Both the position numbers and the translations under genes were made by a program. 64,000 bases of DNA from NCBI RefSeq assembly GCF_001267925.1, contig NZ_CP011409.1, positions 1,302,001 to 1,366,000 on the forward strand, read 5' to 3'. Source of the DNA: Herbaspirillum hiltneri N3 (GTDB lineage: Bacteria; Pseudomonadota; Gammaproteobacteria; Burkholderiales; Burkholderiaceae_D). The stretch's first letter is position 1, and each line of letters opens with the position of its first letter. Under the pieces are notes generated by a model, which did no database searches, was not told the DNA's origin, and saw only the letters and a list, made by a program, of their open reading frames with translations. This document shows positions 1-64,000 of this stretch, in pieces.

Positions 1-380
1 CGGCCAAGCTGGTGTCGCTGATGCAGGGCGTGCCGGGCGGCGGTTTCGGTTTCCTGCTGATCACGATCGTGATCTTCATCGTGCTGGGCAGCATCCTGGA
101 AGGGATTCCGGCGATCGTGCTGTTCGGACCGCTGCTGTTCCCGGTGGCGCGGTCACTGGGCATCCATGACGTGCATTACGCCATGGTAGTGATCCTGGCA
201 ATGGGCATCGGCCTGTTCGCACCACCCTTCGGCGTCGGCTTCTATGCCGCTTGCGCGATCGGCAAGGTGTCGCCGGACAAGGTCTTCAACCGCGTCTGGG
301 GCTATCTGGCGGCGCTGGTGGTTGCGCTGCTGGTGGTGGCTGCGGTGCCGTGGATTTCGATCGGCTTTCTTGAACACTAA
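1..380 (+). CDS. TRAP transporter large permease (DctM type), C-terminal part
   Basis: Only the last ~125 residues are in the window; the gene starts upstream. The visible part has three hydrophobic segments and the run LEGIPAIVLFGPLLFPVA, then a Gly/Phe-rich segment GIGLFAPPFGVGFYAACAIG, both typical of the C-terminal helices of the DctM (12-TM) subunit of tripartite ATP-independent periplasmic transporters. In this family the subunit forms the ion-coupled channel for organic acids delivered by a periplasmic binding protein. The two SDR dehydrogenases downstream run in the same direction and probably act on the imported substrate. Substrate unknown. Family call is firm despite the truncation. 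Confidence 0.85.
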   Translation, partial: AKLVSLMQGVPGGGFGFLLITIVIFIVLGSILEGIPAIVLFGPLLFPVARSLGIHDVHYAMVVILAMGIGLFAPPFGVGFYAACAIGKVSPDKVFNRVWGYLAALVVALLVVAAVPWISIGFLEH

Positions 381-441
381 TAACATCTGAAAACGGCGGC
401 TTGCACCTTCCCTCGCAAGCCGCCATCCTCACGGAGACAAC

Positions 442-1212
442 ATGAACCAAAATGACAGCGGCGCCCGCGTGGCGCTCGTGACGGGCGGAGCCATGGGTAT
501 CGGCGCCGCAATTTCCCAGCGTCTGGCGCGCGACGGTTACACCGTACTGGTCTCGGACATCAACCTGGAAGCGGCCAGGGCGACCGCCGACAAGATCAAC
601 GCTGACGGCGGCAAGGCAGCGCCGCTGGCGATGGATGTCAGCAAGCCGGAATCCATCGCCAAAGCCTTCGCCGACGTCGAAAAGGACTATGGCCGCTGCG
701 ACGTGCTGGTCAACAATGCCGGCGTTGCCAAGACCTTCCCCTTTCTCGATTACCCGATCGACAACTGGCTGCTGACGATGAACATCAACGTCACCGGCGT
801 GATGCTGTGCGGCCAGCATGCGGCGCGCATGATGGTGCGCCGCAAGTGGGGCCGCATCGTCAATATTTCTTCCGTCTCGGGCATTCGCGCCGGCGCCGGC
901 CGCACCGCCTACGGCACTTCCAAGGCCGCGGTAATCGGACTGACGCGCCAGATGGCGATCGAGCTGGCCGAACACGGCGTCACCGTCAACAGCGTCGCCC
1001 CGGGTCCGGTGGACACGCCGCTGACGCAGGCAGTGCACTCGCCGGAAACCCGCAAGAGCTTCACTGCCGGCGTGCCGATGCATCGCTACGGCAGCACCGA
1101 CGAGATCGCCGCGGCAGTATCTTTCCTGGCGGCTGAAGATTCGTCCTACGTCACCGGCCATGTGGTGCCGGTGGACGGCGGCTTCGTGGCCGCGGGCATT
1201 CTCGACATCTGA
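442..1212 (+). CDS. SDR family NAD(P)-dependent oxidoreductase
   Basis: A classical short-chain dehydrogenase of 256 residues, normal family length. The N-terminal Rossmann motif is TGGAMGIG (residues ~14-21), the NNAG motif follows near residue 92, and the catalytic Ser-Tyr-Lys is seen as ISSVSG then YGTSKAA. The C-terminal VTGHVVPVDGGF stretch is typical. It should oxidise or reduce a hydroxyl/keto group of a small substrate in the cytoplasm. It lies 61 bp after the TRAP permease and 12 bp before a second SDR, so the three probably form one catabolic operon. The exact substrate cannot be read from the sequence; sugar alcohol, hydroxy acid or quinate-type substrates are all possible. Confidence 0.9.
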   Translation: MNQNDSGARVALVTGGAMGIGAAISQRLARDGYTVLVSDINLEAARATADKINADGGKAAPLAMDVSKPESIAKAFADVEKDYGRCDVLVNNAGVAKTFPFLDYPIDNWLLTMNINVTGVMLCGQHAARMMVRRKWGRIVNISSVSGIRAGAGRTAYGTSKAAVIGLTRQMAIELAEHGVTVNSVAPGPVDTPLTQAVHSPETRKSFTAGVPMHRYGSTDEIAAAVSFLAAEDSSYVTGHVVPVDGGFVAAGILDI

Positions 1213-1224
1213 TCGGAGCACGCC

Positions 1225-2022
1225 ATGGCACGTGCAATGGAAGACAAGGTCGTCATCGTCAGCGGCGCAGGTTCGGTCGGCGAGGGCTGGGGCAACGGCA
1301 AGGCGGCGGCCGTGCTGTATGCACGCGAAGGTGCGCGCGTGCTGGCGGTCGATCGCAACCTGCAGGCCGCACAGGAAACCTGCGACCTGATCCGCAGCGA
1401 GGGCGGCGTCTGCGAAGTGGTCGCCGCCGACGTGTCGCGCACGCCGGACATTGAGGCCATGGTGCAGGCCGCACTCGATCATTTCGGCCGCATTGATGTC
1501 TTGCACAACAACGTCGGCATCGCCGAAACCGGCGGTCCCGTCGAAGCCAGTGAAGAGAGCTGGAACCGGGTCATCGCGATCAACCAGACCAGCGTCTTCA
1601 TGACCTGCAAGCATGTGCTGCCGGTGATGGAAAAGCAGAAGAAGGGAGCCATCGTCAACATCTCGTCGCTGGCCGCGATCCGCTGGGTCGGCTTTCCGTA
1701 TGTCGCCTATTCCGCGTCCAAGGCGGCGATGCTGGCGCTGACCAAGAACATCGCGATGCAATACGCGCCGTCGGGCATCCGTGCCAATTGCGTGCTGCCG
1801 GGGCTGATGGACACGCCGATGATCCGCGAACCGCTCAAGGCATCCTATGGGGGCGACATCGAGGAAATGCGCCGCAAGCGGCACGCACAATGTCCGATGG
1901 GCCACATGGGCGACGCCTGGGATGTGGCGCACGCGGCGCTGTTCCTGGCATCGGACGCGGCGCGCTACGTGACCGGCGTGGACCTGATCGTGGACGGCGG
2001 CCTCAGCCTCAAGTGCGTCTGA
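1225..2022 (+). CDS. SDR family oxidoreductase (second of pair)
   Basis: 265-residue short-chain dehydrogenase. The cofactor loop is unusual: SGAGSVGEGWGNG replaces the compact TGxxxGIG and inserts extra residues, as in a subgroup of SDRs. NNVG replaces NNAG; the catalytic Ser/Tyr/Lys are present (ISSLAAIRW, YSASKAA). The end VTGVDLIVDGGLSLKCV is typical. It begins 12 bp after the previous SDR with a GGAG ribosome-binding site (1215-1218) and is likely co-transcribed. The two enzymes share limited identity, so they probably catalyse successive or alternative steps rather than being a recent duplication. The LysR gene downstream is convergent and could control the block. Confidence 0.88.
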   Translation: MARAMEDKVVIVSGAGSVGEGWGNGKAAAVLYAREGARVLAVDRNLQAAQETCDLIRSEGGVCEVVAADVSRTPDIEAMVQAALDHFGRIDVLHNNVGIAETGGPVEASEESWNRVIAINQTSVFMTCKHVLPVMEKQKKGAIVNISSLAAIRWVGFPYVAYSASKAAMLALTKNIAMQYAPSGIRANCVLPGLMDTPMIREPLKASYGGDIEEMRRKRHAQCPMGHMGDAWDVAHAALFLASDAARYVTGVDLIVDGGLSLKCV

Positions 2023-2043
2023 CGGCCGGGCAGTAAAGCAGAA

Positions 2044-2949
2044 TCACGCGGGCTGCCCACGCCGCAGCGCGGTCCAGACCTCCTCCGCGGTCTGGACGAA
2101 GGTCTGGATGCAGGGATTGCGGTTGTCCTTGTTCCAGATCACCGCGACTTCCACCACCGGCGCGTCGACCAGCGGCTTGAAGACGGTCGTGTCCAGGTGC
2201 ATGGCCTGCATCGAGTTCGGCACCATCGCCACGCCCAGGCCTTCACCAACCAGGTTGACGATGGTCTGCTGCAGGTTGGCTTCCAGCTTGATGCGCGGAC
2301 GGAAGCCCGCAGCCAGGCAGCAATTGACGATCAGGTCATAGACCACCGGCGCAATCGCGCGCGGGATGCTGACGAAAGGATCGTCGGCCAGATCCCTGGC
2401 TGAAATCTTTTCACGTGTCGCCAGCCGATGGTTTTTCGGCAGCACCGCCACCAGCGGTTCGGAAAAGATCGTGCGGCTGTCCAGTCCGCCGCAATCCTCG
2501 GGGCGATACATGAGGCCGACGTCGCGCTTTCCCTCCCGGATATCCACCGCCAGCAAGTTCGGCACGTGCTCGGTCAGGCGCATGTCGACCTCGGGATAGG
2601 CGGCCGAATAGTGGCGCGTCACCGAAGGCAGGATGTTATAGGCGGTCGACATCATGAACCCCACCAGCAGGGCGCCGCTCTTGCCGGCCCCCGTGCTGAC
2701 GGCATTGCGCCGCGCCCGTTCCAGTGCATGAAAAATTTCAGCAGTGTCCCGGTAGAAATGTTTGCCTGCCTCGGTCAGTTGTACGCTGCGTTTGCTGCGG
2801 TCGAACAATTGCACGCCCAGCTCCTTCTCCAAGGCCGCAATCTGGCGCGTGAGCGGCGGTTGCGAGATATGCAAGAGCTCGGCGGCGCGACCGAAATGGA
2901 GTGTTTCTGCTACGGTGCGGAAATAAGTCAGGTGGCGCAATTCGATCAT
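2044..2949 (-). CDS. LysR-family transcriptional regulator (CatM/BenM-like)
   Basis: 301-residue LTTR. It starts MIELRHLTYFRTVAE and carries the N-terminal winged helix-turn-helix (residues ~1-60, with HISQPPLTRQIAALE as the recognition region), followed by the two-lobed effector domain. The N-terminal sequence and the ATAC-N7-GTAT site just upstream resemble the CatM/BenM/CatR subgroup, which responds to aromatic-acid intermediates in well-studied members. The gene ends convergently with the SDR pair and is divergent from the AAA+ regulator. Start chosen because MIELRHL aligns with LTTR starts. Effector unknown. Confidence 0.9.
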   Translation of the reverse strand: MIELRHLTYFRTVAETLHFGRAAELLHISQPPLTRQIAALEKELGVQLFDRSKRSVQLTEAGKHFYRDTAEIFHALERARRNAVSTGAGKSGALLVGFMMSTAYNILPSVTRHYSAAYPEVDMRLTEHVPNLLAVDIREGKRDVGLMYRPEDCGGLDSRTIFSEPLVAVLPKNHRLATREKISARDLADDPFVSIPRAIAPVVYDLIVNCCLAAGFRPRIKLEANLQQTIVNLVGEGLGVAMVPNSMQAMHLDTTVFKPLVDAPVVEVAVIWNKDNRNPCIQTFVQTAEEVWTALRRGQPA

Positions 2950-2952
2950 TTG

Positions 2953-2967
2953 ATACCTTTAAGGTAT
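2953..2967. promoter_or_regulatory. LysR-type operator ATAC-N7-GTAT
   Basis: A perfect 7+1+7 palindrome, ATACCTTTAAGGTAT, begins 4 bp upstream of the LysR start codon. ATAC-N7-GTAT is the established recognition pattern of CatM/BenM-type LTTRs (T-N11-A class). Its position over the ribosome-binding region suggests tight autorepression of the regulator and possibly activation of the divergent gene. Confidence 0.6.
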
Positions 2968-3166
2968 TAATTGTGTGTCTATATTGTATTGGAAGTTATC
3001 AGATAAGCTGGCTATTCTTTGCCGCAGAGTTAGCTTACTTGCGACTGACTCATAGAAATCCTTCGCTGCCGGAAACGGCCGCGATGAGAGTTTCGCAGGC
3101 AGGACCGGCCACGAACCGGCACCGCCGCCACATAAGAAAAAGCAGTTCATAGACAGGAGACAAATC

Positions 3167-5384
<2,218 letters not shown>

Positions 5385-5417
5385 TGCGACCACGGACCGC
5401 GATCGTGGGCATCATCA

Positions 5418-5483
5418 CAGGACGCGCATGCATGCGCGTCCTGGGCAGGACGGCGCAAAGCAGTGCTTTGCGAAACCCCGTCC
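5418..5483. repeat. Two adjacent palindromes in the spacer after ilvC
   Basis: Bases 5418-5443 form a perfect 26-bp palindrome (13+13, CAGGACGCGCATG and its complement). Directly after it, 5448-5483 form a compound inverted repeat: outer GGACGG/CCGTCC enclosing CGCAAAGCA-g-TGCTTTGCG. Both lie between the two copies of the ilvC 3' end. Neither has a U-tract, so they are not typical terminators. They may be recombination-site arms or a small repeat element. Confidence 0.7.
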
Positions 5484-5487
5484 GGCC

Positions 5488-5535
5488 TGCCTTGGATCAA
5501 GGCAAACAAGCTGGTTGATCAGTCGAAGAACTAAT
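5488..5535 (+). repeat. Second, diverged copy of the ilvC 3' end (48 bp)
   Basis: Bases 5488-5535 repeat 5338-5385 (last 14 codons plus stop of ilvC) with 44 of 48 matches. The four differences are all third-codon-position changes that keep the amino acid (AAA/AAG, GTG/GTT, GAC/GAT, CAA/CAG). The fragment thus encodes the same C-terminus and stop. It sits directly upstream of a good terminator, as the end of an original ilvC would. Confidence 0.85.
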
Positions 5536-5555
5536 CGGTCTCTGTATCGATGAGG

Positions 5556-5584
5556 AAAAGGACGCTCAGGCGTCCTTTTTTATT
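5556..5584 (+). terminator. Rho-independent terminator behind the ilvC remnant
   Basis: GGACGC-TCAG-GCGTCC stem-loop (5560-5575) preceded by AAAA and followed by TTTTTTATTT. It follows the duplicated ilvC 3' end and probably still terminates ilvC transcripts. Confidence 0.85.
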
Positions 5585-5645
5585 TCGCGGTATGTTTACG
5601 TCCCCGGTCTTCACTCCGACCACTTCGTCCACCAAGGAGAACTAC

Positions 5646-6290
5646 GTGCAACTCATCGGCATGCTCGATTCGCCCTATGTCCGCCGCGCCGCCATTTCCC
5701 TGCAGCTGCTCGGCCTGCCGTTCGAACACCAGTCGATTTCGGTGTTCAGCGCCTTCGATCGCTTTCGCGAAATCAATCCGCTGGTCAAGGCGCCGTCGCT
5801 GATCTGCGATGACGGCACGGTGCTGATGGACTCGATACTGATTACCCAGTACGCCGAGGCGTTTCCGCAGAAGAAGCGCAGCCTGTTGCCGACCGGTCTG
5901 GGCGAGTTGCAGCGTGCGCTGCGCATCATCGGACTGGCCATGACGGCCTGTGAGAAGAGTGTGCAGATTGTCTACGAACACAAGCTGCGTCCGGCGGAGA
6001 AGCTGCATGAACCCTGGCTGGCGCGCGTGACCGGCCAGCTGCAGGAGGCCTACAAGGCGTTGGAAGAGGAGTTCGCCAACCGGCCGCAAGTCGTGGCCAG
6101 TGTGACCAGCGCCACCATCGATCAGGCTACGCTGACGACGGCGGTGGCCTGGTATTTCAGCCGTCAGCTGGTGGCTGATGTGGTGCCGGCGGACCGATAT
6201 CCGGCGCTGGCGGCTTTATCGGCTGCAGCGGAGGCCTTGCCGGAATTTGCCGCTGCGCCGTACGGCGACGGCATTTGCCAAGTGCACTGA
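5646..6290 (+). CDS. Glutathione S-transferase family protein
   Basis: 214 residues, normal for cytosolic GSTs. The N-terminal thioredoxin-like domain starts MQLIGMLDSPYVRRAAISLQLLG, with SPYVRR in the place of the active-site Ser/Cys-P motif. NPLVKAPSLICDDGTVLMDS matches the GSH-binding region (the usual V-P appears as KAPSL, with D/S at DS). The C-terminal helical domain follows. GTG at 5646 is chosen as start because an AAGGAG site lies 6 bp upstream; the longer in-frame reading extends into the terminator. Monocistronic, convergent with glutathione peroxidase. Substrate unknown; a detoxification role is inferred. Confidence 0.85.
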   Translation: MQLIGMLDSPYVRRAAISLQLLGLPFEHQSISVFSAFDRFREINPLVKAPSLICDDGTVLMDSILITQYAEAFPQKKRSLLPTGLGELQRALRIIGLAMTACEKSVQIVYEHKLRPAEKLHEPWLARVTGQLQEAYKALEEEFANRPQVVASVTSATIDQATLTTAVAWYFSRQLVADVVPADRYPALAALSAAAEALPEFAAAPYGDGICQVH

Positions 6291-6296
6291 GCCGGC

Positions 6297-6782
6297 TCAC
6301 TCCGCCAGCAATTTCTCGATATCGGCCACCATGTCTTCCGGCTTGGTGGCCGGCGCGTAACGCTTGAACACGCTGCCGTCCTTGCGCACCAGGAATTTGG
6401 TGAAATTCCATTTGATGGCCTTGCTGCCGAGCAGGCCGGGCGCCTCGGTCTTGATGTAGGTAAACAGCGGATCGGCCTGGTCGCCGTTGACGTCGATCTT
6501 GGCGAACAGCGGGAAGCTGACGCCGTAGTTCTTTTCACAGAAGGCGCCGATTTCTTCCGCCGTGCCGGGTTCCTGGCCGCCGAACTGGTTGCACGGGAAG
6601 CCCAGCACTTCGACTCCCTTTTCCTTGAACTCGCGATAAATCTTTTCCAGTCCCTGGTACTGCGGGGTGAAGCCGCATTTGCTGGCAGTGTTGACGATCA
6701 GGACGACTTTGCCGCGATATTGATCCAGCGCCGCCGGCGTGTTGTCGGGCAGGGCGGGATGGAAGTCGTAGATGGTGGGCAT
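6297..6782 (-). CDS. Glutathione peroxidase family (thiol peroxidase)
   Basis: 161 residues. It reduces H2O2 or lipid/organic hydroperoxides in the cytoplasm. The catalytic Cys is C36 in NTASKCGFTPQY, with the conserved Gln70 (FPCNQFGGQEPG) and Trp125/Asn126 (IKWNFTKFLV). C82 (FCEKNYGVSFP) is positioned as the resolving Cys of thioredoxin-dependent members, so thioredoxin rather than glutathione may be the reductant. It is 6 bp from the convergent GST gene and 61 bp downstream of pilT on the same strand. Confidence 0.93.
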   Translation of the reverse strand: MPTIYDFHPALPDNTPAALDQYRGKVVLIVNTASKCGFTPQYQGLEKIYREFKEKGVEVLGFPCNQFGGQEPGTAEEIGAFCEKNYGVSFPLFAKIDVNGDQADPLFTYIKTEAPGLLGSKAIKWNFTKFLVRKDGSVFKRYAPATKPEDMVADIEKLLAE

Positions 6783-6843
6783 GGGGGCCTCGTCGAAGTG
6801 AATGGGATGGCATCCATCATAGCCGATGGCCCGCCGGCCGGGT

Positions 6844-7884
6844 TCAGGCGAACTGCCCGGGTGTCCGCGATGCGGCGCGGGCGGTCTCCGGCGTGATCGC
6901 TTCCCTGCGCAGCAAGTCGCCCAGGCAGTGATCCAGCGTCTGCATGCCGGCGCCGGCCGAGGTTTGCATGACCGAGACCATCTGCGCCACTTTCCCCTCG
7001 CGGATCAGGTTTCGGATGGCGGGCGTGCCGAGCATGATTTCATGGGCAGCGATGCGGTCGTCGCCGGCCCTGGTTTTCAGCAGGATTTGCGACACCACCG
7101 CGCTGAGCGACTCCGACAGCATGCTGCGCACCATCTCCTTCTCGTCGCCGGGAAACACGTCGACGATGCGGTCCACGCTCTTCGCGGCCGATGAGGTGTG
7201 AAGCGTAGCAAGCACCAGGTGGCCGGTTTCCGCCGCCGTCAGCGCCAGGCGGATGGTGTCGAGGTCGCGCAGTTCGCCGATCAGGATGACGTCCGGATCT
7301 TCGCGCAGGGCCGAACGCAGTGCATTGGCGAACGAGCGCGTGTGGGTGCCGACGGCGCGCTGGCTGACCAGGCTCTTGTCCGGCGTGTGGATGAATTCGA
7401 TCGGATCTTCGATGGTCAGGATATGGGCGGAGCGCTGTTCGTTGATGTGCCGGATCATGGCGGCCAGCGTGGTCGACTTGCCCGAGCCGGTGGGGCCGGT
7501 GACCAGCACCAGGCCTTGCCGGCGCAGCGCCAGTTCGCTCAGCACCGGCGGGGCATCAAGCTCGGTCAGGCTCCGGACCGTGTGGGGAATCGTGCGGATG
7601 ACCGCCGCCGGGCCGCGCGCCTGATGGAAGGCATTGATGCGAAAGCGCGCAAGTCCTGCGATATCGACCGCGAAGTCGCACTCCAGGTCGCGTCGATATG
7701 CCTCGGCCTGGCTAGCATCCATGATCGCGTCGAGCATGCTGCCGACGTCTTGTGCCTCCAATACCGGCAAATTGACGCGCCGCATATCTCCGCGCAGCCG
7801 CAGCATCGGAGGCAAACCAGTGGAAAGATGCAGGTCGGAAGCCTGATTCTTGACGGAAAAGGCGAGCAGGTCGGGAATGTCCAT
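6844..7884 (-). CDS. pilT: Type IV pilus retraction ATPase PilT
   Basis: 346 residues, the usual PilT length. N-terminal PAS-like domain (SDLHLSTGLPPMLRLRGDM), then the ATPase core: Walker A VTGPTGSGKST, Asp box TIEDPIEFIH, Walker B ILIGELRD, His box TGHLVLATLHTSSA, and the PilT signature AIRNLIRE that is required for retraction in characterised members. It drives pilus depolymerisation for twitching and DNA uptake at the inner membrane. It is divergent from yggS with ~50 bp between starts, the same arrangement as the pilT-yggS-proC locus known in Pseudomonas and many Betaproteobacteria. Confidence 0.95.
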   Translation of the reverse strand: MDIPDLLAFSVKNQASDLHLSTGLPPMLRLRGDMRRVNLPVLEAQDVGSMLDAIMDASQAEAYRRDLECDFAVDIAGLARFRINAFHQARGPAAVIRTIPHTVRSLTELDAPPVLSELALRRQGLVLVTGPTGSGKSTTLAAMIRHINEQRSAHILTIEDPIEFIHTPDKSLVSQRAVGTHTRSFANALRSALREDPDVILIGELRDLDTIRLALTAAETGHLVLATLHTSSAAKSVDRIVDVFPGDEKEMVRSMLSESLSAVVSQILLKTRAGDDRIAAHEIMLGTPAIRNLIREGKVAQMVSVMQTSAGAGMQTLDHCLGDLLRREAITPETARAASRTPGQFA

Positions 7885-7936
7885 TTATAATCTCTGACTG
7901 AAAAAACAGCGTTGTCCCTCCCTGAACCAAAGAATT

Positions 7937-8638
7937 ATGTCGTCAATCGCAAAACAGTTGCAAGTTGTTAACGCTCGCATTGCCGCCGCCGCGCAAGCCG
8001 CCGGCCGTAACCCGCAAGATATTCAGCTGTTGGCGGTCTCGAAGTTCTTTGACGCGGCGTCGGTGTTGGAAGCCGTACGCGCAGGACAGGCCGCCTTCGG
8101 CGAAAACTATGTCCAGGAGGCGCTCGACAAGATCGCCGCGCTCAAGCTGGCGGCCCCCGAAGCCCGGGTCGCCTGGCATTTCATCGGGCCGATACAGAGC
8201 AACAAGACGCGCCAGATCGCCGAGAACTTCGATTGGGTGCATTCGGTTGATCGGGAAAAAATTGCGCGCCGCCTGGCCGAACAGCGTCCGCCCGCACTGC
8301 CGCCGCTGAACATCTGCCTGCAGGTCAATATCAGCGCCGAAGACAGCAAGAGCGGTTTGTCGCCGGACGAATTGCTGCCGGTGGCGCGCGCGGTTGCCGC
8401 CATGCCCGGCCTGCGCCTGCGCGGTCTGATGGCGATTCCCGCGCCGACCGAAGTGGCAGTGGAACAGCGGGCAGCATTCCGGCGTCTGCGGGAATTGGCG
8501 GCGCTGCTGGCCGACGGCGGCATCGCCTGCGACACGTTGTCGATGGGCATGTCGGCCGACATGGACGCCGCCATCGCCGAAGGCGCCACCATCGTGCGCG
8601 TCGGCACGGCCATTTTCGGACAACGCCAGACGCACTGA
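7937..8638 (+). CDS. yggS: PLP homeostasis protein (YggS/PLPBP family)
   Basis: 233 residues, single-domain TIM-barrel PLP-binding protein. The PLP-lysine is in LLAVSKFFDA; FGENYVQEAL, WHFIGPIQSNK and LSMGMSADMDAAIAEGATIVRVGTAIFG are the family signatures. It buffers pyridoxal 5'-phosphate and influences amino-acid metabolism, with no known catalytic activity. It lies upstream of proC with ~40 bp spacing and shares its orientation, as in many proteobacteria. Confidence 0.95.
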   Translation: MSSIAKQLQVVNARIAAAAQAAGRNPQDIQLLAVSKFFDAASVLEAVRAGQAAFGENYVQEALDKIAALKLAAPEARVAWHFIGPIQSNKTRQIAENFDWVHSVDREKIARRLAEQRPPALPPLNICLQVNISAEDSKSGLSPDELLPVARAVAAMPGLRLRGLMAIPAPTEVAVEQRAAFRRLRELAALLADGGIACDTLSMGMSADMDAAIAEGATIVRVGTAIFGQRQTH

Positions 8639-8677
8639 TTTTTGCTTTATCTGCAGTCCTCTACAGGAAGAAAACAT

Positions 8678-9493
8678 ATGTTGAAGATAGGTTTCATCGG
8701 CGGCGGCAATATGGCCGCGGCACTGATCGGCGGCCTGGCGGGAAAGCTCACCGATGGCAACAACATTCACGTGGTTGACCTCAACCCCGAGTCGCTGGAA
8801 AAACTCAATCAGCGTTTCGGCGTCACCACTGCGTTGCAGGTCGATGACATGTTCGCCAAGCTCGACGTCATCGTGCTGGCGGTCAAGCCGCAGCAGATGC
8901 GCCAGGTGGCCGACAGCCTCAAGCCGTTCATCGGCACGCAGCTGGTGCTGTCGATCGCCGCCGGCATCCGCGGCGCCGACTTGTCGCGCTGGCTCGGTAA
9001 CCATCCGGCCATCGTGCGTTCGATGCCGAATACACCGGCGCTGATTGGCAAGGGAATTTCCGGCGTGGTGGCGCTGGACGGCGTGAGCGCCGAGCAGCGC
9101 GCTGCCGCCGATGCCATCCTGCGCGCCGTCGGCACCACGGTGTGGCTGGACAGCGAAGACCTGATCGATCCGGTGACGGCGGTGTCGGGCAGCGGCCCGG
9201 CCTACGTGTTCTATTTCATGGAAGCCATGCAGAAGGCGGCCGTCGAGCTGGGGTTGAGCGCCGAACAAGGCGTCGAACTGGCCAAGGCGACCTTCGCCGG
9301 TGCGGTCGAACTGGCGATTCGTTCGCCGGAACCGCTGTCGCTGTTGCGCGAACGCGTGACATCGAAGGGCGGAACCACTTATGCCGCCCTGACGTCAATG
9401 GAAGGCGATGGTGTCGCTGAACGCATCGTGACGGCGGTCAAGGCGGCCGCCGCAAGAGGAAAAGAATTGGGGGAGGAGTTTGGCAAGGATTAG
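8678..9493 (+). CDS. proC: Pyrroline-5-carboxylate reductase
   Basis: 271 residues. Last step of proline synthesis: NAD(P)H-dependent reduction of P5C to L-proline. The start MLKIGFIGGGNMAAALIGG carries the GxGxxG-type Rossmann motif; AVSGSGPAYVFYFMEAM and the C-terminal TSKGGTTYAAL are ProC signatures. ATG 8678 is chosen over the in-frame upstream start at 8642 because CAGGAAG lies just upstream and the Rossmann strand begins there. The 3' end overlaps the next gene by 14 bp. Confidence 0.97.
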   Translation: MLKIGFIGGGNMAAALIGGLAGKLTDGNNIHVVDLNPESLEKLNQRFGVTTALQVDDMFAKLDVIVLAVKPQQMRQVADSLKPFIGTQLVLSIAAGIRGADLSRWLGNHPAIVRSMPNTPALIGKGISGVVALDGVSAEQRAAADAILRAVGTTVWLDSEDLIDPVTAVSGSGPAYVFYFMEAMQKAAVELGLSAEQGVELAKATFAGAVELAIRSPEPLSLLRERVTSKGGTTYAALTSMEGDGVAERIVTAVKAAAARGKELGEEFGKD

Positions 9494-10214
9494 TTTGAAA
9501 GTGCTTCGTTATATTTCGATTGTCGTCGTCGTTGCCCTGGCTGCGTGCGCCAGCACGCCGTATCAGGGCGACTCCTATACGGTGAGGAAAGGCGACACGC
9601 TGATGAGCATTTCTCGCACGGTCGGGAAGGATCATCACGACATCGCTGCGTGGAACAAGCTCTCCGACGCGAACGAAATCTACCCCGGAGATGTCTTGCG
9701 GCTGAAACCGCCGGCGACCGTGGCGGCCGCGCCTGTCTCGCGTGCAAAGCCGGCTGCTGCTACCACTGCAGCGCGCGAATCAAAGGCTGAGTCAAGGAAA
9801 GCGCCTGAATCGGCAACGCCGGCGGCGTCCGCGGCCGAAGCCGAACGCCTCGACTGGATGTGGCCTGCACAAGGAAAGCTCACCGCCACCACCGACCGCA
9901 ACCTGAAGGGTATCGACATCGCCGGCACGCCGGGCCAGCCAGTGTGGGCAGCCGAATCCGGCAAGGTGACTTACGCCGGGCGCGGCATCCGCGGCTACGG
10001 CAACATGATCATCGTCAAGCATAGCCGCACGCTGTTATCGGTCTATGCGCACAACAAGTCGATCATGGTGAAGGAAGGGCAGAGCGTGAACCGCGGCCAG
10101 CAGATCGCCGAGATGGGCGATACGGACAGCCGCACGGTCAAGCTGTATTTCGAAATCCGCAGCAACGGCAAGCCGCTCAACCCGGTGCCGCTGCTGCCGA
10201 AGCCGCGCAGCTAA
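9480..10214 (+). CDS. LysM/M23-type lipoprotein (NlpD-like), degenerate active site
   Basis: 244 residues. A lipobox (VALAACAS, lipidated Cys ~23) directs it to the envelope. A LysM domain (YTVRKGDTLMSISRTVGK, ~33-77) binds peptidoglycan. After an Ala/Lys-rich linker comes an M23/LytM domain (~130-240). The zinc ligands are replaced: GIDIAG where HxxxD is expected and LYFEIR where HxH is expected, as in NlpD, an activator of amidase AmiC in E. coli. Start is TTG 9480 with GGAGGAG just upstream, inside proC, so translation is probably coupled. Unlike classical nlpD it is not next to rpoS. Confidence 0.85.
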   Translation: MARISLKVLRYISIVVVVALAACASTPYQGDSYTVRKGDTLMSISRTVGKDHHDIAAWNKLSDANEIYPGDVLRLKPPATVAAAPVSRAKPAAATTAARESKAESRKAPESATPAASAAEAERLDWMWPAQGKLTATTDRNLKGIDIAGTPGQPVWAAESGKVTYAGRGIRGYGNMIIVKHSRTLLSVYAHNKSIMVKEGQSVNRGQQIAEMGDTDSRTVKLYFEIRSNGKPLNPVPLLPKPRS

Positions 10215-10221
10215 AGGACTG

Positions 10222-10246
10222 CGGCCTGTTCTCGGGGAGCAGGCCC
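10222..10246. terminator. Possible weak hairpin between convergent genes
   Basis: GGCCTG (10223-10228) pairs with CAGGCC (10240-10245) around an 11-nt loop between the ends of the M23 lipoprotein gene and ubiA. There is no U-tract, so it would be a weak or Rho-assisted terminator at best. Confidence 0.3.
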
Positions 10247-11100
10247 TAGCGCAGCGCGTAATCCACGGCGACGCCCGCAAACATCATCGCGCCCAGCCAG
10301 TTGTTGTGAACGAAGGCGGCAAAGCAACCGGTGCGGTCGCGGGTGCGGATCAGGGTGTAGTGATACACCGCGCAGCCCGCCGCGGCCAGCATGCCCAGCG
10401 TGAACCAGATGCGCAGGCCGAAGTGCCAGCCCACCGCCCAGAAAATCCCCAGCGCCGCCACGTAGCACAGCATGATCGCCAGCACGTCGAAACGGCCGAA
10501 GGTAATCGCCGAGGTCTTCATGCCGAGTTTGATGTCGTCGTCGCGATCGACCATGGCGTAGGCGGTGTCGTAGGCCACCGACCAGAACACGTTCCCCAGC
10601 AGCATCAGCCACGCCGCCGCCGGCACCTGGCCCTGTACCGCAGCAAAGCCCATCGGGATGCCGAAGCCGAAGGCGATGCCCAGATAAGCTTGCGGAATCG
10701 CGAAGAAGCGCTTGAAGTAAGGGTAGCTGGCCGCAACGATCAGCGCCGGCACCGACATCTGTTTGGTCAGCGTGTTGAGCGGCAGGATCAGCAGGAAGGA
10801 TGCCAGCGCCAACACCCCCGCCACCATCAGCGCTTCCCAGCCGTGAATCTTGCCCGCCGTCAGCGGACGGTCGACGGTACGCTTGACGTGCTTGTCGAAA
10901 TCGCGGTCGGCGTAGTCGTTGATCGCGCAGCCGGCCGACCGCATCAGCACCGTCCCCAGCGTGAAGATCAACACGATATGCCAGTCCGGCCGTCCGCCGG
11001 CGGCAAACCACAGCGCCATCAGCGTCGGCCATAGCAACAGCAGGATGCCGATCGGTTTGTGCAGGCGCACAAGTCGGAAATAGAGGTTCAGGCGATTCAT
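10246..11100 (-). CDS. ubiA: 4-hydroxybenzoate octaprenyltransferase
   Basis: 284 residues, inner-membrane UbiA prenyltransferase of ubiquinone synthesis, attaching the polyprenyl tail to 4-hydroxybenzoate. Both Asp-rich Mg-diphosphate motifs are present: [15 protein letters not shown] and [12 protein letters not shown]. Eight to nine hydrophobic helices are visible. The start [18 protein letters not shown] is typical of the family (LDKPIG-like). It is convergent with the upstream pilT-side cluster and divergent from ugpB across 283 bp. Confidence 0.96.
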
Positions 11101-11383
11101 CTCAGGCGGACAAAAAAGAAAGCGCCATTATAAAGGTGCGCTCAGGAAAGTCGCTGCGGGGTATGAAACGGCAGATTTCCGGGGAATTCGACCGGTTTTT
11201 CACGGAAATTTTTTTCACGCGTTTTGGGTCTCCGTGAACGGATGTAACATGCCTCGTGAATTTTTGCTCAAAAAAGCGAAATTATTTGCCGTGGCGGGCA
11301 TTAGACGCTAATGTACGACCGGTGTAACGAGACAGTCACAATGACTTGATAACATCGGTCACCTTTTTGGGAGGATTTGCCTA

Positions 11384-12691
11384 ATGAAATACCCTGTGAA
11401 AACCTTTGCCGCAGCGGCTTTGCTGGCGACAATGACAAGTTCCGCCTTCGCGGTCACCGACATCGCCTGGTGGCATTCCATGACCGGCGCCCTGGGCGAA
11501 CGCGTCAACGCCATGGCTGACGAATTCAACAAGAGCCAGTCCGATTACAAAGTGACCCCGGTCTACAAAGGTACTTACGACGAATCGATGGCTGCTGCGA
11601 TTGCCGCTTACCGTGCAGGCAACGCGCCCAACATTTTGCAGATTTTTGAAGTCGGCACTGCCACCATGGTGTACTCCAAGGGCGCCATCAAGCCGGTTTA
11701 TGAAGTGATGCAGCAAGCCGGTGAAAAGTTCGACCAGAACGCTTACGTGCCGGCCGTCTCCGGCTACTACTCGACGGCAAAGGGCATGATGTCCTTCCCG
11801 TTCAACAGCTCGACCACGATCATGTTCTATAACAAGGACCTGTTCGCCAAGGCCGGCCTGGATCCGAACAAGCCGCCTGCAACCTGGCAGGAATTCGTCG
11901 GCATGGCTGCCAAGATGAAGGCCAGCGGCATCACCTGTCCTTACACCACCACATGGCAATCGTGGGTGCACCTGGAATCCTTCTCGGCCTGGCACAACAC
12001 CGAGACCGCATCCAAGAGCAACGGCTTCGGCGGTCTCGATGCGCGTCTGAAGATCAATGGCCCGCTGCAAGTGCGCCATATCGAAAACATGTCCAACTGG
12101 GCCAAGCAAGGCTACTTCATCTACGCCGGCCGCAAGGATGAAGCCAATGCCAAGTTCAATGCAGGCGAGTGCGCCATCATCACCGGTTCGTCGTCCGCGT
12201 ACGCCGATATCCGCAAGAACGCCAAGTTCAAGTTCGGCGTAGCACCGTTGCCGTACTACAGCGACGTGCCGGGCGCGCCGCAAAACACCGTGATCGGCGG
12301 CGCTTCGCTGTGGGTCATGGGCGGCAAGAAGGCTGACGAATACAAGGGCGTGGCGAAGTTCTTCACCTATCTGTCGAAGCCTGAAGTGCAAGCCAAGTGG
12401 CACCAGGAAACCGGCTACCTGCCAGTGACCAAGGCTGCTTACGAAATCACCCAGAAGTCCGGTTTCTACGAGCGCAATCCAGGCACCGACGTCGCCGTCA
12501 AGCAGATGATCGTCAAGACCACCGACAAGTCGCGCGGCATCCGCCTGGGCAACTACGCACAGATCCGCACCGTGATCGACGAAGAGCTGGAAAACGTCTG
12601 GACCGGCAAGAAGGCGCCGAAAGAAGCGCTCGACAGCGCCGTCAAGCGTGGCGACGAACTGCTGGCCCGATTCGAAAAAGCGAACAAATAA
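11384..12691 (+). CDS. ugpB: sn-glycerol-3-phosphate ABC transporter, periplasmic binding protein
   Basis: 435 residues with a signal peptide (MKYPVKTFAAAALLATMTSSAFA). Family 1 solute-binding protein; DIAWWHSMTGALGERVNAMADEFNKSQ and YVPAVSGYYST, LPYYSDVPGAPQNTVIGGASLWVMGGKK are hallmark UgpB sequences. It captures glycerol-3-phosphate or its diesters and delivers them to UgpAE. A GGGAGG site precedes the start. First gene of ugpBAEC. Upstream (11322-11362) short GTCAC-like units recur about every 11-12 bp and could be a weak Pho box; an 8-bp inverted repeat TTCACGGA/TCCGTGAA (11199-11206, 11231-11238) is also present. Confidence 0.95.
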   Translation: MKYPVKTFAAAALLATMTSSAFAVTDIAWWHSMTGALGERVNAMADEFNKSQSDYKVTPVYKGTYDESMAAAIAAYRAGNAPNILQIFEVGTATMVYSKGAIKPVYEVMQQAGEKFDQNAYVPAVSGYYSTAKGMMSFPFNSSTTIMFYNKDLFAKAGLDPNKPPATWQEFVGMAAKMKASGITCPYTTTWQSWVHLESFSAWHNTETASKSNGFGGLDARLKINGPLQVRHIENMSNWAKQGYFIYAGRKDEANAKFNAGECAIITGSSSAYADIRKNAKFKFGVAPLPYYSDVPGAPQNTVIGGASLWVMGGKKADEYKGVAKFFTYLSKPEVQAKWHQETGYLPVTKAAYEITQKSGFYERNPGTDVAVKQMIVKTTDKSRGIRLGNYAQIRTVIDEELENVWTGKKAPKEALDSAVKRGDELLARFEKANK

Positions 12692-12704
12692 GAAGTCTGC
12701 TGAA

Positions 12705-12785
12705 CGCAGCGTAGCGATGAAAAATCGCTGCGCTGCGGTTTCAGGAAAGACCTTCGTAAGACACTCAGCCCCGGTTCGCCGGGGC
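12705..12785 (+). promoter_or_regulatory. Two stem-loops between ugpB and ugpA
   Basis: First hairpin: 14-bp stem 12705-12718/12724-12737 with a GAAAA loop and one G-T pair. Second: GCCCCGG-TTCG-CCGGGGC, 12768-12785, with a stable UUCG tetraloop. Such intercistronic hairpins after a binding-protein gene commonly protect its 3' end and lower expression of the permease genes. No long U-tract directly follows the first; ATTTTT at 12791 follows the second. Confidence 0.6.
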
Positions 12786-12881
12786 GATGTATTTTTCAGC
12801 TGCTCGGGAAACTCACCGGTGCGGGATGTAATCGTTATCAGACATCCTCTTCAAACACCGCTTTTAGGGACATAAGCTATC

Positions 12882-13766
12882 GTGGAAAAACGCGCTCGCT
12901 TCACTTCATCATGGCTGCCGTATGCGCTGGTTGCGCCGCAGATCCTGATCACGATATTGTTTTTCTTCTGGCCCGCCGTGCAGGCCCTGTATCAGTCGGT
13001 ACTGCTGCAGGACGCCTTCGGCGGCTATTCGGAATTCGTCTGGTTCGACAACTTCGCGGCCTTGTTCGGCGACCCGAGTTATCTGGCGGCGTTCGGCACC
13101 ACCGCCATCTTCTCGGTGCTGGTGGCGGTCGGCGGCATGGTGCTCTCGCTGATCCTGGCGGTATTCGCCGATCGCGTCGTCAAGGGCGCGGCGATCTACA
13201 AGACCTTCCTGATCTGGCCATACGCCGTGTCGCCGGTGGTGGTCGGCGTGCTGTGGATGTTCCTGCTGAGTCCTTCGCTGGGTCTGCTCTCGCACGTGCT
13301 GGCCTGGCTGGGCATCAACTGGAACTACATGGTCAACGGCAACCAGGCCATGACCCTGATTGTCATTGCTGCGATCTGGAAACAGATCAGCTACAACTTC
13401 CTGTTCTTCCTGGCCGGACTGCAATCGATTCCGAAATCGCTGGTCGAAGCCGCCGCCATCGACGGCGCCGGTCCGGTCAAGCGCTTCTTCACCATTATCT
13501 TCCCGATGATCTCGCCGACGACCTTCTTCCTGATGGTGGTCAATATCGTGTACGCGTTCTTCGACACGTTTGCGATCGTGGAGGCGACCACCCACGGCGG
13601 TCCCGGCAAGGACACCGAGATCCTGGTCTACAAGGTCTTCAGCGACGGCTTCAAGGGCGGCGATCTCGGCAGCGCCGCGGCGCAGTCGGTGGTGCTGATG
13701 GTGATCGTGATCCTGCTGACCGTGGTGCAATTCAAGTATGTGGAAAAGAAGGTGCAATATGCTTAA
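12882..13766 (+). CDS. ugpA: Glycerol-3-phosphate ABC transporter permease
   Basis: 294 residues, six transmembrane segments, MalF-type permease. The cytoplasmic EAA loop that contacts the ATPase is seen as EAAAIDGAGPVKRFFTIIFPMI. It begins with GTG at 12882 behind a TAGGGA site. It forms the membrane channel with UgpE. It is separated from ugpB by 190 bp holding two hairpins, and from ugpE by 39 bp. Confidence 0.94.
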   Translation: MEKRARFTSSWLPYALVAPQILITILFFFWPAVQALYQSVLLQDAFGGYSEFVWFDNFAALFGDPSYLAAFGTTAIFSVLVAVGGMVLSLILAVFADRVVKGAAIYKTFLIWPYAVSPVVVGVLWMFLLSPSLGLLSHVLAWLGINWNYMVNGNQAMTLIVIAAIWKQISYNFLFFLAGLQSIPKSLVEAAAIDGAGPVKRFFTIIFPMISPTTFFLMVVNIVYAFFDTFAIVEATTHGGPGKDTEILVYKVFSDGFKGGDLGSAAAQSVVLMVIVILLTVVQFKYVEKKVQYA

Positions 13767-13805
13767 CCCGCACAAATCTTCATTGATGCAGAAGGGAGCG
13801 CCGGC

Positions 13806-14657
13806 ATGATTGAACGTCGCCCCATTCTCGATGCAGTGAGCCATCTGGTGCTGATCATCGGCGCGCTCATCGTGATCTTCCCGTTGTACGTCGCCTTCAT
13901 CGCCAGCACCCAGACGGCCGAGCAATCGGCCATGTCGCCGCTGTCGCTGATGCCCGGAACGGAGATGGTCGCCAACTATACGACCGTCCTGACCCAGGGC
14001 GCTTCCGGCAACGTCTCGTCGCCGCCGGTGTCGCGCATGCTGTGGATCAGCCTGGTGACGGCGCTGGTGATCGCCATCGGCAAGATCTCGATCTCCATGC
14101 TGTCGGCGTTCGCGATGGTGTACTTCCGGTTCCGTGGACGCAATCTGTTCTTCTGGATGATCTTCGTCACGCTGATGTTGCCGGTGGAAGTGCGCATCAC
14201 GCCGACCTATCAGGTGGTGTCCGACTTCGGCATGCTCAACACCTATGCCGGCCTGACGGTGCCGCTGATTGCGTCAGCCACGGCGACTTTCCTGTTCCGG
14301 CAATTCTTCCTGACGGTGCCCGACGAGCTTGCTGAGGCGGCGCGCATCGACGGTGCCGGGCCGTTGCGCTTCCTCAAGGATGTGCTGTGGCCGCTGTCGC
14401 GCACCAACGTGATTGCGCTGTTCGTGATCATGTTCATCTACGGCTGGAATCAGTATTTGTGGCCGCTGATGATCGCCACCGAGCAAACCATGTACCCGAT
14501 CGGCATCGGCATCAAGACGCTGATTTCGGGCGGCGACTCGGCGGTGGAATGGAATATGGTGATGGCAACGATGATCCTGGCGATGTTGCCGCCGGGACTG
14601 GTGGTCGTGGTCATGCAAAAATGGTTTGTTAAAGGTCTGGTCGATTCCGAGAAATAA
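13806..14657 (+). CDS. ugpE: Glycerol-3-phosphate ABC transporter permease
   Basis: 283 residues, MalG-type permease with six membrane segments and EAA loop [40 protein letters not shown] is the typical UgpE start. GGGAG lies 8 bp upstream of the ATG. It pairs with UgpA; the stop codon is 1 bp before the ugpC start, indicating translational coupling. Confidence 0.94.
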
Positions 14658-14658
14658 C

Positions 14659-15729
14659 ATGGCAAAAATTCATCTCAAGCAAGTCAAGAAGACCTACGGC
14701 AAAGCGCCGAAAGCAGTCGACGTCATCCACGGCATCGACATCGACATCGCCGACGGCGAGTTCATTGTCATGGTCGGTCCATCCGGCTGCGGCAAGTCGA
14801 CGCTGCTGCGCATGGTCGCGGGGCTGGAAGAAATCAGCTCCGGCGACATCATGATCGGCGACCGCGTGGTCAACAACCTGGAGCCGAAAGAGCGCGACAT
14901 CGCGATGGTGTTCCAGAACTACGCGCTGTATCCGCACATGAGCGTGTACGAAAACATGGCCTACGGTCTCAAGATCCAGGGCCTGCCGAAGGCCGAGATC
15001 GACACCCGAGTGCAGCGTGCGGCAGAGATCCTGGAACTGGGCGCGCTGCTGGACCGTACGCCGCGTCAATTGTCCGGCGGCCAGCGCCAGCGTGTGGCGA
15101 TGGGTCGCGCGATCGTGCGCAAGCCGGCGGTGTTCCTGTTCGACGAACCGCTGTCGAACCTCGACGCCAAGCTGCGCGTGCAGATGCGTCTGGAAATCCA
15201 GAAGCTGCACGCCTCGCTGCGCACCACCAGCCTGTATGTGACGCATGACCAGGTCGAAGCCATGACGCTGGGCCAGCGCATGATCGTGATGAACAAGGGA
15301 CGCGCCGAACAGATCGGTACGCCTGCGGAAGTCTACGGCAAGCCGGCCACCACCTTCGTCGCCAGCTTCATCGGTTCGCCGCCGATGAACCTGCTCAACG
15401 GCAAGCTCAGCGATGACGGCGCCCGTTTCACCTTCGACGACGGCGCTGTCTTCGACCTGTCTACACCGGCCCGTGTCGGCGGAGGCGGGCGCATTCTCGG
15501 CATTCGTCCGGAACATTTGCAACTGGGACGTCCCGGCCTGAACATGGAAGTTGAGCTGGTGGAGGCGCTGGGCGCCGAATTGCTGGTGCACACGCGCTGC
15601 GGCGGCCAGTCCATGGTGATCCGCTGCACGGCCGGCACCGATGTGTCGATGGGGCAGCAGGTCACGGCCGGTGTCGATGCCAATCTGTTGCACTGGTTCG
15701 ATCCGCAGACTACGCAACGCATCGACTAA
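14659..15729 (+). CDS. ugpC: Glycerol-3-phosphate ABC transporter ATP-binding protein
   Basis: 356 residues, the expected length. Energises the UgpAE channel. Walker [11 protein letters not shown]-loop [12 protein letters not shown], signature [15 protein letters not shown], Walker [13 protein letters not shown] and the switch His (THDQ) are intact. The C-terminal ~110 residues form the TOBE/regulatory domain (GIRPEHLQL). The ATG at 14659 is used because an upstream in-frame reading lies inside ugpE. No ugpQ phosphodiesterase gene follows; the operon ends at a strong terminator. Confidence 0.96.
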
Positions 15730-15758
15730 GCATTGCCATCGCCTGATCATCGGGTTGT

Positions 15759-15790
15759 AAAAAAGCCGGCTGCAGAGCCGGCTTTTTATT
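15759..15790. terminator. Bidirectional terminator after ugpC
   Basis: AAAAAA-GCCGGC-TGCAGA-GCCGGC-TTTTTATT. A-tract and T-tract on both flanks let it serve ugpC (+) and the convergent RidA gene (-). Confidence 0.9.
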
Positions 15791-15797
15791 GCAGATT

Positions 15798-16262
15798 TCA
15801 GATCTCCAGCGCCACCACGATATCGAGTTCGACCGCCGCATTGCGCGGCAGCTGGGCGACGCCGACGCTGGTGCGCGCGTGGCGTCCCTGTTCCGGTCCG
15901 AACAATTCATAGATCAGCGCCGAAGCGCCGTCGGCCACCGCGCTTTGCTGGCTGAAGTCCTCTGTGCTGTTGACGTAGACGTTCAGGCGCAGGATCTTGT
16001 CGATGCGCTGCAGGTCGCCAACGGTGTCGCGCAAGGCGGCCAGCGCGCGGATCAGTGCGGCGCGCGCACCCATTTTCGCGTCGTCGATCGAGACTTCGCG
16101 GCCCAGCTTGCCGGACACCAGCACGCGGTCGCCGTCGCGCGGCAACTGGCCGGCGATCCAGGCCAGGCCCTGATGCACGACGCCGGGCGCATATTGTGCG
16201 CCGGGTGCGGCGGAAGCGGGCAGCACGATGGACAATTCAGTCAGGCGTTGGTCGAGATTCAT
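15798..16262 (-). CDS. RidA/YjgF family protein
   Basis: 154 residues. RidA-family members hydrolyse reactive enamine/imine intermediates. Visible family features are WIAGQLP, the NVYVN strand and the C-terminal ARTSVGVAQLPRNAAVELDIVVAL containing the Arg that binds the carboxylate of the substrate. It belongs to the longer RidA subgroup (~150 residues, as in the Rid2-7 groups) rather than the ~128-residue archetype. It is divergent from a GcvA-like LysR gene, which may control it. Confidence 0.88.
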   Translation of the reverse strand: MNLDQRLTELSIVLPASAAPGAQYAPGVVHQGLAWIAGQLPRDGDRVLVSGKLGREVSIDDAKMGARAALIRALAALRDTVGDLQRIDKILRLNVYVNSTEDFSQQSAVADGASALIYELFGPEQGRHARTSVGVAQLPRNAAVELDIVVALEI

Positions 16263-16403
16263 GGAGCATCCTTATGGAGGTTGGGCAGAGTTGCCGGGGA
16301 TGAGGTCTATAATAAATTCCTGCCGGCCTGCGCGGCAAAGCATCTTTTTTCAGGCTGGCCCCAGTATTTCTCAACCTGCTTTCAATCCTGCTTTCAACCG
16401 TCC

Positions 16404-17303
16404 ATGACCGCTCGAACACTTCCGTCGCTCAACGCCTTGCGCGCTTTCGAAGCAGCCGCCCGGCACCAGAGTTTCACGCTGGCGGCGCAGGAGCTGCACG
16501 TGACCCAAGGCGCGGTCAGTCATCAGGTCAAGGCGCTGGAGGAGGAACTCGGTGCGGTGCTGTTCGAGAGGTTGTCCAATCAGTTGCGGCTGACCGTAGC
16601 GGGGCAGCGCTACCTGGTCGTCGTCGGCGACGCGTTTGACCGCATTGAAAGCGGCACCCGCCAATTGCGGGAGCGACCGCAGCGCGAGCGCCTGACAATT
16701 TCGACCTCTCCCAATTTCAATGCCAAATGGCTCGCGCCGCGTCTGGGTGGATTCTCCGTGCGCCATACGGACCTTGATCTGCACGTCGAGCAAAGCGAGC
16801 GCCAGGTCAATTTCCTGCGAGAAAACATCGATCTGGCGATCAGGTACGGCGACGGATCCTGGCCGGGTTTGTCGTGCACGCGGCTGGGCGACGAGTTCCT
16901 GTTGCCGGTGTGTGCGCCGGCGCTGGATGTCGACAGCATCGTTGCGCTGAGCACCGCGCCGCTGCTGCATAGCCACGACCGGCAATCCTGGCGCGACTGG
17001 TTTGCCGCGCACGGACTCTCGCTGGACGAACGTCCCGGGATTATCTTCAATCAGGAAAGCGCCGCCGTCGACGCCGCGCTGGCCGGGCAAGGCGTGGCGC
17101 TGGCGCGTTCGTCGCTGGTGGTGCGCGAGCTGCAGCAAGGACGTCTGGTGGCGCCTGTGGCGCTAAGCCTGCCGCTCACGCAGGCCTATTGGCTGGTCTA
17201 TCCGCTGGAAGGGGACGCCGGCGGCAAGATTGCTGCCTTCTCCGACTGGCTGCGGCAGGAATACGAAGCGGACCGGCAATTCTGGCGCGGCGTCATCGGC
17301 TGA
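16404..17303 (+). CDS. LysR-family regulator (GcvA-like)
   Basis: 299 residues. The N-terminus LPSLNALRAFEAAARHQSF and the HTH ELHVTQGAVSHQVKALEEELG are diagnostic of the GcvA/AmpR subgroup. ATG 16404 is chosen because that motif begins 5 residues in; the open frame upstream runs antisense through RidA. The effector domain follows to the C-terminus (KIAAFSDWLRQEYEADRQFWR). It is divergent from the RidA gene with ~140 bp between starts, so RidA is the most likely target. Confidence 0.9.
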   Translation: MTARTLPSLNALRAFEAAARHQSFTLAAQELHVTQGAVSHQVKALEEELGAVLFERLSNQLRLTVAGQRYLVVVGDAFDRIESGTRQLRERPQRERLTISTSPNFNAKWLAPRLGGFSVRHTDLDLHVEQSERQVNFLRENIDLAIRYGDGSWPGLSCTRLGDEFLLPVCAPALDVDSIVALSTAPLLHSHDRQSWRDWFAAHGLSLDERPGIIFNQESAAVDAALAGQGVALARSSLVVRELQQGRLVAPVALSLPLTQAYWLVYPLEGDAGGKIAAFSDWLRQEYEADRQFWRGVIG

Positions 17304-17593
17304 ACCGGCGAGGATCGGCGTCCGCTTGCGGAAATCATTGCGGTGCCGTCAACACAGCGTACTTATACTGTCGTCTTGCTTCCTGGAAAATATGCTTCGA
17401 CATGCGCCGCAAAGCCTTGCTGCGCAAAGAATCCAGCAGCTGCGAGCCACGATGTTTCCACAGACCCATAGGGTATTCCCTTATATCGCGGTGTGTGGGG
17501 CTTGTCTAAAATCGTTTCAACATATCGGAAAAAAAGTGATCACGAGATCACGGTCGGTATGCTCGGCCCCCCACGCCAGAAACGGAAAAAACG

Positions 17594-18193
17594 ATGAGCC
17601 AAAATATCGAACAGTTTGCCTCCCACGTGTATCACGACCGCACTTTCAATTGCGATACGGCAAAAATTCTTCCCGGCGAGTATTACCACACGCATCACGA
17701 CATGATGATCGTCACCGTACTGGGGTCGTGTGTCTCGGCGTGCATCCGCGACCGTGTCAGCGGCATCGGCGGGATGAACCATTTCATGCTGCCCGATGGC
17801 GGCGGCGACGACAGTCCGGTTTCGTCGTCGGCGCGCTATGGCACCTACGCCATGGAAATCCTCATCAATGAGATCCTGAAGTCCGGCGCCAAGCGCGAGA
17901 ATCTGGAGTCGAAGGTATTCGGCGGCGGCGCTGTGCTGCGCGGCTTCAACGCCATCAATGTGGGTGAGCGCAACGCCGCTTTCGTCCGCAATTACCTGCG
18001 CACCGAAGGCATCCGCGTGGTGGCGGAGGACCTCAACGACATCTGGCCGCGCAAGGTGCATTACTTCCCGCGTTCGGGCAAGGTGCTGGTCAAGAAGCTG
18101 AAGTCGACCGACGCCGCAACGGAAATGAAGGAACGCGATTACGCCGGCAAGCTGGCCAAGAAGCCCGTTGGCGGCGAAATCGACTTGTTTTGA
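17594..18193 (+). CDS. cheD: Chemoreceptor glutamine deamidase CheD
   Basis: 199 residues. Deamidates Gln residues of methyl-accepting chemotaxis proteins and in some bacteria binds CheC. The Thr-Cys-His active site is present: T41 and C46 in TVLGSCVSAC and H63 in GGMNHFMLP. The C-terminal extension (~20 residues, rich in Lys) is common in Betaproteobacteria. No other chemotaxis gene is within this window, which is unusual because cheD normally lies in a che cluster. The 290-bp upstream region holds a GTGATCACGAGATCACG inverted repeat near 17536 and no recognisable gene. Confidence 0.95.
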   Translation: MSQNIEQFASHVYHDRTFNCDTAKILPGEYYHTHHDMMIVTVLGSCVSACIRDRVSGIGGMNHFMLPDGGGDDSPVSSSARYGTYAMEILINEILKSGAKRENLESKVFGGGAVLRGFNAINVGERNAAFVRNYLRTEGIRVVAEDLNDIWPRKVHYFPRSGKVLVKKLKSTDAATEMKERDYAGKLAKKPVGGEIDLF

Positions 18194-18348
18194 AACCTGC
18201 CCGCGATCTTACTGCGAGGCCATGATCCGGCACCGGTCAGTGCTCGAAATCCTCATGTACTCAAGTACATTCCAAGGATTACACAACTGAGCTCCGCGCT
18301 GCCCGGCACCGGCTGATGGCCTCTCGCTACAGATCGTGAGCAGGTTTT
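18193..18348. repeat. Long imperfect inverted repeat (~156 bp)
   Basis: The left arm (from 18193, AAACCTGCCCGCGATC, on to CCGGCACCGG near 18236) is complementary with mismatches to the right arm ending CAGATCGTGAGCAGGTTTTT at 18349. The centre holds ATGTACT-ca-AGTACAT (18255-18270) within AATCCT/AAGGATT. The whole can fold into one long hairpin. It lies between the convergent cheD and the SnoaL-like gene, could stop transcription in both directions, and looks like a member of a dispersed intergenic repeat family. Confidence 0.75.
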
Positions 18349-18351
18349 TGG

Positions 18352-18735
18352 TCAGTATTTTTCTTCTACGCGCGGCAGGCGTTGCGCCGGGTCGTAGAAG
18401 AATGTTTCTTCGGCGATGCGTTCGCCTTCCCAGCGCTGGTATGCCAGCTCTTCCATATTCGTGACGGTGCCGTCCAGCCATTCAAAACGGAAAATCCAGC
18501 GTACCACCACCTTGTCGCCCTCGACGAACACCGGGCGCACGCATTTCGATTTCAGCGACTTCACGCGCGCCATGACCTTGCGTTCATTGGCGATGTGAGC
18601 GTCGCGGCCGAAGCGCGGCGGTTCGGTGTTTTCCTGCATGGTCGAATCCTCGGTATAAAACTCTTCCACCGCTTCAATGTGCGCGTTGGCTTCCACGCGG
18701 GCGATGAATTTTTCCAGGGTTTCCTTGGTGGGCAT
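18352..18735 (-). CDS. NTF2/SnoaL-like domain protein
   Basis: 127 residues. The pattern MPTKETLEKFIARVEANAHIEAVEEFYTEDSTMQEN, with later WIFRFEWLDGTV, is that of the NTF2-like/SnoaL cone fold, which includes small isomerases, dehydratases and non-catalytic binding proteins. No catalytic assignment is possible from the sequence. It is followed by the inverted repeat and preceded by the TRAP binding-protein gene on the same strand with ~40 bp spacing, so may be co-transcribed with it. Confidence 0.75.
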   Translation of the reverse strand: MPTKETLEKFIARVEANAHIEAVEEFYTEDSTMQENTEPPRFGRDAHIANERKVMARVKSLKSKCVRPVFVEGDKVVVRWIFRFEWLDGTVTNMEELAYQRWEGERIAEETFFYDPAQRLPRVEEKY

Positions 18736-18776
18736 GGATGTCTCCTCAATGTGTTCGGTGAGTACGGGCCTGACGC

Positions 18777-19787
18777 TTATTTTGCCTGCACCGGCGGCAC
18801 GCAGCGCGCACGGATTTCATTATTTTTATCTTGCTGCCACCAGCTGTCGGCCTGTTCCTGGCCGGCCTGGCGCAACGCCGTGCGGAGCGGGGCTGCCGGT
18901 TGCAGGTTCAGGCGCATGCCGTGTTCGGTCATGCGCGCGTAGTTGTCCTGGATGCGACTTTTGACTGTGGCCCAGTTGGCGCTATTGGTCTGCTGTGCAG
19001 CTTGCGTCAGCGTGCTTTGCTGCGCCGGCGTCAGCTTGTTCCAGGCGTCGTTGTTGATGACGGTGTAGCTCAGCGGGATGGCGTAGCTGATCGCGGTGAA
19101 GTTGGGCAAGTAATCCCACAGGCGATTGCCGGCGCCGCCATCGCCCGACGACAGCACGGCGTTGAGTTCACCCGAGGTCAGCCTGGCGCCGACGGCCGAG
19201 AACGGCAGGTTGACGCTTTGCGCGCCGACCCGCTGGAAGACGCCGCGGCTGTTGTCGTCATAGGTGCGGATGCTGAGCGCCTTGACGTCGGCGACTTCGG
19301 CCACCGGCCGGGCCGACCAGATGCCGGATGGCGGCCACGGCGTGGCGTACAGCAGGCGCATGTTGAGCGCCGCCAGATGGCGTTCAAGCTCGGGACGGGT
19401 ACAGGTGAACAGGCTTTGGGCCTGCTCGAAGTCGTCGACCACGAACGGCAGCGAAGACAGCAGGAAGAATGAATCGGCGCCGCCCAGGATGCCGGCGAAC
19501 AGCGTGCCGATCTCGGCCTTGCCCTCGCGCACGGCATTGACCTGGTCCTTGCCCTTGTAGGGATTGGCGGTTTCCTGCAAGGTCGCTACGGCAATGTCGC
19601 CACCTGACAGCTTGTTCACCGCGGCGGCGAATTGCAGGTCGGCGCTGGCGGTGACCGACGTGGCCGGATATTCATTGATCAGCCGCAGCGAGACGGTATC
19701 GGCGAAGGCCGGCGCAGCCTGCAGCAACGCCATGGCGACGGTCGTCAATACGGTACGGCGGAGTGTCGCAAAGCGCGCGGTGGTCAT
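18777..19787 (-). CDS. TRAP transporter substrate-binding protein (DctP family)
   Basis: 336 residues from ATG 19787, which follows an AGGAAA site and begins a clear signal peptide (MTTARFATLRRTVLTTVAMA, cleavage near AFA-D). The mature part has DctP features: SLRLINEYPATSVTASADLQFAAAVNKLSGG, the DQVNAVREGKAEIG loop and YTVINNDAWNKLTPAQQ. The conserved Arg that binds carboxylates would lie near KALSIRTYDDN. No membrane subunits are adjacent, so it must work with permeases encoded elsewhere. The longer in-frame start at 19898 overlaps the upstream GST and is rejected. Confidence 0.9.
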   Translation of the reverse strand: MTTARFATLRRTVLTTVAMALLQAAPAFADTVSLRLINEYPATSVTASADLQFAAAVNKLSGGDIAVATLQETANPYKGKDQVNAVREGKAEIGTLFAGILGGADSFFLLSSLPFVVDDFEQAQSLFTCTRPELERHLAALNMRLLYATPWPPSGIWSARPVAEVADVKALSIRTYDDNSRGVFQRVGAQSVNLPFSAVGARLTSGELNAVLSSGDGGAGNRLWDYLPNFTAISYAIPLSYTVINNDAWNKLTPAQQSTLTQAAQQTNSANWATVKSRIQDNYARMTEHGMRLNLQPAAPLRTALRQAGQEQADSWWQQDKNNEIRARCVPPVQAK

Positions 19788-19834
19788 GAGGTTTCCTGTG
19801 AGGTCGTTGAGGGAAGTCGGCGGCTGATCGGGGT

Positions 19835-20485
19835 TCAGCCACGCCCGGCGGCGGCCTGCTGCAAGGCCAGCCATTGCTGTGTCGACGGTCGCTGCCATTG
19901 GCGCGCGGCGTAGTCGGCCAGTTTGGCGGGCAGGGCGTCGCCGTGCAGTGCGAGGCGGTTGAGCATGACGGCAAGATCGAGGTCGGCGATGCTCCAGGTG
20001 CCGAACAGGTGGTCGGCGCCTTCGCTCAGCCAGATGTCGGCGGCGGCGATCAGCTTGTTGGCGGCGAACTGGCCGGCCGTCGACAGCGGTGCGCGCTTTT
20101 CGCCGAAGAACACCACCTCGGTCGGCCGTTCCTGGCGAATCGGCATCAGGTCGCTGCGCAGCCAGGCCTGGATTTCACGCGCCTTGGCTTTTTGCTGAAG
20201 GACAGCGGGGTACAGGGCGGTGTAACCCGGCGCCGGGAAGCGTTCATCCAGATACTCGGCAATCGCCGACGATTCCGACAGGTGGAACTCGCCGTCGCCC
20301 AGCGTCGGGACGCGGCGCGTCTGCGAGCATTGCGCGTATTGAGGCAGATGGTTGTGCTGCAGCGTCAGGTCTACGGTATGCAGCGTGAAGGCGAGCTGCT
20401 TTTCGGTCAGCGCAACGAAGGCCGACATGGCGTAAGGACTGATGAATTGCGCGTCGACATACAGTGCGAAGGGCGACTGGCTCAA
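19835..20485 (-). CDS. Glutathione S-transferase, YfcF-like
   Basis: 216 residues. The N-terminal thioredoxin fold begins FALYVDAQFISPYAMSAFVAL, a YfcF-like start, with SPYAMS at the active-site position. RRVPTLGDGEFHLSESSAIAEYLDERF carries the cis-Pro and the E-S pair that bind glutathione. The all-helical C-terminal domain follows. E. coli YfcF has peroxidase/GSH activity in oxidative stress. It is co-directional between oxyR and the TRAP binding protein; control by OxyR is plausible but unproven. Confidence 0.88.
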   Translation of the reverse strand: MSQSPFALYVDAQFISPYAMSAFVALTEKQLAFTLHTVDLTLQHNHLPQYAQCSQTRRVPTLGDGEFHLSESSAIAEYLDERFPAPGYTALYPAVLQQKAKAREIQAWLRSDLMPIRQERPTEVVFFGEKRAPLSTAGQFAANKLIAAADIWLSEGADHLFGTWSIADLDLAVMLNRLALHGDALPAKLADYAARQWQRPSTQQWLALQQAAAGRG

Positions 20486-20569
20486 ACGGATTCTCCTGCG
20501 GTGGTTGATGGCGTGGGCAGTTGCCGGAAAAAGCGCCGCCGGTTGCCCAACCGGCCGACGCCGCGAACG

Positions 20570-21517
20570 TCAACCTTCGGTCAGTTCGGCTTCATGCAGC
20601 ATGTCGACGCCGGGCAGGTCGCATGACATCACCGCCTTGCGCACGGCATCGATGGCGGCATGGCGCGTGAAGCTCTTGCGCCAGGCGATCACCACGCGGC
20701 GCGACGGCACCGGTTTGGTGAACGGGACATAGCGCACGGTGCCGTCCTTGGCATGCATGTCGGTCACCGAGGCGCGCGGCAGCACGGTGATGCCGATGCC
20801 GGACGCCACCATGTGGCGGATGGTTTCCAGCGACGAGCCTTCGAAGGTGCGCGCGATGCCGTCGCCGGCGGTCGAGAAGCGCGACATTTCCGGGCAGACT
20901 TCCAGCACCTGGTCGCGGAAACAATGGCCGTTGCCCAGCAGTAGCATGGTTTCGGTCTTGAGGTCCTGGGCGGTGATTTCCTTGCGCTCGGCCCACTTGT
21001 GCTGCTTGGGCAGCGCGATGACGAATTCCTCGTCGTACAGCGGCTGCACGATCAGGCCGTGCTCGGGGAACGGCAGCGCCATGATGGCGGCGTCCAGCTC
21101 ACCCTGGCGCAGCAGCTCGATCAGGCGCGTGGTGAAATTCTCTTGCAGGATCAGCGGCATTTGCGGCACGGTCTCGATCATGGTCTTGACCAGAGACGGC
21201 AGCAGGTAAGGGCCGATGGTGTAGATGATGCCCAGGCGCAGCGGACCGGACAGCGGGTCTTTGTTCTGGCTGGCGATTTCCTTGATGGCGGCGGTCTGCT
21301 CCAGAACGCGTTCGGCCTGGGCGACGATCTGCGCACCGAGCGGCGTGACGGACACTTCGGTGCCGCCGCGCTCGAAGATGACGACGCCCAGTTCATCTTC
21401 CAGTTTCTTGATGGCGACCGACAAGGTCGGCTGCGCCACGAAACAGGCTTCGGCGGCATGGCCGAAATGCTTTTGCCGGGCGACGGCGACGATGTATTTG
21501 AGTTCGGTGAGTGTCAT
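20570..21517 (-). CDS. oxyR: Hydrogen-peroxide sensor OxyR
   Basis: 315 residues from ATG 21517. LTTR with the OxyR start MTLTELKYIVAVARQKHFGHAA and HTH ACFVAQPTLSVAIKKLE. The two redox cysteines fall at exactly residues 199 and 208 (GNGHCFRDQVLEVC), the numbering of E. coli OxyR, so disulfide switching by H2O2 is expected. It activates catalase/peroxidase genes in other bacteria. An in-frame upstream ATG at 21604 gives a non-conserved 29-residue extension and is rejected. The region upstream is shared with a divergent cytochrome c gene. Confidence 0.95.
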   Translation of the reverse strand: MTLTELKYIVAVARQKHFGHAAEACFVAQPTLSVAIKKLEDELGVVIFERGGTEVSVTPLGAQIVAQAERVLEQTAAIKEIASQNKDPLSGPLRLGIIYTIGPYLLPSLVKTMIETVPQMPLILQENFTTRLIELLRQGELDAAIMALPFPEHGLIVQPLYDEEFVIALPKQHKWAERKEITAQDLKTETMLLLGNGHCFRDQVLEVCPEMSRFSTAGDGIARTFEGSSLETIRHMVASGIGITVLPRASVTDMHAKDGTVRYVPFTKPVPSRRVVIAWRKSFTRHAAIDAVRKAVMSCDLPGVDMLHEAELTEG

Positions 21518-21633
21518 ACGATTTCTGCGAGCTGGTATCCGCAGACTATAGCTCATTTGCGAGCCGCATGCAGGGTGGGCGCCGCGTGATAAAGTTGCCG
21601 CCAATGACAGGGGCGATCACAGGATTTGCAGGG

Positions 21634-22044
21634 ATGAAACGGGGTAAGAAGACAGGTAAAGCGGCCGCGCTGGCATTGCTGGCGACCGGGCTCTGGCCGG
21701 GCCTGACCTGGCCCGGCCAGGCCCTCGCCCATTCTGCCGGCGACGCCGTCGCCGGCAAGGCGGCGTTCGCCAAATGCGCCAGTTGCCATCAGATCGGGCC
21801 GTCGGCGCGCGCCGGCTTCGGCCCGCAGCTCAACGGCATCGTCGGCCGTCCCGCGGCAGCGACCAGGGACTACCGCTACTCGGCGGCGATGCAGAATTCG
21901 CGCATCGTCTGGACCGAGGACAAGCTGCGCGCCTTCCTGAAATCCCCGGGCGATGTGGTGCCGGGGACCAAAATGCGCTTCTGGGGCATCAGCAACGAGC
22001 AAGACCTGAACAACTTGCTGGCGTACATGAAAAGCTTCCCCTGA
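21634..22044 (+). CDS. Class I cytochrome c, periplasmic
   Basis: 136 residues with a signal peptide (Lys/Arg start, ALALLATGLWPGLTW core, cleavage near ALAHS). Haem is bound at CASCH; the distal Met ligand is in PGTKMRFWG. The GPQLNGIVGRPAA and LLAYMKSFP stretches are typical of small c-type cytochromes of the cytochrome c2/c550 group. A periplasmic electron carrier; its partner is not evident. ATG 21634 is preferred because it begins the signal peptide directly; ATG 21604 in the same frame is an alternative. No strong ribosome-binding site is visible for either. Confidence 0.88.
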   Translation: MKRGKKTGKAAALALLATGLWPGLTWPGQALAHSAGDAVAGKAAFAKCASCHQIGPSARAGFGPQLNGIVGRPAAATRDYRYSAAMQNSRIVWTEDKLRAFLKSPGDVVPGTKMRFWGISNEQDLNNLLAYMKSFP

Positions 22045-22083
22045 CGACGAGCGCGCAATTCATCGACAGGCATGCGATGCGTT

Positions 22084-24018
22084 CTACTTCCTGAGTTCGT
22101 CCGGCGCGCACTTCGTCACCGTCTGCTCCGCCTGCATGCGCAGGCGCACGCCGTTGATGTCGATGTCGCGCTGCAGCGGCAGCTTCCAGTCCAGGGCGCC
22201 GCGTCCTGCCGCCTGCTTCAGTTCTTCGATGCAGGAAGGCGTCACCATCAGCTTGCCCAAAAGCCGCCACTCTCCGGCAGGGCTGGCAGGGTCGGCAGGC
22301 CCCGCAGCGAACAAGGCCGGCATGCTGTTGCCGTCGAAGACCAGCACCTGCTCTTCCGCATCCGCTGCGGGTTTGACCAGATAGGCGTCGCATTGGCGAT
22401 CGCCGCGCGTCATGCAGGAGGGCAAGCTCCATCGTTGCTTGTCGTTGCGCCAATCCTGCGCGAGGAATCCTTTCGGCAATGTCTTGCCGGCCGGATGCAC
22501 GCGAATATTCTTCGCCGCATCGGGTGCGATTTCATCCAGTTCCTCGCGGTTCCAGCGGTCCTGGGCGGCCAGCGCCAGTCGCGCCTTTTCCCCTGCCAGG
22601 ACGGGATAGGCGGGATTCTTCTGTTCGCTCAGCTGCTTTAGTTCCTGCACGCCGAAACGTGCGCCGTTGAAGCGCAGGAAATGGAAATCGAAACGCGCCG
22701 GTAGAGTCTTGCCCGTGGCCAGGCGATGCAATTGATCGGCCACGGCAATGCGCGCCGGATCGGCCAGCGGCGACAGTAGCGCAAGGAATACGATCAGGAT
22801 GGCGAAACTCGCCAGCACGTTGGTGGACGAGATGCGTTGCAGCCTGTCGTGCAGGCGCAGCGCCGCCAGCGCATAGCCGGCCGCATACATCGCCGCCACC
22901 AGCGCACACGTTGCCGCAGCCACGCGGCTCACGGTCCAGCCGTATTCGGCCACGCGCAATCCCAGCGAATACACCGCCAGCAAGACCAGCGGCGCCGGCA
23001 GCAGGCAGGCGATGCGCAAGCAGGCAGTGAAGAAGCGATGCGTGCGCGGCGTCAGGTGATTGCCGTCCTGATAAACGGTATTGATCAGCACCACCAGCAG
23101 CGCGGTGGCGCCGAGCAGTACGTGGCTGGCGCGCCGCGTCTGCCACAGCGGCTCCAGGCCGGTAGCCAGTATGCTCAGCAAAAAAGCGCCGATCACGATG
23201 GTCGCCATCGGCAGCAGCCACGACAGCAAGGTCAGCAGCAGCTTGCGGATTCCTGCGACGATTTGCGGCCGCACGTCGCTCAGGTGCAATGCCGAGGAGA
23301 ACGCCAGCGTGGTGACGGGAATGTTGAACCAGCTCTTGTCGAGCAGCTTGCCGAGGAAGTCGAGCTTGATCAGCGAGAACAGCGCGTTGCCGGTTTCCAG
23401 CACGAGCCAGAACAAGCCGGTGAACAGGGCTGCGAACAGCAGTTGCACCAGCAGCTTCCACGCCATTTCGAAATAGCTGCGATAGGTCGCGATGCGCCTG
23501 CCATCGGCGTCGCCGGCCAGCATCATGGCTTGCGCGATGAACAGGCCGACCACGGCCAGCACGAACAGCGTGGCGGAAGGCAGGATGTCCGGGCTGCCGT
23601 CCATGTCGCCGCTGATTTTGCCGGCCGATGCCGACTGCGGGAGCAATGACGACAGGTCGGAGCGCCAGGCGTCATAGGCGCCCAGGCCGGACAGGATCAC
23701 GGCCAGCGCGGCCAGCCAGATCCGCAGGTTGCGTCGCGACAGATGGCCGATGCCGGACACCGCCACGACCGGCAGGAACGCCGCCAGCATCAGCGCCGGT
23801 GCGAACAGCAGCGGCTGGGTCGCCAGCCCGGTCTTGGCCGTCCAGTTCGAATACAGCGCGTACAGCAGTACGCCTTGCACCACCCCCAGGGCGATGCGCA
23901 GGCGGCCGGACAGGATGCTGACCGGCGAGTGCAGGGCGTCATTGTCGTTGCTGCTGTTATCGTTGCTGTTGTATGAGGGGGCAGAGCCGGGGGCGACGGC
24001 GGGCAGGACCTGATCCAT
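22084..24018 (-). CDS. DUF4153 multi-pass membrane protein
   Basis: 644 residues. After a polar Asn/Asp/Ser-rich N-terminal tail (residues ~15-27) there are about 11-12 hydrophobic segments through ~residue 435, then a ~200-residue soluble C-terminal region with several Cys. The membrane half resembles DUF4153 proteins of unknown function. The C-terminal domain (KPAADAEEQVLVFDGNSMP, then LGKLMVTPSCIEELKQAAG) is probably periplasmic. It lies 104 bp downstream of recG on the same strand. A CGGAG site precedes the ATG. Function unknown. Confidence 0.8.
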   Translation of the reverse strand: MDQVLPAVAPGSAPSYNSNDNSSNDNDALHSPVSILSGRLRIALGVVQGVLLYALYSNWTAKTGLATQPLLFAPALMLAAFLPVVAVSGIGHLSRRNLRIWLAALAVILSGLGAYDAWRSDLSSLLPQSASAGKISGDMDGSPDILPSATLFVLAVVGLFIAQAMMLAGDADGRRIATYRSYFEMAWKLLVQLLFAALFTGLFWLVLETGNALFSLIKLDFLGKLLDKSWFNIPVTTLAFSSALHLSDVRPQIVAGIRKLLLTLLSWLLPMATIVIGAFLLSILATGLEPLWQTRRASHVLLGATALLVVLINTVYQDGNHLTPRTHRFFTACLRIACLLPAPLVLLAVYSLGLRVAEYGWTVSRVAAATCALVAAMYAAGYALAALRLHDRLQRISSTNVLASFAILIVFLALLSPLADPARIAVADQLHRLATGKTLPARFDFHFLRFNGARFGVQELKQLSEQKNPAYPVLAGEKARLALAAQDRWNREELDEIAPDAAKNIRVHPAGKTLPKGFLAQDWRNDKQRWSLPSCMTRGDRQCDAYLVKPAADAEEQVLVFDGNSMPALFAAGPADPASPAGEWRLLGKLMVTPSCIEELKQAAGRGALDWKLPLQRDIDINGVRLRMQAEQTVTKCAPDELRK

Positions 24019-24121
24019 GAAGTCTCCGTTCGAAAAACGCTAATGTCGTTGAAGTCGGCCGGCTTGTAAATGCACGGACAGTGCACGGACGACGCCGGCC
24101 GCAGAAATCGGCCCCGTATCG

Positions 24122-26263
24122 TCAGACTTTGAGGAAATCTTCCTTGCCGCCCAGCCATCGCTGTAAATGCGCATCGACGATGGCGTCGTCATTTTGCAGC
24201 AGCGTCTGCGCCAGGTTGCGCGCCTTCTCCACCAGCCACTGGTCGGTGCCGAGATCGGCGAAACGCAGCAGCGCTTCGCCCGACTGGCGCGCGCCGAGGA
24301 ATTCGCCGGGGCCGCGGATTTCGAGGTCGCGGCGGGCGATTTCAAAACCGTCGGCGGTTTCGCGCATGGTCATCAGGCGCTGCTTGGCGGTGCCGCCCAG
24401 CGGGCTCTGGTACAGCAGGATGCAGGCGCTGGCGGCGGCGCCGCGACCGACGCGACCGCGCAATTGATGCAGCTGCGACAGGCCGAAACGCTCGGCGTGT
24501 TCAATCACCATCAGCGACGCGTTGGGGACGTCGACGCCGACTTCGATCACGGTGGTGGCGACCAGGACGTGGATTTCACCGCGACTGAAGGCGTCCATCA
24601 CGTCTTGTTTCTCGGCTTGCCTGAGGCGGCCGTGAACCAGTCCGATGCGGAGATCGGGCAGCGCCTCGGCCAGCATGGAATAGGTGTCGGTGGCGGTCTG
24701 CAGCTGCAAGGCTTCGGATTCCTCGATCAGCGGGCAGACCCAGTACACCTGGCGGCCTTCCTGCGCCGCTGCGTGTACACGCGCGATCACTTCGTCGCGG
24801 CGGTTCTGGTCGATGGTGCGCGTGACGATGGGCGTGCGGCCGGGCGGCAGCTCGTCGATCACCGAGACTTCCAGATCGGCGTAGTAGGTCATCGCCAGCG
24901 TGCGCGGAATCGGCGTGGCCGACATCATCAGCTGATGCGGCACGGTTTGCGGCGCGGCGTTGATATCCGCATCTCCGTCCCTTGCCTTGTTGCGCAACGC
25001 CAGCCGCTGGCCGACGCCGAAGCGATGCTGCTCGTCGACGATCACCAGGCCGAGTTTCTGGAACTGCACGTTGTCCTGGATCAGCGCATGCGTGCCGATC
25101 ACCAGGCGCGCTTCGCCGGATTCGATGAGGACATTGGCGGCGGCTTTCTCTTTCTTCTTCAGGCTGCCCGTGAGCCAGGCGACCTTGACGCCGAGCGGCT
25201 CCATCCAGGCCGCGATCTTGCGGAAGTGCTGGTCGGCCAGGATTTCGGTCGGCGCCATCAGCACCGCCTGGAAGCCGCTGTCGATGGCTTGCGCAGCCGC
25301 GAGGGCGGCGACCACGGTCTTGCCGCTGCCGACGTCGCCCTGCAGCAGCCGCTGCATCGGGAAAGACTCCTGCAGGTCATGGCGAATTTCTTCCAGCACG
25401 CGTTGCTGGGCGCCGGTCAGCTTGAACGGCAACTGCTTGATGAAGGCCTTGGAGATCTTGCCGATGGTCGGCAACGCGCTGGCGTTGCGGGAACGGCGCG
25501 CAGCCTGGGCGCGCTTGAGCGACAGCTGCTGCGCCAGCAGTTCATCGAACTTCATGCGGATCCAGGCCGGATGCGAGCGCTCCTCCAGCGCGTATTCATC
25601 GACGTCGACGGGTGGATTGTGCAGCTGGCGCACCGAGGTTTCGAAACCATCCAGCTTGAGTTCGGCCAGCATCGCCGGCGGCAGCGTGTCGCGCCAGTCG
25701 ATGCGCGACAGCGCACCGCTGATGGCCTTGCGCAGGTAGGCTTGGGACAAGCCTTCGCCGGCCGGATAGACCGGCGTCAGCGCGGTCGGCAAGGGGGCGC
25801 CTTCCAGCACGACTTTATATGCCGGATGGACCATCTCGGCGCCGAAGAACCCGTGGCGCAGTTCGCCGCGCACACGGACGCGCACGCCTTCGGCAAGTTG
25901 CGTGGCCTGGCTGCCGTAGAAATTAAGGAAGCGCATTACCAGCGGGCCGCTGTCGTCGGCGATCGTCACGACCAGCTGGCGGCGCGGACGGAACTGGACG
26001 TCGTTCTTGGTGACCACGCCTTCGACCTGCACGACTTGCGTGCCGCGCAGGCTGGCGTCATGGATGCTCATGACCTGGGTTTCGTCCTCGTAGCGCAGCG
26101 GCAGGTGCAGCGCCAGGTCCATGTCGCTGCGCAGGCCCAGCTTGGCCAGCTTGTTCAGCGCTTTCTGGGCGTTGCTCAGCGGCGGGGCGCTCCTGGCGGC
26201 CTTGGCCGCAGTGGCCGCTGTTTTGGTGCTGTCGGCAGAAGCTTTCTTCTTCGGTGCTGGCAT
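24122..26263 (-). CDS. recG: ATP-dependent DNA helicase RecG
   Basis: 713 residues. Remodels stalled replication forks and branch-migrates Holliday junctions. N-terminal wedge/OB-fold domain (~40-230; VQVEGVVTKNDVQFRPRRQL), then superfamily 2 helicase: Walker A QGDVGSGKTVVA, motif II DEQHRFG, motif III MSATPIPRTLA, motif VI QLRGRVGRG, and the TRG region at the C-terminus (FEIARRDLEIRGPGEFLGARQSG). The first ~25 residues are Lys/Ala-rich. Divergent from queA with ~130 bp between starts. Confidence 0.97.
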   Translation of the reverse strand: MPAPKKKASADSTKTAATAAKAARSAPPLSNAQKALNKLAKLGLRSDMDLALHLPLRYEDETQVMSIHDASLRGTQVVQVEGVVTKNDVQFRPRRQLVVTIADDSGPLVMRFLNFYGSQATQLAEGVRVRVRGELRHGFFGAEMVHPAYKVVLEGAPLPTALTPVYPAGEGLSQAYLRKAISGALSRIDWRDTLPPAMLAELKLDGFETSVRQLHNPPVDVDEYALEERSHPAWIRMKFDELLAQQLSLKRAQAARRSRNASALPTIGKISKAFIKQLPFKLTGAQQRVLEEIRHDLQESFPMQRLLQGDVGSGKTVVAALAAAQAIDSGFQAVLMAPTEILADQHFRKIAAWMEPLGVKVAWLTGSLKKKEKAAANVLIESGEARLVIGTHALIQDNVQFQKLGLVIVDEQHRFGVGQRLALRNKARDGDADINAAPQTVPHQLMMSATPIPRTLAMTYYADLEVSVIDELPPGRTPIVTRTIDQNRRDEVIARVHAAAQEGRQVYWVCPLIEESEALQLQTATDTYSMLAEALPDLRIGLVHGRLRQAEKQDVMDAFSRGEIHVLVATTVIEVGVDVPNASLMVIEHAERFGLSQLHQLRGRVGRGAAASACILLYQSPLGGTAKQRLMTMRETADGFEIARRDLEIRGPGEFLGARQSGEALLRFADLGTDQWLVEKARNLAQTLLQNDDAIVDAHLQRWLGGKEDFLKV

Positions 26264-26391
26264 GCAGAGGGTTTCTATGTCGAGAAAGCGTAAAATAGAG
26301 GGTTCGGCGCTATTTTACTGTGATTTCACTGTGCTTATTTACAGTATTTATTACAGTATTTGATGCTTTGCCGCTTTCATGGCCTATTTTC

Positions 26392-28561
<2,170 letters not shown>

Positions 28562-28574
28562 GTTTTTCCGGGCG

Positions 28575-28607
28575 AAAAAAATGCCGCACATGTGCGGCAT
28601 TTTTTAT
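28575..28607 (+). terminator. Terminator after tgt
   Basis: Perfect 20-bp palindrome ATGCCGCACA/TGTGCGGCAT (28581-28600) flanked by AAAAAA and TTTTTTATT. It can act in both directions, serving tgt and the convergent manD. Confidence 0.9.
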
Positions 28608-28626
28608 TGCATGGAAAATTGTTGAC

Positions 28627-29835
28627 TTACCAATTCCACACCGTGCCGTCGCGCAGGCGGCAAGTCGGCAGATAAGCGCGCTCATAGGGGAATTTGAGCG
28701 CCGCCGCTTCATCGATGTCCACGCCCAGTCCCGGCGCGTCGGGCAGCATCAGATAGCCCTTGTCGAAGTGGTAGCCATGCGGGAAGACCGCGTCGGTTTC
28801 GGGCGTGTGGCGCATGTATTCCTGGATGCCGAAATTCGGCACCCACATGTTGAAGTTGAGCGCCGCCGCCATGCTCACCGGCGACAGGTCGGTAGCGCCG
28901 TGGCAGCCGGTATGCACCTGATACAGCGAGGCCAGATCGGCGATGCGGCGCAGATGCGTGATACCGCCGGCGTGGACCACGGTGGTGCGGATGTAGTCGA
29001 TCAGCTGGTTCTGGATCAGGTCCTTGCAATCCCAGATCGAGCTCATGATTTCACCCACGGCCAGCGGCGTGGTGGTGTGCTGGCGGATCAGCCTGAAGGC
29101 TTCCTGGTTCTCTGCCGGGGTGGCGTCTTCCATCCAGAACAGCTTGAACTGCTCCAGCGATTTGCCCAGCTGCGCTGCTTCGATCGGTTTCAGGCGGTGA
29201 TGGCAATCATGCAGCAGATGATGATCGCTGCCGTATTTGACGCGCACCTTTTCAAACAGGTCGGGCGTGTGGCGCAGGTATAGCGGGGTATCCCAGATCT
29301 CTTCGTCGGGCAGGCCCTTGTCGGCCGGTTCATAGTACATGTTGCCCTTGCCGACGCCGTAGGCCTTGTCCAGTCCCGGTACGCCCGACTGCACGCGGAT
29401 TGCCTTGTAACCCATGTCGATATAGTGGCCGACGGCGTCCAGCGCTTCGGCGTGGTCGCGGCCGTTTGCGTGGCCGTAGACCATCACGGCGTCGCGGCTC
29501 TTGCCGCCCAGCAGCTGATAGACCGGCAGATTGGCGGCCTTGCCCTTGATATCCCACAGCGCCATGTCGACGGCGGCGATGGCGGTCATGGTGACCGGGC
29601 CGCGCCGCCAGTAGCCGCCGCGATACAGGTATTGCCAGGTGTCCTCGATGCGCGATGCATCGCGGCCGATCAGGCAGGGAATGATGTGGTCTTCAAGATA
29701 GGATTTGACCGCGAGTTCGCGTCCATTGAGGGTGGCGTCGCCAATACCGTAAATGCCCTGGTCGGTTTCTATCTTGAGTGTGACGAAGTTGCGGCCCGGG
29801 CAGGTCACGATGACCTTGGCGCTGAGGATCTTCAT
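28627..29835 (-). CDS. manD: D-mannonate dehydratase / enolase-superfamily sugar-acid dehydratase
   Basis: 402 residues from ATG 29835 ([22 protein letters not shown]), the ManD/RspA start and length. Enolase superfamily, mannonate dehydratase subgroup: N-terminal capping domain, then the barrel with metal ligands in the [21 protein letters not shown] and PLAVGEIM regions, the catalytic His in [16 protein letters not shown] and NFGIQEYM near the end. It would convert D-mannonate (or D-gluconate in promiscuous members) to 2-keto-3-deoxygluconate. Divergent from gntR; three matching operators lie between them. An upstream in-frame extension to 29982 covers the operator and is rejected. Confidence 0.9.
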
Positions 29836-29914
29836 GGATGCGATTCCTTGTCTCGATGCCGGACGGTCCGGATACGCTGCCGGGCGTCCTGCTGTTCTGG
29901 GTGAAAAAATAATT

Positions 29915-29925
29915 TGGTCTAACCA
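29915..29925. promoter_or_regulatory. GntR/FadR-type operator 1 (manD side)
   Basis: TGGTCTAACCA, a TGGT-N3-ACCA palindrome 80 bp upstream of the manD start. It is the exact reverse complement of operator 2. The pattern fits FadR-subfamily GntR sites (TGGTnnnACCA). Confidence 0.65.
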
Positions 29926-30022
29926 ATATTGATTATGGCATTCCAATTTGGTTGTGGCAACACCGGTATCAGCCGTAAGCATTTGTTTTTAAGCCACAGA
30001 TTGGTCTGCGTAATCGTTGACA

Positions 30023-30033
30023 TGGTTAGACCA
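30023..30033. promoter_or_regulatory. GntR/FadR-type operator 2 (centre)
   Basis: TGGTTAGACCA, identical to operator 1 read on the other strand, 99 bp before the gntR start. A half-site TTGGTCT (30001-30007) lies just upstream. Confidence 0.65.
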
Positions 30034-30096
30034 AAATGAGAGTATCGCTGAAATTGGTTGGCCACTGTTTGCTTTGAACGCTGCTTTTCTATACAG

Positions 30097-30107
30097 TGGA
30101 TAGACCA
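30097..30107. promoter_or_regulatory. GntR/FadR-type operator 3 (gntR side)
   Basis: TGGATAGACCA, one base away from operator 2, 25 bp before the gntR start codon. Its position suggests autorepression. Confidence 0.6.
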
Positions 30108-30131
30108 ATTTAAAGCAAAAAAGAGGGTGTT

Positions 30132-30908
30132 ATGGCAGATCGTCAGAGTCGATCATCAGCCGCAAATGTGGATAAGGCAGTAAGCAAGGTAGTGAAGAAA
30201 GCAGTGCGTTCGGAATTGCTGGAACCGGTAGCAGCGCCGGAGCGTTCGTATCAGCGGCTGGCGGAGCAGATTGCGGATCTGATCCTGCAGGGCGAGTTCA
30301 AGGTGGGCGAACGCCTGCCTTCCGAGCGCAGCCTGGCGGAACGGTTTGAAATCAGCCGCACCTCGGTGCGCGAGGCGATCATCGCTCTGGAAGTGCAGGG
30401 ACTGGTGGAAGTGCGGGGTGGTTCGGGGATCTATGTGTGCGACGCGGCGACCAAGCCGGTCGGTTTCATTCCCGACGGCGGCGCGGGTCCGTTCGAATTG
30501 CTGCGCGCGCGCTGGGTGATCGAATCGGAAGTCGCGGCATTGGCAGCGCAGAACCGCACCGACGCCGACATCGACAAGATTTATGCGCAGTTGGCGGCGA
30601 TGGGGCGCAACTTCAACGACAAGCTGGCCAACGAAGCGGATGACCGGCTGTTCCACATCCGCATCGCCGAAGCCAGCGGCAACAGCGTGATGGCGCAGGT
30701 CGTCACGGCATTGTGGGACCAGTTGCGCGGCGTGTTGTGGAAGAAGCTGGAAGAACATTTCCACACGCCGCAATTGCGCGAAGCCTCGCTCGAAGAACAC
30801 CAGAAGGTGTTTGACGCGCTGGTGGCGCGCGACCCGGTGGCCGCGCGCGATGCGATGCGCGAGCACCTGGAACGGGTGATGAACGAATTCAAGAAAGCAT
30901 GGCGATAA
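30132..30908 (+). CDS. FadR-subfamily GntR regulator of the manD region
   Basis: 258 residues. An unusual basic/Ser-rich N-terminal tail (~35 residues) precedes the winged HTH (YQRLAEQIADLILQGEFKVGERLPSERSLAERFEISRTSVREAI), followed by an all-helical FCD effector domain (~115-250) with metal-binding-type acidic and His residues (DRLFHIRIAEASGN, EHQKVFDAL). The closest functional class is UxuR/ExuR-type hexuronate repressors. Divergent from manD and probably also controlling the porin gene downstream. A GAGGG site precedes the ATG. Confidence 0.9.
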   Translation: MADRQSRSSAANVDKAVSKVVKKAVRSELLEPVAAPERSYQRLAEQIADLILQGEFKVGERLPSERSLAERFEISRTSVREAIIALEVQGLVEVRGGSGIYVCDAATKPVGFIPDGGAGPFELLRARWVIESEVAALAAQNRTDADIDKIYAQLAAMGRNFNDKLANEADDRLFHIRIAEASGNSVMAQVVTALWDQLRGVLWKKLEEHFHTPQLREASLEEHQKVFDALVARDPVAARDAMREHLERVMNEFKKAWR

Positions 30909-31259
30909 AACCTGTTTCATCGCCATGTTGACGCAGCGTCCCGCAGAGGACGCCACACATGACGGAGACAGCGATGAAAACAATCAGCATCTGCACATCC
31001 TTGTGCGCATTCCCGCCCTTTACATAGGACGCGGCCTGAATTGATCAGCGCCGCGCCAGCGGCGTTCCCCTTGTGACCACACAAACATTGCAGCAGGCCC
31101 GTCCTGCCGCAAGGGGGGAGTTTTTGCGTCTGCGATTGACGCCTGTTGGCCCGCCAGCCGGGCCGCGCAACGGTTTTGAATCCGGTCCCGCCCCGCAGGG
31201 CCGGAATCAATTTAGGGCGGAGCGATACCGCAATCATCCGAGGAAAAAGAGGAGAGGAA
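30909..31259 (+). other. Gene-less leader between gntR and porin (351 bp)
   Basis: No credible gene. It contains an inverted repeat CCCCTTG (31069-31075)/CAAGGGG (31110-31116) enclosing a second small GCAGG/CCTGC stem, followed by GTTTTTG; this could terminate gntR transcription or be part of a structured porin leader. The last 60 bp are purine-rich and end in the porin's GGAGAGG ribosome-binding site. Confidence 0.5.
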
Positions 31260-32438
31260 ATGAAATTACGACGCAGTTGGGTAATGGGAGGACTGGCCAT
31301 CGTCGCGGCCGGCGCATCGGTGCAGGCATCCGCGCAGAGCAGTGTGACGATCTACGGCGCGCTCGACAACGCGCTGGTCTACACCAACAATCAGGGCGGT
31401 TTGCATAATCTGTACCTGCGCACCGGCAACCTGGCCGCCAGCAAGATCGGCTTCAAGGGCGCCGAGGACCTGGGCGGCGGATCGCAGGCGATTTTCACGC
31501 TGGAAAACGGCTTCGACATCAACACCGGCGCCATGAGTTCGGCCAACACGCTGTTCAATCGCCAGTCCTTCGTCGGCCTGACCAACAGTGGTTACGGCAC
31601 CATCACCACCGGTCGCCAGTACACGCCTTACTTCCTGTACGTCGGCGCGATCGGGCCGACCAGCGTGCTGACCGGCGCCACCGGTGCCCATCCGGGCGAC
31701 GTCGACGGTCTCGACACCACGGTGCGCATCAGCAACTCGGTGACTTACTCGTCACCGGTGTTTGGCGGTGCGCAAGTCAGCGCCTTGTACGGCTTCGGTG
31801 AAACTGCGGGCAGCGTCTCGACCGGCAATACCTACAGCCTGGCCTTCAAGTACGACGTCAGCGCCTGGAATTTTGCGTTGGGCTATCAACGCCTGAAGAA
31901 TGGTTCCGGTCCTGCCAACGCCTGGAACTCCACAGCTTCGGGCAGCTTCTCGACCTCCGCGATCAACAACGGCTATGTGTCTTCGGACAACGTGCAGATG
32001 ATCGCCGGCGCATTGCGCTACACCATCGACAAATGGATGGTCGGCGCCAACTACGCCAACGCGCAATACAAGCCGGGCGCCGGATCGCTGTTCACGCAGA
32101 AGGCCACCTTCCAGACGCTGGGCCTGATCACGACCTACCAGCTGACGCCGCAAGTGGCGTTGGCCGGCGGCTACAGCTATACCTTCGAGAAATCCGCCAA
32201 CGGCATCAGCGACGCGGCCAAGTACCACCAGATCGCACTGGAGCAAACCTACTCGTTCTCCAAGCGTTCGGCGATCTACTTCCTGGAAGCGTATCAGCTG
32301 GCGCGCGGCAAGACCCTGGGTAAGACGGCCGGCAGCATTGTCGACGCCGTGGCGGTGGTCGGCGATTCGCAAAACGGTTCGCCATCGTCGGGACGCAACC
32401 AGAGCGTGCTGATGGTCGGTTTCCGTCACCTGTTCTGA
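31260..32438 (+). CDS. Outer-membrane general porin (Burkholderiales type)
   Basis: 392 residues. Signal peptide MKLRRSWVMGGLAIVAAGA with cleavage near ASAQ-SS, then SSVTIYGALDNALVYTNNQGG, the usual first strand of 16-stranded trimeric porins, the IGFKGAEDLGGGSQAIFTLENGF block, RQSFVGLTNSGYGTITTGRQYTP (loop 3 region) and a C-terminal Phe (MVGFRHLF). Forms a diffusion channel in the outer membrane. Placement beside manD/gntR suggests uptake of sugar acids. The ATG at 31260 is preceded by GGAGAGG. Confidence 0.93.
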   Translation: MKLRRSWVMGGLAIVAAGASVQASAQSSVTIYGALDNALVYTNNQGGLHNLYLRTGNLAASKIGFKGAEDLGGGSQAIFTLENGFDINTGAMSSANTLFNRQSFVGLTNSGYGTITTGRQYTPYFLYVGAIGPTSVLTGATGAHPGDVDGLDTTVRISNSVTYSSPVFGGAQVSALYGFGETAGSVSTGNTYSLAFKYDVSAWNFALGYQRLKNGSGPANAWNSTASGSFSTSAINNGYVSSDNVQMIAGALRYTIDKWMVGANYANAQYKPGAGSLFTQKATFQTLGLITTYQLTPQVALAGGYSYTFEKSANGISDAAKYHQIALEQTYSFSKRSAIYFLEAYQLARGKTLGKTAGSIVDAVAVVGDSQNGSPSSGRNQSVLMVGFRHLF

Positions 32439-32491
32439 ACGGACGCAGTAGCAGATTTTTGTAAGTCGACATCCCCTGAAGCTTGAGGTTG

Positions 32492-32526
32492 ACATCCGGC
32501 GGGCCCTGGCCCCCGGATGTTTTTTT
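32492..32526 (+). terminator. Terminator after porin
   Basis: ACATCCGG (32492-32499) and CCGGATGT (32513-32520), with further G-C pairs inside, followed by TTTTTT. It slightly overlaps the end of the convergent acyl-CoA ligase gene. Confidence 0.8.
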
Positions 32527-34174
32527 ATGCGGCGTCGCCCAGCTTGCGCCAGTCACCTACGCGCGCACGCAATTCGCGCCGGATCACTTTGCCGGTGGTC
32601 GTCATCGGCAATTCATCCACGAAGAAAATCTCACGTGGATATTCGTGCGCGGCCAGCTTCACCTTGACGTGTTCCTGGATCTCGCGCTTGAGCTTGTCGT
32701 CGCCGGTGATGCCGTCATTGAGCACGATCACGGCGACCACGATTTCGGTGCGCTGCGGATCGGGCGAGCCGATCACCGCGACCATCTTGACGGCGGCGTG
32801 CTGCAGGATGTTGTCTTCGATCTCGCCCGGGCCGATGCGGTAGCCGGCGGAGGTGATAACGTCGTCGTCGCGGCCGACGAAGCGGATGTAGCCGTCCTCG
32901 TCCATGCAACCGGTGTCGCCGGTGAGCAGCCAGTCGCTGACGAACTTGTCTTGCGTGGCCTGCGGATTATTCCAGTACTGCAAGAACATCACGGGGTCGG
33001 GACGCTGCACGGCGATGTTGCCGTCGCTGCCGGGAGGCAGCACCTGGCCGTCGGCATCGACGATGGCAAGCGTATGTCCGGGCGCTGCGCGGCCGATGGC
33101 GCCCGGTTTGCAATCCATGACGGCCGCGCACGACGACACCGTCATGTTGCATTCGGTCTGGCCGTAGAACTCGTTGATGGTCAGGCCGAAAGTCTTGCGA
33201 CCCCAGTCGAGCAACTCGACGCCGAGCGACTCGCCGCCGCTGGCGACCGAGCGCAACTGATAGCGCCAGCGCTTTTCCGGATCGGCGACGGTGCGCATCA
33301 TCTTCAGCGCCGTCGGCGGCAGGAAGGTGTTGCGCACGCCGTGATCCTGCAGCAGCTGGAACGCCGCTTCGCCGGTGAATTTTTCAAAGCGATGCGCCAC
33401 CACTGCGACGCCGTGATGCCAGGCCGGCAGCAGCACGTCGAGCAGACCGCCGATCCAGGCCCAGTCGGCCGGCGTCCAGATGCGATCGCCTTCCAGCGGG
33501 AAAAGATTGTGCGACATTTCCACGCCCGGGAGATGGCCCGGCAGCACGCGATGCGCATGCAGTGCACCCTTGGGCTGGCCGGTGGTGCCGGAAGTGTAGA
33601 TGATGACGGCCGGATCGTCGGCTTTGGTCCGCACCGGTGTCAGGTCACTGCTGGCGTGCTTCAGCGCCTGGTGCAGATCGACCGTGCCGTCGAAGGCGCC
33701 GTCGATCGTGAAGACGGTTTTCAGCGCCGGCAACCGGTCGCGGATGCCGGCCAGCTTGGCTGCGCCAGCCGCATTGGTCACCACCACGCGCGCGCCGCTG
33801 TTGTGCAGCCGGTATTCGAGCGCTTCCGCGCCGAACAGGGCAAACAGCGGAATCGCAATCGCGCCGATCTTGTAGGCGGCGACATGCGCCATGGCGGTTT
33901 CGGGCGCTTGCGGCAGCAGGATGCCGATGCGCTCGCCGATGGTCGCGCCGGCCGACAGCAGCAGGTTGGCGAGCCGGTCCGAGCTTTCCTTGATTTCACC
34001 GAAACTGTAATTGCGGCTGGCGCCGTCGGCGCCGACATGGATCAGCGCCAGCCTGCCCGGTTCGCGCAGCGCCCATTTGTCGCAGACGTCGACGCCGATG
34101 TTGTAGTGCTCGGGAATGTCCCAGCGGAAGGCGTTGCAGATGTCCTGATAGGGCTGGGCGACAATGGGCAGCAT
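32525..34174 (-). CDS. AMP-binding acyl-CoA synthetase (medium-chain/AcsM-like)
   Basis: 549 residues, ANL superfamily. P-loop-like A3 motif YTSGTTGQPKGALH, A5 NEFYGQTECN, A8 hinge around GDTGCMDEDGYIRFVGRDDDVI and the C-terminal catalytic Lys in MTTTGKVIRREL are all present. It activates a carboxylate to acyl-AMP and then acyl-CoA. The start (YQDICNAFRWDIPEHYNIGVDVCDKWA) resembles acyl-CoA ligases of the acetyl/medium-chain subgroup used for short or aryl acids. It is convergent with the porin and divergent from yajC. Substrate unknown. Confidence 0.88.
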   Translation of the reverse strand: MLPIVAQPYQDICNAFRWDIPEHYNIGVDVCDKWALREPGRLALIHVGADGASRNYSFGEIKESSDRLANLLLSAGATIGERIGILLPQAPETAMAHVAAYKIGAIAIPLFALFGAEALEYRLHNSGARVVVTNAAGAAKLAGIRDRLPALKTVFTIDGAFDGTVDLHQALKHASSDLTPVRTKADDPAVIIYTSGTTGQPKGALHAHRVLPGHLPGVEMSHNLFPLEGDRIWTPADWAWIGGLLDVLLPAWHHGVAVVAHRFEKFTGEAAFQLLQDHGVRNTFLPPTALKMMRTVADPEKRWRYQLRSVASGGESLGVELLDWGRKTFGLTINEFYGQTECNMTVSSCAAVMDCKPGAIGRAAPGHTLAIVDADGQVLPPGSDGNIAVQRPDPVMFLQYWNNPQATQDKFVSDWLLTGDTGCMDEDGYIRFVGRDDDVITSAGYRIGPGEIEDNILQHAAVKMVAVIGSPDPQRTEIVVAVIVLNDGITGDDKLKREIQEHVKVKLAAHEYPREIFFVDELPMTTTGKVIRRELRARVGDWRKLGDAA

Positions 34175-34413
34175 GGTGAGGCGGTCTCCTGATTTTTTGT
34201 AAGCTTGCTTTGTATTTGCTTCGTGTTTGCTTGTTAATGTAACGCCGCGCCCCCATGTTGGCGATGCCGTTATGGCAATTTTTTCCTTCCGGCAAGCCTA
34301 TTTCTCCCTGTTGAAGGCGCTTTGACCTGTTTTGGCCGCCACGGAATGGGGTATGCGCCCGGCGCAATGCTAAAATGCGGGGCTATTTTTTAAACAACCA
34401 TTTGGAGCGACAC

Positions 34414-34746
34414 GTGTTTATTTCCGATGCAATTGCACAAACCACTGCTGCAGGCCCAGGCGGCCTGATGGGTAATCTGACCAGCTTCCTGCCCATCATC
34501 CTGATGTTCGTTGTGTTGTACTTCCTGATGATCCGTCCTCAGATGAAGCGTCAAAAAGAACAAAAGGCCATGATGGAAGCGCTCGCCAAGGGTGACGAAG
34601 TCGTGACCTCCGGCGGCCTGCTGGGCAAGATCGTCAAGGTCAGCGATGCCTACATCACCGTCGAAGTATCCGAAGGCAATGAAATCGTCGTGCAAAAAGC
34701 CGCGATCACCACGCTGCTGCCGAAGGGCACCCTCAAGGGTCTGTAA
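34414..34746 (+). CDS. yajC: Preprotein translocase subunit YajC
   Basis: 110 residues. Starts FISDAIAQTTAAGPGG, then a single membrane helix (LPIILMFVVLYFLMIRPQMK) and a basic cytosolic domain with GLLGKIVKVSDAYITVEVSEG. Accessory to SecDF. GTG 34414, with GGAG 7 bp upstream, gives the conserved start; the longer in-frame reading is not conserved. First gene of yajC-secD-secF. Confidence 0.95.
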   Translation: MFISDAIAQTTAAGPGGLMGNLTSFLPIILMFVVLYFLMIRPQMKRQKEQKAMMEALAKGDEVVTSGGLLGKIVKVSDAYITVEVSEGNEIVVQKAAITTLLPKGTLKGL

Positions 34747-34862
34747 GCCGGTAATACGGCCCTACGGCTGACAGGGCGCATTCCGCCGCATTTTTCCGCG
34801 TGCGGATGCGCCCTCGTTTTGAACCTGTCCATGCGGACGTTCATCATCAACGCTGAATCACT

Positions 34863-36761
34863 ATGAATCGTTATCCTCTCTGGAAGTACGTCTTAATCGT
34901 CATCGCCCTGCTGTTCGGCACGCTCTATACGCTGCCCAACTTCTTCGGTGAATCGCCTGCCGTGCAGATCAGCAGCGCCAAGTCCACCATCAAGGTCGAC
35001 AGCGCGGTCGCCGAACGCGTGCAACAGATCCTGCAACAGGGCAGCCTTGCGCCAGAGAGCGTCGCATTCGACAACAGCAGCGCGCCTTCCGTGCGCGCCC
35101 GGTTTGCCAATACCGACACCCAGTTCAAGGCCAAGGCCCTGCTGGAAAAAGGCCTGAATACCGATCCCGCCGATCCGACTTACATCGTCGCCTTCAATCT
35201 GCTGCCGAATACGCCGCAGTGGCTGCAAAGCCTGCACGCCTTCCCGATGTACCTGGGCCTGGACTTGCGCGGCGGCGTGCACTTCCTGATGCAGGTTGAC
35301 GTCAAGGCGGTGCTGAACAAGCGCCTGCAAGGCCTGCAATCCAGCGTGCGCAGCGTGCTGCGCGACAAGAACATCCGCCATAACGGCATCAACCGCAACG
35401 GCGACCGCATCGAAATCCTGTTCCGCGATGCCGACACCCGCGACAAGGCCAAGAGCGCCCTGGCCGCCGACGTCTCGGAACTGGCGTTGCAAGACGCCGG
35501 CAGCGGCGACGACCTCAAGCTGATCGCCACCCTGCGTCCGGAAGCACTCAAGCAGACCCAGGAAGACGGCGTCAAGCAAAACATCTCGACCCTGTCCAAG
35601 CGCGTCAATGAGCTCGGCGTGGCCGAACCGATCATCCAGCGCCAGGGCGCCGACCGCATCGTGGTCCAGCTGCCGGGCGTGCAGGACGTTTCGCGCGCCA
35701 AGGACATCATCGGCCGCACCGCCACGCTGGAAGTGCGCATGGTGGACGACTCGGTTGCCCGCGGCACCGAAGAAACCGCCGCCGTGCCGTTCGGCTCCGA
35801 GCTGTTCAAGATCGGCAAGGGCGCACCCGTGGTGCTGTACAAGGAACCGGTCCTGACCGGCGATTACATCTCCAACGCGTCGGCCAGCTTCGATGAAAAC
35901 CACCAGCCTTCGGTCAGCATCGACCTGAACGGCGACGGCGGCCGCAAGATGCGCGATGCCACCCGTGAAAAAGTCGGCAAGGCCATGGCCATCGTGCTGT
36001 TCGAAAAAGGCAAGGGCGAAGTCCTGACCGTGGCGACCATCCGCTCCGAACTCGGCTCGCGCTTCCAGATCACCGGCATGGGTTCGGCCGAATCGTCGAG
36101 CGACCTGGCGCTGCTGCTGCGCGCCGGTTCGCTGGCTGCGCCGATGGACATCATCGAAGAACGCACCATCGGCCCGCAACTCGGCGCCGAAAACATCCGC
36201 AAGGGTTTCGATGCGACGCTGTACGGTTTCGCCGCGATGGCCGTTTTCATGATCGTGTACTACCAGCTGTTCGGCCTGTTCAGCGCATTGGCGCTGTCGG
36301 TCAACGTGTTGCTGCTGGTGGCGGTGCTGTCGACGCTGCAAGCCACGCTGACCTTGCCCGGTATTGCGGCGATCGCGCTGGCGCTGGGTATGGCGATTGA
36401 CTCCAACGTGCTGATCAACGAGCGTATCCGCGAAGAATTGCGCAACGGCAATTCGCCGCAGGCAGCGATTTCGATTGGTTTCGACCGCGCATGGGCGACC
36501 ATCCTCGACTCCAACGTGACGACGCTGATCGCCGGTCTGGCGCTGCTGATTTTCGGTTCCGGCGCGATCCGTGGTTTCGCGGTGGTCCACTGCCTGGGCA
36601 TCCTGACGTCGATGTTCTCGGCCGTGTTCTTCTCGCGCGGGCTGGCAAACCTGTGGTACGGCCGCAAGAAGAAGCTGACCAGCCTGGCCATCGGCCAGAT
36701 CTGGAAGGCGCAAGGCGATGCAGCCGGCAAGACCGGCAGCAAAGCGGTCGACGCCAAATAA
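34863..36761 (+). CDS. secD: Protein translocase subunit SecD
   Basis: 632 residues. First TM segment (YVLIVIALLFGTLYTLPNFF), large periplasmic P1 domain including the D1 motif LGLDLRGGVHFLMQVD, and five C-terminal membrane helices with GFAAMAVFMIVYYQLFGLFSA and the ion-channel region MAIDSNVLINERIREELRNG. With SecF it uses the proton gradient to pull exported proteins through SecYEG. Spacing to yajC is 116 bp and to secF 99 bp, all co-directional. Confidence 0.97.
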   Translation: MNRYPLWKYVLIVIALLFGTLYTLPNFFGESPAVQISSAKSTIKVDSAVAERVQQILQQGSLAPESVAFDNSSAPSVRARFANTDTQFKAKALLEKGLNTDPADPTYIVAFNLLPNTPQWLQSLHAFPMYLGLDLRGGVHFLMQVDVKAVLNKRLQGLQSSVRSVLRDKNIRHNGINRNGDRIEILFRDADTRDKAKSALAADVSELALQDAGSGDDLKLIATLRPEALKQTQEDGVKQNISTLSKRVNELGVAEPIIQRQGADRIVVQLPGVQDVSRAKDIIGRTATLEVRMVDDSVARGTEETAAVPFGSELFKIGKGAPVVLYKEPVLTGDYISNASASFDENHQPSVSIDLNGDGGRKMRDATREKVGKAMAIVLFEKGKGEVLTVATIRSELGSRFQITGMGSAESSSDLALLLRAGSLAAPMDIIEERTIGPQLGAENIRKGFDATLYGFAAMAVFMIVYYQLFGLFSALALSVNVLLLVAVLSTLQATLTLPGIAAIALALGMAIDSNVLINERIREELRNGNSPQAAISIGFDRAWATILDSNVTTLIAGLALLIFGSGAIRGFAVVHCLGILTSMFSAVFFSRGLANLWYGRKKKLTSLAIGQIWKAQGDAAGKTGSKAVDAK

Positions 36762-36860
36762 GCGCAGCAGCAGGCATCGTCAGCACCAACAGAGCGATCG
36801 ACATGATCCAATGCACCTTGACCGGATGACCGGACAGGGCGCAGAACAGAAAGGTATGTG

Positions 36861-37805
36861 ATGGAATTTTTCCGCATCAAAAAAGATATCCCCTTCATGC
36901 GCCATGCGCTGGTGTTCAACGTCATCTCGGCGCTGACATTCGTGCTGGCAGTGTTCTTCCTGCTGTCACGCGGGCTGCACTTCTCGATTGAATTCACCGG
37001 GGGCACGGTAATGGAAGTCGCCTATCCGAAGGCGGCCAACATCGAGAACATCCGCAAGTCGGTCGAAGGCCTCGGCTTCACCGATACGCAAGTGCAGAGT
37101 TTCGGCACGGCGCAGGACGTGATGATCCGCCTGCCGGCGCAGCATGGCGTCAACTCGACCCAGCAAAGCGAAAAAGTGATCTCGGCGCTCAAGGCGCAGG
37201 ATCCGGACGTCCAGCTGCAGCGTGTTGAATTCGTCGGCCCGCAGGTCGGTGACGAGCTCGCGCATGACGGTCTGATGGCGCTGGGCATGGTGGTGATCGG
37301 CATCGTGATCTACCTGGCTTTCCGCTTCGAATGGAAATTTGCGGTCGCGGCCGTCATCGCCAACTTGCATGACGTGGTGATCATCCTCGGCTTCTTTGCC
37401 TTCTTCCAATGGGAGTTTTCGCTCACGGTGCTGGCGGCGGTGCTGGCGGTGCTGGGCTACTCGGTCAATGAATCGGTGGTGGTGTTCGACCGGGTGCGCG
37501 AAGCATTCCGCGACCGCCGCTACGGCAAGCTGAGTGCGCCGGAAGTGTTGAACCACGCAATCACCAGCACCATTTCGCGGACCATCATCACCCACGGCAG
37601 CACTGAAATGATGGTCCTGTCGATGCTGATCTTCGGCGGCCCCACGCTGCATTACTTTGCCGTGGCGCTGACCATCGGCATCTTGTTCGGTATCTATTCG
37701 TCGGTGTTCGTCGCCGCCGCCATCGCCATGTGGCTGGGCGTGAAGCGCGAAGACCTGATCAAGCCGGCCAAGCCGAAAGACGAAACCGACGGCGCCGTCG
37801 TCTAA
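36861..37805 (+). CDS. secF: Protein translocase subunit SecF
   Basis: 314 residues. Signature FSIEFTGGTVMEV after the first helix, then five C-terminal helices with GYSVNESVVVFDRVREAFRD and the conserved TSTISRTIITHGST-like segment. Partner of SecD. ATG 36861 is preferred over an adjacent GTG at 36858. A terminator follows at 37837-37866. Confidence 0.97.
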   Translation: MEFFRIKKDIPFMRHALVFNVISALTFVLAVFFLLSRGLHFSIEFTGGTVMEVAYPKAANIENIRKSVEGLGFTDTQVQSFGTAQDVMIRLPAQHGVNSTQQSEKVISALKAQDPDVQLQRVEFVGPQVGDELAHDGLMALGMVVIGIVIYLAFRFEWKFAVAAVIANLHDVVIILGFFAFFQWEFSLTVLAAVLAVLGYSVNESVVVFDRVREAFRDRRYGKLSAPEVLNHAITSTISRTIITHGSTEMMVLSMLIFGGPTLHYFAVALTIGILFGIYSSVFVAAAIAMWLGVKREDLIKPAKPKDETDGAVV

Positions 37806-37836
37806 GTTCTTCTCGCTGCAAGATTAGCGCTGCCGC

Positions 37837-37866
37837 AGGCTGTTTCCCAGGAAACAGCCTGTTTTA
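37837..37866 (+). terminator. Terminator after secF
   Basis: AGGCTGTTTCC (37837-37847) pairs with GGAAACAGCCT (37850-37860) over a 2-nt centre; GTTTTAC follows. It ends the yajC-secDF operon just before tcdA. Confidence 0.75.
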
Positions 37867-37888
37867 CTTTGTTATCCGGATAACCATC

Positions 37889-38749
37889 ATGTCCCAGCCA
37901 GAACCTGTCGTTGCTCTCAACGACGCCGATATCGATTTCGACCGCCGCTTCGGCGGCATCGCCCGCCTGTACGGCGCGCAGGGCCTGGCGCGTTTTCGCG
38001 CGGCGCATGTCTGCGTGGTCGGCGTCGGCGGCGTCGGCTCGTGGATCGTCGAAGCGCTGGCGCGCAGCGCCATCGGCAAAATCACCATGATCGACCTGGA
38101 CAACCTGGCCGAATCCAACGTCAATCGCCAGATCCACGCGCTGACCGACACGCTCGGCAAGGCCAAGGTCACCGCGCTGCACGAGCGCATCATGCAGATC
38201 AACCCCTATTGCCAGGTCACCGAGATCGAGGACTTCCTCACCCCTGACAACGTCGGCGAGATGATCGGTGAAGGCCGTTTCGACTACGTTGTCGACGCCA
38301 TCGACAACGTACGTGCCAAGGTGGCGCTGATCGCCTATTGCCGCGAACACAAGGTCCCCTTGCTGACCAGCGGCGGCGCCGGCGGCCAGATCGATCCGAC
38401 CAAAATCGAGATCCGCGACCTCTGCCGCACCGAGCAGGAACCCTTGCTGGCCAAGGTACGCAAGCGTCTGCGCGCGTGGCACAAGTTCCCGCGCGGGACC
38501 AAGAACAAGTTTGGCATCGATGCCGTGTTCTCCACCGAACCCTTGCGGTTCCCAGAGGGGGAAGTGTGCGAGGTCGATACGGATGACGCTGCGGATGGAT
38601 TGGATACCGTCGATGCCGATGGCCGCAAGCAGGATGCCGGCGTGACCGGGCTCAATTGCGCGGGGTTCGGGTCGGCGATGGTGGTGACGGCTTCGTTTGG
38701 ATTGGTGGCGGCGGGGTTTGTACTGAGGAAGATTGTTGAGCGTCCTTGA
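37889..38749 (+). CDS. tcdA: tRNA t6A cyclodehydratase TcdA (ThiF/E1-like)
   Basis: 286 residues. ATP-dependent dehydration of t6A37 to cyclic t6A in ANN-decoding tRNAs. Nucleotide-binding Gly-rich loop GVGGVGSWIVEALARS, LDNLAESNVNRQIHA and the adenylation region TSGGAGGQIDPTKI are diagnostic; the C-terminal GFGSAMVVTASFGLVAAGFVL helix is the membrane-associated tail of this family. ATG 37889 is the conserved start; the in-frame upstream reading lies inside secF. Confidence 0.95.
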   Translation: MSQPEPVVALNDADIDFDRRFGGIARLYGAQGLARFRAAHVCVVGVGGVGSWIVEALARSAIGKITMIDLDNLAESNVNRQIHALTDTLGKAKVTALHERIMQINPYCQVTEIEDFLTPDNVGEMIGEGRFDYVVDAIDNVRAKVALIAYCREHKVPLLTSGGAGGQIDPTKIEIRDLCRTEQEPLLAKVRKRLRAWHKFPRGTKNKFGIDAVFSTEPLRFPEGEVCEVDTDDAADGLDTVDADGRKQDAGVTGLNCAGFGSAMVVTASFGLVAAGFVLRKIVERP

Positions 38750-38783
38750 CCATTTGTTGTTCCGACTTGTTTCCTTGGTTGTC

Positions 38784-39046
38784 GATTCTGTTCTTTCTTC
38801 GATCAACCGTGCCGGGGGTAGCCCGGCGGCTACTCACTTTCTTTGCTTCGCCAAAGAAAGTAAGCAAAGAAAGGCGACCGCGATTCGCCGCCCCGCTGCG
38901 CGGGGTTCCCGTTGGCGCCGCACCTAAATCGGGAAGGGAAACAAACTCGCTGCGCTCAGACAAGTTTCCCTCCTTTATCCGATTTAGGCACGTCACCAAC
39001 GGCGACTCATAAGCGGAACTTCTTTCTCGGCTCGCTTCGCATTGCC
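38784..39046 (+). repeat. Dispersed intergenic repeat, copy A
   Basis: Begins GATTCTGTT, includes TGCCGGGGGTAGCCCGGC, hairpin ACTTTCTTTG/CAAAGAAAGT (38836-38861), a CCCCGCTGCGCGGGG element and GGGAAAC/GTTTCCC around CTCGCTGCGCTCAGACAA, and ends near GGCTCGCTTCGCATTGCC. Copy B carries the same order of elements on the opposite strand, with roughly 75-85% identity by eye. Confidence 0.8.
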
Positions 39047-39156
39047 TTGGGTGGCTCGCCTGCGGCATCGTGATTCTCACCTTTAGTCGTGGTCAACTAG
39101 GTCGCTCTTCCGACGGTAGCGAAGAACGACGACTTCCACTACATCTCTGTACCCTG

Positions 39157-39416
39157 GCGATGCGCAGCGAGCCAGTCTCGAATTCCCGCTTGCGAGTAGC
39201 CGGTGGCGGCAGGTGCAAATCGGATCAAGAGGGGAAACTTGTCTGAGCGCAGCGAGTTTGTTTCCCCTCCCGATTTGTACCTGCCGACGCCGGGAACCCC
39301 CGCAGGGGGCTACGAACCAGCGGTCGCTTCTTTTGCTTACTTTTCTTGGCGAGACAAGAAAAGTGAGTAGCTGCCGGGCTACCCCCGGCAGGGTCGTCCG
39401 AAGAAAAAACAGAATC
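39157..39416 (-). repeat. Dispersed intergenic repeat, copy B (inverted)
   Basis: Reverse-complement counterpart of copy A: GGCTCGCTGCGCATCGCC at its 3' end, the shared AAACTCGCTGCGCTCAGACA block, the CTTTTCTTG/CAAGAAAAG hairpin and TGCCGGGGGTAGCCCGGC, finishing in GATTCTGTT. Internal hairpins suggest a mobile REP-like unit with no coding capacity. Confidence 0.8.
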
Positions 39417-39629
39417 AGTTACGCAAGAACCAACAAGCCTGGTCGAAGAAAGAAAAGAAGAAGCCACGCACCAAAGCTAAGTCGGAACAAAATCCACGAA
39501 CCACAATTGCGGATAACCCTCATCCGCACCATCCCCCGCACCTCGCCCCAAACGTATAAAATTTCACCCAGCCACTAAACCAACAAACCATAACCCGGAG
39601 ACCGCCTGCTGACCCGAAGCAGGCCGCCG

Positions 39630-40871
39630 ATGAAGCCACCCCTCCACAAAAACGCCTTCCTGCAGATGGTCGTCGCCATCGCCATCGGCATCGCGCTCGG
39701 TCATGCCGATCCACAGCTGGCGGTGCAGATGAAACCGCTCAGCGATGGCTTCGTGCGCCTGATCGGCATGCTGATCGGCGTGGTCATGTTCGCGCTGGTG
39801 GTGTCGGGCATCGCCGGCATGCAGGACAAGATGCACGCTGCCAAGGTGGGCGGCAAGGCCATTGTCTATTTTGAAATCATGACCTTCATCTCGCTCGGCT
39901 TCGGCATGCTCGCCGCCGACCTGCTGCAACCGGGAGCCGGCTCCAAACTCGATCTGTCGCACGTCTCAGACGGCGCGCATTATGCGGCGCGACTGTCGAC
40001 TTCGGGCGTGACGGATTTCCTGCTCAACATCATTCCCAACAGCTTCTTCGAGGCCTTCACGCGCAACAGTAGCCTGCAGATCCTGTTGCTGGCGGTGCTG
40101 TTCGGCGTTGCATTGTCGCGGCTGGGCGAACGTGGCCGCAGCCTGCTCAATTTCATCGAAGCCAATCTGCGCATCCTGTTCGGGATGATCAACATCATCC
40201 TCAAGGTCGCGCCGCTGGCCGCCTTCGGCGCCATGGCTTATACCATCGGTCGCTACGGCGTGGCGTCGGTGCTGCCGCTGCTGCATTTCGTCGGCGCCAT
40301 CTACATCGCCAGCATCGCCTTCGTCTGCGTGGTGATGGGGCTGATCGCGCGCGTGGCGGGCGTCAACATCTTCCGCCTGATCGCTTTCATCAAGGAAGAA
40401 TTGCTGCTGGTTTTTTTCACCACCTCGTCGATGGCGGCGCTGCCCGGACTGACCGAAAAAATGGAACGCCTCGGGTGTTCGCGCGCGGTAGTGCGGCTGG
40501 TGCTGCCGACCGGCTACACCTTCAACCTCAACGGCACCAACATCTATCTCACCATGGCGGCGCTGTTCCTGGCGCAGGCCGGCGGCATCGAGGTGAGCCT
40601 GTGGCAGCAATTGTCGCTGCTGGCGATCTGCATGCTGACGTCCAAGGGCGCCACCAGCGTGACCGGCTCCGGCTTCATTGCGCTGGCGGCCACGCTCAGT
40701 ACGCTGCAGATCGTGCCTGTCGGCGGCATCGTGCTGCTGCTCGGCGTGGAACGGTTGATGAAGTGCCGCTCGCTGAGCAACGTCATCGGCAATTGCCTGG
40801 CCTGCGTGGTGGTCTGCGCGTGGGACAAGGCACTCGATCGCGAACGCATGGCACAAGCCTTGCGCGCATAA
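39630..40871 (+). CDS. Dicarboxylate/amino-acid:cation symporter (DAACS family)
   Basis: 413 residues with eight membrane helices and the two re-entrant loops of the DctA/GltP fold. HP1 reads TTSSMAALPGLTEKMERLG (Glu/Thr of the common SSES-LP is Met/Ala here); TM7 NGTNIYLTMAALFLAQA is the NMDGT-like cation site, and HP2 is SKGATSVTGSGFIALAATL. It should import C4-dicarboxylates or acidic amino acids. It converges on the TPS-lyase operon, whose last enzyme could release fumarate. A strong ribosome-binding site is not visible for the ATG. Confidence 0.9.
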   Translation: MKPPLHKNAFLQMVVAIAIGIALGHADPQLAVQMKPLSDGFVRLIGMLIGVVMFALVVSGIAGMQDKMHAAKVGGKAIVYFEIMTFISLGFGMLAADLLQPGAGSKLDLSHVSDGAHYAARLSTSGVTDFLLNIIPNSFFEAFTRNSSLQILLLAVLFGVALSRLGERGRSLLNFIEANLRILFGMINIILKVAPLAAFGAMAYTIGRYGVASVLPLLHFVGAIYIASIAFVCVVMGLIARVAGVNIFRLIAFIKEELLLVFFTTSSMAALPGLTEKMERLGCSRAVVRLVLPTGYTFNLNGTNIYLTMAALFLAQAGGIEVSLWQQLSLLAICMLTSKGATSVTGSGFIALAATLSTLQIVPVGGIVLLLGVERLMKCRSLSNVIGNCLACVVVCAWDKALDRERMAQALRA

Positions 40872-40896
40872 AAAATCCCGGACTGGCCGGGATTGA
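40870..40896 (-). terminator. Terminator for the minus-strand lyase operon
   Basis: AATCCCGG-ACTGG-CCGGGATT (40874-40894). On the minus strand it is followed by TTTT and so fits termination of the lyase transcript better than of the plus-strand transporter. Confidence 0.75.
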
Positions 40897-40948
40897 AAAC
40901 CTGCTTCGCTTCTTTCTTGCGACAGCTTTTTTTCGCTTGCCTGCCGAC

Positions 40949-42475
40949 TTATTTGCCCAGCTTGTAGAACGTCTGATCCAGTCTGGCCGATGCCGCCGCC
41001 AGCTTCTGGCGCTGCTGCGCCAGCCATGCCTCATCCCTGGCCAGCTTGGTCTTTTCCACACCGAGCATGCGCTCGACCTCGGCGCGTTGCGGGCCGCCCA
41101 GTCCTTTGCTTGAGTCCAGCATGTTTTGCGCCGTCAGCGACTTCTTGTATTGCTCCTGCGTCAGTGGGAACTGGTTACGCTCGAAGTCGAACTTCTTGAC
41201 GGCTTCCGTATAGATTTGCTGCACGACGTCGAACGGAATGTCGGCCGGTTTCATCTTGTTGGTGCGGCCGTAGGTCACCAGGTCGGAGGCGAAGTGGTGA
41301 CCGACGCGGAACGGCACGTCGGAGTCGCGCTGCAGGATGTCGGCCAGCTCGGTGGTGGTCGAATAATCGGCATCGACTTCCTGCAAGGCGCGGGTCTTGT
41401 CAATCACCAGGTTGTCGAGCAGGTCGGCCAGTTTGACGAAGGCATTGGACGTCAGCTCCAGCGTTTTCTCGACCTGGTCGCGCTTGTAGTCCGGCATGCC
41501 GGGCGAGACGTTGTGCGCTTCCAGCTGGAAGGTCATGGCGCCGCCGACGATGTCGCTGGCCTGCAGGCGCAGCACGTTCAGGCCGTAGGGATTGCGCTTC
41601 TGCGGCATGATGCTGCTGGTGCCGGTCAGGCGGCCTTCCTGAATCATGATCCAGGGATAAGGCTGGTGATATTGAGTGTGGAAGTCCTGTACCAGAATGC
41701 CGATGGTCAATGCGGCGTTGCTGCACAGGCTCACCAGTTCCATGCCCTGGTCGAGCGCGCCGAGCTGCGCGGCGTCGTAGGAATTTTCAATCGGGCCGTC
41801 GAAGCCGAGCAGTTCCGCCAGGCGCTTGCGGTCGACCGGGAAGCTCGAGGTGCCCAGCGCGCCGGCGCCGAGCGGGCTCAGGTTCAGGCGCGCATAGGAC
41901 TCCTGCAGGCGTGCGCTGTCGCGTCCGAAGGCCGAGGAGAACGCCAGCAGATAGTGGGCAAACGTGGTTGGTTGCGCCTGCACGCCGTTGGTGTAGGCCG
42001 GCACGATGGTGTCGAGATTCTTCTCGGCCAACTCCAGCACTTCCGCCTTCGATTTGTTCATCGCCTCCATCAGGTCCAGCGTGCGCTCGCGCTGCATCAG
42101 GCGGCGGTTGGTCGACAGGATGTCCTGGCGGCTGCGTCCGGAGTGCATGCGCGAGCCGTCGGGGCCGGCGATGGCGAGGATCAGCGGTTCGTATTGCAGG
42201 TAGTCGGATGGACGCTTGGCGCCGGGTTGGTCGCCGTTCCTGATGACCTGGTCAACGGCCGAGACGATCTTCTTGCCCAGCTCGGGCGGCACGATCTTGT
42301 TCTCGATCACCATCACCGTCGACGCCTTGTTCATCTCGCCGAGGAAGTAAAAGTAATCGTGGTAGGGCGGCTTGTTGCCGGCGGGAGCAGCGTAGGCGGC
42401 GTTGGCTAGCGTCATTGCGGCCAGCGGCAGCAGCGCGAGGGCGGCGATGCGCCGGGAAAGGGGTTTATTGAGCAT
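40949..42475 (-). CDS. Exported argininosuccinate-lyase-like enzyme (fumarase/aspartase superfamily)
   Basis: 508 residues. A signal peptide (LSRRIAALALLPLAAMTLA, cleavage near AYA-AP, ~29) is unexpected: argininosuccinate lyases are cytoplasmic. The body aligns with ASL throughout: MHSGRSRQD (residues 110-118; ASL HTGRSRND), NLSPLGAGALGTSSFPVDR, LLGFDGPIENS, and the catalytic-Ser loop GTSSIMPQKRNP (285-296). In the YTHLQxAQP motif the catalytic-site His is Asn163 (AYTNGVQAQP), and the substrate Asn of GRSRND is Gln117. The lyase class releases fumarate from N-succinyl compounds. The start overlaps tpsA by 11 bp. The substrate is probably not argininosuccinate. Confidence 0.85.
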   Translation of the reverse strand: MLNKPLSRRIAALALLPLAAMTLANAAYAAPAGNKPPYHDYFYFLGEMNKASTVMVIENKIVPPELGKKIVSAVDQVIRNGDQPGAKRPSDYLQYEPLILAIAGPDGSRMHSGRSRQDILSTNRRLMQRERTLDLMEAMNKSKAEVLELAEKNLDTIVPAYTNGVQAQPTTFAHYLLAFSSAFGRDSARLQESYARLNLSPLGAGALGTSSFPVDRKRLAELLGFDGPIENSYDAAQLGALDQGMELVSLCSNAALTIGILVQDFHTQYHQPYPWIMIQEGRLTGTSSIMPQKRNPYGLNVLRLQASDIVGGAMTFQLEAHNVSPGMPDYKRDQVEKTLELTSNAFVKLADLLDNLVIDKTRALQEVDADYSTTTELADILQRDSDVPFRVGHHFASDLVTYGRTNKMKPADIPFDVVQQIYTEAVKKFDFERNQFPLTQEQYKKSLTAQNMLDSSKGLGGPQRAEVERMLGVEKTKLARDEAWLAQQRQKLAAASARLDQTFYKLGK

Positions 42476-45400
42476 TGTCGGTACCTTGAGTGCTGGAGTT
42501 GGATGAGGGTGAAGATGAGTTGGCGGCCGGTTCCCCCGCCTGGCTGGCCGTGGCGACGTCGATCGTCAGGCGTTGCGCGCTTTCGTTGAACGGTGAGAAC
42601 ACGTTGCTGTTGCCGCTGGGGCGATTCCAGGCGCCGGCGGCCTGTTCGGTTTGCAGTGCGGCAGTGGCCGGCGCCGTGGTCGCATTGGTCAGCAGGTTGC
42701 TGATGCCGCGACCGAAGTTGAATATCACCACGCCGCTGCCGCTGGCGGCGAAGGTGGTGGCGTCGCCGGCTTGCAGTATCGGCGCACCGTTGGGTGCATT
42801 GACGTTGACCAGCAGCACGCCGTCGACCACCTTCAGCGAGTTGGTGCCGCCGCTGAAGCGCAGGCCGGCGGCGCCGTTGCTGCCGGCGTTGAGGGTCATG
42901 CCGGCGCTGCCGCCGGTGCTGACGGTGTTGAAGCCATTGGTGCTGCTGCCGACGAAGGCGATGCCGTCGCCGCTGCCTTTGGCGGTGCCGTTGAGTACGA
43001 TCGCACCGCTGTTCGATGAGATATTCACGCCGGCCGCCGCGCCCGAACTCGGACTGCGGATCGTGACGCCGGCGCTGCTCGACGCGCTGCCGCTGGTGCC
43101 GTCCAGTGTCAGTGTGCCGGTATTGGTCGAGATGATGGTGCTGCTGGCATTGGTCGACGGATAGATCGTGATGCCGCCGGCGTTGGTCGACGTTCCGGTC
43201 ACGGAAACCGAGCCGCTGCCGGTGGCGCGCAGCGCGTTGGCGCCGGTCAGAATGCTCACGCCGTCGCCGTAGACGCTGGAGCCGGTCACGCTCAGGGCGC
43301 CGTTCTCCACGCTCACCAGCGCGTTGCCGCTGCTGTAGAAGCTGACGCCGTCGCCCTGGTCGGCGGCGTTGCCGATCAGCGTGACGTTGCCGGAACCGGT
43401 GGTCTGGATTTTGTTGGTCACGCCGAGGATGGCGATGCCGTGATCCAGCTCGGGTACGTTGGGTGAATGGAAGTTGCCGTTGAGGGTGATGTTGCCGCCC
43501 TGTGACGAGATGTTGTTCGTCGATGCCGTACCGTTGCCGCCGAGCGCGATGGCATCGGAGGTGCCGACCGAGTCGCCGCGCAGCGTGATGTCGCCGCTGA
43601 CGGTGGTGACGTTGATGCCGGTGGCGCTGTTGGTTGAATTGAAGAAGATGCCGTAGCCGCCGAAGCTGTTGGTGCTGTTGCCGTTGATGGCGATGTTGCC
43701 GCTGGTCGCACCGATGTTGACGACGGCATTCAGCGCCGACGGTGCGATGTCGACGCCGCGTCCCGAGGCGCTGGTGCCGTTGAGGCTGATGTTGCCGGTG
43801 GCGGTCTTGATGTTGACCGCGGCATATTGACCGCCGACGTCGATCGACAACGCCTTGAACGAACCGCTCGCATTGTTGACCACGGTATTGTTGCCGGTCA
43901 GCGTAACGTTGCCGGCGGTGCTGGTGACATTGACCTGCGACCCGGCTGCCGAGGCAGAGCCGTTGCCGGATGCGATCAGCGCCAGCGCGGGCGTGGTGCC
44001 GCCGGAAGTATTGCCGGTCAGGTTGATGTCGCCGGTCGTCGAGATGCCGATCGCCGAACTCGCGCCGGTGGAATTGAGCACCGTACCGTAGCTGCCGGTA
44101 CTGCTGCCGTTGACGTTGATGGTGCCGCCCGCGGTGGCGTTGAGCGTGACCGAGCCGGTGCCGCTGGCGGCCAGGTAGACGCCGCGGCCGGCGCCGGCGA
44201 AGCCGCCGCTGTTGGCCTTGACCGTCAGGTTGCCGCTGCCGACAGTGAGCGTCTGCGATGAAGTCGCCGCTGTCGAACAGACCAGCACGCCGAAGCCTGA
44301 GCTGGCGTTGCCGCTGACGGTCAGGTTGCCTGAACCGGTGGCGGCGATGGTGTTGTTGGTGCTGAAGATGCGGGTGCCGTTGCCGCTGCCCAGCGTGGTG
44401 CCGTCGACGACGATCGAGCCGCTGCCGTTGGTGACGATGCGGCTGCCGCCGGTCACCACGAACGCATCGGTGGCGACGGAGACGTTGGCCTGGTTGGCGA
44501 CCATGTTGATGTTGCCGCCGCCGGCGTCGATGGTCGATCCGGAGATATTGATCGTGTTGCTGCTCGCCGTGAGGTTGCCGCCGTTGGTGGAGATGGTGCT
44601 GCCGGACAGCGCGATCGAACCGTTGCCGGTATTGCCGAAGTTGGCGATCAGGGAGACGTTGAGCGACTTGCCGGTGGCGTTGCTGATCACATGATTGGTC
44701 ATGTTGATGCTGCGATGTGCCTGCAAGGTCAGCGACGAATTGCCGACCGCCTTGACGTCGTCGAGCACGTTGATGTCGCCGCCGTTCGTGGGGCTGCCGG
44801 CTGCGGTGAAGACGACCACGTTGGCGCCTTCCGACAACGAGGCGTTGAGCGTCGCCGAACTCAGGGTGGAGTTGGCCGCGCCGCTCGAGGTGAAGGGGGC
44901 GGACGCCGTCATGTTGACGCTGGCGGCGCTGGTGATGTTGAGGTTGTACGGATCGATGAGCCAGTCGCCGCCCTGTCCGGATGCCGCCCCAACGTGCACC
45001 AGGCCGCTGGCCTGCAGATCATGGCCCGAGGTTTCCACCTTGCCGCCGCGTCCCGTCGCGCCGCCTGCCTGCGCGCTGATGTCGCCGTAGAAGCGCGTGC
45101 TGCCGGTCGACCACAGCACCACCGTGCCGCCGTTGCCGCTGCGGACCGCATCCGCCTTGATGGCGGCGTCGCTGCCCATGAAGACGGCGTCGGACTGATG
45201 CTCCGCGCCGCCACCCTGGTAGTTGCCGCCGACCAGCACGGTGCCGCCACCCGCATCGCCGGAGGCGTCGATACGGGTGCCGTCGAACAGGCCGACGTAC
45301 TGGCCGAGGACTTTGGCGCTGCCGCCGGTTTCACCGCTGCCGAGACCGGATACATCAAGCGTGCCGCTGTTGGCGACCACGCCGCTGTTGTCACCCGTGC

Positions 45401-46256
45401 CGCCGTCAAGCAGGATGCTGCCGTTGCGGCTCTGCAGGCTGCGCGCTTCGATCACGCCGTTGTTGTTGACCACGTTCGACAGCATCGCGTCGGTGGCGCG
45501 CGCAGTCATGATCACTGCGCCGCCGTCGGCTTGCAGCAAGCCGCTGTTGAGTACGTTGGCGTTGAGTGCGGCGTTGTTGACTTCGACGTTGATGAGGCCG
45601 TCGCCATTGAAATCGAGCGTCATCTTTTCACCGGCCGCCAGCACCACGCTGCCGAGGCGCGCGATGATGTTGCCTTCGTTGCGGACCTGGGCGCCGAGCA
45701 GGGCGACGTAACCGCCGTCGGTCGCGGTGATGTTGCCTTGATTCACGACCGAGCCGGTCGCGCCTTCCAGATCGAAGGCGTTCCTGCCGGCCATGAAGTT
45801 GGCGTCGGAAATGTTCAGCGTCGACGCCACCAGGCCGCCGACGTTGACCGATGAGCCTGCGCCGAACAGGATGCCGGACGGATTGACGAGGTAGACCTGG
45901 CCGTTGGCGTTGAGATGGCCGAAGATCTGCGAGGCGTCGCCGCTGGTGACGCGGTTCAGCGCCACCGAGGACGAACCCGGCTGGATGAAATTGACGGTTG
46001 CATTGCTGCCGATGTTGAAGGTGTTCCAGGTGGCGGCCATGCGGTCGCTGGTTTGCGTGACCGTCATGGTGGCGCCGCTCTGGCCGATGCTGCCGCTGCC
46101 GGCGGTGATCTGGCCGTTGGTCGGCAGCGCGCCTGCGTCCAGCGCATGCGCCGGCAACACCGTCAGGCCGCACCAGGCGGTCAGCACGGCGACGCAGGCC
46201 GGCTTCAGCGCCGGGTGGATTTTTTTACTGCGATTGTTTCGTGGAGCTTGTGTCAT
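42465..46256 (-). CDS. Two-partner secretion exoprotein (filamentous haemagglutinin-type TpsA)
   Basis: 1263 residues from ATG 46256. A long signal peptide with a basic extension precedes the secretion (TPS) domain (~35-270): WNTFNIGSNATVNFIQPG, ASQIFGHLNANGQVYLVNPSGILFG, and VNVGGLVASTLNIS are hallmarks. A haemagglutinin repeat region follows (GGTVVLWSTGSTRFYGDISAQAGG), then from ~500 to ~1150 a Ser/Asn/Gly/Thr-rich beta-helix built of ~35-45-residue modules (TxxGNIxLNGxS...). The last ~35 residues are Ser/Asn-rich and contain no toxin domain. Exported by the TpsB gene 8 bp upstream. Probably a surface adhesin or scaffold, small for this class. Confidence 0.9.
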   Translation of the reverse strand: MTQAPRNNRSKKIHPALKPACVAVLTAWCGLTVLPAHALDAGALPTNGQITAGSGSIGQSGATMTVTQTSDRMAATWNTFNIGSNATVNFIQPGSSSVALNRVTSGDASQIFGHLNANGQVYLVNPSGILFGAGSSVNVGGLVASTLNISDANFMAGRNAFDLEGATGSVVNQGNITATDGGYVALLGAQVRNEGNIIARLGSVVLAAGEKMTLDFNGDGLINVEVNNAALNANVLNSGLLQADGGAVIMTARATDAMLSNVVNNNGVIEARSLQSRNGSILLDGGTGDNSGVVANSGTLDVSGLGSGETGGSAKVLGQYVGLFDGTRIDASGDAGGGTVLVGGNYQGGGAEHQSDAVFMGSDAAIKADAVRSGNGGTVVLWSTGSTRFYGDISAQAGGATGRGGKVETSGHDLQASGLVHVGAASGQGGDWLIDPYNLNITSAASVNMTASAPFTSSGAANSTLSSATLNASLSEGANVVVFTAAGSPTNGGDINVLDDVKAVGNSSLTLQAHRSINMTNHVISNATGKSLNVSLIANFGNTGNGSIALSGSTISTNGGNLTASSNTINISGSTIDAGGGNINMVANQANVSVATDAFVVTGGSRIVTNGSGSIVVDGTTLGSGNGTRIFSTNNTIAATGSGNLTVSGNASSGFGVLVCSTAATSSQTLTVGSGNLTVKANSGGFAGAGRGVYLAASGTGSVTLNATAGGTINVNGSSTGSYGTVLNSTGASSAIGISTTGDINLTGNTSGGTTPALALIASGNGSASAAGSQVNVTSTAGNVTLTGNNTVVNNASGSFKALSIDVGGQYAAVNIKTATGNISLNGTSASGRGVDIAPSALNAVVNIGATSGNIAINGNSTNSFGGYGIFFNSTNSATGINVTTVSGDITLRGDSVGTSDAIALGGNGTASTNNISSQGGNITLNGNFHSPNVPELDHGIAILGVTNKIQTTGSGNVTLIGNAADQGDGVSFYSSGNALVSVENGALSVTGSSVYGDGVSILTGANALRATGSGSVSVTGTSTNAGGITIYPSTNASSTIISTNTGTLTLDGTSGSASSSAGVTIRSPSSGAAAGVNISSNSGAIVLNGTAKGSGDGIAFVGSSTNGFNTVSTGGSAGMTLNAGSNGAAGLRFSGGTNSLKVVDGVLLVNVNAPNGAPILQAGDATTFAASGSGVVIFNFGRGISNLLTNATTAPATAALQTEQAAGAWNRPSGNSNVFSPFNESAQRLTIDVATASQAGEPAANSSSPSSNSSTQGTDNAQ

Positions 46257-46264
46257 CGCATACC

Positions 46265-49200
46265 TCAGAACGTGTAGTTGAAGCCCACGCCGAGGGCGCG
46301 GATAGTGGTGCCCACGCCGGCCGACAGGCCGGTAGCGCCGAGCACGCCGGAGACGGCGTAGTTGTAGTTCGCCAATGCTTCGTTGCGCAGGATCACGTAC
46401 TGGCCGAAGAAACGCGTCTGCTTGCTGTACTTGTACGAGAAGCCGACCGCCTGCGAGGTCGCGCCCATGCCGTCGGTCGAGCACTTGACGTTGTTGCCGG
46501 CGCTGCTGCCACCAATCATGCTGCAGTCGCCTGCCAGCGCCTTGGCCGCGCTGGCGCGCAATTCGAGCGCGCCGATCTGATGCGAGATGCCGAGCATGTA
46601 CGCGCGGCGACGGTAGTTGGACAGGTCGGTCGAGGTGGTGCTGGTATTGACCACGCCGGACTCGGAATACGACAGGTCGTCGGCGATCAGCGAGATCTTG
46701 GTCTTGCCGAAATCGTAGGCGACGCCGTAGCGGAAACTGAAGTCGCTCGACGAGGTGCCGGCGGTCACGTGCGTGCTGCTGCCGACGCCGCGGGCATCGC
46801 GGCCGAGACTGGCGATGCCGAAGTAGTTGATGTGCTGTTCGGCCGCGAACACGGCGGAGAAGCCGCCGTTCTCATACGACAGGCTGCCGCCGTAGAGATA
46901 GCCGGTGTCGACATCCGAGGCAGCCTTCATGCTGTTGTTGGAGTACGCCAGCTTGAGCTGGAAGCCATAGAGTTTCGGCGACCAGTAGCCGATCAGACCG
47001 TCCTGGCGGCGGTTGAAGGCAGCGTCGTCGTTGTTGGAATTGATGGCGTCGCCGACCGGTCCGGAGTTCTTGGTGATGCTGGTGACAAAACCGGGCGAAC
47101 CGATGATGTTGTAGTGTGCGGCGCTGGTCAGGCCCTGGAACGGATCGAAGGAGGTGGTGCTCTCCTTCATCGGCGTATCCCAGCGGCCGTACATCAATGT
47201 ACCGGCCGAGGGATGGTTGAACGCCACCCCGGTGTTGCGCAGATCCTGCGAGTGGGTCCAGTCGGGTACGGCTTCGGCGCTGCGGTTGGTGTAGTTCAGC
47301 GACAGGCCCATTTCGAGCTGCCACAGGAACTTCCATTGATCGTAAAGCTGGATGCCGCTGTGCGCACCGATGTAGGAGACGTTGTCGCGCACGCGCCAGA
47401 AGCCGGGCATGTTGCGGCCATTCGGCGTGGCCAGCTTGCTCTGGTCAGCGGGCGCCGCCGGGGTGGCGCCGTCGCGGCGCACATACTCCGGCACCAGGCC
47501 GAGCGAGCCGTAGATGACGAAGGCGGTTTCCGGTTCCTCGAAATCCTCGCCCTTGCCGGTGGTGTCGGAACCGAAGGCCGAGAAGGCCTGGGGCGAACCC
47601 GACACCGAGACCCAAAGACGGCGTGCGTTGCGTTGTTCGGTGCTCGGATTGACGCCGGGCGAATAGGCCGCGGCGGCGTTGAAGACCAGGTCCTTGTTGT
47701 AGATGTTGACGCCGACGCCGTAGCCCGAGCGCGACTGATGGTTTTCGCTGGAGTCCCACGGATTCTTGTTGACGGTGACGCGGCCGGCGTCGGCGAACAG
47801 GGCGGCTTCGACCACTGAGTTGCCGAGGGTTCCAAACCGCCCGATCAGCTTGCGCAGCTCGATGCGTCCCAGCACGCCTTCGTCGCCGGCGGCTTCGCCG
47901 ACCGGATAGGCGCGCACGCCGTTGGGGCCGCCCAGGCTCATTTTTTCGGAAGCGTCGAGGTTTTTGTTGGCAAATTGCGCGCTGACCGCCGCCAGCAGCG
48001 AATAACCGCCGCCCAATTGCTGCAGGCGGCTGAAGGAAACATTGCTCTTGCTGTAATTGCCGGCCGCCCTGGATGTGATGGCGTCGAGCGCGGCGTCGTT
48101 GGCGGTTTCCTTGTCAAGCTGGCCGCGGCCATGGCGCAGGCTCCAGATGTTGTTGCCTTGCGCGCCGAGCAGATTGTCGCGCCAGTCGCCGTACAGCGTG
48201 GCGCTCCAGAAGCGCGCCGACTTGGCGACCGCGGTGGCCGCGGTGATGTCCTGGAAGTGGCGGAACTCGGCCGCCAGCGATAGGTTGACGTTGGCCTTGC
48301 GGCTGCGATACAGCGCATCGTTGACGAAGAAGCTGGAGACCTTGGCCGAGCCGCTGGCTTGCGCATCCTTGAGGTTCTTGCCGATGTTGTACTGCAGTTC
48401 GGCGACGCTGGCGCCGATCGACACGCCGCCGGCGCCGACCGGCATGGAGAAGCTGAGACCGGCGATGCGCAGGCCTTCGAAGGAGTTCTGGGTATTGATG
48501 CCGAAGCTCTCGCCCAGACCCAGCGCATCGTTGAGATTGATGTTGGCCGACAGGCGATTGGCGCCGGTGTAATAGTTGCCGTAGTTGTCGATCGACACGC
48601 GCGAGGTGATCGCGGTCATCTCGCTGATGCGGATCACGATGTCGGTCGCGCCGGCTTGCGCCGACGGCCGCAACACCGCGCGCACGGAGACGCCGGCCAG
48701 GTCGGACAGGCGCAGCAAGGCGCCTTCCAGTTCGCTCTCGCGGATGACCGTGCCCGGCTGGAGTTCGTCGAGGTAGCGCTGCAGCACCGCCGGATTCAGG
48801 CGCACGTTGTTGTCGGTGTCGGCGCTGACCTGGCCGATCACGCCTTCGCGCACGGCGATGGCGATCTGGCCGTCGCGAATTTCCTGCGCCGGAAGATAGG
48901 CGCGCGCAACGATATAGCCGCGTTCGCGATACAGGTTGGTGATTTTGGAGGCGGCGCGGCGCAGGCCGTTGAAATCCAGCTCGCGGCCGATGAATTCCTG
49001 CAGCTCGGCTTGCAGCCGGGCATCGTCGATGGCGCTGTTGCCGCTGAGCGTGAAGCCGATCACCTGGACATTGACGGCGGCCTGCGGCGCTGCTGTGGGT
49101 GTCGACGCATCGTCGGCGTCCTGGGTTTCCTTTTCGATCTGCACGCGGCCGCGCGGCTGTTCCTGCGTTTGCAGACGCTCGCGATCGGCCGGCGCGAGTT

Positions 49201-49345
49201 GCTGGCGATTGGCGTCGAAGATGCTGCCGGAACTCGGCGGCGCCGGGGTCTGCGCCTGCGCTGCCAGCGGCGCCGCTGCCAGCATGGTCATGACCTGTAG
49301 CGCCAGCATTTGCCGGCGTTGCGCGGCAAAACGTGGTTTGTTCAT
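46265..49345 (-). CDS. TpsB/FhaC-type transporter fused to a C-terminal porin
   Basis: 1026 residues; typical TpsB proteins are ~550-600. Signal peptide to ~32; POTRA domains (~92-240: VNVQVIGFTLSGNSAIDDA, FNGLRRAASKITNLYRERGYIVARAYLP); beta-barrel ~240-592 with the Omp85/ShlB motif LGGPNGVRAYPVGEAAGDEG and a last strand NARRLWVSVSG. After a short acidic linker (~593-606) a second barrel begins: FVIYGSLGLVPEYV, VSYIGAHSGIQLYDQWKFLWQLEMG, NTGVAFNHPSAGTLMYGRWDTPMK, FRYGVAYDFGKTKISL, ending in VGFNYTF with a terminal Phe, all Gram-negative porin features. The frame is continuous. It secretes the TpsA encoded 8 bp downstream. AGGGA precedes the ATG. Confidence 0.9.
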   Translation of the reverse strand: MNKPRFAAQRRQMLALQVMTMLAAAPLAAQAQTPAPPSSGSIFDANRQQLAPADRERLQTQEQPRGRVQIEKETQDADDASTPTAAPQAAVNVQVIGFTLSGNSAIDDARLQAELQEFIGRELDFNGLRRAASKITNLYRERGYIVARAYLPAQEIRDGQIAIAVREGVIGQVSADTDNNVRLNPAVLQRYLDELQPGTVIRESELEGALLRLSDLAGVSVRAVLRPSAQAGATDIVIRISEMTAITSRVSIDNYGNYYTGANRLSANINLNDALGLGESFGINTQNSFEGLRIAGLSFSMPVGAGGVSIGASVAELQYNIGKNLKDAQASGSAKVSSFFVNDALYRSRKANVNLSLAAEFRHFQDITAATAVAKSARFWSATLYGDWRDNLLGAQGNNIWSLRHGRGQLDKETANDAALDAITSRAAGNYSKSNVSFSRLQQLGGGYSLLAAVSAQFANKNLDASEKMSLGGPNGVRAYPVGEAAGDEGVLGRIELRKLIGRFGTLGNSVVEAALFADAGRVTVNKNPWDSSENHQSRSGYGVGVNIYNKDLVFNAAAAYSPGVNPSTEQRNARRLWVSVSGSPQAFSAFGSDTTGKGEDFEEPETAFVIYGSLGLVPEYVRRDGATPAAPADQSKLATPNGRNMPGFWRVRDNVSYIGAHSGIQLYDQWKFLWQLEMGLSLNYTNRSAEAVPDWTHSQDLRNTGVAFNHPSAGTLMYGRWDTPMKESTTSFDPFQGLTSAAHYNIIGSPGFVTSITKNSGPVGDAINSNNDDAAFNRRQDGLIGYWSPKLYGFQLKLAYSNNSMKAASDVDTGYLYGGSLSYENGGFSAVFAAEQHINYFGIASLGRDARGVGSSTHVTAGTSSSDFSFRYGVAYDFGKTKISLIADDLSYSESGVVNTSTTSTDLSNYRRRAYMLGISHQIGALELRASAAKALAGDCSMIGGSSAGNNVKCSTDGMGATSQAVGFSYKYSKQTRFFGQYVILRNEALANYNYAVSGVLGATGLSAGVGTTIRALGVGFNYTF

Positions 49346-49457
49346 TTTCCCTGTCTCCTGATTTTTATCTTTGTGGCGGCTTGCTGAACCGGTTTTATTG
49401 TTGTTGTGCCGTGTTCACCGCTTCATGTGTCTTGCCTGCTGCTCAGTTTTTGAATGT

Positions 49458-50522
49458 TTACTTCGCCGGAAAGATTTTTTCCACGGTGATATCCGCGCCG
49501 AACAACCCGGCCGCGTCGTGGCCGACGCCCGGCACTTCGAAGTCGGGGTGGTGCACCGGGGTCTTCCATTTTTGCGCCAGGAATTGTTCGTAGCGCACGT
49601 AGTTGTCATGCCGCTCGACGCGCGTGGCGCCTTGCAGGCGTGCACCGCAGGCCTTGTCGAGGAAGCGGTGGTTGGGGTTGTTGTCCTTGCTGCCCACCAT
49701 GTAGGTGACGTCGCGCGCGGCGTAGCGTTTGAACAGCTGTTCGCCGCTGACTTTACCGTCGGCGCCAAGACCGTAGGGGATCATTTCGCCGAGGCCGTAG
49801 CGGTAGTTGTCGTAACCGGGACAGAGGATGCCGCCGGCCGGTGCGAAGCCGTTGTCGGCGGGGCGATTGTTGTCGAAGTAGAGATACGACGAGGGGCTGG
49901 AGATCACGTAACGCACCTTGATGCCGGCCTGTTTCAGTTTTTCGTCGCTGTTGTTCAGCACGGCATAGCGCTGCATCAGCTGGCCGCCGGCCGAGTGGCC
50001 GATGAAGACGATTTCTTTCAGCGCAGGGAAGCGGCCCGAGCCCAGGTAGGCGGCGATGTCGTCGAATACGCGGAACGAGCTGACGCCGGTTTTGCCATGG
50101 GTGGAATCCTGGCCCTGCATCCAGTTGTCGCCGCGCCACAAGGCCATCTTGTTGTCGGACAGGGCATCGCCTTCGGTCAGGAAGTTGGGCGTGAGCAGCA
50201 AGGTCTGCGCCGGATCGAGCCGGGCCTTGCGCAGGAATGCGAGGCCGGTTTCAAAGTAACGGTCGCCGTCGCGCTTGACGCCGTGTTCGAGGATGACGGC
50301 GCGCGTGATGGAATCGTTGTCCTGCGCCAGTGAATTATTGGCGTAGATCGCGAAAGCGTATTGCTGCGCGCCGGCGCCGAGCGTGACGATTTGTGGCGGG
50401 CCGGCTTCTTCCGTCGTTTTTTTTGCGTGAGCCACGGACGGCAGCAATAGTGAAAACGACAGCGCCGACGACATGGCGGCAGCCAGCAATGCGGTATTCC
50501 AGATTTTTGCGCCAACAGCCAT
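49458..50522 (-). CDS. Exported alpha/beta-hydrolase (serine esterase-like)
   Basis: 354 residues. A signal peptide ends near AHA-KK (~34). The nucleophile elbow FIGHSAGGQ places Ser177; acidic and His members are likely in the region of SKDNNPNHRF and VPGVGHDAAGLF near the C-terminus. It resembles uncharacterised periplasmic hydrolases rather than a named lipase. ATG 50522 is chosen over 50540 because AAGGGAAG lies 6 bp upstream. It is 112 bp upstream of tpsB on the same strand, so it is probably the first gene of the TPS-lyase operon. The 277 bp upstream include an AT-rich stretch (50710-50775) suitable for a promoter. Confidence 0.85.
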   Translation of the reverse strand: MAVGAKIWNTALLAAAMSSALSFSLLLPSVAHAKKTTEEAGPPQIVTLGAGAQQYAFAIYANNSLAQDNDSITRAVILEHGVKRDGDRYFETGLAFLRKARLDPAQTLLLTPNFLTEGDALSDNKMALWRGDNWMQGQDSTHGKTGVSSFRVFDDIAAYLGSGRFPALKEIVFIGHSAGGQLMQRYAVLNNSDEKLKQAGIKVRYVISSPSSYLYFDNNRPADNGFAPAGGILCPGYDNYRYGLGEMIPYGLGADGKVSGEQLFKRYAARDVTYMVGSKDNNPNHRFLDKACGARLQGATRVERHDNYVRYEQFLAQKWKTPVHHPDFEVPGVGHDAAGLFGADITVEKIFPAK

Positions 50523-50799
50523 GGTCAACTTCCCTTGCATCTGAACGGAGCGGAACGGCAGGGACTGCGGCTGACGGCTTACAGCGCGGGCGGGAGGCTG
50601 GCGCGGCGCAGGGCTTGAGATGCTGCGCGGTTACGGTCTCCTGCTCATGCCGCCGGTGATCGGCGCTTCATCCATCCCTGAGCATGCTTGTTCTTCTTTT
50701 GGCTCGATTATAGGAGTCGTGTTTGGCTATGTAAAATATCTCGATTTATATATTTCAATACTAAAAAAGTATGAAGTTGTACGGGACTTCCATCCGCGT

Positions 50800-51744
50800 T
50801 CAGTCGGGACGCGCCTGCCTGCGGTGCTGGCCCGGACCGATGCCGAAATGGCGCTTGAAGATGCGGTTGAACGAGGCTTCCGACTGATAGCCGACCGCTT
50901 CGGCGACGGCGGCCACGGTCTGCTGGCGACCGGCCAGCAGTTGCGCGGCCTGCGCCATGCGGGTGCGCGTGAGGACCTCGCCGGGTGTGGCGCCGGCCGC
51001 TGCGCGGAACAGCCGGGCAAAGGTCGTGCGCGACAGGTGGCAGGCGTTGGCCAGCTGATCCAGCGACCAGGCCCGGCCCGGTTCGGCGAGCATGCTGTGC
51101 AGTGCGCGTTGCAGTCGCGGCGAGGCCAGCAGCGTGAACAGCCCCGGCGTTGCCGCCGTGTCCTGTTGTTCCAGCCAGGCGCGCATCAGCAGTGCGAACA
51201 GCGCCGACGACAATTGCGTCACCACCGCATGGGCGCCGGGGCGGGCCGGGTCGGCTTCGGTCTCGACCTGCAGCATCGTCATGAGCGCGCGCAGCCCGGC
51301 GAAGTCGGCGCGTCCGGTGGTGCGCACCAGCAGTGTGGGCGGCAGCGAGGGCAGCAGCGCGGCAGCGGCGACGGGGTCGAAATTGAACTGGCCGCAGAGG
51401 ATGTCGGTGGCTGCGCCGGCGCCGCCATTTTCCACCCGCACCAGCAAATCGTCGCTGCCGGCGGCGACTTTCCGCAGGGCCGATTTGCCGCGTCCGGCGT
51501 GCAGCGTGTGCGCGCTGCCGTGCGGAAACACCACGATGTCGCCGGCCTGCAGCGCCACGCCGCGTTCGCCGTTGGCTTCCATCAGGGCGTCGCCGGACAG
51601 CAGCATGTGGTAGCGCACCACGCCGGGCGGCGAGGCCGGTTCCGGCAATTGCCACGGCGCGCCGAAATGGCAGCGGATGTCGAGCGTGGTGCGCACGGGA
51701 TAGAGCTGCAGCAGGCGGCTCAGGGTGTCGGTGGCGTCATTCAT
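50800..51744 (-). CDS. AraC-family regulator with cupin sensor domain
   Basis: 314 residues. The N-terminal cupin (~1-180; VRYHMLLSGDALMEANGERGVALQAGDIVVFPHGSAHTL) is of the AraC-binding type found in regulators of AhpD-like and oxidoreductase genes. The C-terminal double HTH (~205-305) reads SLDQLANACHLSRTTFARLF and VAAVAEAVGYQSEASFNRIFKRHFG. It is divergent from the AhpD-like gene (164 bp between starts), the most likely target, and lies upstream of the hydrolase-TPS operon on the same strand with ~280 bp spacing, so it could also influence it. Confidence 0.92.
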   Translation of the reverse strand: MNDATDTLSRLLQLYPVRTTLDIRCHFGAPWQLPEPASPPGVVRYHMLLSGDALMEANGERGVALQAGDIVVFPHGSAHTLHAGRGKSALRKVAAGSDDLLVRVENGGAGAATDILCGQFNFDPVAAAALLPSLPPTLLVRTTGRADFAGLRALMTMLQVETEADPARPGAHAVVTQLSSALFALLMRAWLEQQDTAATPGLFTLLASPRLQRALHSMLAEPGRAWSLDQLANACHLSRTTFARLFRAAAGATPGEVLTRTRMAQAAQLLAGRQQTVAAVAEAVGYQSEASFNRIFKRHFGIGPGQHRRQARPD

Positions 51745-51781
51745 GGAGGGTAAACACGATTGGTACGATTGATCAATTTAT

Positions 51782-51796
51782 TGGCATATTTTGCCA
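51782..51796. promoter_or_regulatory. Candidate operator between araC-type and ahpD-like genes
   Basis: TGGCA-TATTT-TGCCA, a 15-bp inverted repeat in an AT-rich stretch of the divergent promoter region. A possible -10 TATACT lies at 51820-51825. Candidate binding site for the AraC-type regulator; support is positional only. Confidence 0.35.
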
Positions 51797-51907
51797 TTAA
51801 AAATTCCATTCCGGATCCCTATACTGATTTCCATACCGCGCTCGATTGCAAAGGCAGCAGAACCGGTTGGGAACACTCTCCATTGACTCTTACTGAAAGG
51901 AAGCATC

Positions 51908-52444
51908 ATGCCCCGTCTCCATACCCAGGACATCTCCGGCTACACCGGCCAGGCCGCACAACTGTTCACCGCCATCAAAAGCGCGATCGGCAAGGTCCCC
52001 AACGCTTACGCCGACATCGGCGTCAACAGCGCGGTGGCGCTGGAATCCATGCTCGGCCTCGACGCCTCGCTGCGCAAGAGCTCGCTCAAGGGCAAGCAGA
52101 TCGAAGCCATCAAGCTGGCGGTCAGCGAAGCGGCCGAGTGCGACTACTGTCTCGCTGCGCACTCGCTGATGGCCAAGAAGCTCGGCCTGTCGGCAGAAGC
52201 CGTGATCGGCCTGCGGCGCGCCGAAGCGTCCGGCGACGCGCAACTGGATGCGCTGACCGCATTCGTGCGTGAACTGGTGACCACCCGCGGCACCGTGCCG
52301 GCGGCATCCGTCGAAGCGGTCAAGGCGGCCGGCTACAGCGATGCGCAGATCGTCGACACGTTGCTGGCGGTGACGGCGATCACGTTCACCAATCTGTTCA
52401 ATCGCGTCAACGACACGGTGGTGGATTTTCCGGCTGCGGATTGA
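51908..52444 (+). CDS. AhpD/carboxymuconolactone-decarboxylase-like protein
   Basis: 178 residues. The AhpD-fold core is seen with the redox motif ECDYCLAAHSLMAKKLGL (CxxC followed by His three residues later), the peroxidase-type signature of AhpD-like proteins. Such proteins reduce peroxides or peroxiredoxin partners in the cytoplasm. AAAGGAAG precedes the ATG. Followed by a strong terminator. Divergent AraC regulator upstream; this regulator/AhpD-like pairing is common in Betaproteobacteria. Confidence 0.9.
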   Translation: MPRLHTQDISGYTGQAAQLFTAIKSAIGKVPNAYADIGVNSAVALESMLGLDASLRKSSLKGKQIEAIKLAVSEAAECDYCLAAHSLMAKKLGLSAEAVIGLRRAEASGDAQLDALTAFVRELVTTRGTVPAASVEAVKAAGYSDAQIVDTLLAVTAITFTNLFNRVNDTVVDFPAAD

Positions 52445-52470
52445 CCGCTTACTGCCGCTGCAGGAAAGGA

Positions 52471-52498
52471 AACGGCCTCGCGATGAGGCCGTTTTTTC
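52471..52498 (+). terminator. Terminator after ahpD-like gene
   Basis: AACGGCCTC-GCGAT-GAGGCCGTT (52471-52493) followed by TTTT. Confidence 0.9.
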
Positions 52499-52516
52499 GT
52501 TCTGCTTGCGCGGACG

Positions 52517-53011
52517 CTATTGCTTGCCCGGCACCAGGTATTTGGATTTGGCGCAGTAGATCTTGGCCTTGGTGTCGGCGTAGGCGATCACGCTGCCGGC
52601 CTGCGACTGGCGCAACGAATACTTGCCGGCGTCGTCGAGCGTATAACGGATGCCGACGCTCTTGGTGATGGCGTCGGACAGCGCCTGCGGCGTGCCGTTG
52701 ACCACGGCGCCGATGAAGTCGGCAGGGCTGCTGCTGTCGTTGACCAGAATGTCGGTGATTTCCATGCCCCAGATATTGCTGCCGGCGGCCTTGAACCAGT
52801 AGGCGCCGCCTTCGGTCTTGTAGGGTTTGCCGAAGGCTTCGAAGAGGTAATCGTAGAAATATTTGCTGTTGAGCTGGTTGAGGCACAACAGCGCGTTGCC
52901 GACTTCAATGCCGAAGGTTGCTGCGGGTGCGGCGTTGGCGACGCCGTTCATGCCTGCAAGGCCCGGCGCCAGCAGCGCGCAGGCAAGCGCGATGCGATGG
53001 ATGATGTTCAA
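52517..53011 (-). CDS. Small exported protein of unknown function
   Basis: 164 residues from TTG 53011, chosen because AAGGAG lies 5 bp upstream and a signal peptide starts at once (IIHRIALACALLAPGLAG, cleavage near ANA-AP). The mature protein has two Cys far apart (NALLCLNQLN and KIYCAKSKYL) that could form a disulfide, aromatic-rich YFYDYLFEAFGKPY and a DNSSSPADF-like loop (NDSSSPADFIGAVVNG). I do not recognise a family with confidence. It appears monocistronic, convergent with the AhpD-like gene. Confidence 0.7.
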   Translation of the reverse strand: MNIIHRIALACALLAPGLAGMNGVANAAPAATFGIEVGNALLCLNQLNSKYFYDYLFEAFGKPYKTEGGAYWFKAAGSNIWGMEITDILVNDSSSPADFIGAVVNGTPQALSDAITKSVGIRYTLDDAGKYSLRQSQAGSVIAYADTKAKIYCAKSKYLVPGKQ

Positions 53012-53148
53012 ACAGACTCCTTGGTGCGCGTGGCGTCGCTGGTGATGCGTCGACGCCATCGAATGATCGAAACGGTAATGGTGCGTTGCGCAGATTGTAG
53101 GGGGCTTTTGGTTTTTTTGCTAACCGGGTTGGCGGGAACGTAAGCGGA

Positions 53149-53592
53149 TCAGGCGTGGCGTCCCGATTTGAGCACGGTCTCGCCGCGTTGCGAAGACAAC
53201 AACTTGCCGCTCAGGCTGCCGAGTCCATCGATGAAGGAGGCGATGCCGGTGCCCTTGACCATCACGCAGGGCTTGCCCTGTTTCTTGCACAGCTGTTTGA
53301 CCAGCTGGTAAGCGTTGTGGCTGATGTTGCCGGAGGCGCACAGCACCATGTCGGCGCCGGTGAGCATCGGCTGCAGGCGGTGCAGGCTGTCTTCGCGGCC
53401 GCCGTCGTGATGGATGAACTTGCCGTGGCGTTCCTCGATGGCGACGCGGTAATGATTGCGCGCGCCGGTCAGTCCGCCGACGCACAAGACACAGCGGTCG
53501 GCCAGGCTGAAAGCCGTGGCGGCCGCTATGGCAGATGTCGTGGATGTCACAGATACGGAAGCGGGATGGTTCTTGCTGGTCGCGCGATGCAT
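53149..53592 (-). CDS. DUF2325 domain protein
   Basis: 147 residues from ATG 53592 (GAGG site 5-8 bp upstream); in-frame Met codons at 53607 and 53616 are alternatives. RCVLCVGGLTGARNHYRVAIEERHGKF, then HHDGGREDSLHRLQPML and ADMVLCASGNISHNAYQLVKQLCKK, match DUF2325 proteins, a small Rossmann-like family found alone or with catalase-related genes. It contains Cys pairs (CVLC; C in LCKK/PCVMV). Function unknown. The upstream region is shared with the end of the WYL regulator gene on the same strand. Confidence 0.75.
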   Translation of the reverse strand: MHRATSKNHPASVSVTSTTSAIAAATAFSLADRCVLCVGGLTGARNHYRVAIEERHGKFIHHDGGREDSLHRLQPMLTGADMVLCASGNISHNAYQLVKQLCKKQGKPCVMVKGTGIASFIDGLGSLSGKLLSSQRGETVLKSGRHA

Positions 53593-53671
53593 GGAGACCT
53601 CGGCCATGATTGTCATGACTTGCAGACTAAACCGAAGCCGCGCCGGCGCGAACGAAGAAATCGGCATCTGC

Positions 53672-54397
53672 TTATGCGGAATCCTGATACCGATGTGGAG
53701 GCTGATCCTTGCGCACGGCGCGCACGAAGTCGGCCAGGCGCTTGCCGCTTTCATCCGGATAAGCATGCGCCGGCGTCATTGCGCGCACGCGGTCGAGACG
53801 GAACGAGCGGAAGTCGCCGCGGGTTTCGCACCACGCGGCGATCGACCAGCCGCCGCCCCAGAAGTACAGCGCCAGCGGCCAGATGATGCGCTGCGTGGCC
53901 TGGCCGCGGGCGTCGACGTAGTCGAGCCGCAGCGTGCAACGCTTGCCGATGGCCTGGCGGATTTCTTCCAGCCGTTCGCCGTGCGCCTGATCGATGTGGA
54001 AGCTGGGCGCGAACAGCGCGGTGTTTTCGACGAAATCGCGTTTGTCCTTCGGCAGCGCCAGCACGATCTTGGCCAGCGACGCCGCGGCCGATGCCGCCAG
54101 TTGCGGTCCGCCCCAGGCCTGCACCATGCGCATGCCGATCACCAGTGCGTCGATCTCGTCAGGCGAAAACATGAGCGGAGGGAGATCGAAAGCGCTCTTG
54201 TTGATGCGATAGCCGACACCTGCCTCGCCCTGCACCGGCACACCCGACAGCGACAGGTCGCGGATGTCGCGATACACGGTGCGCTCGGACACCGACAGCC
54301 ATTCGGCCAGTTGGCGCGCCGTCGTGAGACGGCGCCCGCGCAGGTATTGGGTGATCTGGAACAGGCGGTCGGCTCGGCGCATGGTTTTTGGCAACAT
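53672..54397 (-). CDS. YafY-type HTH/WYL transcriptional regulator
   Basis: 241 residues. The N-terminal winged HTH (RADRLFQITQYLRGRRLTTARQLAEWLSVSERTVYRDI) leads to a WYL domain (~140-225; RLDYVDARGQATQRIIWPLALYFWGGGWSIAAWCETRGDFRSFRLDR). WYL regulators sense small ligands or nucleic acids. It is 82 bp downstream of... and probably controls the VOC-family gene upstream on the same strand, an arrangement common for YafY-like proteins with glyoxalase-like partners. Confidence 0.9.
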   Translation of the reverse strand: MLPKTMRRADRLFQITQYLRGRRLTTARQLAEWLSVSERTVYRDIRDLSLSGVPVQGEAGVGYRINKSAFDLPPLMFSPDEIDALVIGMRMVQAWGGPQLAASAAASLAKIVLALPKDKRDFVENTALFAPSFHIDQAHGERLEEIRQAIGKRCTLRLDYVDARGQATQRIIWPLALYFWGGGWSIAAWCETRGDFRSFRLDRVRAMTPAHAYPDESGKRLADFVRAVRKDQPPHRYQDSA

Positions 54398-54479
54398 GGG
54401 GAATGGCTGTCATTCTGGCACGAGTCGCGAGCGCCGCCCACCACGATCTTTCGACGGCGGCGGGCATGATCGTCTGCGC

Positions 54480-54851
54480 TTATTTCATCGCGTGCAGAGC
54501 GACGCGATTGCCTTCGGTGTCGATGAAGTGGGCGATGTAGCCGAGCTGCTTTGGCAGTTCCAGCTTGTCGAGTACCACCTTGCCGCCGGCCGGCGCGATG
54601 CGGTCAATGGCTTGCTGGATCGATGCGCCGGCGTCGAGGTAAACCAGCACGCCGTCGGTGCTCGCCTTGAAGGCCTGGGTTTCGGTCAGGCAGCCGCAGC
54701 TTTCCTCGGCGGCGTTGTGGAAGATCGCCATCGGCGCCGAGTCGAAATCGGTTTCGATGCGCAGCTTGGCATTGAATACGGCTTCGTAGAACTTGGCCGC
54801 GCGCGCCAGGTTGGTGACGGGGATTTCGAACCAGTTGATTTGCGTTGTCAT
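54480..54851 (-). CDS. VOC (glyoxalase/bleomycin-resistance fold) protein
   Basis: 123 residues from ATG 54851 (MTTQINWFEIPVTNLARAAKFYEAVF). The two beta-alpha-beta-beta-beta modules of the VOC fold are evident; the C-terminal HFIDTEGNRVALHAMK carries the usual DTEGN turn. Metal ligands are not clearly complete, so it may bind rather than transform its ligand. Immediately upstream of the YafY-type regulator. Its ribosome-binding site and start codon are inside a predicted hairpin (54849-54910). Confidence 0.88.
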   Translation of the reverse strand: MTTQINWFEIPVTNLARAAKFYEAVFNAKLRIETDFDSAPMAIFHNAAEESCGCLTETQAFKASTDGVLVYLDAGASIQQAIDRIAPAGGKVVLDKLELPKQLGYIAHFIDTEGNRVALHAMK

Positions 54852-54910
54852 GATGTCTTCCTTTTTCTTGGTTGAGAGAGGTATGCCGGAGGGCATGGAA
54901 GACATCATGA
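54849..54910 (-). promoter_or_regulatory. Hairpin sequestering the VOC gene start
   Basis: TCATGATGTCTTCC (plus strand 54849-54862) and GGAAGACATCATGA (54897-54910) form an exact 14-bp inverted repeat with a 34-nt loop. In the minus-strand transcript the downstream arm contains the Shine-Dalgarno GGAAGA and the ATG itself, so folding would block initiation. The upstream arm holds an ATG-ATG in the same reading frame. Confidence 0.6.
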
Positions 54911-54969
54911 TCCAGGGCTCCTGACACCATCCTGTCAGGAGCCTTGCTTCAGGCAAGCGCGGTTTACTG

Positions 54970-55968
54970 TCAGACGGCGGCTTGCGCCTTGCCGTCGGCG
55001 GCGGCAAGTTCGGCATCCTGCCGTTCCGCGTAGCGCCGCGCCAGCAGCGCGCACAGCATCAGCTGCATCTGGTGGAACACCATGATCGGCAGCAGCACGA
55101 CGCCGACGCCGCTGCTGCTGAACAGTACCGACGCCATCGGGATGCCCGAAGCCAGCGATTTTTTCGAGCCGCAGAACACCAGCACGATCTCATCGCCGCG
55201 CGCAAAGCCCAGTGCGCGGCTGCCGAAGGTGGTCAGCGTCAGCACGCCGCCGAGCAGGATGGCGTTGACCAGCACCAGCAGCGCCAGCTGTTGCGGCGGG
55301 AACAGATGCCACACGCCTTGCGCCACCGCCACGCTGAATGCCGCATACACCGCCAGCAGGATGCCGCCGCGATCGACCACCGCCAGCAGGCCTTTCTTGC
55401 GCAGCACCCAGTCGCCGATCCAGGGGCGCAGCACATTGCCCAGCACGAATGGCAGCAGCAGTTGCAGCAGGATGCCGCTGACTTGCTGCAGGCCGCCGCC
55501 GTCGTGATGGCGATGCAGCAGAAGCGTCACCAGGATGGGCGTGAAGACGATGCCCAGCAGGTTCGATGCGGTGGCGCCGCAGATCGCCGCCGGCACGTTG
55601 CCGCGTGCAATCGAGGTGAAGGCGATCGAGGATTGCACGGTCGACGACAGCGTGCAGACGAACAGCACACCCAGCCACAGTTCCGGCGTCAGCAAGCCGG
55701 GGAACAAGGCCTGCAGCGTCAGCCCGAGCAGCGGGAAAAGCACGAAGGTGCAGGCCAGCGTCAGCAGGTGCAGGCGCGGCTGCCGGAAGCCGGACAAGGC
55801 CGCTTCGCGCGACAGCCGGGCGCCGTGCAGGAAGAACAGCAGCGCGATGGCAGTGTTGCTGGCCAGGTGCATGAAGTCCTCGAAGCGGCCGGTGGCCGGC
55901 AGCAGCGTGGCGAGCAGGACGGCGCCGAGCAGCATCCAGGTAAAGGTGTCGGGCAGGTAGCGTTTCAT
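54970..55968 (-). CDS. Bile acid:sodium symporter-like transporter (YfeH type)
   Basis: 332 residues from ATG 55968, the length of E. coli YfeH. About ten membrane helices; the start KRYLPDTFTWMLLGAVLLATLLP, FFLHGARLSREAAL, and SSTVQSSIAFTSIARGNVPAA (crossover region) and FCGSKKSLASGIPMA are SBF-like family features. A sodium-coupled transporter for an unknown organic anion. The longer in-frame start at 56061 overlaps the intergenic promoter. Divergent from a LysR gene ~130 bp away, which is likely its regulator. Confidence 0.92.
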   Translation of the reverse strand: MKRYLPDTFTWMLLGAVLLATLLPATGRFEDFMHLASNTAIALLFFLHGARLSREAALSGFRQPRLHLLTLACTFVLFPLLGLTLQALFPGLLTPELWLGVLFVCTLSSTVQSSIAFTSIARGNVPAAICGATASNLLGIVFTPILVTLLLHRHHDGGGLQQVSGILLQLLLPFVLGNVLRPWIGDWVLRKKGLLAVVDRGGILLAVYAAFSVAVAQGVWHLFPPQQLALLVLVNAILLGGVLTLTTFGSRALGFARGDEIVLVFCGSKKSLASGIPMASVLFSSSGVGVVLLPIMVFHQMQLMLCALLARRYAERQDAELAAADGKAQAAV

Positions 55969-56097
55969 GATGGCAAGCGAGAAAGAAGGCAAAGCAGCCT
56001 TTGCCACATGATAGGAAAAAGAACTATCATCGGGAACCCCTTTAATCGTGTGAACTGTCATCGGATATGCCGATAAGCAGTTGCGTCAGGAGCGCCC

Positions 56098-56949
56098 ATG
56101 TTCAATCCTGTCTGGCTCAAGACCTTTACCACCGTGGCCGCTTCCAGCAGCTTCAGCGAGGCCGGGCGGCGGCTCGGGCTGACGCAATCGAGCGTGAGCG
56201 ACCACATCCGCCGCCTCGAGGACAGCAGCGGCCGGCGCCTGTTCGTGCGTGACACGCATTCGCTGGCGCTGACAGTGGACGGCGAAAGCCTGCTGGTGCA
56301 CGCACGCCTGATCCTCGAAGCGCATGCGCGCGCCGAGGCGCAGTTCACCGCACCGAGGTTGCGCGGCCGGGTGCGCTTCGGTACTTCGGACGATCTGGCC
56401 ATGGGGCCCTTGCCGGACATGCTGGCGGCGTTTCGCAACAAGCATCCCGAGGTCGAGCTGGAAATCACCATCGGACTCACCGGCGAGCTGTACCAGCGCC
56501 TCGACAACGGCGAGCTCGACCTGATCGTCGGCAAGCGCCGTCCCGGCGAACACCGCGGGCAGGCCATGTTCCGCGTGCCGCTGGTGTGGCTGGCGCGGCC
56601 GGAAACCGTGGTCGACCTGGCGCAACCGCTGCCGCTGATCCTGCTGCCCGAGCCGAGCGTGACGCGCGCGGCGATCCTCACCGCGCTGGGTGCCGCAGGC
56701 AGCCACTGGCGCGTCGTCTGCACCAGCGGCAGCCACGCCGGCTGCATGGCGGCGGCGCGCGGCGGCCTCGGACTGACGGTGCTGCCACAGCACATGGCCT
56801 CACGCGAACTGAGCCTGCCGGTCAATCATGCCAGCCTGCCGGCGTTTCCCGATGTCGAATACGTGGCGCTGACCGCCGGGCGCCTGAGCCGTCCGGCCGA
56901 GACGCTGTTCCAGATCCTGATGGCGAGCGAACTGCATGCGTCCAGGTGA
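56098..56949 (+). CDS. LysR-family transcriptional regulator
   Basis: 283 residues. HTH in MFNPVWLKTFTTVAASSSFSEAGRRLGLTQSSVSDHIRRLE (residues 1-41), then an effector domain with LRGRVRFGTSDDLAMGPLPDML and LDLIVGKRRPGEHRG. It belongs to the subgroup that often sits divergent from membrane transporters. Its start is ~130 bp from the YfeH-type transporter. The PaaI-type thioesterase begins 42 bp downstream on the same strand. Confidence 0.92.
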   Translation: MFNPVWLKTFTTVAASSSFSEAGRRLGLTQSSVSDHIRRLEDSSGRRLFVRDTHSLALTVDGESLLVHARLILEAHARAEAQFTAPRLRGRVRFGTSDDLAMGPLPDMLAAFRNKHPEVELEITIGLTGELYQRLDNGELDLIVGKRRPGEHRGQAMFRVPLVWLARPETVVDLAQPLPLILLPEPSVTRAAILTALGAAGSHWRVVCTSGSHAGCMAAARGGLGLTVLPQHMASRELSLPVNHASLPAFPDVEYVALTAGRLSRPAETLFQILMASELHASR

Positions 56950-56991
56950 AAAACTGGGTTAGCATCGATGCATAAAAACGAAGGAGACAAA

Positions 56992-57444
56992 ATGACGGTA
57001 ACCACAGGCAAGCCAGTGCACGCAGCGGATGCGGACATGATTCGCCGCATCGAAGAGAGTTTTTCGCGGCAGGGGGCGCTGCATACCATCGGCGCGCGGC
57101 TGCACAGCATCACGCCGGGGCAGGTGGAAATCCGCCTCGATTTCCAGCCCGGGCTGGGTCAGCAGAACGGCTTCCTGCACGCCGGCATGAGCACCACGAT
57201 CGCCGACACTGCGGGCGGCTATGCAGCGATGAGCCTGTTCGATGCCGGCGAAGAAGTATTGACCACGGAACTCAAGCTGAATCTGCTGGCGCCGGCGCAG
57301 GGGGAGTATTTCATCGGCCGCGGCAGGGTGGTCAAGAGCGGCAGGACGCTGACCATTTGCCAGATCGAAGTGGAAGCGGTGCGCGACGGCAAAGAAACAC
57401 TGTGTGCCTACGGCATCATCACGGCGATGCGGATGAGGGCTTAG
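56992..57444 (+). CDS. PaaI-family hotdog thioesterase
   Basis: 150 residues. Hotdog fold with the PaaI-type active-site helix: GQQNGFLHAGMSTTIADTAGGYAAMSLF (HAG plus the catalytic Asp in IADTAGG). It hydrolyses acyl- or aryl-CoA thioesters in the cytoplasm. ATG 56992 is preferred to 56968 because AAGGAG lies at 56981-56986. Co-directional with the LysR gene. Substrate unknown. Confidence 0.9.
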   Translation: MTVTTGKPVHAADADMIRRIEESFSRQGALHTIGARLHSITPGQVEIRLDFQPGLGQQNGFLHAGMSTTIADTAGGYAAMSLFDAGEEVLTTELKLNLLAPAQGEYFIGRGRVVKSGRTLTICQIEVEAVRDGKETLCAYGIITAMRMRA

Positions 57445-57454
57445 GGCCTAGGGC

Positions 57455-57853
57455 CTAAGCACTGGCCTCGCTCACCAGCTCCGGCCGATTCAGCGCACGG
57501 ATGCGGCGGTCGACGAAATAGCCGCCGGCTTCGGTATAGCGCAGATAGCAGCGGCCGCAGACGGTGCAGGTCGCGATATTGCAGCGGTTGTACGGGAAGT
57601 GCCGCAGCGCCACCGGCGCGTCGGCGGAGTCGTAGCGCGTGCCGTGCGGGTGATATTCGGCAAAGCCGGGCTCGTCGTAGGGATCGAGGTACAGCGTGCC
57701 GACGTCCTCCAGTTGCGATTCAGGGAAGGACAGCGGCGTGCTGGTCCATGCTGCAAGTGCCGCTTCGTTGCAGGCGCAGGCGACCGTCACGGCCGCGCTG
57801 CGTTCGGCCAGAGCGCGCAAGCCGGCGCCGTCCAGCACGGGTAAATCAGCCAT
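57455..57853 (-). CDS. Cysteine-cluster protein of unknown function
   Basis: 132 residues. N-terminal helix-rich part with two Cys (VTVACACNEAALAAW), a middle LEDVGTLYLDPYDEPGFAEYHPHGTRYDS and a conserved-looking C-terminal block NRCNIATCTVCGRCYLRY with four Cys spaced CxxxxCxxCxxC, then YVDRRIRAL-like YFVDRRIRAL. The spacing suggests zinc or Fe-S binding. No family recognised with confidence. It is 12 bp upstream of the DUF342 gene on the same strand and may be co-transcribed with it. Confidence 0.75.
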   Translation of the reverse strand: MADLPVLDGAGLRALAERSAAVTVACACNEAALAAWTSTPLSFPESQLEDVGTLYLDPYDEPGFAEYHPHGTRYDSADAPVALRHFPYNRCNIATCTVCGRCYLRYTEAGGYFVDRRIRALNRPELVSEASA

Positions 57854-57865
57854 CGCTTGCTTCCC

Positions 57866-59491
57866 TTATTTGCCGCCGAAGGAAATCTTGCCGCCCTGCA
57901 GCTGCGCAGTGCCGCCGCCGAGGTCGCTGAGCACTTGCCAGACCTGCTTGGCGATGCGCATTTCCACGCCTTCGTAGACGGTCTTGACGGCGACGATGCG
58001 CGCCGATTCGGCGGCGACCAGGTCTTCCTTCATCGCGTTTTGCTCGGCCACCAGGTCCTTGACCTCTTGCGCCAGCAGCTTGCGATTGAGCTCGGCTTCT
58101 TCGCCGGCGCCATTGCGGGCCTTTTCGGGATTCTGCTTGTAGTGGGCGAGCTGCTTGATGACGCGGTTGAGGTCGTCGAGCTTGCGCTGGAACTCCTGTT
58201 CCTTGGCGCGCAGCTTTTCTTCCAGATAAGGATCGAGGCCCACCTGGATCTTGGTGGTGGCGGCGCTCGACGAGCCGAACGCCACCGCCTTGATCAGCAT
58301 CGTGGCCTGGGCGCGGCCGCCGATGATCTGGCCCAGTTTTGGATTGGTCTTGCCGACCAGGATCTCGTTGCCGGCCAGCATTTCACATTGGCGTGCATTG
58401 CCGGCCAGCATGATGCTGTCGCCTGCTTCGATGTGCGCGCTTTCGGCGAACAGCGCCTGCACGCTGCCTTCGGCCTTGACCTTGGCGACGATGGAGGCCA
58501 TGCCGGGCTGGGTTTCGGCGTGACCGATGATGCCGCCCTTGACGGTGATGTTGCCGCCGGCAATGATCTCGGCCGCTTCCACGGTGCCGCCGACGAAAAC
58601 ATCGCCGGACACGCGCAGGCGCATGCCGGTCTTGACGTCGCCCTTGATCTTGACCGTGCCGGAAAACTCGACGTTGCCGGTGCTCAGGTCGACGTCTTCG
58701 ATCTCGACGATAGGGTTGATCTTGACGCCGTTGGTGATGAGTTGCGGCTGGCCGGCGATGGCGGCGACCAGCAGGTCGGGATCATCCTTGGAGGGTTCGG
58801 CGCCGACACAATCCTTGTTGAAACCGAGATCGGGAACCGGCAGCGCCGGCACCACCTGGCCCTTGATGTTGACGCCATTGACGCCCGGCACCGGCGGTGT
58901 GCGTCGCATCAGCGGATCGCCGACGTTGATCAGCAGCAAGTGGCCGAGGTCGGCGTAATGCACCACGGCATCGTCATCGATTTCGGAGAGTTCTTCTTCC
59001 TTCTGGTCGAGCAGGGCTTCGAAGCGTGCGTGTTCGCCCTGCACCGGATCTTCGCCGCGTGCGATCAGCAGCTTGGAACAGTGGCCGGTGGCGAGTGCGC
59101 CGCGCAGCTTTTCGTGCAGGATGCCCTGTGTGATGCCCTGGGCGCGGATTTCATTGACGACTTCGACGGCGCGTGCGCGTCCGCCTTGCGGCGGCACCAG
59201 CGTCAGATACGCTTCCATGAGATCGTCGGAGATTTCGATCAGGAACTCGCCGTCGCGCCGTTCGCCGATTTTTTGCGAATGCGCTTCCTTGGCGCCGGCG
59301 ATCTTGGCGGCGAAATCGCCGAGGGCTGCTTCATCGATGTACAGCTTGGTGAAGCCGCCGTCGGCGAGCGTTTGTTTCAGAATCACGAGATTGGGGACTT
59401 GAACACCCGCAACTGGGGTGAATGCAGCGACCAGTTCTCCGCTGACTCTGTCGAAGTTGAACGACAGCGATTGCGGGCTTGTTTGTTCCAT
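57866..59491 (-). CDS. DUF342/FapA family protein
   Basis: 541 residues from ATG 59491 (start at 59524 also possible). The N-terminal ~200 residues are alpha/beta; the centre (~210-400) is the DUF342/FapA right-handed beta-helix (VEFSGTVKIKGDVKTGM, RLRVSGDVFVGGTVEAAEI, NITVKGGIIGHAE, GDSIMLAGNARQCEM); a Glu/Lys/Leu-rich coiled coil (~440-510) follows, then a GGG-rich tail. In Vibrio FapA-type proteins modulate phosphotransferase/cell-surface processes; here no partner is visible. Cytoplasmic, no signal peptide. Downstream of it, the Cys-cluster gene. Confidence 0.85.
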   Translation of the reverse strand: MEQTSPQSLSFNFDRVSGELVAAFTPVAGVQVPNLVILKQTLADGGFTKLYIDEAALGDFAAKIAGAKEAHSQKIGERRDGEFLIEISDDLMEAYLTLVPPQGGRARAVEVVNEIRAQGITQGILHEKLRGALATGHCSKLLIARGEDPVQGEHARFEALLDQKEEELSEIDDDAVVHYADLGHLLLINVGDPLMRRTPPVPGVNGVNIKGQVVPALPVPDLGFNKDCVGAEPSKDDPDLLVAAIAGQPQLITNGVKINPIVEIEDVDLSTGNVEFSGTVKIKGDVKTGMRLRVSGDVFVGGTVEAAEIIAGGNITVKGGIIGHAETQPGMASIVAKVKAEGSVQALFAESAHIEAGDSIMLAGNARQCEMLAGNEILVGKTNPKLGQIIGGRAQATMLIKAVAFGSSSAATTKIQVGLDPYLEEKLRAKEQEFQRKLDDLNRVIKQLAHYKQNPEKARNGAGEEAELNRKLLAQEVKDLVAEQNAMKEDLVAAESARIVAVKTVYEGVEMRIAKQVWQVLSDLGGGTAQLQGGKISFGGK

Positions 59492-59631
59492 GTTATTTCT
59501 CGGAAGTCCTTGTGCAAAGCTCATCGGCAGGATTCCCGGTTCCTTTAGGTTGATTGTTATGTGGCAAGATGATCCTGTAAATTGCCGTTAAGTACAAGGG
59601 TTGTTTAGGCTCAAAAGCGCGAATTGTCAAT

Positions 59632-60558
59632 ATGTTAATTATCGAAAAAAATGAGGCCGATAGCACCGACCAGCGCTATCTCGCGGGGCGTCAGAGCACT
59701 CTTGTCAGCATCGTCGTCAACGTTGTCCTGACCACGCTGCAGATTGTCACTGGACTGTTTTCCGGTTCCCAGGCGCTGGTTGCCGACGGCGTGCACTCGC
59801 TGTCGGACCTGGTGGCCGATTTCGTCGTGCTGTTCGCCGCGCGCCAGAGTCGCAACCCGGCCGACGCCGATCACCAGTACGGGCATCAGCGATTCGAGAC
59901 CGCGGCGGCGCTGGCGCTGGGCGGCGCGCTGCTGGCGGTGGGCATCGGCATGCTGGTGTCGGCGTTCTTCAAGCTGCAGGCGCCCAGTGTGCCGCAGGTG
60001 CACCTGGCGGCGTTGTGGGTGGCGCTGGCGACGCTGGCCAGCAAGGAAGTGCTGTTCCGCTACATGCTGGGCGTTGCCGAGCGCGTGCGTTCCAGCATGC
60101 TGGTGGCGAATGCCTGGCATGCACGTTCGGACGCGGTGTCGTCGCTGGTGGTGGCGCTCGGCATCGCCGGCAATCTGCTCGGTTTCCCCTTGCTCGATCC
60201 GATCGCGGCGCTGATCGTCGGTCTCATGATCGTGCGCACCGGCGCGGTGTTTTTCTGGCGCGCACTGAACGACCTGATGGACAAGGCCGTGTCGGAAGAA
60301 GAGTCGCAGGCGATCCGCCGCACGCTGCTGGAAACGCCCGGCGTGTTCGGCTTGCATGACCTGCGCACGCGCAAGATGGGCGACCTCACCATCGTCGACG
60401 TGCATCTCGAGCTGGACGGCGAACAGACCGTCACGCAAGGCCACGCCATCGCCGCGCTGGCACGCCGGCGCGTGATGGAACAGCATCACGTGCTCGACGT
60501 CATGACCCACGTCGATCCGGTGCAGCCAGGCGCCGTTCCTGACCCTGACGTGGGCTAG
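59632..60558 (+). CDS. Cation diffusion facilitator (metal efflux)
   Basis: 308 residues, six membrane helices plus C-terminal cytosolic domain. Zn/Fe(II)/H+ antiport signature: TM2 LVADGVHSLSDLVADF (H-S-L-S-D with Asp) and TM5 NAWHARSDAVSSLVV (HxxxD), the tetrahedral metal site of FieF-type CDFs. The basic loop and C-terminal ferredoxin-like domain (VEVDGEQTVTQGHAIA-like) are normal. Exports Zn(II), Fe(II) or Mn(II). Divergent from the DUF342 gene. Stops 10 bp before the next ORF. Confidence 0.93.
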   Translation: MLIIEKNEADSTDQRYLAGRQSTLVSIVVNVVLTTLQIVTGLFSGSQALVADGVHSLSDLVADFVVLFAARQSRNPADADHQYGHQRFETAAALALGGALLAVGIGMLVSAFFKLQAPSVPQVHLAALWVALATLASKEVLFRYMLGVAERVRSSMLVANAWHARSDAVSSLVVALGIAGNLLGFPLLDPIAALIVGLMIVRTGAVFFWRALNDLMDKAVSEEESQAIRRTLLETPGVFGLHDLRTRKMGDLTIVDVHLELDGEQTVTQGHAIAALARRRVMEQHHVLDVMTHVDPVQPGAVPDPDVG

Positions 60559-60567
60559 CCGCCGCGC

Positions 60568-61806
60568 ATGGATTCACTGATTGCCGCCTCCGCGCGGGCG
60601 CTCGCCGCCGGCGACGCGCTCGGCGCCCTCAAGCGTGTCGCCTTGCGCGACGATCCGCCGGCGCTGGCCTTGCGCGGCATCGCCATGGCCCAGCTCGGCG
60701 AACATCCACGCGCACGAGAACTGTTGCGCCGCGCCGCGCGCGGTTTCGGCGTGCATGAAGAACTGGCGCGCGCCCGTTGCATTGTTGCCGAAGCCGAAGT
60801 GGCGCTGGCCGTGCGCGACATCGACAGTTCGCCGCGCGCATTGGCGGCGGCCACGGTTGCGCTGGACGCCCACGGCGATCGCGCCAATGCCTTGCAGGCG
60901 CGTCTCATCGCAGTACGCCGCCTGGTGTTGCTGGGCCGTCTCGATCAGGCCGATGCGGCGCTGGTGCGGCTCGATGCGCGCGGTCTGCCGCCTGCGCTGG
61001 CGGCGGTGGCTGCGTTGACGGCAGCGGAACTGGCCTTGCGCTCGCTGCATATCGAAGCTGCCAAAGCGGCGCTGGCGCGCGCACACGATGCAGCGACGCA
61101 CGCAGGCGTACCTGCGCTGCTGGCGGAGGTGGCCGAAGCGCGATCCGCACTCGATCGTCCTGCGGCCCGGCGCGTTTCCGCCGACCGCGAACAAACCTTG
61201 CGGCTGGATGAAGTGGCGGCATTGCTGGCTTCGGACGCGCTGGTGATCGACGCTTGCCGCCGCAGGGTGGGGGCGGGATCGGCATGGAAACCGCTGGCGC
61301 GCCGGGCGGTGCTGTTCGCGCTCGCGCGCACCCTGGCCGAAGCCTGGCCCGGCGACGTCAGTCGCGAAACCTTGATCGCCCGCGTCTTCAACACGCGCCG
61401 TCCGGACGACTCGCATCGTGCGCGCTTGCGCGTCGAGATCGGCCGCCTGCGTGCGCTGGTCGCGACCTTGGCGCACATCGACGCCACTCCGCGCGGCTTC
61501 GTTATCAAGCCGCAGGGAGAGCGGGAAGTGGTCGTACTGGAGCCGCCCATCGCCGGCGGCCAGGCCGCGTTGCTGGCACTGCTGGCCGATGGTGAAGCAT
61601 GGTCGACGTCATCGCTGGCGCTGGCGCTCGGCGCCAGTCAGCGGACCGTGCAGCGTGCGCTTGCCGGACTGGAAGCCGCGGGCCATGCACGCGCCATCGG
61701 GCAGGCGCGCACGCGCCGCTGGTTGTCGACGCCGCTGGCGAGTGGCATGGAGGCCACGACTATCACGACAATCTTGTTACTCCCTGCTGCGTTGGCGATG
61801 GAATAA
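60568..61806 (+). CDS. Winged-helix protein with Ala/Arg-rich helical N-terminus
   Basis: 412 residues, very rich in Ala, Arg and Leu. Residues ~1-200 are a series of helix pairs (TPR-like: ARELLRRAARGFGVHEELARARCIVAEAE); ~240-315 looks like a winged helix (LFALARTLAEAWPGDVSRETLIARVFNTRRPDDSHRARLRVEIGRLR, an OmpR-like effector fold), and ~325-390 a second HTH (SSLALALGASQRTVQRALAGLEAAGHAR). A DNA-binding regulator is likely. Starts 10 bp after the CDF gene. The next gene encodes a propeller protein 46 bp downstream. Not a named family to my knowledge. Confidence 0.75.
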   Translation: MDSLIAASARALAAGDALGALKRVALRDDPPALALRGIAMAQLGEHPRARELLRRAARGFGVHEELARARCIVAEAEVALAVRDIDSSPRALAAATVALDAHGDRANALQARLIAVRRLVLLGRLDQADAALVRLDARGLPPALAAVAALTAAELALRSLHIEAAKAALARAHDAATHAGVPALLAEVAEARSALDRPAARRVSADREQTLRLDEVAALLASDALVIDACRRRVGAGSAWKPLARRAVLFALARTLAEAWPGDVSRETLIARVFNTRRPDDSHRARLRVEIGRLRALVATLAHIDATPRGFVIKPQGEREVVVLEPPIAGGQAALLALLADGEAWSTSSLALALGASQRTVQRALAGLEAAGHARAIGQARTRRWLSTPLASGMEATTITTILLLPAALAME

Positions 61807-61851
61807 AGTTGTCTTGCGGCGCCGATTCCGGCGCATCAACAGGAGACCGCA

Positions 61852-62532
61852 ATGACCAGCGACACCAATCTGAAAACCAAACCTGAAGCGGCGGTGCATG
61901 CAGCTGACATCGTGCGCGAGTACGGTCCCTTTCCCGGCGCCGAACGCGTGCACGGCGTCACCTGGGACGGCAGCAATGTCTGGGCTGCCACCGGCGCCAG
62001 CCTGATCGCTTTCGATCCCGCCAGCGGCGCCCCCACGCGCACGCTGGAGCGCGCTTGCGACGCCGGTACCGCCTTTGACGGCACCTATCTGTACCAGATC
62101 GCCGAGCGCTATATCGACAAGATCGATCCCGCCAGCGGTAAGGTACTGGCATCTATCCCGACGCCCGGCAACGGCTTCGATTCCGGCCTGGCCTGGGCCG
62201 AAGGCAGTTTGTGGGTGGGACAGTATCGCGACCGCAAGATCCATCAGATCGATCCGGCGACCGGCAAGCTGATCCGCAGCATCGATTCCAACCGCTTCGT
62301 CACCGGCGTGACCTGGGTCGACGGCGAGCTGTGGCACGGCACCTGGGAGGGAGAGGAAAGCGAACTGCGCCGTATTGATCCGGCCAGCGGTGCCGTCCTT
62401 GAGCGACTGGCGATGCCGCGCGACACAGCCGTCAGCGGACTTGAATCGGACGGCGCGGACTTGTTCTATTGCGGTGGTGGCGCCAGCGGCAAGGTGCGCG
62501 CCGTGCGGCGTCCGAAGAGCGCACGCGCCTGA
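61852..62532 (+). CDS. Beta-propeller (YncE/SMP-30-like) protein
   Basis: 226 residues without signal peptide. Repeated blades with the pattern VxWDGSNVWAATGASLIAFDPASG, LAWAEGSLWVGQYRDRKIHQIDPATGKL, VTWVDGELWHGTW and RRIDPASGAVLER indicate a four- to five-bladed propeller of the YncE/Vgb/glutamine-cyclotransferase-like group. The DPA(S/T)GK loops repeat four times. No catalytic residues identified. The winged-helix gene precedes it in the same direction; the pair is probably functionally linked. Confidence 0.8.
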   Translation: MTSDTNLKTKPEAAVHAADIVREYGPFPGAERVHGVTWDGSNVWAATGASLIAFDPASGAPTRTLERACDAGTAFDGTYLYQIAERYIDKIDPASGKVLASIPTPGNGFDSGLAWAEGSLWVGQYRDRKIHQIDPATGKLIRSIDSNRFVTGVTWVDGELWHGTWEGEESELRRIDPASGAVLERLAMPRDTAVSGLESDGADLFYCGGGASGKVRAVRRPKSARA

Positions 62533-62538
62533 GATGAG

Positions 62539-62862
62539 TTAGGCCGCGTTGCCGGCGGCCGGCGGATGCTGCGCCAGGATTGCCGTCAGCAATCCCGGAA
62601 AACGGCTGTCGATATCGGCGCGGCGCAGCGTGTTCATGTGGCTGGTGCCGGTATTTTCGGTGCGGACCAGGCCGGCTTCGCGCAATACCTTGAAATGATG
62701 CGATACGGTCGATTTCGGGCGACCGCCGTCCAGTTCGCCGCAAGTCGCCGCTTCCACGCGCGCCAGATGCCGCACGATGTCCAGGCGGATGGAGTCGCTC
62801 AGGGCGTACAGCACGCGTTCAAGGGCCAGCTCGCTGGCGGCAGGGTGTTTGTAGGGACGCAT
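62539..62862 (-). CDS. ArsR-family transcriptional regulator
   Basis: 107 residues from ATG 62862; in-frame ATG 62898 is an alternative. Winged HTH ALSDSIRLDIVRHLARVEAATCGEL ... SHHFKVLREAGLVRTENTGTS, with the ArsR motif STVSHHFKVL. No ELCVCDL-type metal site is visible; one Cys (ATCGEL) could be a sensor. It is divergent from the Old Yellow Enzyme gene with a dyad between them, which it probably represses. Confidence 0.88.
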   Translation of the reverse strand: MRPYKHPAASELALERVLYALSDSIRLDIVRHLARVEAATCGELDGGRPKSTVSHHFKVLREAGLVRTENTGTSHMNTLRRADIDSRFPGLLTAILAQHPPAAGNAA

Positions 62863-62897
62863 GCAGACATGATACACCTCGGGGTATAATTGTTCCA

Positions 62898-62927
62898 TTG
62901 TTCGTATATATTCGAAATAACGAACAA
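62898..62927. promoter_or_regulatory. Dyad operator between arsR and Old Yellow Enzyme gene
   Basis: TTGTTCG (62898-62904) and CGAACAA (62921-62927) flank an inner palindrome-like TATTCGAAATA (62909-62919); the nested symmetric elements share almost the same centre. The likely ArsR binding site, overlapping both promoters. Confidence 0.6.
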
Positions 62928-62964
62928 AATCAGTCCATGCCACCCGTTATCCATAAGGTTTCAC

Positions 62965-64000
62965 ATGTCCGCATTGTTCCAACCCTTCAAACTCAAAGAC
63001 GTTACCCTGCGCAACCGCATCGCGGTGCCGCCGATGTGTCAGTACTCCGCCATCGACGGCAAGGTCAACGACTGGCATCTGTCGCATTACGCCAGCATGG
63101 CGCGCGGCGGCGCCGGCCTGGTGATCGTCGAAGCGACCGGCGTGGCGCCGGAAGGCCGCATCACTCCGGGTTGCACCGGCATCTGGTCGGACGAACTGGC
63201 GCAAGCCTTCGCGCCCATCGTGCGGGAAATCAAGGCGGCCGGTGCCGTGCCGGGCATCCAGATCGGCCACGCCGGCCGCAAGGCCAGCGCCAACCGCCCA
63301 TGGGAAGGCGACGACCATATCGCGGCGGACGACGCCCGCGGCTGGGACACCATCGCACCGTCGGCGATCGCCTACGGCAAGGATCTGGGCAAGGTGCCGC
63401 GCGCCATGACGCTGGACGACATCGCCCGCGTGCGCCAGAACTTCGTCGATGCCGCGATCCGTGCGCGCGACGTCGGTTTCGAATGGCTGGAACTGCATTT
63501 CTCGCATGGCTACCTGGCGCAGACTTTCTTCTCGGCGCACTCGAACCAGCGCGACGACATGTATGGCGGCAGCGTTGAAAACCGCAGCCGTTTCCTGCTC
63601 GAAACCCTGCGCGCCGTGCGCGAAGTGTGGCCGGAAAACCTGCCGCTGACCGTGCGTTTCGGCGTGCTCGAATACGATGGCCGCGATGAACAGACGCTGG
63701 CCGAGTCGATCGGCCTGGTGCGCGAATTCAAGGCTTCCGGCATGGACATGATCAGTGTCACGATGGGTTTCACCATTCCTGAGACATCGATTCCGTGGGG
63801 CCCGGCGTTCCTCGCGCCGGTTGTCGAACGCGTGCGCCGCGAAGCGGGCGTGCCGGTGTCATCGGCCTGGGGTTTTGGTACGCCGGAGATTGCCGAGCGC
63901 GTGATCAGGGAGCAGCAGCTCGACCTCGTCATGGTCGGCCGCGCACATCTGGCCAATCCGCACTGGGCGTATTTCGCTGCGAAGGAACTGGGCGTGGAAC
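62965..64000 (+). CDS. Old Yellow Enzyme (YqjM-like NADH:flavin oxidoreductase), 3' end missing
   Basis: 345 residues visible; the gene runs off the window. FMN TIM-barrel: LFQPFKLKDVTLRNRIAVPPMCQYSA with the YqjM-type Cys that tunes FMN (MCQYS), QIGHAGRKAS, the substrate-binding HFSHGYL (His), LYEDGR-like LEYDGRDEQT and VMVGRAHLANPHWAY (Arg for FMN). It reduces alpha,beta-unsaturated carbonyls (or nitro/nitrate ester compounds) with NAD(P)H. Probably induced when the divergent ArsR repressor is released. ATG 62965 has AAGG at -10. Confidence 0.94.
   Translation, partial: MSALFQPFKLKDVTLRNRIAVPPMCQYSAIDGKVNDWHLSHYASMARGGAGLVIVEATGVAPEGRITPGCTGIWSDELAQAFAPIVREIKAAGAVPGIQIGHAGRKASANRPWEGDDHIAADDARGWDTIAPSAIAYGKDLGKVPRAMTLDDIARVRQNFVDAAIRARDVGFEWLELHFSHGYLAQTFFSAHSNQRDDMYGGSVENRSRFLLETLRAVREVWPENLPLTVRFGVLEYDGRDEQTLAESIGLVREFKASGMDMISVTMGFTIPETSIPWGPAFLAPVVERVRREAGVPVSSAWGFGTPEIAERVIREQQLDLVMVGRAHLANPHWAYFAAKELGVE

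Follow-up and report, generated by a model that had tools for sequence, protein, structure and literature searches.

The locus studied here raises the question of whether a single open reading frame of Herbaspirillum hiltneri N3 encodes two complete outer membrane barrels, a TpsB secretion pore and a general porin, and, if so, what the second barrel might do beside the first. The frame lies in a window (the whole stretch of DNA analysed) of 64,000 nucleotides. The original prediction had read it as both barrels in one polypeptide, perhaps serving to let what the secreted exoprotein captures enter the cell.

A single frame for a TpsB transporter and a porin barrel

The open-frame check revealed a frame of 1026 codons that starts at ATG 49345 and contains zero internal stops (Table 1). 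The N-terminal half matched the Pfam models POTRA_2 (residues 97-168) and ShlB (residues 232-547), both far above the Pfam cut-offs, which bore out the POTRA domains and ShlB barrel originally assigned to it. The L6 motif GVRAY is conserved in this barrel at residues 476-480, and the structure model, built from a 99-row alignment, matched residues 32-585 to TpsB transporters (FhaC/CdiB), with a predicted plug helix, POTRA domains and a 16-strand barrel as in those proteins. An earlier model from a 28-row alignment (pLDDT 64) gave, among the matches listed, porin-half ones only.

In the C-terminal half, the model predicted the general-porin features of 16 strands, a long L3 and a terminal Phe, and Phe1026 is invariant in the 28-row alignment. 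The window's own copy had no match to the Pfam porin models; among the eight C-terminal halves scanned, this one included, Porin_4 was found in six and Porin_1 in two. The porin-like character claimed for this half was upheld by its strands, its terminal Phe and a profile match to Omp32 (below). A general porin is a separate protein with its own signal peptide, and the porin half is neither: residues 560-640 around the junction contain no in-frame ATG and no second signal peptide, and the in-frame GTG codons nearby are 581, 618 and 622. The frame almost certainly encodes one chain with two barrels.

Table 1. Coordinates of the fusion gene, its parts and the neighbouring genes in the window.
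Feature	Position	Strand	Details
TpsB-porin fusion gene (P0001)	46265..49345	-	1026 aa
Probable Sec signal peptide	49250..49345	-	residues 1-32; cleavage after AQA by eye
POTRA region	48650..49063	-	residues 95-232
TpsB 16-strand barrel	47597..48610	-	residues 246-583
Linker	47531..47590	-	residues 586-605; overlaps end of SGSPQAF motif (582-588)
Porin barrel	46268..47530	-	residues 606-1026; 16 strands, terminal Phe, Omp32-like
TpsA exoprotein	42465..46256	-	1263 aa from ATG 46256; TPS secretion domain
Exported (signal peptide by eye) alpha/beta hydrolase	49458..50540	-	directly upstream of fusion
Exported (by eye) argininosuccinate-lyase-like enzyme (Lyase_1, ASL_C2)	40949..42475	-	overlaps tpsA end
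DctA-type C4-dicarboxylate symporter	39630..40871	+	convergent

Residues 589-597 of the linker had a model confidence below 50, and such very low values imply that the linker is probably flexible. A flexible linker would suit a chain that is cut there after insertion, yielding a TpsB and a porin of the ordinary kind by co-export, and the start of the porin half coincides with the position of a mature porin N-terminus. However, the W578-Y612 spacing is 29-35 residues in 59/59 fused proteins and the SGSPQAF start is conserved, which would be odd for a cleavage spacer, and we consider such processing quite improbable.

Conservation of the fusion in Burkholderiales and Pseudomonas

The search for full-length homologues with both halves, which had been proposed together with the prediction, was carried out with residues 590-1026 and returned 56 proteins, 55 of them 985-1028 aa long; ShlB was present in all 56 and a porin domain as well in 35. 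The named sources included Herbaspirillum, Polaromonas, Pseudomonas tolaasii, P. agarici, P. entomophila and P. chengduensis, and the named locus closest to the window's is that of Herbaspirillum sp. 3R11 (C-terminal half 97%). Of 34 genomes from the window's genus, 12 contain the C-terminal half (E 1e-60), always as part of a single open frame 1020-1077 codons long. Public genomes, scanned with two peptide patterns, gave at least 30 loci, by contig name in 27 genomes, or 31 with the window; all 31, from several genera, have a single frame of 1008-1061 aa. At the level of the order (300 genomes), the only frame above 850 codons among the ShlB matches listed was the window's, the next-longest having 802 and 767 codons. 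A phylum sample gave 1/398 genomes, the window's own, at E 1e-40, and is too thin for prevalence. By sequence comparison, the TpsB-porin fusion is conserved in Burkholderiales and Pseudomonas.

Two genes might have been joined by a sequencing or assembly error, and the original prediction had named a missed stop or frameshift near residue 600 as the finding that would overturn it. The single frames across the genus genomes and all public loci rule out such an artefact or frameshift, and a joining error repeated in several genera is scarcely conceivable. No gene split at the TpsB/porin junction was seen in the relatives checked. Seven shorter matches of the fused type were judged by eye to be contig-end or frameshift fragments, and three others on the short list are remote porins. 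Also by eye, P0072 and P0058, whose contigs have one and the same length, together resemble one gene broken inside the TpsB barrel, away from the junction.

Two long frames at stand-alone porins were rejected as fusions, those in G143 (1377 codons) and G250 (716 codons) being upstream read-through before a signal-peptide-bearing porin. In G092, a 724-codon frame was found around a stand-alone porin. A 6.7-kb contig labelled Bowmanella yangjiangensis (L021) carries a Pseudomonas-like copy whose C-terminal half is 61% identical to the window's; this contig may be contamination.

Selection on the two halves and origin of the fusion

Compared with its close relatives L004, L005, L006 and L027, the window's fusion had a dN/dS of 0.04-0.07 for its porin and 0.10-0.23 for its TpsB barrel; the linker gave 0-0.15 and residues 560-640 gave 0.05-0.13. 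Against the more distant L007-L011, the values were 0.08-0.27 in the porin and 0.18-1.03 or saturated in the short linker, which gave about 1 with the two Polaromonas loci L010 and L011.

Pairwise distances of the TpsB halves and of the porin halves were correlated at r = 0.97 over 59 fused proteins, the window's included, and the two halves share one history. In a tree with 62 unfused relatives (quick method), the TpsB halves of these proteins grouped as a single clade with an SH-aLRT of 100. The unfused TpsB proteins end in Phe in 59/62 cases, usually preceded by Tyr or Trp (49/62), whereas the fused proteins have Pro585 at the terminal-aromatic position in 59/59, within SGSPQAF, and the window's chain runs for 441 residues past it. 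An ordinary TpsB barrel forms the C-terminus of its chain and has an aromatic end; with Pro585 and a continuing chain, the fusion would work like a TpsB and represents an architectural variant.

Stand-alone porins in Burkholderiales are 26-33% identical to the porin half, and a profile match was obtained in 88/399 Burkholderiales genomes (E 1e-10; window's included). At 14 stand-alone porin loci, none of the other called genes matched a gene of the fusion cluster, and in most of these porins a signal-peptide-like leader is followed directly by the first porin strand. The single fused clade and the leader-bearing stand-alone porins suggest that the fusion likely arose in one event, in which the TpsB stop and the porin signal peptide were lost. 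Sequences, trees and models establish a conserved single chain of two complete barrels, forming one fusion clade in a conserved cluster, that has lost the TpsB terminal aromatic; homologues, phylogeny, selection and structure prediction strongly support the claim that a TpsB and a complete general-porin barrel share one 1026-residue frame.

Likeness of the porin half to Omp32

A profile of fused and stand-alone relatives matched Omp32 with E 7e-27, and the fused C-terminal halves alone with E 2e-5. In the structural comparison, the closest match of the modelled porin half was Omp32, an anion-selective porin solved with malate. R703 and R780 align with R75 and R133 of Omp32 (numbering counted on the profile alignment), which, with R38, presumably line the Omp32 constriction. 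By analogy, the porin half is probably an open anion-preferring channel, a reading weakened by the counterpart of R38, which is not basic in the fusion (Tyr in 38/59), and by a net charge of only +1. Compared with Omp32 of Comamonas (Delftia) acidovorans and the Burkholderiales/Neisseria general porins (Porin_4), the porin half differs in having no signal peptide of its own, in being attached to a secretion pore and in its length of ~420 instead of ~330 residues.

C941 and C955 are the sole cysteines of the fusion protein, are invariant in 59/59 fused relatives and are mostly retained in stand-alone porins; they likely form a disulfide in an outer loop.

Gene neighbourhood of the fusion

The 31 loci comprised 28 of type I and 3 of type II, the latter being second copies in Polaromonas; neighbour identities came from the representatives scanned. 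In the window, the ATG of tpsA lies 8 nt past the stop of the fusion gene, and its TPS domain was matched at E 6e-41 (Pfam). A CDI system has a toxic C-terminal domain and an immunity gene; the Pfam scan of this TpsA returned the TPS domain only, and the next gene encodes the lyase-like enzyme. The TpsA cluster was called downstream of the fusion in 30/31 loci. In L005, no single TpsA frame was called, although this locus has the hydrolase, fusion, lyase-like and DctA genes.

The hydrolase family lies directly upstream in 28/28 type I loci, and the argininosuccinate-lyase-like (ASL-like) family, with an apparent His-to-Asn change at the argininosuccinate-lyase catalytic motif, occurs in 21/28. 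Raw tallies of HMW1C, DctA and LysR (24/31, 20/31 and 13/31) included type II flanks reaching the neighbouring type I locus; with these removed, an HMW1C N-glucosyltransferase was present in 21/28 type I loci, the DctA family in 17/28 and the LysR cluster in 11/28. In Herbaspirillum, Polaromonas and some Pseudomonas, the ASL-like and DctA genes are found on the downstream side, whereas the P. chengduensis group has them upstream; the association has thus persisted through rearrangement. Three DctA-family symporters are encoded in the window's genome (4.97 Mb), one of them at this locus.

In the flanks examined, the ASL-like gene was missing from 7/28 type I loci and the DctA family from 11/28. 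A contig end cuts the flank in four of these 11 (L017, L019, L021, L029), and L015 has an apparent DctA fragment at its edge, by eye. Some of the loci lacking the ASL-like gene or the DctA family carry different transporters: a TcuC-type tricarballylate symporter in L009; a DctA/GltP-like symporter with a cysteate-racemase-family gene in L018 (L018:4840-6291), which may indicate that the substrates are acidic amino acids or sulfonates; a clustered MFS transporter and hydroxyacid dehydrogenase with an RraA-like protein in L016 and L030; and an MFS transporter in L025. The scan covered the L016 copies and the transporter of L025, and both transporters matched families below cut-offs only. No carboxylate gene was identified in the flanks of L019, L026 and L029, where one L029 gene scanned encodes a HAD-family protein.

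In three Polaromonas genomes (L010/L033, L011/L031, L012/L032), two fused TpsB-porins are encoded some 16 kb from each other. The type II copies lie between two dienelactone-hydrolase-type proteins, with a gamma-glutamyltransferase (L033 scanned), and have no ASL or DctA of their own. In L020, L022, L023, L024 and L026, a short gene (195-225 aa) that clusters with the hydrolase adjoins the lyase-like gene; its L022 copy had no Pfam match.

A possible role in carboxylate acquisition

These data led us to propose that the two-barrel TpsB-porin, together with TpsA, the periplasmic enzymes and the symporter, forms a carboxylate-acquisition device, a reading to which we assign a probability of roughly 0.5. 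The TpsB half, with its plug helix, POTRA domains and barrel, would secrete the adjacent TpsA, which at type I loci would localise a substrate source from the cell surface. The Burkholderiales-type, Omp32-like porin, deprived of its signal peptide on fusion, would form, next to the secretion pore, a diffusion channel with a preference for anions and admit carboxylate compounds, which the exported hydrolase and the ASL-like enzyme would cleave in the periplasm. From a lyase of the argininosuccinate-lyase superfamily, fumarate or an acid like it would be expected, and the product would be taken up by DctA or some other carboxylate symporter. Since the TpsB barrel has no C-terminal aromatic of its own, the terminal strand of the porin would be where BAM engages the chain, with the TpsB barrel folding second or with help.

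By fold and neighbourhood respectively, the malate-bound Omp32 match and the symporter context both suggest carboxylate uptake. The absence of ASL-like or DctA genes from some loci and the other enzymes beside the Polaromonas second copies weaken this reading, as does the dN/dS near 1 of the short linker against L010 and L011, and the odds of a role in carboxylate acquisition are about even. As to the initial idea that what the exoprotein captures could enter the cell, the entry route gained support by analogy from the anion-selective, malate-bound porin as closest structural match and from the exported catabolic-type enzymes and C4-dicarboxylate symporter in the cluster, while the coupling of capture to entry is something we infer, as are an open anion-selective channel, the substrate class and the order of assembly. 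In its boldest form, the secretion pore would be tethered to an anion channel that admits the products of TpsA's work, with the enzymes and symporter completing the path and BAM assembling both barrels from one terminal strand. We hold this capture-and-channel machine to be somewhat short of an even chance; if true, it would be a new link between protein secretion and nutrient uptake.

The two barrels might also be joined without functional coupling, as a chance fusion kept for equal stoichiometry or for the strand recognised by BAM, the porin being a general one or a mere anchor. The replacement of the terminal Phe by Pro585 accords with this, as the TpsB half may need the porin strand for assembly, and so does the lack of dicarboxylate genes at the Polaromonas second copies. 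However, an anchor would need less constraint than is seen in the porin half, which evolves more slowly than the TpsB half among close relatives, and carboxylate-handling genes recur beside the fusion in differing arrangements. We regard this explanation as unlikely, albeit less so than linker cleavage.

Alternatively, the enzymes and the porin could serve TpsA itself, in maturation, release or glycan handling, instead of nutrient uptake. In addition to the HMW1C genes at most type I loci, N-X-S/T sites exceeded shuffled sequences in 26/27 type I TpsAs (z 0.9 to 5.1; the exception is truncated), whereas the three type II TpsAs had no sequon excess (z -0.6 to 0.6). This excess is confounded by beta-helix repeats and is only a weak lead, HMW1C is missing from the window's locus and from those of four Herbaspirillum relatives and is common elsewhere in the genus (at least one match in each of 27 of the 30 other genomes searched), and DctA has no obvious role in maturation. 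Service to TpsA is, in our judgement, as improbable as cleavage of the linker. Compared with these alternatives, we prefer the carboxylate-acquisition reading.

Relation to known systems

The fusion shares the ShlB and POTRA_2 domains, predicted plug helix, L6 motif and adjacent TPS-domain TpsA of type Vb TpsB proteins (FhaC, CdiB), from which it differs by a second complete barrel and the loss of the TpsB terminal aromatic. The claim that a TpsB with a second barrel is undescribed agrees with the portions available of PMC4104836, PMC5422565 and PMC4827864, which contain no such description; PMC5422565, a two-partner secretion review from 2017, has 'porin' in its reference list only, within the available portion. 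A literature search over titles and the beginnings of abstracts, with few subscription papers covered, likewise returned no TpsB-porin. Barrel fusions as such are already catalogued: the accessible part of Reddy & Saier 2016 (PMC4827864) lists alphaproteobacterial outer-membrane fusions of two or three full barrels per chain (MnoP and others), as here, but from other porin families and, in that part, none with TpsB. The TpsB architecture with a fused porin was thus not found described in the literature searched, as far as the sources extended. Its members go by 'hemolysin secretion/activation protein', 'porin' or 'hemin-binding protein' in databases, and annotation thus hides it.

By uniting a secretion pore of the Omp85 superfamily with a diffusion porin on a single polypeptide, the fusion makes it testable how BAM handles two 16-strand barrels that apparently have one terminal signal between them and whether nutrient uptake can incorporate two-partner secretion.

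With HMW1ABC-type systems, which consist of TpsA, TpsB and the HMW1C glucosyltransferase in the part available of PMC3983070, the type I loci share the frequently adjacent HMW1C; the window differs from that description in having no HMW1C at its locus, an extra porin on its TpsB and carboxylate genes in the cluster. Its genome does encode HMW1C at C1:21704-22126 (L060, L061), far from the locus and at most 55% identical to the fusion-linked ones.
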